Source: an uncultured Candidatus Actinomarina sp. (GTDB lineage: Bacteria; Actinomycetota; Acidimicrobiia; Actinomarinales; Actinomarinaceae). Taken from it: a stretch of DNA of 43,747 bases. This document shows positions 1-43,747 of this stretch, piece after piece. The notes below the pieces were generated by a model. It was not told the DNA's origin and searched no databases. It was given only the letters and a program-made list of their open reading frames with translations. The DNA lies in contig CACJJR010000006.1 of the NCBI GenBank assembly GCA_902593795.1, positions 1 through 43,747 of the forward strand. Direction: 5' to 3'. The translations under genes were made by a program, and so were the position numbers. Each line of letters opens with the position of its first letter. Positions within the stretch are counted from its first letter, which is position 1.

Positions 1-160
1 CTTTGGGTGCTGACGAAGCAACACTTTCTCCACCAGCCCAAGAATTTAGAACTTCATCAACTGAAACTCCAGATGCAGCAGCCCTTGCTTCCGCTGAACG
101 TTGAACTAGATCAACAGGTGCATTTAAAATCTCTGCTACTTTATTAACTAATTCACTCAT
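1..160 (-). CDS. Truncated gene with N-terminal QRSAEARA module
   Basis: This gene reads leftward off the window edge, and only its first 53 codons are visible. It starts at an ATG (158-160) that overlaps the stop of the upstream CcoN-like gene by 8 nt (ATGAGTGA), so the two are probably translationally coupled. The visible protein starts MSELVNKVAEIL, followed by a predicted helix containing QRSAEARA and a GVSVDEVL stretch, then a Gly/Ser/Ala-rich linker. The same module (QRSAEARA, then GISIEQAL) begins the cytochrome b C-terminal subunit at 3513, which is also followed by a low-complexity linker. The rest of the product is outside the window. Position suggests a partner of the CcoN-like membrane protein, perhaps a redox subunit, but its function cannot be named. 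Confidence 0.75.
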   Translation of the reverse strand, partial: MSELVNKVAEILNAPVDLVQRSAEARAAASGVSVDEVLNSWAGGESVASSAPK

Positions 161-1553
161 TTTTGAATACCATTTCTTCGACGGTTGTTACTTCACCAGA
201 AGATATTGCTCTTAGTACAGATATCAAATACAAGAATCCAGTACTTAAAAGGATTAATGATGTAAAAGTATTAAATGAAAAATTAAAACTTACAAGATTC
301 CAAACTATTCCGAACCCTTCTCCGTAAATTGTTGGGTTGCCAGCATTTGCACCTGCATTCCATGAGTAGCCAGAATTAATTCCGATCAGAGCATTGTTAA
401 TTAAAATTAAGAGGTAAGAAAATTTAAATCCAGTAAATATTATATTTTCGAGTCTTGAATAAGCTACTTCTCTTCCAAATAATTTAGGTATTAAATAATA
501 ACTTAAAGATATAGTTGCCAACACAAGTGACCCAACATAGCCATATGAAATGACATTAACAAAATTAGTAATTCCCAGAATTGGGAGAAGGTTCTCAAAA
601 GAAGAAATCATATGAAAAATTGTTGTTATAGAAAATAAAATTACAGAAAAGCTGACCAGTTCTAGCGATTTATTATCAGTTTCTTTTGATTGAATTGTTT
701 TAATGAAATTTACTAAAAAAGCTAATAAAGGAACTATGAGACTTATTGATAAATATATAGATATGTTCTCAATCCAGTTTGGGAGAAGTGAGCCGTAGTA
801 ATACTTGAAATTAGTCCATGGCATTAGGAATAAAAAACCCCAAAAAGTAATTGAGGAAAGGGTTTTGTTGAACAACACTGCTTCTAGTGGTCTTGTCATT
901 AAAAAGTGAATTATTGCTAAATATATAAAAGTAATTCCGACATAAATGTGTGTTGACGTATAGAGAGCATTTATGAGAAATATATCTGAAAAAATGTTTA
1001 ACTGTGTCCTGACAACAAAAAGTGAAACAAGATAAAAGACTACAGCTCCATACAAGAATTGAGCACTAGCAAATATTGAAGATTCTTTTTTTGCAAGCAA
1101 ATTAAGTGAGGCTAAACCAAACAAACCAAAAACAACCAAAATTTTTAATAGAATAATTAATGAACTATTTCCTAAGTCGTATGCTGTGTTTTCAAAAAAG
1201 AAGTAAACAAGTATATCTAAGAACTCTGTTCCAACAACTCCTAATAAAGTTAAGAAAACTAATGGAAAAAGAATCATAGTTCTTCCAAGTGACTTTGAAA
1301 ATAAATATGAAAAACTTAAAGATAGTGATGCTCCAAAAACAAGTCCTAGTGAAGCTTGGGTATCAAGTCTGTCTAAAAAACCATAATTAAAAATAGCATT
1401 GGTTGGAAGAAGGTTTGCAAATGTAAAATAAGCATTTTTAAAAAATGAAATCGTAAAAGAAAGCAATAGTGTAAGAGGAAAAATCAAAACAAAAAGTTTT
1501 GAAAGCTCTTGTTCGTTTTTTGGAAACAACTTTATTTTCATCAATTTAGCCAA
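153..1553 (-). CDS. CcoN-like heme-copper oxidase subunit I homologue lacking metal ligands
   Basis: This is a 466-residue, very hydrophobic protein with about 12 predicted membrane helices, close to the usual CcoN length. Two stretches align by eye with cbb3 oxidase subunit I: NALYTSTHIYVG with NALFYWFYGHNAVG, and YVGSLVLATISLSYYLIPKLFGR with the CcoN helix following HVHSGALGW. The essential ligands look lost. PLHT of helix 2 is RLDT here (D64), the GPHHLHYTALPDW region is a PWTNFKYYYGSLLPNW-type segment (residues 235-250), and HVH is FVN (321-323). Only one CuB-type histidine (H202) seems kept. It is therefore unlikely to reduce oxygen; a structural or sensory role is possible but unproven. 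The annotated start is TTG; ATG at 1541 (residue 5) is a plausible alternative. It is divergent from the bc-complex operon. Confidence 0.6.
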   Translation of the reverse strand: MAKLMKIKLFPKNEQELSKLFVLIFPLTLLLSFTISFFKNAYFTFANLLPTNAIFNYGFLDRLDTQASLGLVFGASLSLSFSYLFSKSLGRTMILFPLVFLTLLGVVGTEFLDILVYFFFENTAYDLGNSSLIILLKILVVFGLFGLASLNLLAKKESSIFASAQFLYGAVVFYLVSLFVVRTQLNIFSDIFLINALYTSTHIYVGITFIYLAIIHFLMTRPLEAVLFNKTLSSITFWGFLFLMPWTNFKYYYGSLLPNWIENISIYLSISLIVPLLAFLVNFIKTIQSKETDNKSLELVSFSVILFSITTIFHMISSFENLLPILGITNFVNVISYGYVGSLVLATISLSYYLIPKLFGREVAYSRLENIIFTGFKFSYLLILINNALIGINSGYSWNAGANAGNPTIYGEGFGIVWNLVSFNFSFNTFTSLILLSTGFLYLISVLRAISSGEVTTVEEMVFKNE

Positions 1554-1689
1554 TATTCAATATGACTTTACTATTATATTGGAAAAATGTTGGTTGGTGT
1601 TATCGAAAATTTTTTAAAAAAAGATAATGAATCAATTTATATTTTTCTCTCAACTTACGATATTATATATAGGTAAGGTTTGAGGAAAT
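1554..1689. promoter_or_regulatory. Divergent intergenic promoter region
   Basis: This AT-rich spacer separates the CcoN-like gene (leftward) from the cytochrome bc operon (rightward) and must hold promoters for both. On the plus strand a TATTAT (1661-1666) followed by TATATA could serve as a -10 element, with no convincing -35. GAGG at 1682-1685 is a reasonable ribosome binding site for the TTG start at 1690. No operator-like palindrome stands out. Confidence 0.4.
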
Positions 1690-2283
1690 TTGATTTATAC
1701 AGTTTATAAACTTAGATACAGAATTGGTTTAGTTTCAATTGTTTCAGGACTAGGTGGTATGACCATTGGAGTCATCATTGCTCATTTTGCAGGTTTTCCA
1801 AAAGGTGAAGTGATTGATTACTTTAACTGGATTCCAAGGGGCTGGTTACCACAAACAATCGGTCAGCTTATGGCTTTTGGTGCGAGTCAGTTACTTCTTT
1901 TAGGCATGGTCTTAGTGGTTTGGAATCAGAAAGAATTGACCTGGGCAAAGGCAACATATTTTGCTTTTTTAACTTGGATAGAGATGTCAATTCTCTTAGG
2001 TATCGTTCCATCAGAATGGCTTAACCTTGCACAAGGCCCTCTAGAGTGGACTGGCCAAAGAGATTTTATACAATTCCCTCCAATATTATTTTTAAATAAC
2101 GAAATAGGTCTAAGTATGGCTGCTCTAAAAGATCTAATTCAGCTTGGCATCTCAACTAATTTTTTAATTGCAGGACTTGTAGTTGCTTATTTAATTCAAG
2201 ATGTAAACAATAAAATAGAGAGCTCAAAATCACGAATATCAGATTACGGTAAAGAAGTAATGAGGGTGGAACAAGATGGCTAA
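1690..2283 (+). CDS. Membrane protein, first gene of bc-complex operon
   Basis: This is a 197-residue protein with about four to five hydrophobic segments and a charged C-terminal tail. It starts at TTG with GAGG 5 nt upstream. Conserved-looking features are a WLPQTIGQLMAFGASQ segment and a WIEMSILLG helix. I do not recognise a named family. It opens the operon of ferredoxin, cytochrome b, Rieske and cytochrome c, and its stop overlaps the ferredoxin start by 8 nt (ATGGCTAA), so it is probably a membrane subunit or anchor of that complex, possibly docking the ferredoxin. That role is inferred from context only. Confidence 0.7.
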   Translation: MIYTVYKLRYRIGLVSIVSGLGGMTIGVIIAHFAGFPKGEVIDYFNWIPRGWLPQTIGQLMAFGASQLLLLGMVLVVWNQKELTWAKATYFAFLTWIEMSILLGIVPSEWLNLAQGPLEWTGQRDFIQFPPILFLNNEIGLSMAALKDLIQLGISTNFLIAGLVVAYLIQDVNNKIESSKSRISDYGKEVMRVEQDG

Positions 2284-2722
2284 ATCTGAAGTCTTAATTG
2301 AGATGCCAGAATTTGAAAAGAAGTACAATCTGGCAATGGTTGATGCTGAAAAAGTTGCTTCACGTGTTCGTCCAAAACAATTTCTACATATAGATGAACC
2401 CGAATGTATTTTATGTGAAGGATGTGTTGATATATGTCCATGGAAATGCATTCACTATTTGTCAGTTGATGCCATTGATGATTCAATAAATGTAGAGTCT
2501 CCAGATGAAGACGAGGCACCTGGTTTTTTTGTTGTTGATGAAGAAGCTTGTACTAGGTGTGCACTTTGTATAGATAGATGCCCAACTGGTGTTATATCTC
2601 TTGGAAAATTTGAAGGTTCACTAGCTGACCAAGCAGTTCAGAATGGAGTTTACACAGCACCTTGGGATGAAGACTCAGGACAGAGAAATGACAGACATGG
2701 TTATATATATGGAAGGCTTTAA
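2276..2722 (+). CDS. 2x[4Fe-4S] ferredoxin-like subunit of bc complex
   Basis: This is a 148-residue soluble protein with two complete [4Fe-4S] motifs: C44-x2-C47-x2-C50-x3-C54-P and C92-x2-C95-x2-C98-x3-C102-P. An extra C58 follows the first motif. The loop between the clusters is long and acidic (about residues 66-82), and the C-terminus ends in an aromatic tail. It is translationally coupled to the upstream membrane protein and lies 9 nt before cytochrome b. The sequence supports electron transfer; the location suggests electrons pass between a soluble donor or acceptor and the quinone/cytochrome b module. The partner is not identifiable from sequence. This is a NuoI/HdrC-like ferredoxin fold rather than a small clostridial ferredoxin, given its length and N- and C-terminal extensions. 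Confidence 0.85.
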   Translation: MAKSEVLIEMPEFEKKYNLAMVDAEKVASRVRPKQFLHIDEPECILCEGCVDICPWKCIHYLSVDAIDDSINVESPDEDEAPGFFVVDEEACTRCALCIDRCPTGVISLGKFEGSLADQAVQNGVYTAPWDEDSGQRNDRHGYIYGRL

Positions 2723-2731
2723 AATAATATA

Positions 2732-3505
2732 ATGCAGAAATTATCTCTTAGAGACAGAATTAAAGAAGCCAGGGTAACGGCCGGCGATAGCTTTAGAGGT
2801 GGAAAGCTAATGTCTAGTATATTTCGTCCAGGATCTCCATTTAGGAAAGGTTATGTAGACAGCCCAAGAAACAGATCTTATGTTGTGATGAACAATGTTT
2901 TATACCACCTACACCCAGTAAAAGTCAAGAGACATGGTGTCAGACTTTCATACACTCTATGCTTAGGTGGATTAAGCTTTTTTCTATTTATTGTTTTAAC
3001 AATTACTGGTATTTGGTTAATGTTCTATTTCCGTCCCACAGAACTTGCATATGTAGATATTCAAGCACTGCAAACTGATATTGCATTTGGTTCTTTAGTT
3101 AGGAATATGCATAGATGGGGTGCCCACCTTATGGTCTTGGTTGTTTTCCTTCATATGTCTAGAGTTTTTTATCATGGAGCTTACAAAGCACCTAGAGAAT
3201 TCAACTGGGTTATAGGAGTCATTTTATTGTTGCTAACATTACTTCTTTCTTTTACTGGTTATCTTCTTCCGTGGGATCAGCTCGCTATTTGGGCTGTCAC
3301 CGTAGGTGGAAACATGGCAGGGTACACGCCTGTTATTGGTGCCCAAGCTAAGTTCGGTTTATTTGCTGGACTAGAGGCAACAACAGCAACTCTACTAAGG
3401 TTTTATGTACTTCATGTACTTTTCTTACCATTTATAATTGTTATTTTTATGGCTGTTCACTTCTGGAGAGTAAGAAAAGACGGCGGAATCTCAGGACCTC
3501 TATAG
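2732..3505 (+). CDS. Cytochrome b N-terminal subunit (b6 type)
   Basis: This is a 257-residue membrane protein containing the four-helix heme-binding half of cytochrome b. The bis-His pairs are visible: H127 and H141 in helix B (MHRWGAH...LHMSR), and H228 and H243 in helix D (VLHVL...VHFWR). The second pair has 14 residues between the histidines, the spacing typical of cytochrome b6 rather than mitochondrial cytochrome b (13). The Qo-side stretch TGYLLPWDQLAIWAVTVG (175-192) is intact. About 60 residues precede the first helix, longer than in plant PetB. It binds hemes bL and bH and carries electrons across the membrane in quinol:cytochrome c reductase. The C-terminal half is a separate gene starting 7 nt downstream, as in PetB/PetD, unlike the fused QcrB of most Actinobacteria. 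Confidence 0.92.
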   Translation: MQKLSLRDRIKEARVTAGDSFRGGKLMSSIFRPGSPFRKGYVDSPRNRSYVVMNNVLYHLHPVKVKRHGVRLSYTLCLGGLSFFLFIVLTITGIWLMFYFRPTELAYVDIQALQTDIAFGSLVRNMHRWGAHLMVLVVFLHMSRVFYHGAYKAPREFNWVIGVILLLLTLLLSFTGYLLPWDQLAIWAVTVGGNMAGYTPVIGAQAKFGLFAGLEATTATLLRFYVLHVLFLPFIIVIFMAVHFWRVRKDGGISGPL

Positions 3506-3512
3506 AGTATTT

Positions 3513-4394
3513 ATGGTAGATATTCCAGAACATTTATTGCAACGATCTGCTGAGGCAAGAGCCAAAGCCTTAGGTATAAGTATCGAACAAGCCTTAGCAG
3601 AAATGAAGGGGGAGTCAGATCCGACGGTTGTTTCAAAAGAGCCTGAAGTAAAAATTATTGAAGAAACCCCAGCTCCAGCAGCAGAAACCCCAGCTCCAGC
3701 AGCAGAAACCCCAGCTCCAGCTCCAGCTGCAGAAGTTACACCTGTAAAAGAAGAGCATGCAGCTGAAACAACTGAGAAGGTTGCAGAAGTAGCGATTGAA
3801 AAAAAACCTGCAGCAAAAGCTCCAGCTCCAAAAGCTGACACTCCAGATGAAGTAGATTTTGCTCCTGAAGTTAAAGTGACCCAAAGATTGTTAACTGTAG
3901 TTAAGGCAAAGCCTATACAAAAAGCTGCATCAGAGCCTGTAGATAAAGTAAATACATGGCCACATTTAATGCTTCCTGAGTTTGTGTCTCTTATGGCTAT
4001 GACTGCTTTTCTAATTTTATTATCAGCAATATTACAGGCGCCTCTTCTTGAAGAAGCAAATCCAAATGTAACTCCAAACCCAGCAAAAGCACCTTGGTAT
4101 TTTCTTGGTCTACAGGAGCTGTTGTCCTATTGGGACCCTCAAATAGCCGGGGTTATGATTCCACTTGTTTTAGGAATAGCCGTCTGGATGGCATTTCCAT
4201 ATATTGATAGAAACCCTGAAACCCACCCATCAAAGAGAAAGTTTGCAATTATGTTCTATACTTTCTTTCTAGCTGGAGCAGGTGTTTTGACTATTATTGG
4301 AGTTTTATTCAGAGGTCCAGGATGGAACTGGACTTATCCATGGATTGATGGAATATGGTTTGATGATTTGCTCGACTGGATTCACTTCGAATGA
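3513..4394 (+). CDS. Cytochrome b C-terminal subunit with N-terminal extension
   Basis: This 293-residue protein has three parts. Residues 1-35 form a helical module with LLQRSAEARAKALGI. Residues 36-115 are an Ala/Pro/Glu linker with three ETPAPAA-type repeats. From about residue 150 comes the PetD-like cytochrome b C-terminal domain with about three membrane helices. The quinol-site motif is PWYFLGLQELL (184-194), the bacterial counterpart of PEWYFLP. The domain completes the Qo site of the quinol:cytochrome c reductase. The first module recurs in the truncated protein at 1-160. The stop overlaps the Rieske start by 4 nt (ATGA). The family assignment is secure; the role of the long extension, possibly docking between subunits, is not known. 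Confidence 0.9.
   Translation: MVDIPEHLLQRSAEARAKALGISIEQALAEMKGESDPTVVSKEPEVKIIEETPAPAAETPAPAAETPAPAPAAEVTPVKEEHAAETTEKVAEVAIEKKPAAKAPAPKADTPDEVDFAPEVKVTQRLLTVVKAKPIQKAASEPVDKVNTWPHLMLPEFVSLMAMTAFLILLSAILQAPLLEEANPNVTPNPAKAPWYFLGLQELLSYWDPQIAGVMIPLVLGIAVWMAFPYIDRNPETHPSKRKFAIMFYTFFLAGAGVLTIIGVLFRGPGWNWTYPWIDGIWFDDLLDWIHFE
3663..3725 (+). repeat. Three tandem 21-bp coding repeats (ETPAPAA)
   Basis: Three consecutive 21-bp units, at 3663, 3684 and 3705, encode ETPAPAA; the first two are identical and the third diverges near its end. They build the Ala/Pro linker of the cytochrome b C-terminal subunit. Near-perfect DNA identity suggests recent slippage or expansion, so the linker may differ in length between strains. 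Confidence 0.85.
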
Positions 4395-5254
4395 GCATAG
4401 TTGAATTATCTTTTGCAGCTTTTGCCATAGTTGGATTTTTAGGCATTGTTGGAATTGTTGTTATTGTTACAGGTAGAGCACCAAAAAGCTTTAATTGGAA
4501 GAAAAATTTAGAAAAAAAAGCATTAAAAGAAGATAAGTCTCAGACTAATTTCTTAGAACCTGAATTACCTAAAGGAGAAACAGAAACAACTATTGATGAA
4601 ATTGATGAACCTGTTATTGATTCAGATGGTGCTGTAAAGCTTGAAGAAAAAGTAGTATATGAGGAAATTTCTGAAGAGGAAGCAGGAATAAATAGAAGAC
4701 AATTCTTAACAAAAGCTCTAAGAATTTCTTTCGGCGCTTTTGCTGGTATTCAGGCAATTTCTTGGTTAGGTTTTTTCTGGCCAAAAGTTTCTGGTGGATT
4801 TGGTTCGAAAGTAGATGCTGGACCAATTGAAGATATTAAAAGTCAAATTTTTCAAGCTGATGGATCAGTTATACCTGCTTTTATTCCCTCAGCAAGAGCA
4901 TACGTCCTTCCTTTAGATGACTCTGCGGCAGCCAATTCACAATTTACTTCAGGATCTACAGTCACAGATGGCCTTGTCGCTGTTTATCAAAGGTGTGTAC
5001 ATTTAGGGTGTAGAGTTCCTTGGTGTAACTCATCTCAGGGTTTTGAGTGTCCATGTCATGGTTCAAAATATAACATGATAGGCGAATACTTTGCTGGACC
5101 AGCACCTAGAAATCTTGACAGGTTTAATGTAGCAAATGTTAACGGAAGATTAGTAATAGATACTGGAACAATTATTGAATCTCCTAGAGCACCAGGTATG
5201 TCTGTAAAGTATCCTCAAGGATTATCTTGTATCGCACTAACAACAGAGGAATAA
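4391..5254 (+). CDS. qcrA: Rieske [2Fe-2S] iron-sulfur protein, QcrA type
   Basis: This is a 287-residue Rieske subunit of the cytochrome bc complex. Cluster ligands are C202 and H204 (RCVHLGC) and C220 and H223 (CPCHGS), with C207 and C222 placed to form the conserved disulfide. A hydrophobic helix at residues 5-27 is followed by an acidic linker, then a twin-arginine motif NRRQFLTKAL (101-110) leading into a second hydrophobic stretch. This matches Tat-dependent insertion of actinobacterial QcrA, which carries extra N-terminal helices; here only about two or three are seen. The protein moves electrons from quinol to the cytochrome c subunit encoded next. Its start overlaps the upstream stop by 4 nt. 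Confidence 0.92.
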   Translation: MSIVELSFAAFAIVGFLGIVGIVVIVTGRAPKSFNWKKNLEKKALKEDKSQTNFLEPELPKGETETTIDEIDEPVIDSDGAVKLEEKVVYEEISEEEAGINRRQFLTKALRISFGAFAGIQAISWLGFFWPKVSGGFGSKVDAGPIEDIKSQIFQADGSVIPAFIPSARAYVLPLDDSAAANSQFTSGSTVTDGLVAVYQRCVHLGCRVPWCNSSQGFECPCHGSKYNMIGEYFAGPAPRNLDRFNVANVNGRLVIDTGTIIESPRAPGMSVKYPQGLSCIALTTEE

Positions 5255-5255
5255 A

Positions 5256-6680
5256 ATGACCAGTTCACTCTCAATTACACTAATTGCATTTGGCATCATT
5301 GCAGCTTTAGCATTTTTTACAGCTGCTGGATTTAGAGGTTCAGGAAAAGTTAATGATTATGCACCTAACCTGTCTAAGTACAGAGCAGATGATGATTTAG
5401 AAACTAAAACACTAGATAGGACTTTAACGGTTGCTGTATTATTAGCTTCAATTTTAACAATTATGATCCCTCTTTATTATCTTGGGGAACAAGAAAGACA
5501 AGAAGGATTTGTAGAAGAGTTCGATGAGGTTTCTGTAGAGCGCGGCGAGCATCTTTATGAAGAATTTGGTTGTGGCAATTGTCATGGAGTTGATGGATCT
5601 GGTGGTGCTGCATCATATGTCGAAAAGAGAAGTGGTATAAATGTTACATGGACTGCACCTGCAATTAATAATGTATTTTATAGATATGACGATGAAGAAG
5701 TTCGTTATTGGTTAATATATGGTCGTGCTAATTCACCTATGCCAGCATGGGGATTGGAGGGTGGTGGCCCTATGAATGACGGACAATTAGATGATTTAAT
5801 CGAGTACATGCATCATTTTCAAATAACGCAGGAATCAGAGCTTCGAACTATTGAGATGAACATCAATAGTTCCTTATCTCGATTAGATACATCCGAATTA
5901 TTAGTAGAAAATGAAATAGCTAGACAAAAAGAATTAATTCAAAGTGTTGAAGAAGCACCATCAAAATTGCCTATAGTGGAAAAGGCTGTTCAAGATGTTA
6001 CTGCATTATTATCTAAAGAGGGTGGGATTGATACAGATGAAGATGGTTTGAGTGACTCAACAGAAACAGAGCTTTCTACATACAGTGCTTCAATTTCTGA
6101 GGCATTAGGTACATCAATTTTGAATTTAGATCCTGATAGCGAACAATCAATTCCAGGAAGAAAAGACTTATCAGTAGCTAAAGGGTATTTATCTCAGCTT
6201 GAGTCCGAATTAATCAATATAAGGATTGTTTCTGAAGGATATGACAAATTTATTAATGAAGCCGAAACAGGGTTAGCGTTTCTTGAAAAAGCACTTGATG
6301 AAAAACTTTGGGAGGTTTCCTTTGATGAAATTGCTAACTCAACTTTTGATGGCGATTTAGAAAAAGCAAAACGAGCAGTTGGACTATTTAATGCATATTG
6401 TGCAAGATGTCATACAGCGGGCTATTCTGCTGGTGTAGCGTACACTAAAGAAATAGCTTCTGGAGGTTTAGGGCCTGCGCTTAGAGCTGGAAGGGCAAAT
6501 ATTCAATTTAAGCAAAGAGAAGATTTAATAGATTTTATTGTCAAGGGCTCTGTTAATGGTAAAGCCTATGGAGTAAATGGTGTAGGTGGAGGAAAAATGC
6601 CTGGTTTTGGTGCAGTACTTCCTGAATCAGACATTGCATTAATTATTGATTATTTGAGAGGAATGAAACCTGATGCGTGA
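5256..6680 (+). CDS. Di-heme cytochrome c subunit of bc complex with Ca-binding-like loop
   Basis: This 474-residue protein has two N-terminal hydrophobic helices (about 5-26 and 57-76). The first c-type heme motif is CGNCH (106-110) with likely axial Met in PMPAWG (M162). A long helical, probably coiled-coil linker spans about 190-360, and the second heme motif is CARCH (372-376) with likely Met in GGKMPGFG (M438). Within the linker, DTDEDGLSDSTE (249-260) looks like a calcium-binding loop of the thrombospondin type 3 kind. It probably accepts electrons from the Rieske protein and passes them to an oxidase, like di-heme QcrC, though the large linker is unusual. It sits directly after the Rieske gene, and its stop overlaps the next gene by 8 nt (ATGCGTGA). 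Confidence 0.88.
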   Translation: MTSSLSITLIAFGIIAALAFFTAAGFRGSGKVNDYAPNLSKYRADDDLETKTLDRTLTVAVLLASILTIMIPLYYLGEQERQEGFVEEFDEVSVERGEHLYEEFGCGNCHGVDGSGGAASYVEKRSGINVTWTAPAINNVFYRYDDEEVRYWLIYGRANSPMPAWGLEGGGPMNDGQLDDLIEYMHHFQITQESELRTIEMNINSSLSRLDTSELLVENEIARQKELIQSVEEAPSKLPIVEKAVQDVTALLSKEGGIDTDEDGLSDSTETELSTYSASISEALGTSILNLDPDSEQSIPGRKDLSVAKGYLSQLESELINIRIVSEGYDKFINEAETGLAFLEKALDEKLWEVSFDEIANSTFDGDLEKAKRAVGLFNAYCARCHTAGYSAGVAYTKEIASGGLGPALRAGRANIQFKQREDLIDFIVKGSVNGKAYGVNGVGGGKMPGFGAVLPESDIALIIDYLRGMKPDA

Positions 6681-7041
6681 AATAATGAGATCACTTCTCT
6701 CCTCTAACTTATTAGTTACAGGAATCATAATGTTTATAGGTTCTATGATTGTATTTGCTGGTTCTACATTTTTATTAAATGCTACAAATGTTGGAAAAAG
6801 ATTAGGTTTCTTAATTACTGGAGCAGCAATATTTGGCTGGGGAGTAATCAATTCAATTTTTTTCATACTATACGCTCCACGAGGTCCAGCACCTTCGAGC
6901 ATCGATGGTTTAAATGCTTTTGAAATAAGAATTATTCCAATTACATTTTTAATTGGCTCTGGAATTTTATTTATTATGTTTTTATTAGCACTCAACAGGT
7001 TTGAACAAGAACAGCTTGAAAAGGAAGACCAAGATAATTAG
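6673..7041 (+). CDS. Small three-helix membrane protein of the bc operon
   Basis: This is a 122-residue protein with three predicted membrane helices (about 12-33, 43-66 and 87-107) and a charged C-terminal tail (EQEQLEKEDQDN). The start overlaps the cytochrome c stop by 8 nt; a second ATG at 6685 would shorten it by four residues. No family is recognised. Coupling to the last electron-transfer gene suggests an accessory subunit or assembly factor of the quinol:cytochrome c reductase, but nothing in the sequence shows cofactor binding. Confidence 0.65.
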   Translation: MREIMRSLLSSNLLVTGIIMFIGSMIVFAGSTFLLNATNVGKRLGFLITGAAIFGWGVINSIFFILYAPRGPAPSSIDGLNAFEIRIIPITFLIGSGILFIMFLLALNRFEQEQLEKEDQDN

Positions 7042-7050
7042 ATTATCTTT

Positions 7051-7485
7051 ATGACACAAATATGGTTCATAGCTGCTGCAGTGCTTCTATTAGCTGAGCT
7101 TTTAGTACCTACTTTTTTTATTCTACCTTTTGCGATTGGTTCATTCTTTGCAGGTTTAGCGTCACTGCTTACAGATAATCAAAATATTCAATTATCTACT
7201 TTCATTATTTTTAGCCTTGTTGGTGTTTATTTATCAGTTAAAGTTTTTGGACCTAGAAATAAAGAAAAAAAATCGAGTGCAGGCTTTTCTGAAGGGGCCA
7301 ATAAATATATTGGCATGACCTTTGTTACAACCAAAGAGCTTGATATTTATGATTCGACGATGCAACATGTATATGGTGACGATTGGCAGGTTGTATCAAA
7401 AGATAAAAGAATTCCAGCAGGAACAGAAGTCAAAGTAGTGAATGTAAATGGTACAAAATTAGAAGTACAAACCAAGGAAGGTTAA
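7051..7485 (+). CDS. NfeD-like membrane protein
   Basis: This 144-residue protein has two or three N-terminal hydrophobic segments (1-65) followed by a soluble domain (about 85-144) ending in GTEVKVVNVNGTKLEVQ, the beta-rich OB-like fold of NfeD C-terminal domains. This is the short NfeD form without the ClpP-like protease domain. Such proteins are characteristically encoded beside stomatin/SPFH proteins, and the next gene, 9 nt downstream, is exactly that. The pair is thought to organise membrane microdomains and membrane-protein quality control; the specific client is unknown. Confidence 0.8.
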   Translation: MTQIWFIAAAVLLLAELLVPTFFILPFAIGSFFAGLASLLTDNQNIQLSTFIIFSLVGVYLSVKVFGPRNKEKKSSAGFSEGANKYIGMTFVTTKELDIYDSTMQHVYGDDWQVVSKDKRIPAGTEVKVVNVNGTKLEVQTKEG

Positions 7486-7494
7486 AATTAAATT

Positions 7495-8460
7495 ATGGAA
7501 ATAATATTTGGAATAGTTAGATGGGTAGTAATAATTGCACTTCTTGGAGTTGTGCTTTTTAGAATTTTTAGAATAATCAGACCTTTCGAGACAGGTCTTG
7601 TTGAAAGGCTCGGTAAGTTTAATAGAGAGGCTAAATCAGGATTAAACATTGTCCTACCTGGTTTGGAAAGAATAATTATTGTTGACATGAGGGAACAGGT
7701 TATTGACGTTCCACCTCAAGAAGTTATTACTAAAGACAACGTAACAATAACAGTTGATGCTGTTATATACTATGAGCCAACGGATCCTAAGAAACTTGTT
7801 TACAATGTTGGTGACTTTATTCAAGCAGCAACAAAATTAGCACAAACTAACTTAAGGAATGTTGTTGGCGACTTAGAGTTAGATGCAGCTTTGACATCTA
7901 GAGAAACTATTAATACACAATTAAAACTTATTTTAGATGAGGCAACCGACAAGTGGGGTACCAGAGTCGTAAGGGTTGAAATTCAAAGAGTTGACCCACC
8001 ACAAGATGTTCAGGATGCAATGAATAAAGTTATGAAAGCTGAAAGAGACAGAAGAGCAGCAGTTACTGAAGCAGAGGGTGAAAAAAGAGCTGCAATTCTT
8101 TCTGCTGAGGGAAGAAAAGAGTCCCAGGTTTTAGATGCTAATGGTGAAGCTGAAGCTTTGAAACAAGTTGCAGATGCACAAAAATATGAAAAAATTGCAA
8201 TTGCTGAAGGTGAATCTGAAGCAATTGAAAAAGTGTTTGCTGCGATACACAAAGGTGATCCAACAAATGATTTGATCGCAATTAAGTATCTAGAGTCACT
8301 TGAGAAGGTGGCTGATGGAAATGCTACGAAGATATTCTTGCCTGCAGATTTATCTGCGACATTAGGCAGTATTGGTGCAATTTCAGAACTTTTTAAAGAT
8401 GAAAAATCTGGTGAATCAAATGAATCTGTTGAGGAGTCAGAAGAATCTACTAAAGAATAA
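7495..8460 (+). CDS. qmcA: SPFH/Band 7 stomatin-like protein
   Basis: This 321-residue stomatin-family protein has one N-terminal membrane helix (about 5-24). The Band 7 domain follows, with RPFETGLVERLGKF, MREQVIDVPPQEVITKDNV and a GTRVVRVEIQRVDPP segment. A long Ala/Glu-rich coiled coil (about 175-250) and an acidic Ser/Glu tail complete it. Length and order match QmcA/paraslipin types. It forms oligomeric membrane scaffolds and pairs with the NfeD-like protein immediately upstream. Its last 24 nt overlap the convergent LysE-family gene. Confidence 0.88.
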   Translation: MEIIFGIVRWVVIIALLGVVLFRIFRIIRPFETGLVERLGKFNREAKSGLNIVLPGLERIIIVDMREQVIDVPPQEVITKDNVTITVDAVIYYEPTDPKKLVYNVGDFIQAATKLAQTNLRNVVGDLELDAALTSRETINTQLKLILDEATDKWGTRVVRVEIQRVDPPQDVQDAMNKVMKAERDRRAAVTEAEGEKRAAILSAEGRKESQVLDANGEAEALKQVADAQKYEKIAIAEGESEAIEKVFAAIHKGDPTNDLIAIKYLESLEKVADGNATKIFLPADLSATLGSIGAISELFKDEKSGESNESVEESEESTKE

Positions 8461-9039
8461 GTAGATACCAACGCCAATTAGACAAACGCCACTGATTATA
8501 TTTATATATCTTTTTACTATTAACGATGAATTATTAAATAAATAACTACTTAGCAGTGCATAAGAAATATCTGCAAAAAGATTAATCAAAATAGTTATAA
8601 CTCCTAAGAAAATAAGTGAAAAAAACACCGTAGCTTCGTTTTCAACAAACAATGGAAGTACTGATAAATAAAACACCCACATTTTAGGATTTGCAAGATT
8701 AATTTTTAGTCCAGATGTAAATGATGCTGAATGAATCTTTGTTGTATCATACCCTTCATCTAGGAGGGTTTTAATACCTTTGTAGATAATATAAATTATT
8801 CCAAAAATATAAATAAATGTCAGTATTTCAGGAATTAATGAAATTATATATGTGATAACTGTTGCGGTTATAACAGTTATTCCTATAGCGCCTGTTGCAG
8901 CACCGTATGCGACTTGAAGCCCATGTATTCTTCCTTTTTGTACAGATTCATTCACCACTAAAGCAATTATTAATCCTGGGCTAAAAGCTACGCTGATTTG
9001 TAATAAAACAAATTCAATTGTTAATGGTGGGATTTGCAC
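8437..9039 (-). CDS. LysE/RhtB-family amino acid exporter
   Basis: This 200-residue protein has about six hydrophobic helices. It begins with PPLTIEFVLLQISVAFSPGLIIALV, the LysE/RhtB signature region, where the Pro-Gly after a Ser/Ala-rich first helix is conserved. The FTSGLKINLANPKMWVFYLSVLP segment is the typical NPK motif before the fourth helix. Family members export amino acids such as lysine, threonine or homoserine; the substrate here cannot be read from sequence. The start is GTG, overlapping the upstream stop by one base (TAGTG). The 3' end overlaps the stomatin-like gene by 24 nt in convergent orientation. Confidence 0.85.
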   Translation of the reverse strand: MQIPPLTIEFVLLQISVAFSPGLIIALVVNESVQKGRIHGLQVAYGAATGAIGITVITATVITYIISLIPEILTFIYIFGIIYIIYKGIKTLLDEGYDTTKIHSASFTSGLKINLANPKMWVFYLSVLPLFVENEATVFFSLIFLGVITILINLFADISYALLSSYLFNNSSLIVKRYINIISGVCLIGVGIYLFFSRFF

Positions 9040-9320
9040 TATGAAGATTTAGTTTTATTTATCTCCGGAACACCCTGCTTAAATAAAACTTCACAATCTT
9101 TATATTCCTCACCAATTTGATTACCTACAATAACGAGTAGCTCCAACACAGCTTCTTTTTTTCCCGAAGATGAACCAAAAGTATTCGGTGAGTTTTCGTA
9201 TTCTTTTTTTATTTTATTAAACGTATCGATAGCCTGTTCTTTGTTAAATTTATCTGAAAGTGAAGATTTAGCAATAGCTTCAAAGCTCTTTCTTTGACGT
9301 CTTGGTAATTCAAATTGCAT
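9039..9320 (-). CDS. Small conserved-looking hypothetical protein
   Basis: This is a 93-residue, mostly helical, charged protein starting MQFELPRRQRKSFEAIAK. It has no signal peptide or membrane helix. It lies between a GNAT gene (9 nt upstream) and the LysE-family exporter, whose start overlaps its stop, so all three probably form one leftward operon. Weak similarity to small DUF helical proteins is possible, but I recognise no family. Operon position and clean spacing support it as a real gene. Confidence 0.65.
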   Translation of the reverse strand: MQFELPRRQRKSFEAIAKSSLSDKFNKEQAIDTFNKIKKEYENSPNTFGSSSGKKEAVLELLVIVGNQIGEEYKDCEVLFKQGVPEINKTKSS

Positions 9321-9329
9321 AAAAGTATT

Positions 9330-9851
9330 CTAACTATTTATCAATAACTTTTGTAATGAGACTTCATAATCTTCAGAATATTTAACTGTTCCAAATTCTT
9401 GAAAACCAAAAGATTCATGAAACTTAAAAGATCCTTTATTTATAGACGGAAGTAAATTTATCTCTGCAGTCAAATGTTGAAGGGAGTTTTGTTTTGCAAA
9501 CACAAGAATATTTTCATACAGCTTTGTACCCAATTTAATATTCCTAAACTGATCATCAACAACAATTCTGTCAATATACAAAAAGTTCTTAACTCTATTG
9601 CTAATTTCTTTAAAATTTTTGTGTTTTATCTCACTCATATATGATTTTGTTTGTTCATTATCTTGAAAGCAAACTACAAATCCGATAACTGTATTACCGA
9701 ACACAATACTTTCGTTATAGTCAGAATTTTTAATAGAATTGGATAGTCCCTCTAATGTTCTAGAACCAACGTTTGGAACATTTTTTTCATTTAATTTATG
9801 ACACTTTGCAATTAATTCATGGTTTATTGGTAAAAATGAATATTCTTTCAT
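9330..9851 (-). CDS. GNAT-family N-acetyltransferase
   Basis: This 173-residue protein carries the GNAT core: beta-4 with LYIDRIVVDDQFRN (about 91-104), the acetyl-CoA pyrophosphate loop RNIKLGTKLYENIL, then beta-5 with LTAEINLLPSINKGS and FHESFGFQEFGT at the end, the usual N/A...FY..GF region. It transfers an acetyl group from acetyl-CoA to an amine; the acceptor is unknown. It is first in a three-gene leftward operon and diverges from the dimethylargininase-like gene across 44 bp that contain a near-perfect palindrome. Confidence 0.8.
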   Translation of the reverse strand: MKEYSFLPINHELIAKCHKLNEKNVPNVGSRTLEGLSNSIKNSDYNESIVFGNTVIGFVVCFQDNEQTKSYMSEIKHKNFKEISNRVKNFLYIDRIVVDDQFRNIKLGTKLYENILVFAKQNSLQHLTAEINLLPSINKGSFKFHESFGFQEFGTVKYSEDYEVSLQKLLINS

Positions 9852-9860
9852 ATTTAGAAA

Positions 9861-9877
9861 TATACATTTAATGTATA
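9861..9877. promoter_or_regulatory. Operator-like palindrome in divergent spacer
   Basis: TATACATT-T-AATGTATA is an 8-bp perfect inverted repeat with a one-base centre. It lies between the divergent GNAT (start 9851) and amidinotransferase-like (start 9896) genes. A further ATGTA half-site follows within 5 nt. The symmetry suits a dimeric regulator acting on both genes, though AT-rich spacers give such palindromes by chance fairly often. Confidence 0.35.
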
Positions 9878-9895
9878 AAAATGTAAACTACCAGT

Positions 9896-10690
9896 GTGAA
9901 TCAAAAAACAGTTCTCATGAGCCCTCCAGAATATTTTAAAGTTGAGTACTCAATCAACCCATGGATGGTTGCAGGTGCAACCGTTGATTTAGATCTGGCA
10001 AAAAATCAGTGGAATAATTTAAAATCTACAATTGAAGAAGCTGGAGCAGAAGTAAAGGTTGTTCCACCTTCTGAGGCATATCCAGACCTTGTGTTTACTG
10101 CAAATTCTGGAATCATTAATGATCAAGAAGTCTTAATTGCAAACTTTAAATATGAAGAAAGACGTGGTGAGGAAGAGCTTTACTCAAACTGGTTTAATGA
10201 GAATGGCTATAGTGTTGGACGCATACCTTCAGAATATAAATTTGAAGGAAGAGGTGACGCTTTTGTACATGGTAAATACTTAGTTGGATCATATGGAATA
10301 AGAAGCGATAAAGAGGCTCTACTATATATTGCTGAAAAGTTTAATTTAGAACCAGCAATTGTTGAATTAGCTGAAGAAAAATTTTATCACCTAGATACCT
10401 GTTTTCAGCAGTTCCCAACAGGAGATGCGATTTTTTACCCAGAGGCTTTTAGAGATTCCTCTTTGAGTGCATTCGAAAGCTTGTTTAATCTTATTCCAGT
10501 ATCAGAACATGATGCTAATCAACTTGCATGTAATGCAGTTGTTATTAACAACACAGTAATATTTCCTTCAGAAAATATTGAAGCTATAAAAACTGTTGAA
10601 GGACTTGGTCTTAATTCTGCTGTTGCAGATGTTTCTGAGTTTTTGAAATCTGGCGGTGCATGCCAGTGTCTCGTAATAGCATTAAACTAA
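9896..10690 (+). CDS. Dimethylargininase / arginine deiminase-superfamily hydrolase
   Basis: This 264-residue protein has the guanidino-group hydrolase (pentein) fold. Motifs in order are DLVFTANSG (substrate Asp, about D64), EGRGDAF (E117, D121), FYHLDTCF with catalytic H165 and D167, and the C-terminal nucleophile in GGACQCLV. C258 aligns with the family Cys, with C256 beside it. Size and motif order fit N,N-dimethylarginine dimethylaminohydrolase or a related citrulline-forming hydrolase better than arginine deiminase (about 400 residues). It would release an amine from a methylated or free guanidino substrate. The start is GTG; an in-frame ATG at codon 8 is an alternative. The next gene starts 7 nt downstream. 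Confidence 0.8.
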   Translation: MNQKTVLMSPPEYFKVEYSINPWMVAGATVDLDLAKNQWNNLKSTIEEAGAEVKVVPPSEAYPDLVFTANSGIINDQEVLIANFKYEERRGEEELYSNWFNENGYSVGRIPSEYKFEGRGDAFVHGKYLVGSYGIRSDKEALLYIAEKFNLEPAIVELAEEKFYHLDTCFQQFPTGDAIFYPEAFRDSSLSAFESLFNLIPVSEHDANQLACNAVVINNTVIFPSENIEAIKTVEGLGLNSAVADVSEFLKSGGACQCLVIALN

Positions 10691-10697
10691 AACCAAT

Positions 10698-11141
10698 ATG
10701 ATTAAAAGACTTTTTAAATTTGTAATCTGGCCTGTAAAAAAAATTGTTTTACTGCCATTTAAATTCTTACTTTATACATTATTAATATTCATTATTCTCA
10801 TTTTGTTTTTTCAATACAGGGCCGATTATGAAGTTGATACAAGTCCACTTTCAAAAATAGAATATGAAAATTGTATTGAAGTAATAGACAGTTATGAAAT
10901 TACTCTTAATCTTCTATCGGAATATGTTCAAGAGCTAGATAGTGTTCAACGAGAATTTTTAGAGGAACGACTACCAGATAATTTACAAATATTACTTGAG
11001 CCACAAAAAATTGATCCTGATGAATTTGAGAATATTAAAGGTAGTTTAAAAACGTATCTCCAAGGTGGAAGGCTTCCTGGATTTAATGGTAAAGCCCTAC
11101 TACCTCAGGCCGCTAGTTTATGTCGAACTGGACTAGGTTAA
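10698..11141 (+). CDS. Membrane-anchored hypothetical protein
   Basis: This 147-residue protein has a basic N-terminus and a strong membrane helix (about 18-40), followed by an acidic, mostly helical domain and a Pro/Gly-rich end with a lone cysteine near the C-terminus. No family is recognised. It sits 7 nt after the dimethylargininase-like gene, so it is probably cotranscribed, and its last codons overlap the convergent YbaK-like gene by 9 nt. The helix followed by a hydrophilic domain suggests a single-pass protein with its domain outside the cytoplasm, though orientation is not proven. Confidence 0.65.
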   Translation: MIKRLFKFVIWPVKKIVLLPFKFLLYTLLIFIILILFFQYRADYEVDTSPLSKIEYENCIEVIDSYEITLNLLSEYVQELDSVQREFLEERLPDNLQILLEPQKIDPDEFENIKGSLKTYLQGGRLPGFNGKALLPQAASLCRTGLG

Positions 11142-11609
11142 ATCAAATACTTCAGCGTGTGAAAGTTTAATTAATGTTTCAGGAGAAAGAAAGAATTTGG
11201 AGACCCTATTTCCTGCTCCAATAAAAAGCTTTTCTCTTTCAATAACATTTTTATCAATAAACACTTTTATATTTTCAGGTAAACCTAATGGACTAATACC
11301 GCCATATATTTGTTCAGTTACCAATTCTGCTTCATCTCTAGATGCAAAACTGACCCTTTTTGCACCCATAGCCTCTTTAGCTTTATGATTTACATCTAAT
11401 CTACTTGCGCCCAGTAAACAAAACATGGCATAAAATTCCACAGGCTTCTTTGCTTTAATTAAAATAGCATTACAAGAATCTTCTATATCAAAACCATAAT
11501 GATTACAAAAATTTTCTGTATCTGAAAACTCATCTAAGCACTCAAATATTTCTAAGTATTCTTTGTTATCTTCGTAAAGTTTTGCAACAGTTTTATGAAT
11601 TTCCAACAT
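11133..11609 (-). CDS. YbaK/ProX-like aminoacyl-tRNA deacylase
   Basis: This 158-residue protein belongs to the YbaK/EbsC (aminoacyl-tRNA editing) superfamily. Recognisable blocks are CNAILIKAKK, FYAMFCLLGASRLDVNHKAKEAMGAKRV, the GGISPLGLP loop (about 103-111) that shapes the active site, and GAGNRVSKFFLSPETL near the end. Members hydrolyse mischarged tRNAs (Cys-tRNAPro, Ala-tRNAPro) in trans or act on related substrates. The specificity here is not determined. Its start is only 21 bp from that of the divergent tryptophanase-like gene. Confidence 0.8.
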   Translation of the reverse strand: MLEIHKTVAKLYEDNKEYLEIFECLDEFSDTENFCNHYGFDIEDSCNAILIKAKKPVEFYAMFCLLGASRLDVNHKAKEAMGAKRVSFASRDEAELVTEQIYGGISPLGLPENIKVFIDKNVIEREKLFIGAGNRVSKFFLSPETLIKLSHAEVFDLT

Positions 11610-11630
11610 AGAGATTATGATATCTGAAAA

Positions 11631-13034
11631 ATGATTAGTTACAATCCTTCTATGGAATTTAAAACAATAATTGAACCTTTTAAAATTAAATCAGTTGAAT
11701 CACTTCCAATTACTACTCCTGAGCAAAGAAAAGAATATCTTGAGAGAGAACACTGGAATGTCTTTGGCTTAAGATCACAAGAAGTAACAGTTGACCTATT
11801 AACTGATTCAGGTACAGGATCAATGTCATCAGAACAATGGGCTGCAATAATGCGAGGGGATGAAGCTTATGCAGGGTCACACTCTTGGCAGAGATTTCAC
11901 GAGGTAGTGTCTGATTTAACTGGCTACAAGCATATTATTCCTACTCATCAAGGTAGAGCTAGTGAAAAAATACTTGCAACAATAACTGTCAAAGAAGGGG
12001 ATATTATTCCAAGCAACAGTCACTTTGACACAACGCGGGCAAATTTTGAATTTGCACAAGCAAAACCAGTTGATCTGCTTTGTGAGGAAGGACTAGATTT
12101 ATTGTCTCCGGCTCCTTTCAAGGGAAATATCAATCTTTCAAAACTTGAGGCATTATTGTCTGGTGAAGAGAGTGATAAAGTACCATTTGTTTTGATGACA
12201 ATTACTAACAATACAGGTGGTGGACAACCTGTATCGATGGATAATTTAAAAAAAGTTAAAGAATTATGTACACAATATAACAAAATGTTTTTGTTAGACG
12301 CCTGTCGTTTTGCAGAGAATGCATGGTTTGTATCTCAAAGGGAAGAAGATTATAAAGATATAGAAATTAGAGATATTACTAAAGAAGCTTTCAGACTCGC
12401 AGATGGTTGCACCATTAGTCTAAAAAAAGATGGTTTTGGAAATATTGGAGGAGTTCTTGCATTAAACGATGACACCCTTGCCGAAGCAGCTAGAAATTTA
12501 TTAATTTTGACTGAGGGATTTCCAACTTACGGAGGGCTTGCAGGAAGAGATTTAGATGCTTTAGCTCAAGGTCTCAAAGAAATTACAGATAGAAATTATT
12601 TAGAGTATAGAGCAAGATCCATATCTTATCTTGGTGAAAAAGCATTGAGTTATGGTATTCCGGTTGTTCAGCCTGCTGGAGGGCATGCTTTATACATTGA
12701 TGCTAAGACTTTTTTGCCCAACATACCCCCTCATGAATATCCAGGTCATTCTGTTGCATGTGAGATATATTTATTAGGCGGTGTGAGGGTAGTAGAGTTA
12801 GGAACACTTGCTTTTGGTGTTGCAGGAGAAAATGGAAAACCTGATACACCAGCAACACACGAACTAGTAAGGCTTGCTGCTCCTAGAAGGACTTATACTC
12901 AAAGTCATTTTGATTATGTAGCAGAGGTTTTGGAGAAGCTTGCAGAAAACAAAGATAAGCTAAAAGGTTATGAAGTTATAGAACAACCAAAACTATTAAG
13001 ACATTTTACTGCAAAATTAAAACCTCTAATATAA
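11631..13034 (+). CDS. tnaA: Tryptophanase / tyrosine phenol-lyase family PLP enzyme
   Basis: This 467-residue, full-length beta-eliminating lyase has a PLP-binding lysine in SLKKDG (K266 by alignment with SGKKD), a cofactor Asp in LLDACRFAEN (D223), GFPTYGGLAGRD and a C-terminal KLLRHFTAKL block. Tyrosine phenol-lyases use an arginine in a MERG motif to hold the phenol; the equivalent here is VELG (L390), as in tryptophanases, which carry a hydrophobic residue. The likely reaction is L-tryptophan to indole, pyruvate and ammonia, but other beta-lyase substrates are possible. No TnaB permease or TnaC leader peptide is seen. An alternative ATG at 11652 would widen the 21-bp divergent spacer to 42 bp. 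Confidence 0.82.
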   Translation: MISYNPSMEFKTIIEPFKIKSVESLPITTPEQRKEYLEREHWNVFGLRSQEVTVDLLTDSGTGSMSSEQWAAIMRGDEAYAGSHSWQRFHEVVSDLTGYKHIIPTHQGRASEKILATITVKEGDIIPSNSHFDTTRANFEFAQAKPVDLLCEEGLDLLSPAPFKGNINLSKLEALLSGEESDKVPFVLMTITNNTGGGQPVSMDNLKKVKELCTQYNKMFLLDACRFAENAWFVSQREEDYKDIEIRDITKEAFRLADGCTISLKKDGFGNIGGVLALNDDTLAEAARNLLILTEGFPTYGGLAGRDLDALAQGLKEITDRNYLEYRARSISYLGEKALSYGIPVVQPAGGHALYIDAKTFLPNIPPHEYPGHSVACEIYLLGGVRVVELGTLAFGVAGENGKPDTPATHELVRLAAPRRTYTQSHFDYVAEVLEKLAENKDKLKGYEVIEQPKLLRHFTAKLKPLI

Positions 13035-13040
13035 AGAATC

Positions 13041-14780
13041 ATGAAGAGTAAGTTAGTTGTAGTCTTATTATTTATAATTGCATGTACAAGCGCTGCCCCA
13101 AATTCTGAAGAGTCATTGACACAAAATATTCAAGAAGAGGTAACTACCACTACCTCAACTTTTATAGATGAGCCAGATGTATATGTAATGTTGTTATGGC
13201 ATCAACATCAACCCTATTATCCAAAAGACCAGGATGGACATTTTAGTAAACCGTGGGTAAGGCTTCATGCTACAAAAGATTATTTGGATATGGTTGAACT
13301 TGTTCAAGAGCATGAAGGCTTAAGAGTAACATTTAACTTGACCCCAACATTAATTACTCAACTTAAAGAATTAGAAGATGGTGTAGAAGATATATATTGG
13401 GTCCACACAGAAATAGAAGCAACAAGATTACTTGATAGTCAGAAAACTTTTATAAGAAATAGATTTTTTGATATAAGTTCAAGAACTATCAATAAATCTC
13501 CTAGATATTTAGAACTTAAAAATCTCAGACAATTTCCTGAGGATTGGACAGACAATGACTATCTAGATTTACAGGTATTATTTAATCTTGGATGGACAGA
13601 TCCAAAATACTTATCTGAATCACCGCTTAATTTAATTGCCTCCAAAGATTCTGATTTTACAGAAAAGGATAAAGAAACTATTTTAGAGGTTCATAAAGAG
13701 ATAATTAATAAAGTAATACCTGCCCATTTAAAAGCCTATGAAGAAAACCACATTGAACTTATTACAACTCCTTACGCGCACCCTATACTTCCACTTATTC
13801 ATAATTCTAATTTAGGAAAAGTTGGAGATACACAATCTTCATTTCCAGAAAATAGTTATAAATATCCTGAAGATGCACAGATTCATGTAACAAAAGGAAA
13901 AGAAGTCTTTGAAAATACTTTTGGCTTTTCTCCAAATGGTATGTGGCCGGGTGAGGGAGCAGTTGCTCAAGATATCTTGCAATATTTTAATAATGAGAAT
14001 ATATCATGGATAGCTTCAGGAGAACAGCCTCTATCTAAATCATTAGATGTTAGATTCCAACGTTGGGTTGGGGGAGTGTCTTCAAAACCAGATTTACTTT
14101 ATAGACCATGGAATACCAAATTAGATAATGGGGAATCAGTAGCTATATTTTTTAGAGATAATTATTTATCTGACAATATGTTTAATTACTCAAGCAAGAG
14201 AACAGATCTTGCAATTGCAGAATTTGAAAACACCATAATTAAAATTCGTGAAAAAACTTCTGATCTAGAATTTACCCCTGTTGTTTCGATTATTGCTGAT
14301 GGTGAAAATTTCTGGGAATCATACTCTAATGATGGAATCGATTTCTTAAACGGCATGTATGACGTATTAACAAAATATGACTGGATTCAAACAGTTACCC
14401 CTTCAGAATATTTAGCAATGCATCAGGATAATCTTGGAACTATCGATAACTTGTATCCAGCTTCTTGGTTCCAGCCAAATTATGCTACTTGGATAGGTGA
14501 AGCAGATGAAAATTTAGCTTGGGATTATTTATATAGTGTAAGAATAGATTTTGAAAATGCAAAAAACTCAAAAAATTATACTATAGAGGAAATTGAATCA
14601 GCTTTTGAGTATATCTTATTGGCAGAGGGTTCTGACTGGTTTTGGTGGTATGGAGACGACCAAGATTCTTCTGTAGATGAATATTTTGATAAAGCATTTA
14701 GAACTTTGTTATCAAATGTTTATATAGAGCTTAATCTGGAAATTCCAGCATTTCTGAACAAACCAATTAATAAGTATTAG
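13041..14780 (+). CDS. Exported GH57-family glycoside hydrolase lipoprotein
   Basis: This 579-residue protein starts with a lipoprotein signal (hydrophobic run to FIIAC, lipidated C15) and a Thr-rich spacer. The GH57 domain follows: HQHQPY (54-59), [11 protein letters not shown] (about 242-252), the catalytic nucleophile region GMWPGEG (E305), and [10 protein letters not shown] carrying the acid/base (D420). GH57 enzymes act on alpha-glucans (alpha-amylase, branching, amylopullulanase or alpha-galactosidase types). This arrangement resembles the amylopullulanase/alpha-amylase side, but substrate is not proven. Membrane anchoring outside the cell implies degradation of external glucans. It begins 6 nt after the tryptophanase-like gene, although no metabolic link between them is evident. 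Confidence 0.85.
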
Positions 14781-14905
14781 TATTTTTCACTGGTGTTTGG
14801 GCATACTACCCACAGCACCTCTTAACATTAAGCAATCTTCTTTTAGGAATATCTTTTATATCTTTCTTTGTTTACTACATAAAAAATCGTAAAGCTAAAA
14901 AGTAA
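14774..14905 (+). other. Possible small membrane peptide without a canonical start
   Basis: An open frame of 43 codons follows GH57. It encodes a hydrophobic stretch (WAYYPQHLLTLSNLLLGIS, then a second hydrophobic run FISFFVYYIK) and a basic KNRKAKK end, the look of a one- or two-helix membrane peptide. There is no ATG, GTG or TTG in the frame: it is bounded upstream by TAA at 14771-14773 and the first codons are GTA TTA GTA. It overlaps the GH57 stop. It could be a remnant of a broken gene, a gene with a non-standard start, or chance coding in an AT-rich spacer. Confidence 0.25.
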
Positions 14906-14953
14906 ATTAAAAACTTAACCTTTTAACACACACATAACTGTATTATTTACGAA

Positions 14954-15036
14954 GAAGCTGTCTTTTTAAGAATTAGTGTTGCAACACTATAAGCTTCAAA
15001 CAGTAGAAGAGAGGACCTTTCATTCTCTCTTTTTCT
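14954..15036 (+). terminator. Palindrome and terminator-like hairpin after GH57
   Basis: This spacer between convergent GH57 and DUF1289 genes contains a perfect 16-bp palindrome (TAGTGTTGCAACACTA, 14974-14989). Flanking GAAGCT and AGCTTC could close around it. Next comes a 7-bp stem AAGAGAG / CTCTCTT (15007-15013 with 15025-15031) with an 11-nt loop, followed by TTTC and TGTTTT on the plus strand. The second hairpin is a fair rho-independent terminator for the rightward genes. The purine/pyrimidine stem may also work leftward, though no clean T-tract is seen there. Confidence 0.45.
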
Positions 15037-15054
15037 GTTTTATGCAAGAAAAGT

Positions 15055-15309
15055 TTAATTATCAGTCTGAAGCTTTTGTTCTTTTATAGGACTTAATCCT
15101 GTTTCTTTTTTTTTCTTATACGCCCTATTAAATGCTTCTAATTGCCATCCATCCATTCTTGATCTACTAATTTCTATAATTTGTATTTGTTCCTCGTCAG
15201 TATATTTTGACCATTTTGCTATTTCGGGAGTTGTTCTTGCACAACCATAACATAAATCACTATCTGGGTCTGTTACGCAAACATTTATACAGGGTGAAGT
15301 TATTGCCAT
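15055..15309 (-). CDS. DUF1289 family small cysteine protein
   Basis: This 84-residue protein matches the DUF1289 (YdhL-like) family: SPCINVCVTDP, then LCYGCARTTPEIAKWSKYTDEEQ. Four cysteines (C7, C11, C20, C23) sit in the first third, giving the expected possible Fe-S or zinc site, and the tail is basic and helical. Family function is unknown. It follows glycerate kinase by 5 nt in the same direction, so the two are likely cotranscribed. Confidence 0.85.
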   Translation of the reverse strand: MAITSPCINVCVTDPDSDLCYGCARTTPEIAKWSKYTDEEQIQIIEISRSRMDGWQLEAFNRAYKKKKETGLSPIKEQKLQTDN

Positions 15310-15314
15310 GGGGG

Positions 15315-16349
15315 TTATCTTAATTCTTTAATTAGATTATTTGTAGCTATTTTAAGTGTGCCTTTTGGGTCATTAAGCCCTGCTTCTCCACATTCAAAAA
15401 TATTAGTAAACAATTTTTCATCCCTTGCTTTGTATTGACCCCCTAAAAAATAACTTTTACCATTAAAATTTTTTAAAAGCTCACCAATTATTTTCCCCTC
15501 AAAAGATGATTCGTCAAATTTACCTTCACAAAAAACTCCTATTTCGTATTCTTTTACTTTTTTTGAAAGCTTTGTTGCTTCTAAGAAATATTTAGAACCG
15601 CTATTAATTTCACAGCCTAATATTTGATGTAAGCAAAAAGATAACCCACCAGCTGCTCCTGAAAGTTGTTCATATGGATTTAAATCTAGAGAAAGTTCTT
15701 TTGCTAAAAGTTCAATTATCCTTTCGGCTTCTTCTTTATGTTGTTTAATAAATTCATTATTTAAACCTTTTTGAGGTCCAAAAACATCATATGCTGAATT
15801 GTTTCCAAGTAATGGAATGGTTGTATCAGCAAGCACTTTTATGCTGATCTCTGGATAGAAATCAACAGCTTTCACATTATTGATTAGAGGAAAATCCTTT
15901 GGAGTGGGGTTAACAATTCTCTCTCCATTAGATAAAAAATCTATCCCAATTTTACTCAATAGACCAACTCCAAAGTCAACAGTTTTGGATCCACCTGTTC
16001 CTAAAATATCTACTTTTTGCACAACCTCACTTAACGAAGCAGAATTTATTTCTAAAGTCTCTTTTGTTGAATTAATTCCAACTAATTGAGCGGACTCAAA
16101 ATACTCAAGACCGTTGATATTTAAAGATTCAACCTCAACCTCTATTTCATCACAATTGAAAGATTTAAACACTTCAAACTGTTCAAAACCATATTCTTTA
16201 AATATCTGTGTACTGTCTTCACCACCATCTGTAACACTAAAAAACTCAGCATTAATATCTGAAGCTTTCAACACATCTTTAATTGTATTGAGCGCTTCTT
16301 TAGCTGTTAATGTCCCTGAAAACTTATCACTAAAGACTGCAATATTCAT
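15315..16349 (-). CDS. glxK: Glycerate kinase (GlxK/GarK family)
   Basis: This 344-residue member of the PF02595 glycerate kinase family has, in order, DKFSGTLTAKEA (usually DSFKGTLTA) at the N-terminus, VTDGGEDS, GTGGSKTVDFGVGL (about 117-130), NNSAYDVFGPQKGL and GAAGGLSF. It phosphorylates D-glycerate to a phosphoglycerate (normally 2-phosphoglycerate in this family), feeding carbon into lower glycolysis or gluconeogenesis. This fits the nearby GAPDH-like and pyruvate phosphate dikinase genes. It is slightly shorter than typical (about 370-380). The DSFKG lysine position reads DKFSG, an oddity for one conserved residue. Confidence 0.85.
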   Translation of the reverse strand: MNIAVFSDKFSGTLTAKEALNTIKDVLKASDINAEFFSVTDGGEDSTQIFKEYGFEQFEVFKSFNCDEIEVEVESLNINGLEYFESAQLVGINSTKETLEINSASLSEVVQKVDILGTGGSKTVDFGVGLLSKIGIDFLSNGERIVNPTPKDFPLINNVKAVDFYPEISIKVLADTTIPLLGNNSAYDVFGPQKGLNNEFIKQHKEEAERIIELLAKELSLDLNPYEQLSGAAGGLSFCLHQILGCEINSGSKYFLEATKLSKKVKEYEIGVFCEGKFDESSFEGKIIGELLKNFNGKSYFLGGQYKARDEKLFTNIFECGEAGLNDPKGTLKIATNNLIKELR

Positions 16350-16404
16350 GTATGTATTTTATTTAATTCTTAGTAAGTTGTCAGCATATTTAAACTAAGA
16401 AAGT

Positions 16405-17412
16405 ATGAAAATTGGATTTATAAAAGACGTTCATGGATATAGGGCTCCAATACACCCTGAATCTATTGATAAATATACAATAGATATTCATTTAGAAAAA
16501 GATATGTTTGATTATCTCAATTACTTAGAACCTAAAAATGTAAAATATATTTCCAAATTAGATGAACTCGATATTGTTGCATGTGTAGAAAATATAGATG
16601 AAAAGACTGTAAAAAATCTGAAGAAGGGAGCTGTTTTAATCGGTATTTTTGACTTTGATAAAATAGAAGAGATAAAAAACTTAAGACCTGATATTAAAAT
16701 ATTAAGTTTCTTCAAGCTTCCTAGAATTTCAAGAGCTCAAAACTTAGATGCTCTCTCTTCTCAAGCAAATTTACTCGGATATGCTTCTGTTTTAAGAGCT
16801 GCAAAAGAGACATCAGATGTAGTACCAATGATGACAACTGCTGCAGGAAACATCCAGCCATCTAAAGTATTGATTCTTGGCGTAGGAGTTGCCGGTCTTC
16901 AAGCAATTGCAACTGCAAAAAGACTTGGGGCTAGAGTGTGGGCTTTTGATATTAGAAAAGAAGCAAAGGATCAAGTAGAAAGCTTAGGTGCCAAATTTGT
17001 AGAAGCAAGTACTGAAGCTCAAGATAGCGTATATGCACAAGAAGTCTCAGAAGAAGAGAATCAGAAAATTCAAGAAGCATTAAAGAAACAAGTAATTGAT
17101 AGTGATATCGTTTTAACATTTGCTCAAATACCTGGAAAGAAAGCGCCTGTCTTGATTGAAAAGTCAACTGTTGAAAACATGAAAGAGAATTCTGTAATTA
17201 TCGACCTAGCTGCTGGTACAGGTGGAAACTGTGAAGGCACAGAGGTAAACAAAGTTGTTGATATTAATGGTGTAAAGATAGTTGGTGAAACAGATATCTT
17301 AAACACTGTTAAACATGCAGCTACAAAGCTGTATTCAGAGAATGTAAGAAAATTAATCGAACTGTATATAGAAAATAGTGATGACGAGATTTTTGTGGAG
17401 ATGAGTTCTTAA
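16405..17412 (+). CDS. pntAA: NAD(P) transhydrogenase subunit alpha part 1 (domain I)
   Basis: This 335-residue soluble NAD(H)-binding subunit opens with the alanine dehydrogenase/PNT N-terminal domain. The Rossmann dinucleotide site is VLILGVGVAGLQAIATAKRLGARV (about 155-178), and VIIDLAAGTGGNCEGTEV near residue 270 is a strong PNT signature. It is shorter than usual (about 370-390); the region around HPESIDKY is compact. It binds NAD(H) and exchanges hydride with NADP(H) on PntB, coupled to proton movement. Its stop and the next start overlap by one base (TAATG) in a three-gene operon. Confidence 0.93.
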   Translation: MKIGFIKDVHGYRAPIHPESIDKYTIDIHLEKDMFDYLNYLEPKNVKYISKLDELDIVACVENIDEKTVKNLKKGAVLIGIFDFDKIEEIKNLRPDIKILSFFKLPRISRAQNLDALSSQANLLGYASVLRAAKETSDVVPMMTTAAGNIQPSKVLILGVGVAGLQAIATAKRLGARVWAFDIRKEAKDQVESLGAKFVEASTEAQDSVYAQEVSEEENQKIQEALKKQVIDSDIVLTFAQIPGKKAPVLIEKSTVENMKENSVIIDLAAGTGGNCEGTEVNKVVDINGVKIVGETDILNTVKHAATKLYSENVRKLIELYIENSDDEIFVEMSS

Positions 17413-17699
17413 TGGAAGCAACGTTCTTACTTACATTGTTGATAACGTTTTTAGCAAGCTTTATTGGATATGAACTTATATCTAAAATTCCACAGACATT
17501 ACACACTCCTTTGATGTCTGGTTCCAATGCTATTTCTGGAATTACATTGATTGCAGCAATTCTTATATACCCAGAAGTAGGAGAGTCTCAATTACTTAAA
17601 ATTATTGTTTTAATTGCGATAGCATTTGCAACTCTGAATATTGTTGGCGGGTTTTCAGTGACTGGTCGAATACTAGAAATGTTTAAGAAAAATGATTGA
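17412..17699 (+). CDS. pntAB: NAD(P) transhydrogenase subunit alpha part 2 (membrane)
   Basis: This 95-residue subunit has three hydrophobic helices and carries the typical HTPLMSGSNAISGITLI segment, the conserved membrane signature of domain II of transhydrogenase. It forms part of the proton channel with PntB. In many bacteria PntA is one chain; here it is split, as in Rhodospirillum and many actinobacteria. It overlaps pntAA by 1 nt and pntB by 8 nt. Confidence 0.93.
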   Translation: MEATFLLTLLITFLASFIGYELISKIPQTLHTPLMSGSNAISGITLIAAILIYPEVGESQLLKIIVLIAIAFATLNIVGGFSVTGRILEMFKKND

Positions 17700-19023
17700 A
17701 ATAATCTTACTTGTCTCATCTATTTTATTTATCTTTGCTTTGAAGCTATTTGGAAGACCTTCAACAGCACATAGAGCAAATACCTTTGCTATGTTGGCTA
17801 TGGCACTAGCTGTCTTTAGTGCTTTTAATTTTGATTTTTCAAAATATGATTCTGCTTTTTACATCACAATTGTTGTTTCAGGACTTCTTGGAGTTTTAAT
17901 ATCAAAACGAGTTCAGATGACACAAATGCCAGAACTGGTTGGTTTATTTAATGGTTTTGGCGGAGGGGCTTCCGGTGCAATTGCCTATGTTGAGCTCTCT
18001 GGTAATTCCTTACCAATTTCTGATGTTTTTGTAGCTATCTTCTCAATGGTTATCGGAATGTTTACTTTCTCGGGAAGCCTTGTTGCTGTAATGAAACTTC
18101 GTGGCAAACTAAATAACTTCAGTAAAAAATTAGCAGATATATTTTCAGTATTTTTACCTACGATCATAGTAATTCCAGCAGTTTTAGAAATGGATGACCT
18201 ATTAATTGAATTTATTATATTAGTTGCAATAATTGCTGGAGTTATAAGAGTTGCTGTCATTGGTGGAGCAGATATGCCAGTTGTTATCGCATTTTTAAAC
18301 TCACTATCTGGAATTGCTGCTATGTCAGCAGGGTTTATTGTAAATAGTATTATTTTGATCGTAGCTGGTGCTTTAGTTGGTGCATCTGGAATAATTCTCA
18401 CACTCCTTATGTGTGCTGCAATGAATCGAACACTTTTAGATGTTCTCAAGGGTGGTTTTGGGGGTACAGTTATTAACAATGAGTATGAAAAAGATCCAGT
18501 AAGCACTTCTCCTGAAGATGTTGCAATTCAGTTAAGCTATGCAGAATCTGTAGTTATTGTTCCAGGATACGGAATGGCAGTAGCTCAAGCACAGGCAGCT
18601 GTTAAAGAATTAACAAATACCTTAAAAGATAAAAATATTGAAGTGAAGTTTGCTATTCATCCAGTTGCTGGAAGAATGCCTGGGCATATGAATGTACTCT
18701 TAGCTGAGGTAGATATTGACTATGAAGATATGTTTACCTTAGAAGATATAAATTCTGAGTTTTCCTCAACGGATGTTGTAATAGTTCTTGGAGCAAATGA
18801 TGTTGTAAATCCATTGGCTAGAACTGATGAAGATTCTCCAATTTATGGAATGCCAATACTTGATGTTGACTTAGCAAAACAAGTCATCGTTATAAAAAGA
18901 TCTATGTCACCAGGCTATGCAGGTATTGCAAACCCACTATTTGTGAATGACAATGCAAAAATGTTGTTCGCAGATGCCAAAGAGGGTTTAGAAAATATCA
19001 TTAAATCATTTGAATTAGTTTAA
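17692..19023 (+). CDS. pntB: NAD(P) transhydrogenase subunit beta
   Basis: This 443-residue membrane subunit has about eight to nine helices (1-260), including MPELVGLFNGFGGGASG, then the soluble NADP(H)-binding domain III. That domain shows VPGYGMAVAQAQ (about 283-294), IHPVAGRMPGHMNVLLAEV, VIVLGANDVVNPLA and IVIKRSMSPGYAGIANPLF, all family hallmarks. With PntAA and PntAB it uses the proton gradient to make NADPH from NADH, a logical source of reductant for the fatty acid genes further along. The length is near the usual 450-460. Confidence 0.95.
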   Translation: MIEIILLVSSILFIFALKLFGRPSTAHRANTFAMLAMALAVFSAFNFDFSKYDSAFYITIVVSGLLGVLISKRVQMTQMPELVGLFNGFGGGASGAIAYVELSGNSLPISDVFVAIFSMVIGMFTFSGSLVAVMKLRGKLNNFSKKLADIFSVFLPTIIVIPAVLEMDDLLIEFIILVAIIAGVIRVAVIGGADMPVVIAFLNSLSGIAAMSAGFIVNSIILIVAGALVGASGIILTLLMCAAMNRTLLDVLKGGFGGTVINNEYEKDPVSTSPEDVAIQLSYAESVVIVPGYGMAVAQAQAAVKELTNTLKDKNIEVKFAIHPVAGRMPGHMNVLLAEVDIDYEDMFTLEDINSEFSSTDVVIVLGANDVVNPLARTDEDSPIYGMPILDVDLAKQVIVIKRSMSPGYAGIANPLFVNDNAKMLFADAKEGLENIIKSFELV

Positions 19024-19081
19024 ATATCTTTTCTGAATTTAAATAAGAATTAAAACAAACAATAAGATTTAGATAAGACAA

Positions 19082-19109
19082 AAATAGTTGTGCGTAGCAC
19101 GATCTATTT
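19082..19109 (+). terminator. Weak hairpin after pntB
   Basis: AAATAG and GTGC pair with GCAC and CTATTT around a GTA loop, with unpaired bases between the two helices; a short pyrimidine run follows. This may attenuate or end the pnt transcript, but with no good T-tract it is a weak call. A small ORF begins 20 nt further on. Confidence 0.3.
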
Positions 19110-19129
19110 CAATTTAGTAAAATAAAAAT

Positions 19130-19264
19130 ATGATAGAAACAATAACATCGTACCCTTTGTTTTTAATTCTTTTATTCCCAATAAGTACTTTTGTATTATT
19201 GGTAATTGGATTATTACGCGCTCCAATGGAAAAAGACTCCCTTTGGGCTGATATTCGTGATTAG
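19130..19264 (+). CDS. Small membrane protein, 44 residues
   Basis: This short ORF has an ATG start and a TAG stop. The peptide has one strong hydrophobic helix (about residues 9-28), a central Pro, and a short polar end (APMEKDSLWADIRD). It follows the pnt operon and precedes a convergent hypothetical gene by 11 nt. The helix plus a conserved-looking acidic tail resemble small subunits of respiratory complexes, but I cannot name it. It has no obvious ribosome binding site, so it remains tentative. Confidence 0.5.
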   Translation: MIETITSYPLFLILLFPISTFVLLVIGLLRAPMEKDSLWADIRD

Positions 19265-19275
19265 TGGCTAAAAAG

Positions 19276-19788
19276 CTACTTAATTGCTTTTGCTAAGTTA
19301 AGTACGTCTTTCATTGTCTTTACAATCTCATCAGCTTTATAAAATTTTCTAAATAAAATTTTTCTTGAATTTACAAATGTATCTTCTACTCTTAATCTCC
19401 GGAGCTTTTTCTTAGATCCTTCTACCAGTTCTTCATTTCGCTTAATAAATAAATCTGTTACGTGTTCATCATCTCCATCAAACTCACCCCGCCAGTTAAT
19501 TTTTAACCCCATATCAAAACTTTCTGGAAAATAGGCAAAGAAAGATACATATGTTGTTGAGGACCGACCGTGACTTCTTGTATAGACCTCCACTTCACAG
19601 TCGTATCCGTCTAATTCACCTACTATCTTTTTTTTTCTAAATATATTTTTTGAAAGTACAGGTGTAAAACCTAGAACCTCAGAAGCTAATGTAAGCGCAT
19701 TATTTATTCTTTTATTTGCAGTAAAAATAAACCAAATTATTGCAACAAAAAAAAGAAAGCCAGGTGCTAAATAAAATAATTCTTGCAT
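19276..19788 (-). CDS. Hypothetical protein with N-terminal membrane helix
   Basis: This 170-residue protein has one membrane helix (about 4-24) followed by a soluble, beta-rich domain with GYDCEVEVYTRSHGRSSTTYVSF and a helical, basic C-terminal third (KKKLRRLRVEDT). No family is recognised. It stands alone between two intergenic regions. Its own spacer upstream (19789-20060) holds several hairpins. Confidence 0.65.
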   Translation of the reverse strand: MQELFYLAPGFLFFVAIIWFIFTANKRINNALTLASEVLGFTPVLSKNIFRKKKIVGELDGYDCEVEVYTRSHGRSSTTYVSFFAYFPESFDMGLKINWRGEFDGDDEHVTDLFIKRNEELVEGSKKKLRRLRVEDTFVNSRKILFRKFYKADEIVKTMKDVLNLAKAIK

Positions 19789-19823
19789 AACAATATTAGA
19801 GTCAACGAATTCTGAAAAGTAAA

Positions 19824-19893
19824 GAACCAGCTCCAGAAATCCCTTTTCATATTTCGTCTTTGCAAGATTCTGGGCTGGTTCCTAAATTTTTTT
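19824..19893 (+). terminator. Long hairpin with T-tract in intergenic region
   Basis: GAACCAGC-CCAGAA (19824-19838, with one bulged T) pairs with TTCTGGGCTGGTTC (19868-19881) around a roughly 29-nt loop, followed on the plus strand by TTTTTTT (19887-19893). It looks like a rho-independent terminator or the 3' end of a small RNA, but no rightward gene ends nearby except the 44-codon ORF at 19264. A second 7-bp stem AGTGTTA/TAACACT (19895-19901 with 19914-19920) follows immediately. A structured RNA is possible. Confidence 0.4.
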
Positions 19894-19988
19894 AAGTGTT
19901 ACCGTACGTCTAATAACACTCCCTTAAATGATCCAAGTTTCCCCCTTATAGCTACTCTAAAGATAGTTAGTTTCACTACAGGTTATCT

Positions 19989-20038
19989 AAAAAAGATAAG
20001 CAATTCACAAGCGCAAGTTGTTTGTGAATTGCTTATCT
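19989..20038 (-). terminator. Strong rho-independent terminator of the GAPDH-like gene
   Basis: A perfect 17-bp inverted repeat pairs 19994-20010 with 20022-20038 across an 11-nt loop. Read leftward it ends in TTTTTT (from 19994-19989). It lies 23 nt past the stop of the leftward GAPDH-like gene, exactly where a terminator is expected. A stem of this length would be strong. Confidence 0.85.
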
Positions 20039-20060
20039 GTTAAAATACTATCTTGTTTGA

Positions 20061-21107
20061 CTAAATATTTTTAAATATATAACGATTAAAAATTTTCATC
20101 TTTTCTTTCCAACTATCTTTGTAATAATGTTGAACAGTTGCTGCCACAGAAGACAATAAAGCATTACCATCCTGAGGAGTAAAGCAGTAACCGGTTAAAG
20201 TATTCTCTTTTACGTGAAGAGAGTGTTCGGCTACAACTCCATGAGAAAGCAATCTTCCGTGATATCCGTGATCTCTTCCAAAAGAAAAAACCTTATTAGA
20301 AGACATTTTTTCAGTTGCCATTAAAAAATCACTATTTTTTAAATTCTCTTCAATTTCTTCTTGATGGATTGGATTTGAAAAATTAAGTGAAAACCAGAGA
20401 GTGTGCATATATTGCGTTGGTAATTTAATCGCAGAAGAGAATAGGTTCAACTCTTTTCCCTCTTGTGCAAATAATTCATAGACATCCCGCGCATGATGAG
20501 TGCCAAAAGCTTGATTGGTATGTTTTGTAATTGTAGGAGAAGGAGAAAATGAATCATTTTGAGAAACATCATTTGCTCTCCTTAAACAGACAAACTTTCC
20601 TTCAGTTAAATTTCTTTGTTGATCCAAAGCAAATGATTTTACTATGGAGGCAATATTGTGTGTATTACAAGATGCAATTAGAAACTTATTTGAATCATCA
20701 CTTAGAATTTTATTATTGATCCCCCAAGCAAAAAATGGCCCAAAACCGTGTTCAGAACCTTGTGCCAGAAATCGCTTATCCTGACTAAGTGAAGAATAGA
20801 CTGTTTCCCAATTATCGTTTCCACTTGGAGTACAGTCAATAATTACATCTGCCTCTTCATAAGCTAATTCAACATCTTTTGTTTCATTGAAACCTAATTG
20901 GTGAAATTCACTAATAGCATCATTGGTTGAGACAATTTCTGCTCCTTTTCGTATAAGGGCTTCAACTTTTCCTCTTTCTTCAGAGAGAGGAGTTCTCTTA
21001 AAAAATATAACTTTATCTAATCCAAGTGATTCTTTGTGTTCTGCAAGAAGACCAATGAGGGGTTCTCCGATTGTTCCTGTCCCAATCACTAATACATTCT
21101 TAGACAT
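20061..21107 (-). CDS. Archaeal-type (type II) glyceraldehyde-3-phosphate dehydrogenase-like protein
   Basis: This 348-residue protein has an N-terminal Rossmann motif VLVIGTGTIGEPLIGLL. It matches the layout of archaeal type II GAPDH: DCTPSGNDNW for the VDATP/DGAP region, a catalytic-type cysteine in ASCNTH (C147, archaeal SCNTTG), LRRANDVSQND (archaeal VRRAADPND), THHARDV for SHHGPDV, a MHTLW segment, and FGRDHGYHGRL near the end. The homology is clear by eye, but residues after the Cys differ (HNIA for TGLA), so substrate may not be GAP. It could be a phosphorylating GAPDH for gluconeogenesis or a related aldehyde dehydrogenase. It diverges from pyruvate phosphate dikinase across a hairpin and ends at a strong terminator. 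Confidence 0.7.
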   Translation of the reverse strand: MSKNVLVIGTGTIGEPLIGLLAEHKESLGLDKVIFFKRTPLSEERGKVEALIRKGAEIVSTNDAISEFHQLGFNETKDVELAYEEADVIIDCTPSGNDNWETVYSSLSQDKRFLAQGSEHGFGPFFAWGINNKILSDDSNKFLIASCNTHNIASIVKSFALDQQRNLTEGKFVCLRRANDVSQNDSFSPSPTITKHTNQAFGTHHARDVYELFAQEGKELNLFSSAIKLPTQYMHTLWFSLNFSNPIHQEEIEENLKNSDFLMATEKMSSNKVFSFGRDHGYHGRLLSHGVVAEHSLHVKENTLTGYCFTPQDGNALLSSVAATVQHYYKDSWKEKMKIFNRYIFKNI

Positions 21108-21110
21108 ATA

Positions 21111-21149
21111 GTTTCCCCCCTATATAATTAGAGAATAGGGGGGAAACTT
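21111..21149. promoter_or_regulatory. G/C-rich inverted repeat between divergent genes
   Basis: GTTTCCCCCCTAT and ATAGGGGGGAAAC form a perfect 13-bp inverted repeat with an 11-nt AT-rich centre, followed on the plus strand by TTTTT. It fills most of the 55-bp divergent spacer. On the minus strand AGGGGGG lies about 8 nt before the ATG of the GAPDH-like gene, so that arm doubles as its ribosome binding site. The other arm is about 15 nt before the dikinase ATG. C/G runs of six are striking in this AT-rich sequence. Confidence 0.6.
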
Positions 21150-21162
21150 TTTAAATCCAAGT

Positions 21163-23817
21163 ATGGAAAACAAACTTATTTACGAATTCTCTAGTCATAA
21201 AACTGATGGTGAAGCCTCTCTTAGTAATTTACTTGGTGGTAAGGGTGCAAATCTTGCTGAAATGTCTAAGTTAGGAATTGAAGTACCCCCAGGATTTACT
21301 ATTACTACAGAAGTCTGCAACTATTTCTCTCACAATAATCATCTTCCAGAAGGCTTAAAAGAAGAAATTGTAAATAGTGTCAGAAACTTGGAAAGCTATT
21401 CTAATAAAAATTTTGGAGAAGGGAAATCTCCGCTGCTGTTATCTGTGAGATCCGGTGGAATGATATCAATGCCTGGCATGATGGATTCTATCTTGAATAT
21501 CGGTGTTAATGATGAAAACGTTGGGTATCTTGCTGAAGCTTTTAGTGATGAGAGATTCGCTTTAGATTCTTATAGACGACTGTTACAAATGTATTCCAAC
21601 GTAGTGCTTGGAGTAGATCATGAAAGATTTGAAGCTGTTATTGCTAATAAAAAACGAATGGATGATGTAGTCTCTGATGCAGATTTTAATGTTGATCAAT
21701 TAAATTGGATAATAAATGCATATAAAAATACCGTTGAGAGGTTTACTGGTTCAGAATTTCCCCAAGATCCATATGAACAACTCCTTGGAGCCGTAGAGGC
21801 AGTATTTAGTAGTTGGCAAAACAAAAGAGCAATTACATATAGAAAAATCAATAATATTCCAGATTCATTAGGCACTGGGGCAACTATTCAGACTATGGTG
21901 TTTGGAAACTTAAATGATAAATCAGGGACAGGGGTTGCATTTACAAGAAATCCTTCAAGTGGCGTCAAAGAATTATATGGAGAGTATCTTATTAATGCTC
22001 AAGGAGAGGACGTTGTTGCAGGTATTAGAACTCCGCACCCTATAAGTGATAATGCTGCGATAGAGCAGCAATCATTAGAGTCTAAATTTCCTGCTGTTTA
22101 CAACGAGATTAAAAATATTTCTTCCAAACTTGAAAATCATTTTAAAGAAGTTCAAGATATTGAATTTACAATTGAAAATGAAAAAATTTATTTACTACAA
22201 ACAAGAAAAGCAAAAAGGACAGCACAAGCAAGTGTAAAAATTGCCATAGACATGAATAAAGAGGGCATAACTACTAAAGAAGAAGCATTAATAATGGTAG
22301 ATGCCAATAATATAACTAATCTTTTACACCCTCAGTTTGTTGCGAAACAAGAAAAGAAAATATTCAATAAAGCTCTTAACGCCTCACCGGGAGCTGCAGT
22401 AGGAGAGATAGTTTTCGATGCTGACAAAGCAGAAAAAGAAGCAAATAGAGGAAGGAACGTCATCCTAGTTCGAGATGAAACAAGTCCAGAAGATATTCAT
22501 GGAATGCATTCATCTGTTGGGATTCTCACAACAAAGGGAGGCATGACAAGTCACGCAGCTGTTGTAGCAAGAGGAATGGGTAAGCCTTGTGTTGTAGGTG
22601 CTGAAGGGTTGACAATTGATATTACGAACAAAACTATTAGTAGTGGCGAAAAGGTACTGACAGAAGGAGACGTTATTTCAATTGACGGTTCTTTAGGTGA
22701 GGTTTATATTGGCGAGCTTGAAACAGAGCCTCCAAAGCCATCTGATGAATTTAACACCCTAATGAAATGGTGTGATGAATATAAAAGATTAGTAGTAAGA
22801 GCTAATGCAGAAACAGTATTAGATACAAAAAAATCACTCGAGTTTGGTGCAGAGGGTATAGGGCTATGTAGAACAGAACATATGTTTTTTGAGGGTGAAA
22901 GAATTATCCCAATGCGTGAGATGATTATGTCTGATTCTAAGCAAGGTAGAAAAAGAGCATTAAAGAAATTAATCGATTTTCAGATATCAGACTTTGAGTC
23001 TTTATTTGCACTCTTAAGAGATAAGCCAGTAACTGTGAGGCTACTTGATCCTCCAATGCATGAATTTTTACCAAAGAGTGATATTGAAATGGCTGAACTC
23101 GGCAATGCTATAGGTGTCTCTCCAAACTATATACGTGAAATGTTAGTTAAGTTATCAGAAAGTAATCCAATGCTAGGGCATAGAGGAGTTCGGCTCGGAC
23201 TAAGTTATCCTGAAATTTATGAGATGCAAGTAGAAGCAATTCTTAGAGCTGCGTGTAATCTACAAAAAAATGAAGGAGTTACTGTTTCTCCTGAAATTAT
23301 GATTCCTTTGGTTATGAATGCTGAAGAATTAAGTCAAATGAAAAGTATTCTTGTTCAAAAATTAAGTAAGGTTCAAAAAAAATTAGATTTTACATTTAAT
23401 TACACAATTGGAACAATGATCGAATTACCTAGTGCTGCATTAAATTCTGAATCAATAGCTAAGACTGCTGATTTCTTCTCTTTTGGCACCAATGATTTAA
23501 CACAAACGACACTGGGTCTCTCGAGAGATGATGCATCAAAATTTCTGACTAAATATGTGGAGTATGATATATTTTCTCGAGACCCATTTGTTTCGATTGA
23601 CAAAGAAACAGTTGGCAAAGCTGTTGAAATCTCTGTGAATGATGGAAGAAAATCAAACAAAGATTTAAAAATTGGAGTTTGCGGCGAGCATGCTGGAGAA
23701 GCAGAATCTATTCACTTTTTTAATACACTCGCAATTGATTATATTTCATGTTCTCCATTTAGAATTCCAACTGCAAAACTTGCTGCAGCACAGGCAGAAA
23801 TAATTAAAAACTATTAA
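21163..23817 (+). CDS. ppdK: Pyruvate phosphate dikinase
   Basis: This 884-residue, full-length PPDK starts with the ATP-grasp domain (GGKGANLAEM, 26-35; SVRSGGMISMPGMMDS). The phosphohistidine domain carries GGMTSHAAVVARG with catalytic H464. The TIM-barrel pyruvate domain has GIGLCRTEHMF and near the C-terminus the active Cys in VCGEHAGE (C840). The enzyme interconverts pyruvate, ATP and Pi with PEP, AMP and PPi, either as a PPi-linked glycolytic step or for PEP formation from pyruvate. The adjacent divergent GAPDH-like gene and nearby glycerate kinase suggest a carbon-flow cluster. The family and completeness are certain. Confidence 0.96.
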   Translation: MENKLIYEFSSHKTDGEASLSNLLGGKGANLAEMSKLGIEVPPGFTITTEVCNYFSHNNHLPEGLKEEIVNSVRNLESYSNKNFGEGKSPLLLSVRSGGMISMPGMMDSILNIGVNDENVGYLAEAFSDERFALDSYRRLLQMYSNVVLGVDHERFEAVIANKKRMDDVVSDADFNVDQLNWIINAYKNTVERFTGSEFPQDPYEQLLGAVEAVFSSWQNKRAITYRKINNIPDSLGTGATIQTMVFGNLNDKSGTGVAFTRNPSSGVKELYGEYLINAQGEDVVAGIRTPHPISDNAAIEQQSLESKFPAVYNEIKNISSKLENHFKEVQDIEFTIENEKIYLLQTRKAKRTAQASVKIAIDMNKEGITTKEEALIMVDANNITNLLHPQFVAKQEKKIFNKALNASPGAAVGEIVFDADKAEKEANRGRNVILVRDETSPEDIHGMHSSVGILTTKGGMTSHAAVVARGMGKPCVVGAEGLTIDITNKTISSGEKVLTEGDVISIDGSLGEVYIGELETEPPKPSDEFNTLMKWCDEYKRLVVRANAETVLDTKKSLEFGAEGIGLCRTEHMFFEGERIIPMREMIMSDSKQGRKRALKKLIDFQISDFESLFALLRDKPVTVRLLDPPMHEFLPKSDIEMAELGNAIGVSPNYIREMLVKLSESNPMLGHRGVRLGLSYPEIYEMQVEAILRAACNLQKNEGVTVSPEIMIPLVMNAEELSQMKSILVQKLSKVQKKLDFTFNYTIGTMIELPSAALNSESIAKTADFFSFGTNDLTQTTLGLSRDDASKFLTKYVEYDIFSRDPFVSIDKETVGKAVEISVNDGRKSNKDLKIGVCGEHAGEAESIHFFNTLAIDYISCSPFRIPTAKLAAAQAEIIKNY

Positions 23818-23853
23818 TTATAAGATTTAATAATTTCCGATATACTTGCTTTT

Positions 23854-24243
23854 ATGAATTACAAATTAATTAATAGACTTGACCCACTTGTATACCTTGG
23901 ATTGGTATTAGTAGGGTTTATTATGCCTGAAGTGGTTTACCGTTTATTCTTGTTTGATTTCACTGCAGTACTAGCAGAGAACCAAGCAATGATTGTTAGA
24001 TCTATTGGCTTGCCACTTTACTTTGCGGCAATGGCTTTTTTCCTGCTTGGAGGCAATGCAGAGAATGGAAAACAATTAAACATAATTAGATACAGTGGAG
24101 GGCTTGGGTTAATAACTTTCGCAGTCTTTACTGAATTTAACGGTTTTTTTGCTTTTGGCCTAGTAGAAATAGGATTAGCAGTTGTTACAGGATCACAAAT
24201 CAAAAAAGAAGAAGGTTCTGGCAACTATTCAACAGAAGAATAA
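23854..24243 (+). CDS. Four-helix membrane protein of unknown function
   Basis: This 129-residue, hydrophobic protein has four predicted helices with short loops (a GLVLVGFIMPEVVYRLF segment, a loop with ENQAMIVRSIG, a GGNAENGKQ turn) and a short charged tail (SQIKKEEGSGNYSTEE). No family is recognised. It follows ppdK by 36 nt in the same direction and precedes tandem hairpins and the InhA-like gene. Confidence 0.6.
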   Translation: MNYKLINRLDPLVYLGLVLVGFIMPEVVYRLFLFDFTAVLAENQAMIVRSIGLPLYFAAMAFFLLGGNAENGKQLNIIRYSGGLGLITFAVFTEFNGFFAFGLVEIGLAVVTGSQIKKEEGSGNYSTEE

Positions 24244-24248
24244 TAAAA

Positions 24249-24295
24249 GGTATTATTTTGTGATACCTACTAACTATTTATATGGTCAAATAGTT
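24249..24295 (+). terminator. Two tandem hairpins between membrane protein and fabI
   Basis: GGTAT(9-nt loop)ATACC (24249-24267) is followed by AACTATTT(8-nt loop)AAATAGTT (24272-24295). The first lies 5 nt after the upstream stop. The second is an 8-bp perfect stem ending 11 nt before the fabI ATG; the GGGA at 24298-24301 serves as its ribosome binding site. Neither has a good T-tract, so this may be weak termination or leader control rather than strong termination. Confidence 0.4.
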
Positions 24296-24306
24296 ATGGG
24301 AAAAAT

Positions 24307-25086
24307 ATGATTTTAAAAGATAAAAAAATTCTTATTACAGGAATTCTTACAGATAAAAGCATTGCTTATGCATCTGCAAAATTAGCTTTAGAAAACGGTG
24401 CAACAGTTGTTGCAACTGGCTTTGGAAAAGGCCTTCGCATTACTGAGAGAGCTGTAAAGAGATTATCAGATGATATAAAAGTTTTTGAAATGGATATTGA
24501 AAACCTCGATCAAGTTAAAGAAGCAGTAGAAAATATAGAAAATGAGATAGGGAAGCTTGATGGAATTTTACATGCGATTGCTTTTTCACCAACAGAGGCG
24601 ATGGGAGGAAACTTTTTAAACACAAGCGTAGAAGATGCAGTTAAGAGTTTTGAGATTTCTGCCTTTTCTCTGAAAACGCTTGCTAGTTCTTTTCAGCAAA
24701 TCTTAAACAATCCATCATCAATTGTTGCACTAGATTTTGACAATTCACAAGCATGGCCAGGATATGACTGGCAAGGAGTTGCGAAATCTAGCTTACAATC
24801 GATTGTTCGCTATTTGGGTTACTACATGGGTGACAATGGAGTTAGAGTTAATGCTGTTGCAGCGGGACCACTAGCAACTACGGCAGCAAAGAACATTCCC
24901 GGTTTTTCTGAAATGGATAATGAGTGGAATGAAAGAGCTCCATTAGGCTGGGATACAAAAAATGCTGAACCGGTAGCAAAAGTAGTTAACTTTTTATTAT
25001 CTGATTTGTCAGAAGTTGTAACTGGTGAGATTATTCATGCTGATGGAGGAGTGCACTCAATAGGTGGCTCAATGTTGTCAGATTAA
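24307..25086 (+). CDS. fabI: Enoyl-ACP reductase, InhA-like FabI
   Basis: This 259-residue NADH-dependent enoyl-ACP reductase of the InhA type has an N-terminal ITGILTDKSIAYASAKLA cofactor site and HAIAFSPTEAMGG around residue 93. Its catalytic Tyr/Lys pair is Y-x6-K in PGYDWQGVAKSSLQS, matching InhA AYNWMTVAKSALES. The stretch NERAPLGWDTKNAEPVAK is close to the InhA DQRAPIGWNMKDATPVAK, a strong actinobacterial signature. It catalyses the last reduction of each fatty acid elongation cycle. It lies about 4.5 kb from the fabF end of the FAS operon, on the opposite strand. Confidence 0.93.
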   Translation: MILKDKKILITGILTDKSIAYASAKLALENGATVVATGFGKGLRITERAVKRLSDDIKVFEMDIENLDQVKEAVENIENEIGKLDGILHAIAFSPTEAMGGNFLNTSVEDAVKSFEISAFSLKTLASSFQQILNNPSSIVALDFDNSQAWPGYDWQGVAKSSLQSIVRYLGYYMGDNGVRVNAVAAGPLATTAAKNIPGFSEMDNEWNERAPLGWDTKNAEPVAKVVNFLLSDLSEVVTGEIIHADGGVHSIGGSMLSD

Positions 25087-25136
25087 TTAAAGGGATTTTC
25101 TTCTAATTTCCTAAAATAATAGAATTACTTTTTACA

Positions 25137-28100
25137 TCAACCAACTTTTACAAACTCCCAATTATTGTAATCAAATTCGTACCTACCAGGACCTTCGGGT
25201 TCATATACTGGAGGTCTTCCACAAACATAATCTGCCATATATACTTTGCCATCTTCACCACCTACAAGCCCTCCTGATCTGGTTGTACCTTTAAATCTCT
25301 CACATAGCTGTTGTATTAAGGGATACTCAAGTCCAAAGTAATATGTTGCCATTGCCTTAAATATAGATTGTTCAATTTCTGTTGCTGCGGGATGAGAAAC
25401 TAAGTCATCGTATGTGTAAGCCATATCACGATAAAGAAACCTTAAAATAAATGTTTCCTCTTTAGGATCTTTTGAAATACCCTCAATGTAAGTGTCTATT
25501 GCTTTTAGATATAAATCTAGGGAAGCCCTTTCATTATTTTCACCTTCAAGTAAATTACGAGCTATATCTTTGTACCCACCCGCCAGAGCCATATAATTTC
25601 TTAAAAGGTCGTCTAGGTTTGCGTCGTACCAAACAGGATTTTCAAAGTCTAATTCACGGAGTACAACCGGGTTTTGTTTAATATTTGCTAAGTCACAGTC
25701 ACTAAGTTCAATATCATATTGTTCTTGATCAGCTCTACATATTTGACTCGATGCTCTTGCAATTTCTTGTTTAGCTTGCGAAACACCAAGCCAACTCGCA
25801 TTAATAGAATATGCTGAAAATAATTCTTGATCTTTTCTAAGCTGATTCTGATTAATATTATTTTTTTTGTTAAGGTTAATTTTTTGTTCTAAAAGATTAA
25901 ATATAAGAGAGAAATCTGTAATAGATGATACCTTTCCAATTTCGTTCATTGCGAGACTATATGCAATATCGTAATAGTCATATTTATCGACGTCGTTATT
26001 CATTACTGTAGCCATAGCCATATAGGCATAAGGTAGGCTAGGAATTAATTGGATAGCTTCTTCTACAAGGCCGCTAGAATTTTGCTCAATCCCTGTATAC
26101 ATAAGCTCTTTATAGGTATCAATATCTGAAATTTTTATATCACCATATTCAACATCAGTAACTGTAACTTTCTCAAGAGTCTTGTAACTTTCTGAGTTTA
26201 TTAGAAATTCAAAAATATCAAAATTGATTCCCCCAAGGCCATCCCAAACAAAGTTGAGATTATATTCATCACCTTGAGGATTTCTCCAATTATCATCGCC
26301 ATTTACAACTTCATTAGCAAAATAGTGGCTAAACACTATCTCTGCTTCTGTAAACTTTCTTTCACTTAACACACTAAATGTTAGATTAAGTTTTTCTGGC
26401 TCCTCTCCATAAGCGTAAGAGCGAGGTCCGTAATGATTTATATAATCATTTATATCCCAAGAAATTACTTCTTTAGCCTTTATTTCATTATTTTCATCGC
26501 ATGCAAAATACTCAGTGGTTTCAACACAACCTATCACAGTTGGATTTACTAATTGATAATAAGTTTCTGTGACTTCCTCAGGCTTTAAAAGACCTGCTGC
26601 GTACAAGAAAATTTGACTATCTTGAATGGAGTCTCTTTTAATGGCTTTAAATTTATCACCATCTTTAACTACTCTTGTTGAGAATCTCTCTGTGGGAGTA
26701 ACAATAAATACAGGTTTATATGTACGTCCATCCGATTGCAATACCTTAAAACCACCTTGAAGAGTATTAGTAGCAGTTGATAATGGTGATAGGTGCATGC
26801 CATCATCACTTAGTGATTCTCTATATCCTGGACGAGGAAATCCGTATTTCCCTCCGCCAGTTTGCCCATAAATTGAATGTTGGAATTCATGTACAAATGA
26901 TCCAAATTCTGGACTTCCAAGCATCAATACCATTTGCAATTCAAGATGAGTTTTACCATCAGACCATGGACCTACTTTTATTTTATTATCTTGTGCTGGT
27001 GCAGGTTTTCCATTTGATTCATAATAATCTTGAAAGAAACCTGTTCCACGTATATGATCTGCAAGTCTCATCATATGACCACCGTGATAATATTCTCTTG
27101 CCCCTAAAACAATTCCATTGATGTTATCATCAAAAAGTTCAAAAATTCTTCTATATGCTTGTGCATCAAGATTTGGACTAAACACAACAGGGTAGTTGTT
27201 ATTTTCGTATTGTGAATAATCATATCCAATATTCATGAATAATGAATTTCTTGTAGCCCATGTATTTTCACTTATATGCTTAATTTCTACTGTTCCTTTA
27301 AGCGCAGGATCAATAACTCTCACCTCTGCTTTATCAACGAAGGATTCTTTACTAAAGTCAATATCATAAGTAAGTTTCATACAATTATTTGTATACAGTC
27401 CATCACCTGCAACAGCATCTCCATGAGTTCCGTCATCATACAGATAAGGGGGTTCTATATTTCCACCGTCAGAAGATCTCCATTCATCACTGAATTCTAT
27501 TTTTGACTTACCTGCATTGAAATTTAAATTATCCTTAACGATAATTTGTACTGCTTCACCAGGAAAAATAACTTGTGGATTATAGTATGCCTTAAAAAAA
27601 TCAGGTTCATCACTCCCCGTACCAGCTATGAATCTTGTTCCATGAAGGCTTCTTAACCATTTAGGATTGTAAACACTTGATGCAAAAAATTGATCAATCA
27701 TATCATAGTTTGTATAAGAGCCTTCAGTTACCGTGGCATCACAGGAATCTGTTTGTTGTGGGATGTAAAGATTATTATCTGGGCAATCTAAGAGATCACC
27801 ATTAATTTCACAAAATCTATTAATTGGTATATCTCTTATATCTTCAGCAGTAAAGCTACTTTTTTGATCAGAATTCTTTACATCATTTTTAATATTGTAG
27901 AAATCACATAGTGGAAGAATCTCAATTCTTATTGCAGAAGTTTTATCTTTGATTTGTTCTAAAAAGGACTTAATTTTATTGAGGTTGTCCTCAGATGGAT
28001 TAACTCTGTCATAACGTATATTTTTTTCAATTTTGTCTCTAAGCCCAGATATTGAATCACTTTCCCAATCTATTGTTTCAACAAATTCTGAATTTAATTC

Positions 28101-29051
28101 ATTTTCAGAATATACAGTTTTATCCTCATCACTGATCGGCTCATTTCTTTTTCGTATAGAATCTTCAATATGTAATGCCCAACCAGTTAACTCAGCAAGT
28201 TCATTTGTCATTACAATGAAGCTAGATAAATCTAAACACCCTTCTAGATTTATCGTACCAATAGCAGTACCGGAATTATCATTCTGATATACACTATCTG
28301 GATTACACAATTTTGAAGAAAGCAATATATTGTTCTTATCATTGAGTTGCTGTTTAAGGCTTTCAATCTCATCTCTCAATGTTTGTTCGCTCGTTCCTTC
28401 GGCTAAAGAAATCTCATTTTTTAAACGCTTTATTTCTTTTAATCTGATTTCCACTTCAGGATCTTCATTAAAGCTTCTAAATAAATTTAATTCTGTATCT
28501 AGAAGTTCAAGCTTAAGCCTTGCCTCATCTAACACATCTTTCTCTTCTTGAGATAGGTTTTCTTTATTTTCTAAAGGTGCAATAATACCGTCATAAACCT
28601 CTGCAAGAATTGCATCTTGACCAAAGTTTGCAAAATCAACATCTGCATAGCTAATTCCAAGTTGCGACTCTAATGATTGCTTCCTGTCTCTTAATTGTTG
28701 GATATATTCATTATTACCTGAATTGCTTAATTCTGATTCATAATCAGCTTGAACCCTTTCAAGGACTGCAAGATCTTCTTTCATATTTTGCAATTCTTCC
28801 TCAGAATAAGTAATGTCGGCTGAAAGAGCTAAAGTCTCTTCTTGATTTCTTAACTCACTAGTGATTTCAGCAATTTCTGATGTGAGAGTCTCAACACTAG
28901 CATCAGATAAGCATTCTTCATCTGCAGATGATTCATTATCAGTACTTATATTTTCAGCATCAGTCGTTTCTTCTTCAATGGTTGTTTGATTACTTGAGCA
29001 AGAAGAAAATAAAAGAATTAAAACTAGAATTAAAGATATTTTCCCCCTCAT
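25137..29051 (-). CDS. Large lipoprotein with coiled coil, choice-of-anchor-like domain and HExxH motif
   Basis: This 1304-residue lipoprotein has a signal ending FSSC (C18) and a Thr/Glu/Ser spacer. A long charged coiled coil spans about 50-245. From about residue 250 to 530 there are scattered cysteines. YDDGTHGDAVAGDGLYT (538-554) is a Ca-binding-like DDGxxxDxxAGDGxYT segment of the choice-of-anchor X type. VHEFQHSIYG (HExxH at 721-725) suggests a zinc metallopeptidase-like site. The last 400 residues are mostly helical, perhaps TPR-like. It is presumably anchored on the outer face of the membrane. Function is unknown; secreted or surface metallopeptidase is the best guess, but zinc binding and proteolysis are unproven. 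A terminator downstream is not apparent. Confidence 0.75.
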   Translation of the reverse strand: MRGKISLILVLILLFSSCSSNQTTIEEETTDAENISTDNESSADEECLSDASVETLTSEIAEITSELRNQEETLALSADITYSEEELQNMKEDLAVLERVQADYESELSNSGNNEYIQQLRDRKQSLESQLGISYADVDFANFGQDAILAEVYDGIIAPLENKENLSQEEKDVLDEARLKLELLDTELNLFRSFNEDPEVEIRLKEIKRLKNEISLAEGTSEQTLRDEIESLKQQLNDKNNILLSSKLCNPDSVYQNDNSGTAIGTINLEGCLDLSSFIVMTNELAELTGWALHIEDSIRKRNEPISDEDKTVYSENELNSEFVETIDWESDSISGLRDKIEKNIRYDRVNPSEDNLNKIKSFLEQIKDKTSAIRIEILPLCDFYNIKNDVKNSDQKSSFTAEDIRDIPINRFCEINGDLLDCPDNNLYIPQQTDSCDATVTEGSYTNYDMIDQFFASSVYNPKWLRSLHGTRFIAGTGSDEPDFFKAYYNPQVIFPGEAVQIIVKDNLNFNAGKSKIEFSDEWRSSDGGNIEPPYLYDDGTHGDAVAGDGLYTNNCMKLTYDIDFSKESFVDKAEVRVIDPALKGTVEIKHISENTWATRNSLFMNIGYDYSQYENNNYPVVFSPNLDAQAYRRIFELFDDNINGIVLGAREYYHGGHMMRLADHIRGTGFFQDYYESNGKPAPAQDNKIKVGPWSDGKTHLELQMVLMLGSPEFGSFVHEFQHSIYGQTGGGKYGFPRPGYRESLSDDGMHLSPLSTATNTLQGGFKVLQSDGRTYKPVFIVTPTERFSTRVVKDGDKFKAIKRDSIQDSQIFLYAAGLLKPEEVTETYYQLVNPTVIGCVETTEYFACDENNEIKAKEVISWDINDYINHYGPRSYAYGEEPEKLNLTFSVLSERKFTEAEIVFSHYFANEVVNGDDNWRNPQGDEYNLNFVWDGLGGINFDIFEFLINSESYKTLEKVTVTDVEYGDIKISDIDTYKELMYTGIEQNSSGLVEEAIQLIPSLPYAYMAMATVMNNDVDKYDYYDIAYSLAMNEIGKVSSITDFSLIFNLLEQKINLNKKNNINQNQLRKDQELFSAYSINASWLGVSQAKQEIARASSQICRADQEQYDIELSDCDLANIKQNPVVLRELDFENPVWYDANLDDLLRNYMALAGGYKDIARNLLEGENNERASLDLYLKAIDTYIEGISKDPKEETFILRFLYRDMAYTYDDLVSHPAATEIEQSIFKAMATYYFGLEYPLIQQLCERFKGTTRSGGLVGGEDGKVYMADYVCGRPPVYEPEGPGRYEFDYNNWEFVKVG

Positions 29052-29089
29052 GATTCTTATTTTAATATGCGAAAGAAAAATTTATAAAA

Positions 29090-29117
29090 TTGAATAATTA
29101 ATTTAAGCTTTTATAAT
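29090..29117 (+). promoter_or_regulatory. Sigma-70-like promoter of small lipoprotein gene
   Basis: TTGAAT (29090-29095) and a perfect TATAAT (29112-29117) are separated by 16 bp, near the ideal spacing. The element lies about 50 bp upstream of the lipoprotein start region and points rightward. It is one of the best matches to the consensus in the window; the AT richness of the region is a caution. Confidence 0.6.
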
Positions 29118-29167
29118 CAAATGCTTTTCTTTAAATTTAGTAGAATTGATACCAAAGAGGGGGAATC

Positions 29168-29521
29168 GTCAAAAAAGAAATTATTATTTTTTTACTTTTG
29201 TTTTCTTTTTGTTCAGCACAAGAAGATGGCAACATTAATGAAGATGGCTTGATTACGTGCGCTGAAGATGAAAAAGACTCTGAAGGAAGATGTTATGAAC
29301 CAGATGATGAATTAACTGGTGAGGATAAAATATTTTTAATATTCCCAGGTACAGAGGATGAAGCAAATAAAATTATCGAATGTGTCAGAGAGTATGATGA
29401 TAGCCTAAAAAGCCTCCCGGATGCTGCTGTAAACAGTACAGAGGTTGCTTTTAATATTACAAACCATACTGATGGAACTTACGGATTAATTGATGAGGCA
29501 CTAGCCAGCTGTGGTTATTAG
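29168..29521 (+). CDS. Small secreted lipoprotein with unclear start codon
   Basis: Read from 29168 this gives 117 residues: a basic KKE start, a hydrophobic run and lipobox FSFC, then an acidic domain with a second Cys pair (TCAEDEKDSEGRC), a helical C-terminal part and a final cysteine near the end (ASCGY). The only canonical start in frame is TTG at 29198, which would remove most of the signal peptide. A strong AGAGGGGG (29156-29163) lies 4 nt upstream of GTC at 29168, suggesting a non-standard GTC/ATC start or a base error for GTG. It is divergent from the large lipoprotein and preceded by a good promoter. No family is recognised. Confidence 0.55.
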   Translation, partial: VKKEIIIFLLLFSFCSAQEDGNINEDGLITCAEDEKDSEGRCYEPDDELTGEDKIFLIFPGTEDEANKIIECVREYDDSLKSLPDAAVNSTEVAFNITNHTDGTYGLIDEALASCGY

Positions 29522-29554
29522 CTAGTAGACATCTATCAAAAAAATTAATTAGTT

Positions 29555-30793
29555 TTAACTCTTTTTAAAGACAAGAACTCCATTGTGTCCACCAAACCCA
29601 AAAGAATTAGACATTGCTGCATATAATTCTTTTTCTATCGCTGCATTTGGGGTGTAATTTAAATCACATTCCTCATCTGGATTATTCAAATTTATTGTTG
29701 GTGGAATAATATTATTTTTCAAACTTAATAAAGAAACTAATGACTCAAAAGCACCTCCACCTCCAAGTAAGTGTCCTGTCATTGACTTTGTAGAAGAAAT
29801 ATTAATATCGTATGCTTTTTCACCGAAGACAGTTTTGATTGCAGCAGTTTCGTTTTTATCATTTGCTGGAGTGGAAGTTCCATGAGCATTTATATAATCA
29901 ATATCACTAGGTGTAAGTTCAGCATCAAGAAGTGCTTTTTTCATAGCATCTACAGCACCCCTACCGCCTTCTGCTGGGGCAGTAATATGATGGGCATCTG
30001 TTGATGCTCCATACCCGGAAACATAGCCATATATATCCGCACCTCTATTAATTGCAGATTCCTCACTCTCCATAACCAAAACTGTTGAACCTTCTCCCAT
30101 TACGAAACCATCTCGATCTTTATCAAATGGCTTACAAGCTTTTTTAGGATTTTCATTATTTGTTGAAAGAGCTTTTATTTGAGCAAATGCACCAATAGTC
30201 ATAGCAGTTGTTCCAGATTCTGTTCCACCTGCAATAACCGTATCTACTATTCCATTTTGAATCATATTCTTAGCTTCTCCAAGAGCATTAGCAGAAGCAG
30301 CACAAGCTGTAGTAATTGTTAGGGAAGGTCCTTCGATACCAAATTTAATTGCAACTTGTCCTGTACTTGAATTAGGCATTAGTTGAGTAATAGCGAGGGG
30401 ATTAATTCTCGAAGGCCCTCTTTTGTCGTAGGTTCTAACAGCCTCCTCAGTTGCACCGATACCACCAATTCCTGTTCCAAAAACAATTCCAACATCTGCT
30501 CCTAATCTCTCTTCTGTATTAAAACCCGCATCTTTAAGGGCTTCTTCAGTTGCATAAATAGAGAGATGTCCTGACCGATCAAGTTTGCGGGCATGTTGCT
30601 TTCCCATATAATCATTAGCATCAAAATTTTTAACTTCACCTGCAAAAGTTACTGGAAGTTCATCAGTTTCAAATGAACTTATATAGTCAATTCCAGAAAT
30701 ACCATTAATTAGATTATTCCAAGTATCAAAGACATTATTACCTAGCGGATTGATTGTGCCAAGGCCGGTAACGACTACACGTCTTTTAGACAT
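29555..30793 (-). CDS. fabF: 3-oxoacyl-ACP synthase II (FabF)
   Basis: This 412-residue, full-length condensing enzyme shows the catalytic triad: nucleophile C164 in TTACAASANALGEA, H304 in NAHGTSTPANDKNE and H341 in STKSMTGHLLGGGG, plus the FGFGGHNGVLVF C-terminus. It condenses malonyl-ACP with the growing acyl-ACP for chain elongation. It is the last gene of the leftward fatty acid operon, 8 nt after acpP. In actinobacteria the equivalent is KasA/KasB; whether this is FabB- or FabF-like in chain length is not readable. Confidence 0.95.
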   Translation of the reverse strand: MSKRRVVVTGLGTINPLGNNVFDTWNNLINGISGIDYISSFETDELPVTFAGEVKNFDANDYMGKQHARKLDRSGHLSIYATEEALKDAGFNTEERLGADVGIVFGTGIGGIGATEEAVRTYDKRGPSRINPLAITQLMPNSSTGQVAIKFGIEGPSLTITTACAASANALGEAKNMIQNGIVDTVIAGGTESGTTAMTIGAFAQIKALSTNNENPKKACKPFDKDRDGFVMGEGSTVLVMESEESAINRGADIYGYVSGYGASTDAHHITAPAEGGRGAVDAMKKALLDAELTPSDIDYINAHGTSTPANDKNETAAIKTVFGEKAYDINISSTKSMTGHLLGGGGAFESLVSLLSLKNNIIPPTINLNNPDEECDLNYTPNAAIEKELYAAMSNSFGFGGHNGVLVFKKS

Positions 30794-30801
30794 GGTGATT
30801 G

Positions 30802-31041
30802 TTATATTTTAGAGTGAAGCAAGCTAACCGCTTGGCCAACAGTCGAAACATCTGAGAGTTCTTCATCGTCAATTTCTATCTCAAACTCATCTTCAAAGGC
30901 CATCACTACTTCTACTATTCCAAGTGAATCAATTTCTAAATCTTCTTCTAGTTTTGCCTCCATTGTCACTTTTGATTCATCTATTCCCAAATCTTCTACA
31001 AAAAGACCTTTTACTTTTTCAAAAACTTCATTTGTTTCCAT
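30802..31041 (-). CDS. acpP: Acyl carrier protein
   Basis: This 79-residue acidic protein has the phosphopantetheine site LEIDSLGIVEVVM (Ser39, DSL). The N-terminal helix, the EDEFEIEIDDEE stretch and the STVGQAV end are canonical. It carries the growing acyl chain on a 4'-phosphopantetheine arm added by AcpS, encoded upstream in the same operon. It is placed between fabG and fabF, a common arrangement. Confidence 0.95.
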   Translation of the reverse strand: METNEVFEKVKGLFVEDLGIDESKVTMEAKLEEDLEIDSLGIVEVVMAFEDEFEIEIDDEELSDVSTVGQAVSLLHSKI

Positions 31042-31054
31042 AATTACTCCCTAA

Positions 31055-31783
31055 TTAGGTAGTTAAACCACCATCAACTGGTATAACTTGTCCTGTTATA
31101 TATTCTGACTCATCGCTACATAAAAAAGATACTATGTTTGAAATATCTTCTGGTTTACCAATGCGTTTAATTGAAAGTTGCTCTATAATATTTTCCTTAT
31201 TTTGGTCGTCAAGAAAGGAAGTCATATCTGTTTCTATATAACCTGGAGCAACAACATTAGACGTTATATTCCTAGAGCCCATTTCTTTACTAATAGATTT
31301 CGACAAGCCAATTAACCCAGCTTTTGATGCGGCATAATTAGCTTGACCTTGGTTTCCTGAAATACCAACTACAGAAGATATAAACACAATTCTTCCCCAT
31401 TTATTTTTCATCATAAGTTTTATGGCTCTTTGAGATGTATAAAAACTTCCTGTTAAATTGGTTTGAATTACTTCGAGCCATTCGTCTTCCTTCATTCTTG
31501 GCAAAATATTATCTTTTGTAATACCTGCATTGTTTACGAGAACATCAACAGAGGTATGTTCCTTTTCAATTGATGAAAAAGCTTTATCTACAGATTCAGA
31601 TTCAGATATATTAATCTGTACTGTGCTTGAGCTCCCACCATTGTTAAGTATTTCATCTGACACTTCTTTAGCTTTCTCATTCGAAACGGAATAGCCAACA
31701 ACTACATGAAATTTCTTACCAAGGTCTAATGCTATAGACTTTCCTATTCCTCTAGATCCACCTGTAACAAATGCTGTTTTCAT
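31055..31783 (-). CDS. fabG: 3-oxoacyl-ACP reductase (FabG)
   Basis: This 242-residue short-chain dehydrogenase has GGSRGIG (8-14) as the cofactor loop, NNAG (84-87), a catalytic Ser in ISSVVG (136-137), and Y150/K154 in QANYAASKAG. The C-terminus ITGQVIPVDGG is typical of FabG. It uses NADPH to reduce 3-oxoacyl-ACP. Its start overlaps the fabH stop by 4 nt. Operon placement makes FabG a firm call among SDR proteins. Confidence 0.94.
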   Translation of the reverse strand: MKTAFVTGGSRGIGKSIALDLGKKFHVVVGYSVSNEKAKEVSDEILNNGGSSSTVQINISESESVDKAFSSIEKEHTSVDVLVNNAGITKDNILPRMKEDEWLEVIQTNLTGSFYTSQRAIKLMMKNKWGRIVFISSVVGISGNQGQANYAASKAGLIGLSKSISKEMGSRNITSNVVAPGYIETDMTSFLDDQNKENIIEQLSIKRIGKPEDISNIVSFLCSDESEYITGQVIPVDGGLTT

Positions 31784-32874
31784 ATAAGATCTAGTTTTTC
31801 AGGTATTTGATATTCGATAGCTTTTCTTATAGTATCTACCGCTTTACCATCAAAATCTGGAAGCTTTGCATCAGAAGTATTAATAGGAGTCGTTCTTTCT
31901 CCTAAACGTAAAGCACATGCACCCCAGGAAAGACCAGCGCCTACTGCAGTGAAGACAGCTACTTCACCACCTTTTATTTCACCTTCTTCTAAAGCATCTA
32001 CTAGTGCAGTTGGAATTGATGCAGCAGAAGTATTTCCGTATTTATGAACTTTTTTTATAGTAGTTGCATTTGGAAGGCTTAACATTTTTTCTAATCCTTC
32101 AACAATCCTTAAATTAGCTTGATGAGGAATCAAAAGATTTATATCTTCTTTTTTTAATCCTGACTTTGTAATTACTTCATCTGAGGCTTTTGCCATAGCT
32201 CTAATGCCACCTTTAAAAATTTCTTGACCATCAAATGTCCATCTAACTTTTGCAGCTTCATCTTTGTTGAATCTGTCCATTGCAGATCCAAAGTTAGGGA
32301 CTTCTAATATATCTAACTTGTCAGAACTTAAACCATTTACAAAAGAAAATATCTCACCGTCTTCTTCTTTTTTGCTTTCTTCAACAACGACTGCCCCAGC
32401 TCCATCTCCAAAGAGGACAGCTGTATTTCTGTCAGACCAATCAAGAAGCCATGTGATATGTTCGGAACCAATTATAAGTGCTCTTTTATACAAACCACTT
32501 TCAACAAAAGCTTTTCCTTGTTCTAGAGCATAGACAAAACCAGCACATGCAGCATTTATGTCATAAACAGAGGCATTTACTGCACCTAATTTTCTTTGAA
32601 CATGAGCGGCTGCTGATGGAACAATACTATCGGGAGTACAGGTCGCAAGAATGACTACATCAACGTCTTCTGGTGTTAAGCCCGCACATGCAATTGCATG
32701 TTGTCCAGCTACTGCTGCCATATCAGAGTTATTTACGTGACAAAATCTTCTTTCTTCAATCCCTGTTCTTTGCTGTATCCATTCATCCGAGGTGTCTACA
32801 AAAACTGCCAAGTCTTCATTTGTCATGATGTTATCAGGTGCGCACTTACCCCAACCTGTTATTGTTGATTTCAC
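31780..32874 (-). CDS. fabH: 3-oxoacyl-ACP synthase III (FabH), long form
   Basis: This 364-residue beta-ketoacyl-ACP synthase III has catalytic C110 in INAACAGFVYALEQG, H251 in IPHQANLRI and N281 in HKYGNTSAASIP. It primes synthesis by condensing an acyl-CoA with malonyl-ACP. It is about 30-40 residues longer than usual (about 320-330) because of a C-terminal extension after ALRLGERTTP, with PDFDGKAVDTIRKA, which no known FabH feature explains. The EHITWLLDWSDRNTAVLFGDGAG region is intact. The gene lies between fabD (14 nt) and fabG (overlap). Confidence 0.93.
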   Translation of the reverse strand: MKSTITGWGKCAPDNIMTNEDLAVFVDTSDEWIQQRTGIEERRFCHVNNSDMAAVAGQHAIACAGLTPEDVDVVILATCTPDSIVPSAAAHVQRKLGAVNASVYDINAACAGFVYALEQGKAFVESGLYKRALIIGSEHITWLLDWSDRNTAVLFGDGAGAVVVEESKKEEDGEIFSFVNGLSSDKLDILEVPNFGSAMDRFNKDEAAKVRWTFDGQEIFKGGIRAMAKASDEVITKSGLKKEDINLLIPHQANLRIVEGLEKMLSLPNATTIKKVHKYGNTSAASIPTALVDALEEGEIKGGEVAVFTAVGAGLSWGACALRLGERTTPINTSDAKLPDFDGKAVDTIRKAIEYQIPEKLDLI

Positions 32875-32888
32875 AAATATCTCCCTAT

Positions 32889-33800
32889 TTAAATATTATT
32901 TAAAGAGTCTAATGAATTAATAATTTCAATACCCTCACTAGATATAGACTTTTTTACCATGCCAGCAGTTACATTTCCAGGGCCAATATGATACCACTTT
33001 TCTGGTGATGCAATATTTTCAATATTTAGTATTTGGTTATAAAACATCACGCTACTGTCAATTTGGTCAACAAGCCTTTGTTTTATTGTTGCAAGGTCAG
33101 CTACTTTTGCGTCCACATTCATGTAAACATCAAATTTACCCTCTGAAAACTCAACTTCATCAATAATATTTTGTACTTCCTGTTTTGCAGAAGAAACAAA
33201 CTTTGAATGAAAAGCTCCAGCAACATCTAGGGGTATTACTCTTTTTGCATTTAAATCAACTGGGTTTGACTTTAAGTAGTCTATATCATCTTTTAAACCC
33301 CCAATAACAATTTGTGATCCATCATTAAAATTAGAAATATTAATGGAAACTCCTTGATTATTTAATGCTTCAACAGCATCTATAGTTTGTTTTAAATCTG
33401 CTGTTAAAACGGCTGCCATTGTGGAGTTGGAGTTTTCAACAGCTTTCTGCATAGAATCTCCTCTCACGGAAATAATTTTTAAAGCATCACTATAACTTAT
33501 GAATTCAGAGAGTGCTAAAGCAGTATATTCACCTAAGGAATGGCCTATACCAATCTTTGGTTGACCAAGTTTTTTAAATGCTTCTAATCCGTAACAGTAC
33601 GAAATAGCGAATATGTAAGGCTGAGCAATATTTGTTTTTGTAATTTCACTTTGTTCACTTTGTAAAATGGTTTGTTTAAGAGACCAGCCAAGAGTTTCTT
33701 CAAACTCATCAATTAATAGGTCTGGATATAAATTAAGCAATTCCTCACCCATACCAGCTTTTTGAGATCCCTGTCCGGGAAACATTGCTACCCAGTTCAT
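32889..33800 (-). CDS. fabD: Malonyl-CoA:ACP transacylase (FabD)
   Basis: This 303-residue transacylase has the GQGSQ motif (9-13), the nucleophile S88 in GIGHSLGEYTAL, and VAGAFHSKF with the catalytic His later in the chain. The enzyme loads malonyl onto ACP for FabH and FabF. Its start overlaps the acpS stop by 4 nt. Length and motifs match the family well. Confidence 0.94.
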   Translation of the reverse strand: MNWVAMFPGQGSQKAGMGEELLNLYPDLLIDEFEETLGWSLKQTILQSEQSEITKTNIAQPYIFAISYCYGLEAFKKLGQPKIGIGHSLGEYTALALSEFISYSDALKIISVRGDSMQKAVENSNSTMAAVLTADLKQTIDAVEALNNQGVSINISNFNDGSQIVIGGLKDDIDYLKSNPVDLNAKRVIPLDVAGAFHSKFVSSAKQEVQNIIDEVEFSEGKFDVYMNVDAKVADLATIKQRLVDQIDSSVMFYNQILNIENIASPEKWYHIGPGNVTAGMVKKSISSEGIEIINSLDSLNNI

Positions 33801-34171
33801 TTTTCTATTTCAGATATTGTAAAAGCTATTGCCTTATCTTCTTCGTGAGATAGAGACACATGTACATTCTCTATATTCAGTTCACTTGCTAATTCTTTTG
33901 CTTTTCCATACAGAATAACTTCAGGTTTGCCACCACCACTAATTTCAATATCTTTCCAACTCAACTGCCTCCACCCCTTACCTAGAGATTTCATAACAGC
34001 TTCTTTTGCTGCAAATCTAGCACCTAATCTTTTAGCCGGATCATTAAATCGATTTGCATAAATAATTTCATTTTGCGTAAAACATCTTTTTTCAAATTTT
34101 GTTTGAGATTTATTTAATAGCTTCCTGACTCTATTTAAATCAACTTGGTCAACACCTATTCCATAAATCAT
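33797..34171 (-). CDS. acpS: Holo-ACP synthase
   Basis: This 124-residue protein has GIGVDQVDLNRV at the N-terminus (the metal-binding Asp is D8) and RFAAKEAVMKSLGKGWRQLSWKDIEI, the AcpS signature. It transfers the phosphopantetheine arm from CoA to apo-ACP (encoded downstream). Its start overlaps the upstream carboxylase stop by one base, and its stop overlaps fabD, so it is tightly coupled inside the fatty acid operon. Confidence 0.94.
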   Translation of the reverse strand: MIYGIGVDQVDLNRVRKLLNKSQTKFEKRCFTQNEIIYANRFNDPAKRLGARFAAKEAVMKSLGKGWRQLSWKDIEISGGGKPEVILYGKAKELASELNIENVHVSLSHEEDKAIAFTISEIEK

Positions 34172-35868
34172 TAGAACTTTGCTTCTATCTCAATTAATAA
34201 GTCACCTTTTTTAACAGGTTGGCCTTTTTCAATATTAAATTTTTTAATTACACCATCAATAGGGGATGTAATCACATTTTCCATTTTCATTGCTTCAAGT
34301 ACAAATAATGAGTCACCTTTTTTAACTTTTTTTCCTTGTTTAGTCATAGTATCCATTATTGTGCCCTGCATTTCTGCAAAAATTATTCCCGGATTCTTGA
34401 TATTACCTGTTAGGTCCATGCCTACTTTTTTAGGACGTTGAGGCGCAAGCGTTGGGTTAGTTGCATCTTCCAAAGATATAGTTACTTTGCTTGGTCTATC
34501 AGAGGAAATCTCATCTTCTTCAATATCACGTATTTCAAAGTTTTCTTCTAAAAACTTCACATGTATCCTGCTGTTGACAAATTCTTTAGTTTTTAATATA
34601 TCAATTAATAAATTTATTGTTGTTGGGATACCTCCAATAATGTATTCTTCAAGGCACCTAATTCCTTTAGACCTTGCCTCTTCTCTTGAAACACCCCAAA
34701 CAATTAATTTTGAAATAAGATTGTCATAATAGTGGGTAATTTGAGTACCTGTTCTTGCCCATCCATCAATACGTACACCATTACCGGTTGGTTCTCTGTA
34801 TTCGGTTATTGTTCCAGGAGTTGGTAGAAAGTTGTTATTTGGGTCTTCTGCATTAATTCTAAACTCTATACTGTGCCCTCTAGGATCAAGCTCATAATCT
34901 TCAATAGAGTTTCCAAGTGCAATTTTTATTTGTTCTTTGACAAGGTCAAGACCATATCTCATTTCAGTTACCGTATGCTCTACTTGTAACCGAGTATTCA
35001 TTTCAAGGAAGTAAAAGTTCTCGTCACTATCAGCAAGGAATTCTACAGTTCCAGCATTTACATAATTCGAACTAGATGCAATTTTAAGAGTAAACTCTTT
35101 TAATTTTTCTCTTCCATATTTAGAAAGCCACTCAGGAGGGCTTTCCTCAATTAACTTTTGATTCCTCCTTTGTAAAGAGCAATCTCTTTCACCGAGATAT
35201 AAAACATTACCAAATTTATCAGCAAGTATTTGAGTTTCAACATGTCTTGCTGGTTTTATAAATTTTTCAACATAGATTTGGTCAGAACCAAAATAAGCTT
35301 CACTTTCTCGCTTCACAATATCAAAATTTTCAAGAAGTTCTTTCTCATTATGAACAATTCTTAATCCTTTTCCACCACCACCATGTGCAGCTTTTAATGC
35401 AACAGGATATCCAAAACTCTCCGCATCCTTTATTGCTTCTCTTTGAAACCTTGAGGGCTTTAACTGTCCTGGTACAGGACTAAGTCCAATTTTTGAAACT
35501 AATTTTCTTGATTCAATTTTGTCACCCATAGATTTAATAGTTTCAGGTTTAGGCCCTACCCAAGTAATCCCTTTTTTTTCTATAGCTTTAGCAAAATCAG
35601 CGTTTTCTGCGAGAAATCCATATCCTGGATGAACTAAGTCTGCATTTGTTTCTTCAGCAGCTTTAACTAATTTTTTTAAATTCCTATAGCTCTCTGCGGG
35701 TAGAGACCCTCCAAGATAATAAGATTCATCAGCTCTTTTAGTATGTAATGAATCTTCATCTGCATCTGAATAAACAGCAATGGTGTACAAATCCATTTCT
35801 TTGGCGGATCTAATTATTCGTAAAGCTATTTCACCTCGGTTTGCAATCAGGATTCTTTTTTGAGTCAT
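34171..35868 (-). CDS. accA: Acyl-CoA carboxylase alpha chain (biotin carboxylase-BCCP fusion)
   Basis: This 565-residue fusion has a biotin carboxylase domain starting KRILIANRGEIALRIIRSA, with ATP-grasp loop HGGGGKGLRIV (about 164-174), an ERDCSLQRRNQKLIEESP stretch and LEMNTRLQVEHTVTE. A short linker follows, then a biotinyl carrier domain with EAMKMEN (biotinylated K528). Such fusions form actinobacterial AccA-type acetyl-/propionyl-CoA carboxylases. It charges carboxybiotin and delivers it to the carboxyltransferase encoded upstream at 36391. With AccD-like and FAS genes in the same operon it most likely supplies malonyl-CoA; acetyl versus propionyl preference cannot be read. Confidence 0.94.
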   Translation of the reverse strand: MTQKRILIANRGEIALRIIRSAKEMDLYTIAVYSDADEDSLHTKRADESYYLGGSLPAESYRNLKKLVKAAEETNADLVHPGYGFLAENADFAKAIEKKGITWVGPKPETIKSMGDKIESRKLVSKIGLSPVPGQLKPSRFQREAIKDAESFGYPVALKAAHGGGGKGLRIVHNEKELLENFDIVKRESEAYFGSDQIYVEKFIKPARHVETQILADKFGNVLYLGERDCSLQRRNQKLIEESPPEWLSKYGREKLKEFTLKIASSSNYVNAGTVEFLADSDENFYFLEMNTRLQVEHTVTEMRYGLDLVKEQIKIALGNSIEDYELDPRGHSIEFRINAEDPNNNFLPTPGTITEYREPTGNGVRIDGWARTGTQITHYYDNLISKLIVWGVSREEARSKGIRCLEEYIIGGIPTTINLLIDILKTKEFVNSRIHVKFLEENFEIRDIEEDEISSDRPSKVTISLEDATNPTLAPQRPKKVGMDLTGNIKNPGIIFAEMQGTIMDTMTKQGKKVKKGDSLFVLEAMKMENVITSPIDGVIKKFNIEKGQPVKKGDLLIEIEAKF

Positions 35869-35870
35869 AT

Positions 35871-36410
35871 CTACTTTAATTTAAAAGCCAAGCCTATTGC
35901 CAAAATAGACTTAATAGCATCTCCTATCAAAAATGGGACAACCCCTATTGCAATAGCATTTGAGAGTGAAGTATTTAAAATTATCATCAAACCAGAAACA
36001 CCTGCAATATAAATAGTCATTGAACCTAGGACAATGGCCAGTATTGGTTTAGTTGCAAAAGCACCTATTACATAAGCTGCTAGAAAAAATCCTATTATGT
36101 ATCCTATTGTTGGGCTTTTTAAAATTGCAAGACCAGCGACACCTGCTGAAAAAAATGGAAGGCCGGACATTCCAATAAATAGATACATTAACATACTGAT
36201 TGCTCCGAAAGTACTACCTAGAATTAATCCCGATAAAAGCACAACAAATGTTTGACCTGTTATTGGAACAGGTGAGATTGGAATAACAATTCGAACCTGA
36301 GCACTAAGAGCAGTTAATATTGCAAAACCAAAGGCCAAAAATAAATTCCTTGCGATACTACCTTTTTCTACCCATGTAATGGCAATATTTTTAGAGGGGT
36401 ATGTTTCCAT
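35871..36410 (-). CDS. bioY: Biotin transporter BioY
   Basis: This 179-residue protein has about six membrane helices and the BioY motifs VRIVIPISPVPITGQTFVVLLSG (about 41-63), with GLPFFSAGVAGLAILKSPTIGYIIGF in the middle and an FLIGDAIKS segment near the end. It is the substrate-binding (S) component of a biotin uptake system of the ECF family, sometimes working without its own ATPases. It is sandwiched between the two carboxylase genes, overlapping the upstream gene by 20 nt, so biotin uptake is made with the biotin-dependent enzyme. No biotin synthesis genes are present in the window. Confidence 0.93.
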   Translation of the reverse strand: METYPSKNIAITWVEKGSIARNLFLAFGFAILTALSAQVRIVIPISPVPITGQTFVVLLSGLILGSTFGAISMLMYLFIGMSGLPFFSAGVAGLAILKSPTIGYIIGFFLAAYVIGAFATKPILAIVLGSMTIYIAGVSGLMIILNTSLSNAIAIGVVPFLIGDAIKSILAIGLAFKLK

Positions 36411-37884
36411 GTTTATCTCCTAACTCTCCTTTATTTACTAAGTCTTTAAATGAGTCAATAACTACTTTTCTCGTCTCACTTGGTTTTATAATATTGTCGA
36501 TTAAACCTAATTGTGCAGCAATATCAGGATTACTAAATTTATCATTATATTCTGTTACTAACTTTGATTTAAGCTCTTCTTTATTGTCGGCAGCAGCTAT
36601 TTCTCTTTTGTGTATTATATCAACTGCTCCCTCAGCACCCATAACTGCAATTTCACCACTTGGCCAAGCAAATAATTTATCTGCACCAAGACCTATTGAG
36701 TCCATAACGATATAAGCTCCACCATACGCTTTTCTAATAACCACACAAACCCTTGGAACTGTAGCTTCTGAGTATGCGTATAAAAGTTTTGCACCGCTTC
36801 TAATAATTCCTCCGTGTTCTTGTTCAACGCCAGGTAAAAATCCAGGAACATCAACTAAAGTAAGAATAGGTATATTAAACGCATCACAAAATCTTACAAA
36901 CCTTGCTGCTTTTTCTGAAGCCTTAATATCTAGAACTCCAGCTAGCTCCATTGGTTGGTTAGCAACTATTCCAATTGTATTTCCATTTACTCTTGCAAAA
37001 GTTGTAATAATGTTTAGTGCATAATTACTTTGAATCGGATAGTGCTCTCCATCATCTGAAATATCTGAAATTATTCTTGCCATATCATAGGGCTGATTTC
37101 TATTTTCTGGTATGAAATTATCTAAAGACTCTATTGTCCTAGAAGAATCATCCTCTGTAATGAATACAGGAGGTTTTATAGATGAAGACTGTGGTAGAAA
37201 GCTCATAAGATAACGAATTTCTTCAAATGCCTGTTCTTCAGATTCACAAATTTGATGTGATACGCCTGATTTTGTACCGTGTGCTTCTATTCCACCTAAT
37301 TCTTCATAAGAAACATCTTCTCCAGTTACAGTTTTAACTACAGCAGGTCCTGTCACATATAGTTGTCCTATATCTTGTACTTGAAAAATAAAGTCAGTCA
37401 GTGCTGGACTATAAACCGCTCCGCCTGCAGAGGGACCTACTACTACAGAAATTTGTGGAATTTTTCCTGATGCTTCAACATTCTTTTTAAAAATTTGAGC
37501 ATACCCATACAAAGAAGAGATTCCTTCCTGAATTCTTGCCCCACCAGAATCTTTTATTCCAATAATTGGTGCCCTAGCTTCTAGTGCGTGATCCATTAAT
37601 TTTAGAATTTTTTTAGCTACAACTTCACCTAGGCTTCCTCCCATGACAGAAAAGTCTTCACTAAATACAAATACCGGACGTCCATGAATAGTGCCTGTAC
37701 CGGTTACAACTGCTTCACCATCAGGATTTTCTTCAGAAGTAACTTGTTGGTCTATTTCGCTGAAAGACCCTTCGTCCAAAAGTAAATTTAGTCTTTCATA
37801 AGCTGTTAATTTTCCCTTTGGATGCTGAATTTTTTTAGCTTTTTCATTACGAATTTCAGCTAAATTATCGTCTGACATGCCCAT
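36391..37884 (-). CDS. accD: Acyl-CoA carboxylase beta chain (carboxyltransferase)
   Basis: This 497-residue carboxyltransferase of the propionyl-/acetyl-CoA carboxylase type has a KLTAYERLNLLLDEGSF start, VFSEDFSVMGGSLGE, GIKDSGGARIQEGISSL (oxyanion Gly residues), GPSAGGAVYSPALTDF and LVDVPGFLPGVEQEHGGIIRSGAKLLYAYSEATVP. It accepts carboxybiotin from the fusion protein and carboxylates acyl-CoA. The length and motifs match AccD/PccB proteins. It is the first gene of the leftward fatty acid operon. An alternative start is the third codon (M, S). Confidence 0.94.
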   Translation of the reverse strand: MGMSDDNLAEIRNEKAKKIQHPKGKLTAYERLNLLLDEGSFSEIDQQVTSEENPDGEAVVTGTGTIHGRPVFVFSEDFSVMGGSLGEVVAKKILKLMDHALEARAPIIGIKDSGGARIQEGISSLYGYAQIFKKNVEASGKIPQISVVVGPSAGGAVYSPALTDFIFQVQDIGQLYVTGPAVVKTVTGEDVSYEELGGIEAHGTKSGVSHQICESEEQAFEEIRYLMSFLPQSSSIKPPVFITEDDSSRTIESLDNFIPENRNQPYDMARIISDISDDGEHYPIQSNYALNIITTFARVNGNTIGIVANQPMELAGVLDIKASEKAARFVRFCDAFNIPILTLVDVPGFLPGVEQEHGGIIRSGAKLLYAYSEATVPRVCVVIRKAYGGAYIVMDSIGLGADKLFAWPSGEIAVMGAEGAVDIIHKREIAAADNKEELKSKLVTEYNDKFSNPDIAAQLGLIDNIIKPSETRKVVIDSFKDLVNKGELGDKHGNIPL

Positions 37885-37943
37885 CTTTCCTGTTTATTGT
37901 TAATGTATGTATTTGACCTATATATATGTAAAGAAGTAACACC

Positions 37944-38600
37944 GTGAAAACCTTTTTTTTTGAATCCATTTACAATACACAAGAATTTGCACTAAGTGAA
38001 CTATCAAGTGAACCAGTTCTTGTAATTAGCTACTCACAGGAAAAAGGAAAAGGCACATCAAATAGAACGTGGTTAAATGCAGATCAAGCCCTTGCATGTT
38101 CACTTGCAGTAAAACAAGAAGACATAAAATTAAAACACACACTTATCCCACTCCTTTCAGGTTATTCATTTATAGAAGTTTTTAAAGATACGAAACTCAG
38201 CTTAAAGTGGCCCAATGATATCGTTTTAAACAATTTAAAAGTTGGAGGAATACTTGTTGAAAAATCTAAAAACAATATTTGTATTGGAATGGGCATAAAT
38301 TATTTTTGGGAACAACCGGAAATACCTGGAGCAGGATCAGTTTTCACTAAAAAACAAGAATATTCATTAATCAATTTACATGCAAAAAAATGGGCAAACA
38401 ATGTGCTGTCTTCACTTACCAAAAATAATTTTGATATAGATAAATACAAACAAAGATTACAAACAATTGGGAAGATTGTGGAATACCCAGAAGGTAGAGG
38501 GTGGGCTGAAGATATAAATAAAGATGGATCACTAAAAATAAAATCAATTAATGGAGATTACATTAATCTAACCTCACCCTTAATTTCCGAAGTAAATTAG
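37944..38600 (+). CDS. birA: Biotin--protein ligase, catalytic-only
   Basis: This 218-residue ligase starts at GTG and has KGKGTSNRTWLNADQAL (biotinyl-AMP loop) and LKWPNDIVLNNLKVGGILVEKS (catalytic region), with a short C-terminal domain. It attaches biotin to the K528 site of the carboxylase. The N-terminal winged-helix DNA-binding domain of E. coli-type BirA is missing, so it is not a repressor. It diverges from the carboxylase operon across 59 bp, a sensible arrangement. Nine Ts lie a few codons after the start. Confidence 0.93.
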   Translation: MKTFFFESIYNTQEFALSELSSEPVLVISYSQEKGKGTSNRTWLNADQALACSLAVKQEDIKLKHTLIPLLSGYSFIEVFKDTKLSLKWPNDIVLNNLKVGGILVEKSKNNICIGMGINYFWEQPEIPGAGSVFTKKQEYSLINLHAKKWANNVLSSLTKNNFDIDKYKQRLQTIGKIVEYPEGRGWAEDINKDGSLKIKSINGDYINLTSPLISEVN

Positions 38601-38621
38601 TTATTATTAAACAGGAGACAA

Positions 38622-40712
38622 ATGAAACAGCTAGTAGTTGAAAAAAATAATCCTACACCTATTCTATGGGAAACTCCTATTCCAAATCCCGGACCGGGTG
38701 AGATACTTATTAAAAATCATTATTCGGTTGTTTCATCAGGTACAGAGTTAGCTACGATTGAAGTAGCAAATACCTCAGTCGCGGATAAGATTCAAAACAG
38801 TTCAAACATTTCTAAAGGATTAGACCTATTAAAGAAAGAGGGCTTAAGAGCAGTTTGGAATGCCGTATTCCCAAAAAATCTCCTTCCTCTACAACTTGGT
38901 TACAGCTCTGCAGGGGAAGTTATTAAGATTGGTAAAGGAGTTAGTGCTTACCATGTCGGCGACAAAGTTGTATCTAATGGAGGTCACGCCGAATATGTTG
39001 TTGTTAGTGAAAATCTATGTAGTCGAATTGATGAGAATACAGATATCAAAGAAGCGGCTTTCACTGTTTTAGGAAGTATTGCTTTACATGGCCTTAGACT
39101 ATCTGAGACAACCCTTGGTTCAAAAGTAGTTGTAATTGGACTTGGTGTAATTGGACAATTAGTGTGTAGTCTCGCAGAAGCACAAGGATCAGAAGTAACT
39201 GGAATAGACCCTGATCCTGAAAGGTCTAAAAATAGAGATAACTTTTTTACTTCTGCAAACGATATTGAACTAAGAGATGTTGATACTGTAATTATTACTG
39301 CTGCGACAAGTAGTAATGAGCCTATAGAATTAGCTACAAAGATTGCACGCAATAAAGCAAAAATTGTTGTTGTTGGTGATATTCCACTAAATATTTCTAG
39401 AAATGATTTTTACTATAAAGAACTAGAACTTGTTGTTTCCAAGTCTTACGGGCCCGGAAGGTATGATAAACAATACGAAGCTCTTGGAAATGATTATCCA
39501 ATTGAATATGTTCGATGGACCGAAAATAGAAATTTTGAGGCATTTACAAATCTTCTGTCTCAAAAACAAATTCATTTGTTGGACTTAGTATCTGAAGAGA
39601 TAGCATTTGAAGACGCACCAAGCGTTTATAAAAAATTTGATAATGAGATTAAGCCATTATCAGTAATGCTGAGATACAACATTGATGCTGAACCAAAAAT
39701 TGAAATGGCAAACGATTTAGAATCAGAGCCGAGAACATCAAAAGTAAATGTAGGAATATTAGGAGCAGGAAATTTTGCAGCTACAACAATAATGCCTGTT
39801 CTTAAAGAGCTGAAAAGAGAATGTAAAGTTCTTGGCATAGCATCTTCAAAGGGATTAAGTGCAGAGTCGCTCGCAAAAAATTTTAGAATAAAAAACAAAT
39901 ACTCCACAGAGGATGAAATACTGAATGCAGATGAAATAGATGCCGTCCTGATACTAACACCCCACCACAATCACGCAGATTTAGTAATTAAAGCACTAAG
40001 TAAAGGAAAAGCTGTTTATGTAGAAAAACCATTAGCATTAGAACTTCAGTCAATTACAGATATTGAAGAAAGTATTTATAGATCAGAAAATCCAAAATTG
40101 TTTATTGGTTTTAATAGACGATTTTCTGAATCGGTTCAATTTATTAAACAAAAATTAATTAATAGTCCGGCAAATAGTATAAATCTACGATTTAGTGTTC
40201 CACCTCTTGACGCAGACCACTGGACAAATATAAAAGAAATTGGAGGTGGGAGAATTGTTGGTGAGGCAGTGCATGGTATTGACTTAGCTTGCTATTTGTT
40301 TGATTCTCTGCCTCAAAGTATTTCAGCATCTGCACCAATAGACAAAACAAATAATATGGTAAAAGATAATCAAGTTTTCTTAAATATTAATTTTGCAAAT
40401 GGTTCCCATGCGTCTTTACAATATTTTTCCGAGACAAATCAAATATTAAGTAAAGAACGAATAGAAGTACATGGCGGGGGTAACTCTTACATCATGGAAG
40501 ATTTTAGAATGTTAAGGTTTCTAGAAGGCTCACAAGATAGAAGTAAAACATTTTCATCAGGCAAAGGACACAAAGAATCTCTAGGCATCTTCTTTGATTA
40601 TGTAAGAGATAAATCAAACAATCCTTTTACTTGGGAGGAAATTAAAGCTGTTTCTAAAGCTGCAATAATTGCTCAAAAGTATATTAATTCAGGCCAACAA
40701 CACACAGTTTAG
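38622..40712 (+). CDS. MDR-dehydrogenase / Gfo-Idh-MocA oxidoreductase fusion
   Basis: This 696-residue two-domain protein has a medium-chain dehydrogenase (MDR) portion at residues 1 to about 350. It shows a GEILIKNHYSVVSSGTE start, YSSAGEVIKIGKG, GDKV, and a Rossmann site VVVIGLGVIGQLVCSLAEAQG (about 168-188). The usual catalytic zinc cysteine near residue 40 is absent. Residues 370 onward form a Gfo/Idh/MocA domain: GILGAGNFAATTIM (Rossmann), ILTPHHNHADLVIKAL, VEKPLALE and the later GGGRIVGEAVHGIDLACYL. Such fusions are known from bacterial polysaccharide or sugar-nucleotide clusters, where they act on sugar intermediates, but no such cluster is seen here. Substrate is unknown. Confidence 0.85.
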   Translation: MKQLVVEKNNPTPILWETPIPNPGPGEILIKNHYSVVSSGTELATIEVANTSVADKIQNSSNISKGLDLLKKEGLRAVWNAVFPKNLLPLQLGYSSAGEVIKIGKGVSAYHVGDKVVSNGGHAEYVVVSENLCSRIDENTDIKEAAFTVLGSIALHGLRLSETTLGSKVVVIGLGVIGQLVCSLAEAQGSEVTGIDPDPERSKNRDNFFTSANDIELRDVDTVIITAATSSNEPIELATKIARNKAKIVVVGDIPLNISRNDFYYKELELVVSKSYGPGRYDKQYEALGNDYPIEYVRWTENRNFEAFTNLLSQKQIHLLDLVSEEIAFEDAPSVYKKFDNEIKPLSVMLRYNIDAEPKIEMANDLESEPRTSKVNVGILGAGNFAATTIMPVLKELKRECKVLGIASSKGLSAESLAKNFRIKNKYSTEDEILNADEIDAVLILTPHHNHADLVIKALSKGKAVYVEKPLALELQSITDIEESIYRSENPKLFIGFNRRFSESVQFIKQKLINSPANSINLRFSVPPLDADHWTNIKEIGGGRIVGEAVHGIDLACYLFDSLPQSISASAPIDKTNNMVKDNQVFLNINFANGSHASLQYFSETNQILSKERIEVHGGGNSYIMEDFRMLRFLEGSQDRSKTFSSGKGHKESLGIFFDYVRDKSNNPFTWEEIKAVSKAAIIAQKYINSGQQHTV

Positions 40713-40747
40713 AAAAATTTATTACTATTTACTTAAAGAATTAAAAA

Positions 40748-43747
40748 GTGAAAAAATTTAAAATTCTCTTTGTTGTTTTAGCGCTTATAGCTTCTGCATG
40801 TGGTGGATCAAATGACATTCAAGAAGCATCTCCAGATAGCACTACAACTTCTTCTACAACAACCACTTTGGCTGTTGAGCCTGATATTGGGGAAGTAGTG
40901 GATGAAGCTGCATTAGTAATACCACCAATTTTATTAAAGCCATTAATTGGAGCAACAGGAGTCTTGACAGATGTTGCCGAGGATTGGGAGATTCTGTCAG
41001 CGATTACTCCATTAGAGATGGGTGTAAAGATAAGAACAGGTGACGACGCAACTGCTCAAATGTCGTTTGAAGACGGATCTTCACTTTTAATGGGTGGTAA
41101 TTCGGTAATTAGTGTTAGAAGTTTTGATTATGATGATGAGGCCCAATCAAGAGTGCTTATTGTAGACTTAATTTCTGGAAGTGTTGCATATGATATTTTT
41201 AGTGATGGCTTAAGTGCTTCTTTAGCAAAAATAGTTACTCCAACTTCGGAGCTTTCTGTTCATGGAACGGAAGGTGTGTTTGAATATGATGTCACTACAT
41301 TATCAGCATCAAGTACAGTGCTAGAGGGTGGTGAACAAAGTGATGATGCAGTATTTAGTGAGTTGCTTCCAAATGAAGATGGAACTCCAGTACTTGTTGC
41401 GGTCTCTCAAACAGCTGGTACAGAATTAGGTAGTGGTACCACAGGAGGTTCGGGATGGACAGATGAGGATTCTTCAACAGTTGCTCTGATTGTTGATGAG
41501 TTTGTTTCAAATATGGAAGGTGAGTGTAGTTATACTTGTAAAGCACAGACACAGGAAAACTTAGCAGAGGGATCAGAAGATTTAACTGCTGATGTAGCAG
41601 CAAATGCTGTTTTTACAGAAAACGACACAAAGAGAATGGATTTAGCACAGACGCTTTTAGTTGCTGCTGGAGCACCAGGCGAGATAACGGATTCAGTAGA
41701 AGTTTTAGCTGACGCAGTAGAAGACGTAGCGGTCCCACAAGAAGTTGTTGAAGAATTTATTAATGCAAATTGGCAAGTAGCTCCTGAAGATGGTGCCTTA
41801 CAAGAACTACCACCAACTTCGGAGTTTTTCGGTACTTTTGAAGACGCAGCATCTGTTCATGATAATCAAGCATTTGAAGATTTAGGATTTGATCACAATG
41901 AAAGCAATAATTTCAGAGCACAACATGGCATGATGCAATTTATTTCAGCAGATACCAATGCTGTTAATGAGTTGGCAGAAACAGGAGACATGGCATCGGC
42001 AATGGCTTTAGCTGCATCTAATATGTTTGTAAATGCCGGCCAAGACCAGTTTGTTGAGGGAACTTACTGTGCCGATAATCCAGAAGATCTTGAGTGTGCT
42101 GCCGGAGCGCCACCACCAGATTTCCTTGCACAAGCTTTTGCTGGCAACCATTTTGTTGAGGACATGGTTCAAGACATGGGGTTTGAATACACTTTTACAG
42201 AGAACAGTATAAAACCTGGGTACTGTGATGAAGAACCATGGTTACCTGAGTGTGCTGATGGGCCACAATATGTTGGAGATGCTTTTGAGCAGGGTGGAGC
42301 CTATTGTGAAGCAAATCCGGAAAATTGTGAAGAAGGAGGTCCAAAACCAGGTAATAGTTTCTTTGGAGCAGCTCCTAAAGATGACTCTTTTTGTTCTGCA
42401 AATCCTGAAGCAACTGAATGTGCTGGTGGAAATGCTCAAGCAGTTTATACATTTTTCCACGTATATGATGAGGAAGTATTAGGGGACGAATGGAAACCTG
42501 TTGATTGTAATGAATACCCAGACGACTCTATGTGCAGTGGTGAAGGGGACTTTTTTCATGAACATGTAGGAAATGCGACAGGACTTGCATTAGATCGAGA
42601 TGACATGTTTGATATTTATGGTGGTCCGCAAGAATTATTAGGCCCCCCCGATGAATTCTGTAATGAAAATCCTGAAGCTACTGAATGTGGAGATAATTAT
42701 AGACCAGCTGATGTTTTCTCTGGAGGGGAATATGTTGCTCCTGGATATTGCGATCAAACACCAGACGCACCTGAATGTGATTCAGGATTTGGACAAAGTG
42801 GAGGGCTGAAGGGTCCTTTGACTGGGGGATTGCTAGCTCAATATGCAGCTCCAGATCCAAATGCCAGAGCTGGTGAAAAGCCAAATTTCTGTACAGAAGA
42901 CCCTAATCACCCAGAATGTTTTAGAGATTATTACGGAGAAGGTAATTTAGATAAAGGTGAGTTTTTAGGCAATATGTTTAGTGATGATTCATATGTTGAC
43001 TTAGCTCAGCAAGGAGTTTTCTATAATTCAATTGAAGGAGCAGATGATTTAGCGTCTCAAAGATATGGTAATCATGATGATTATTTTGTTCTTGATTGCT
43101 CGGCTCCTGGAAATCAAAATGAACCAGGATGTCAAGAAGGTTTTGATCCAGCAGAATCTGGATTATTTGCAGGTGGAGAAAATGGTGTAACAGAATTTGA
43201 GGCATTTAATCCTGAAGATGTAGATACACTTTGTCAGGACAATCCTCAAGATCCTCTCTGTTACGCTCAACCAACAGAAGGTGAAGGTCCTGGTCAAGGT
43301 GATGCTTTTGGTCCACCACCTGAAGGAGATTTTGCCCCAGGAACACAACCTGCAACAGGCGGTTTTTGGGGAGATGCTGAGAAAGCAGAGGAATTTCAAA
43401 ATCAATCAGATAACTTTACCGAGTTTGCAGGAAATTATTGTGATGAAAATCCAGATGATCCTTCATGTTCACAAGTAGCACCTCCTCTCCCTCAAAATGG
43501 AATAATACAGGACCAAGATTGTGATGATAATCCTTATGCACCTGGATGTCCTCAAAGTGGTGGACAAGAAGGTCAAGAACCTCCTCCTGAGGGAGAAGGT
43601 TATAATCCTCCTCCTGGGGGTGAGGATAACCCTCCTGGTGGAGTAGTACCTTCTGGTGGACAACAAGAACAAGAAGATTGTGCAAACAACCCAGCAGCGC
43701 CTGGATGTCAACCTGGACAAGAAGGTCAAGAACCTCCTCCTGGGGGA
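40748..43747 (+). CDS. FecR-domain lipoprotein with 13 two-cysteine repeats, 3'-truncated
   Basis: The frame is open for exactly 1000 codons from GTG to the window end, so the gene is partial. It starts with a lipoprotein signal ending ASAC (C18) and a Ser/Thr spacer. A FecR-type beta domain (about 64-195) has GVKIRTGDDATAQMSFEDGSSL and TPTSELSVHGTEGVFEYDV...LEGG. A helical region of about 240 residues follows. From residue 441 to 987, 13 short motifs of the type C-x-x-N-P-x-x-P-x-C appear, separated by 17-60 acidic residues. The end is Pro/Gly/Gln-rich. FecR domains elsewhere sense sigma-factor or pore signals; here it is more likely a scaffold of an external protein. No homologue with these repeats is recognised. 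It lies after the dehydrogenase fusion (35 nt). Confidence 0.85.
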   Translation, partial: MKKFKILFVVLALIASACGGSNDIQEASPDSTTTSSTTTTLAVEPDIGEVVDEAALVIPPILLKPLIGATGVLTDVAEDWEILSAITPLEMGVKIRTGDDATAQMSFEDGSSLLMGGNSVISVRSFDYDDEAQSRVLIVDLISGSVAYDIFSDGLSASLAKIVTPTSELSVHGTEGVFEYDVTTLSASSTVLEGGEQSDDAVFSELLPNEDGTPVLVAVSQTAGTELGSGTTGGSGWTDEDSSTVALIVDEFVSNMEGECSYTCKAQTQENLAEGSEDLTADVAANAVFTENDTKRMDLAQTLLVAAGAPGEITDSVEVLADAVEDVAVPQEVVEEFINANWQVAPEDGALQELPPTSEFFGTFEDAASVHDNQAFEDLGFDHNESNNFRAQHGMMQFISADTNAVNELAETGDMASAMALAASNMFVNAGQDQFVEGTYCADNPEDLECAAGAPPPDFLAQAFAGNHFVEDMVQDMGFEYTFTENSIKPGYCDEEPWLPECADGPQYVGDAFEQGGAYCEANPENCEEGGPKPGNSFFGAAPKDDSFCSANPEATECAGGNAQAVYTFFHVYDEEVLGDEWKPVDCNEYPDDSMCSGEGDFFHEHVGNATGLALDRDDMFDIYGGPQELLGPPDEFCNENPEATECGDNYRPADVFSGGEYVAPGYCDQTPDAPECDSGFGQSGGLKGPLTGGLLAQYAAPDPNARAGEKPNFCTEDPNHPECFRDYYGEGNLDKGEFLGNMFSDDSYVDLAQQGVFYNSIEGADDLASQRYGNHDDYFVLDCSAPGNQNEPGCQEGFDPAESGLFAGGENGVTEFEAFNPEDVDTLCQDNPQDPLCYAQPTEGEGPGQGDAFGPPPEGDFAPGTQPATGGFWGDAEKAEEFQNQSDNFTEFAGNYCDENPDDPSCSQVAPPLPQNGIIQDQDCDDNPYAPGCPQSGGQEGQEPPPEGEGYNPPPGGEDNPPGGVVPSGGQQEQEDCANNPAAPGCQPGQEGQEPPPGG
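42065..43708 (+). repeat. Thirteen C-x2-N-P-x4-C coding repeats
   Basis: The first cysteine of each motif falls at residue 441, 493, 520, 549, 587, 638, 668, 715, 784, 829, 898, 925 and 978 of the lipoprotein. Most have ten residues from Cys to Cys (for example CADNPEDLEC, CDENPDDPSC, CANNPAAPGC); motif 3 has 8 and motif 9 has 12. An aromatic or Asp usually precedes the first Cys. Even spacing within the motif and uneven spacing between them suggests individual small disulfide loops. Confidence 0.85.

Follow-up and report, generated by a model that had tools for sequence, protein, structure and literature searches.

What a protein with a FecR domain and a long series of cysteine pairs might do in Candidatus Actinomarina is the question raised by this locus. 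The window analyzed, one whole contig (C6) of 43747 bases of a Candidatus Actinomarina genome, contains an open frame of 1000 residues that starts with GTG at 40748 and runs without a stop codon to 43747, the last base, so that the contig end cuts off the 3′ end of the FecR lipoprotein gene. Frames closed in several relatives gave the full-length protein including its tail, and synteny spans the gap. The original prediction, which described an exported FecR lipoprotein of at least 1000 residues with 13 C-x2-N-P-x4-C repeats, was partly confirmed: the observation was real but over-stated. Beyond it, the gene is accessory and mosaic. The features of the gene and its left neighbor are listed in the table.

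Table. Features of the FecR lipoprotein gene and its left flank, in window coordinates
Feature	Coordinates	Strand	Basis or remark
Flank: zinc-ADH/GFO-IDH-MocA fusion	38622..40712	+	Left neighbor at site A, outside the system
Lipoprotein-like signal peptide, residues 1–17, ending LIASA before C18-GG	40748..40798	+	Sequence; Cys18 invariant 15/15
Presumed lipid-anchor Cys18 and Thr/Ser/Asp-rich linker, residues 18–45	40799..40882	+	Fast evolving (conservation profile)
FecR domain, residues 94–194	41027..41329	+	Pfam PF04773 above cut-off
Segment 241–436 with C260-SYT-C264	41468..42055	+	Cys invariant 15/15; helices only in low-confidence models
Cysteine-loop tract, loops 1–11, residues 441–907	42068..43468	+	22/22 Cys invariant in 15 sequences
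Exchange zone, residues 613–645	42584..42682	+	Junction here in 5/6 strong-junction comparisons (7 made)
Distal module, residues 640–1000	42665..43747	+	DNA identity pattern vs relatives
Loops 12 and 13, residues 925–934 and 978–987	43520..43708	+	Cys pairs
Pro/Gly/Glu-rich tail start, containing loop 13	43550..43747	+	Cut by contig end; complete in several relatives

The open frame, the lipoprotein-like leader and a FecR match above its cut-off (32.4 bits against 24; 36.9 bits on the DNA) bore out the predicted exported FecR lipoprotein, which was the sole FecR match in the genome at E ≤ 0.001. The lipobox-like site, Cys18-Gly-Gly with Ala at position −3 in the window and Leu in many relatives, was assigned by eye from the lipobox rule, and a clear hydrophobic leader was absent from the frame of one relative (L012). 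By its signal peptide and lipobox cysteine the window protein is a probable lipoprotein, with lipidation itself presumed. Comparison with five relatives gave dN/dS of about 0.03–0.12 in the FecR, helical, and cysteine parts (15 values, one not computable) and of 0.09–0.85 in the leader and linker, all of them only rough as dS was high. The low values in the former parts indicate a maintained protein and do not point to strong positive selection at individual sites.

The FecR domain (PF04773) is shared with the FecI/FecR/FecA signaling system, and an anti-sigma factor or signal transducer for a FecI-like sigma factor is one reading of it; leptospiral FecR-domain proteins are treated as likely FecI-FecR analogs in one study (PMC13066512), which favors such a regulatory reading of the domain. 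The genome encodes a single Sigma70_r4_2 protein (196 residues). However, the cytoplasmic N-terminal anti-sigma domain and membrane helix of FecR were not seen in the window protein, whose lipoprotein-like N terminus, a 17-residue leader before Cys18 as judged by eye, leaves no part of the protein in the cytoplasm. The sigma-like gene is located on a different contig (G000:C3), no sigma factor was present among the 9 window neighbors and 10 L014 neighbors scanned, in agreement with what had been predicted, and many relatives were without a detected gene. FecI/FecR signaling is not supported for the window protein, and we regard it as extremely unlikely.

Thirteen cysteine pairs follow residue 440, spaced as C-x8-C in 11 cases and as C-x6-C and C-x10-C in one each, with Pro at the fifth loop position in 12 of the 13. 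The 13 pairs of the original prediction thus stand, but the strict motif C-x2-N-P-x4-C holds for 7 of them, and loop starts 27 to 69 residues apart do not make a regular repeat array. A search of the whole genome with the strict DNA pattern returned 9 forward and 0 reverse matches, 7 of the 9 inside the FecR lipoprotein gene, and the control pattern gave one match in each direction; hence the loops are not due to chance. Over residues 427–911 (loops 1–11), all 22 cysteine columns were invariant in 15/15 sequences, as were 174 of the 485 columns overall (hypergeometric P 6.5e-11), and loops 12 and 13 were found in most, not all, of the 15. The 187 aligned loops with both cysteines in these sequences comprised 158 of the C-x8-C type, 159 with Pro and 88 of the strict form. 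Two further features had escaped the earlier account: a conserved pair ahead of the tract, C260/C264 (CSYTC), present in 15/15 sequences, and a repetitive tail, seen as tandem Pro/Gly/Glu repeats in L008. The mature part is acidic (191 D+E vs 23 K+R).

The tract was predicted to be of an unrecognized type, and this was upheld. FecR alone was found by Pfam at E ≤ 0.1 in the window protein, the tract itself being without a match; PHROGs showed no match to the protein, and the PDB profile search of the tract gave a best E of 0.77, which is not significant. None of the known cysteine-repeat domains (EGF-like, TSP3, and others) was matched by the tract in Pfam, PHROGs or PDB-sequence searches. AlphaFold2 models had a mean pLDDT of 35 for the whole protein (13 rows) and of 43 for residues 50–435 (15 rows) and were used for a rough note of helices and strands only. 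Cysteines 6–10 residues apart can pair locally, and the pairs may therefore form disulfide loops. The disulfide machinery for which the original prediction had proposed a check did not turn up, as neither of the two families searched, VKOR and Thioredoxin_4 (DsbA-like), was found in the genome (88.9% complete).

An ortholog over most or all of its length was identified in 15 of 42 genus genomes, including four of the eight that are at least 90% complete; the gene was not found in the other 27, including the remaining four of those eight. Part of the absences reflects genome incompleteness, yet clean empty sites exist. Elsewhere in the phylum, 395 further sampled genomes yielded no relative of the cysteine tract; the class search was weaker than this phylum tract search, since at most two candidates were scored per genome. 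Site B, with an M20 peptidase gene upstream, houses 11 of the 15 copies (in L005, L007, L010, L011, and L013, the M20 flank is the only one on the contig), and is empty in 11 of 15 genomes, where 28–35 bases separate the genes on either side. Two copies, those of the window and L008, lie at a tRNA-Arg site (site A), the L003 copy is at another position as judged from its upstream flank only, and the L026 copy is elsewhere again, beside one short flanking frame (at least 70 residues) without a match. The FecR lipoprotein gene is therefore an accessory one that leaves clean empty sites where it is absent and occupies at least three different places on the chromosome. At site A, replacement of an inositol monophosphatase gene was considered: that gene occupies the site in three of the four gene-less genomes opened (G022, G033, and G061), and in the fourth (G017) only about 280 bases separate the fusion gene from tRNA-Arg. 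Rfam showed no family in 36000–43747. The facts that tell most about the gene, namely, presence/absence, relocation and distal-half exchange, lay outside the view of the original prediction.

No conserved operon partner was seen around the 15 copies. At site B of L014, an ABC-3 (metal-type) transporter permease is encoded ∼5.4 kb downstream; L006, L009, and L015 have related frames. Together with the invariant cysteines and acidic loops, this permease might suggest a metal- or thiol-binding surface, with metal chelated by the cysteines and the acidic loops. The 8 kb surrounding the L008 copy at site A showed no frames related to the ABC-3 cluster, so the permease gene does not travel with the FecR lipoprotein gene. 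The loops are also cysteine pairs with few His, and closely spaced thiols exported to oxic surface water would be expected to oxidize there. We consider metal binding highly improbable. Among the roles originally proposed, those of the type of a disulfide-stabilized stalk or adhesin are still the most plausible, whereas the metal-binding surface has little beyond composition in its favor.

Weak matches beyond the 15 orthologs were rejected; the ranges listed for them covered query residues 1–76 at most, save two (1–105 and 3–115). The four examined were two HELVH/HELTH lipoproteins and two substrate-binding-type lipoproteins (one with PF12974); other lipoproteins carry similar leaders and T-rich linkers, and these four were rejected because they have the leader and linker in common and not the FecR-cysteine body. 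Phage records contained no relative of the window protein, nor did the 74 and 69 pattern stretches from two viral-contig scans, and the 11 plasmid matches, all weak and from rhizobia, covered 10–13% (residues 69–195, the FecR region). A mobile-element origin by a phage or plasmid vector is thus without support from these scans. The original prediction had named a long homologous family with an established function as evidence against itself; a family is present in the genus, and an established function was not found. The literature search returned no paper joining Actinomarina and FecR and no account of the FecR lipoprotein gene.

The distal module of the window gene shared 85–96% DNA identity with L004, L005, L006, L007, and L010 and 67–82% with L003 and L008, which are the closest relatives of the proximal part. 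The window's own junction was placed between residues 639 and 645. After dropping 5 of 152 informative sites that fit neither group, 61 of the 68 sites to the left agreed with L003/L008, and to the right 72 of the 79 agreed with the other group, with a log-likelihood gain of 55.3 vs at most 9.5 in 500 shuffles. The trees of residues 50–599 and 640–911 were mutually rejected in AU tests (p 2.6e-58 and 5.7e-98). Between L014 and L015, identity was 90.8% in the upstream gene, 93.3% in the proximal half, 62.5% in the distal half, and 87.3% in the downstream gene, i.e., a block was exchanged with the flanks intact. Species have thus exchanged the distal cysteine tract, in most cases with the junction within residues 613–645; the comparison with L007 placed its junction at residues 507–515, and that with L006 gave a weak split only (gain 5.6). 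The five junctions in the zone are not five independent events, as those of L004, L011, L013, and L015 reflect shared exchanges viewed from different sides; the four-combination argument gives at least two exchanges, with three more likely. Conflict was also seen between the flanks (M20 vs FtsX, 93.2 vs 81.4% for L006/L014), and recombination is therefore not unique to this gene.

These data are compatible with more than one role. The reading we favor, by a slight balance of probability, is that of a surface protein, lipid-anchored and stapled by disulfides, with its distal half as the variable, recognized face. The lipoprotein would be anchored to the cell membrane on its outer side, in a marine actinobacterium that lives free and probably has one membrane only; an outer membrane is deemed unlikely for the order (PMC7771536). 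The T-rich linker, the FecR domain and the further conserved segment would form a membrane-proximal base, beyond which a long acidic chain, with 13 local disulfide loops as staples, would lead to the repetitive Pro/Gly tail. The distal half would be exposed to outside agents (phages, grazers, or a ligand), their recognition being the presumed selective force, and would be replaced as a block by interspecies recombination in the conserved region that separates loop 5 from loop 6, the whole gene being gained, lost and relocated. Near-constant cysteines yet repeated swaps of the outer half at nearly one point form a pattern of externally recognized proteins; neutral homologous exchange landing in a conserved stretch could also give the swapping. 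A more specific version, doubtful although conceivable, is a two-module shuffled protein with a conserved, lipid-anchored FecR base and interchangeable looped heads that meet it at a single conserved stretch and pass between species, serving escape from phages or grazers in a streamlined host with few variable genes and oxidized without a VKOR/DsbA-type catalyst.

The same chain could instead be a lipid-anchored, disulfide-stapled spacer across the peptidoglycan of the cell wall or envelope, with no recognition and with the swaps as neutral homologous recombination in a polymorphic gene. The acidic composition, irregular loops and Pro/Gly/Glu tandem tail would suit a spacer, as would purifying constraint and the recombination in a flank; absence from so many genomes, including half of the most complete ones, with clean empty sites, and the difference between L014 and L015 in the distal half alone, between similar flanks, argue against it, and we consider a spacer unlikely. 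A further alternative is an adhesin or ligand-binding lipoprotein (e.g., for polysaccharide or particle surfaces) whose distal alleles would set ligand specificity, by analogy with leptospiral FecR lipoproteins. All 13 of 13 members weakly matched the LipL45 and Lsa33 models (NCBIfam NF033165 and NF047849), families from Leptospira that are named as a lipoprotein and a "surface adhesin" with a FecR-like region. However, the window protein scored 19.1 and 21.5 bits, far under the cut-offs of 350 and 420; the match covered residues 75–195 only, without the cysteine tract, of models with 310–391 positions, and Pfam recognized no binding domain in the remainder of the protein. An adhesin is accordingly judged improbable.

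It is an open question how abundant ocean bacteria with tiny genomes diversify their surfaces in response to phages, and the known answers are mostly glycan islands. If the favored reading is true, one gene whose heads can be interchanged at a single junction would add a second route, at the level of protein, and its distal-module types would provide a testable marker that could be tracked in metagenomes against phage abundance. Anchored mosaic surface proteins in which strains exchange the exposed part through recombination include pneumococcal PspA/PspC and Borrelia OspC, to which the window protein is likened by description. Unlike these, it belongs to a free-living ocean bacterium facing no host immune system, and the exchange is between species-level genomes. 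For Ca. Actinomarinales, the study of the order describes fGI1, a 43–79 kb island of envelope polysaccharide genes, in which envelope genes vary, tRNA sites act as hot spots and a role in phage evasion is proposed (PMC7771536). The same study emphasizes one main envelope island and suggests less interspecies recombination than in Pelagibacterales, though an old intergeneric transfer of a cassette is described there as well (PMC7771536). Against this background, mid-gene interspecies exchange stands out, and compared with fGI1 as described there, the FecR lipoprotein gene is a single protein gene that lies beside tRNA-Arg in two genomes and elsewhere in most others.

The protein encoded by the window gene is organised as shown in the table, and the acidic chain (191 acidic versus 23 basic residues in the mature part) and the FecR domain expected from the original prediction were both borne out. 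Its 13 C-x2-N-P-x4-C repeats stand as 13 cysteine pairs, the strict motif being present in seven loops only. The loops comprise 11 of the C-x8-C type, one C-x6-C and one C-x10-C, with Pro at the fifth loop position in 12 of the 13 and Tyr or Phe preceding eight. Owing to the irregular spacing (27-69 residues), the tract does not qualify as a regular tandem repeat. The motif is more than a chance occurrence. A DNA pattern for the strict form gave nine forward matches genome-wide, seven of them within the window gene, as against two in all for the reversed control pattern in the same genome. Among 15 sequences, the cysteine columns between residues 427 and 911 were invariant (22/22), compared with 174 of all 485 columns; the last two loops are retained in the majority of sequences rather than in every one, and some sequences are truncated at that point. 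The stop-to-stop frame at locus L012 (611-4330, +) encodes the longest member: it has 1240 residues, among them 50 cysteines, and lacks a clear in-frame hydrophobic leader.

Features of the window protein and residues at which relatedness switches in it and in members from related loci
Sequence	Feature	Residues or position
Window protein	Leader, then Cys18-Gly-Gly, then T-rich linker	N terminus
Window protein	FecR domain	94-194
Window protein	Segment with C260-SYT-C264	between FecR domain and cysteine tract
Window protein	13 cysteine pairs	after C260-SYT-C264 segment
Window protein	Pro/Gly/Glu tail	onset around last two cysteine pairs
Window gene	Switch	639-645
L013	Switch	613-616
L011	Switch	616-623
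L015	Switch	617-625
L004	Switch	617-623
L007	Switch	507-515

The predicted length of at least 1000 residues holds, as the frame starting at 40748 has no stop up to the final base of contig C6 (the entire window) and is open because the contig terminates there. The source genome comprises 1.07 Mb in 11 contigs and is 88.9% complete. Another of its contigs, C4, ends within the counterpart of the tRNA-Arg gene of the related locus L008, to which it is 93% identical across 400 bases. This end lies immediately ahead of the ABC transporter gene (PF00005) that comes after the gene in L008. From this synteny, the gap between C6 and C4 should contain only the remaining tail and part of the tRNA. Seven of 14 sequences (window and L003-L015) are truncated by a contig end within the tail or close to it, at residue ~924 or later, and the L008 tail is a tandem repeat. 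Most likely, the open end is an assembly effect rather than an odd gene structure.

Of 42 genomes of the genus, 15 were found by profile search to have an orthologue matching over the full length or the greater part of it, the other matches being short and confined to the leader; among the eight genomes at least 90% complete, four carry the gene (G009, G012, G031 and G064). A class sample of 296 genomes yielded no carriers beyond the same 15, and the sole match of a cysteine-tract profile to 396 sampled phylum genomes was the window's own genome. No family was found for the tract in PHROGs or PDB sequences. Sixteen NCBIfam families matched one or more of 13 members at E <= 0.1. Lsa33 and LipL45 models matched all 13. 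The three NCBIfam matches of the window protein all fall under the family cut-offs and inside residues 1-195. These proteins form a real uncharacterised family, so far restricted to the genus. Other lipoprotein-like frames were also noticed. One in the window (25137-29051, -; 1304 residues, no Pfam match) includes FVHEFQHSIYG, which resembles an HExxH metalloprotease site. A second type, with a T-rich linker and VHELVH/VHELTH stretches (L030 319-1713, -; L029 283-1902, -), in each case adjoins a frame resembling, by eye, an ABC exporter.

The gene is accessory and occurs at several positions. An M20 peptidase gene is the upstream neighbour in 11 of 15 copies (site B), and an FtsX/MacB permease gene lies downstream in all six site B copies with both flanks. 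Of 15 genomes examined for the permease, 11 have M20 and FtsX adjacent: the aligned coding parts are 28-35 bases apart, and no gene intervenes. In the remaining four, either the contig ends at this point (G007, G012, G019) or the gene is present (G020). Among the 11 empty-site genomes, four carry the gene elsewhere (G000, the window's own genome, G009, G064 and G031). The window copy and L008 occupy site A, between an ADH/GFO fusion gene and tRNA-Arg. When this site was opened in four gene-less genomes, the fusion gene was followed by an inositol monophosphatase gene in G022 (PF00459) and, by likeness, in G033 and G061, and G017 had ~280 bases with no gene. L003 and L026 lie at yet other positions, each known from limited flanks. 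In L004, L006 and L014, several small frames of about 180-250 residues are clustered ~2.6-6.5 kb upstream of the gene, between acyltransferase and M20 genes; some are mutually related, content varies by genome, and the five scanned in L014 had no Pfam match.

The gene is also a mosaic. In every 80-residue step starting at or before 560, the window gene is closest to L003 or L008, and from ~640 on to L004, L005, L006, L007 and L010, with distal DNA identities of 85-96% versus 67-82% for L003 and L008. Informative sites to the left of the junction fit the L003/L008 group (61, versus 7 for the other), and those to the right the other group (72 versus 7), five of 152 sites that fit neither having been dropped. 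The junction gain was 55.3 versus a maximum of 9.5 in 500 shuffles, and trees of the proximal and distal halves reject each other. The same scan located switches in further members (table), not all of them independent, and found no clear switch in L006. L014 and L015 are the cleanest case of distal-half exchange, with identities of 90.8% (upstream gene), 93.3% (proximal), 62.5% (distal) and 87.3% (downstream gene); L004 and L013, with no downstream gene at hand, share 91.7%, 91.7% and 68.1%. A junction common to several genomes is unlikely to stem from a single-cell assembly chimera, although the window's own junction rests on one genome.

Apart from that of the window, which lies within loop 6, the junctions are located between loops 5 and 6, in the conserved stretch ALDRxDMFDIYGGP; a conserved stretch is a place that homologous recombination would favour in any case. 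The L006 and L014 M20 genes are 93.2% identical and the nearby FtsX genes 81.4%, a conflict indicating exchange in the flank as well, and thus that recombination reaches beyond the window-type gene. dN/dS is low for the gene, with synonymous sites near saturation.

On the most likely reading, the conserved base and cysteines of this exported lipoprotein, together with its exchangeable distal half, point to a surface protein whose outer part is recognised by something outside the cell. Oxidation of its closely spaced paired cysteines would be expected in lit, oxic seawater. A disulfide-stabilised structure had been considered originally; VKOR and Thioredoxin_4 (DsbA-like) proteins were not found in the 88.9% complete genome, although the exported protein that it encodes has 28 cysteines besides the anchor. 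Either a different catalyst acts, or its gene falls in an assembly gap, or the local loops oxidise unaided. FecR signalling by the window protein is unlikely, since it has no cytoplasmic domain and the genome's only Sigma70_r4_2 match is on another contig, in agreement with the lack of a sigma-factor gene noted for the window. A genome study of the order describes one main envelope island and tRNA hot spots, with phage evasion as the likely driver, and a term search of it turned up no mention of the gene (PMC7771536). Recombining surface proteins are of a known kind; this probable one occurs in an unexpected organism, and its mosaic and accessory behaviour is the main interest.
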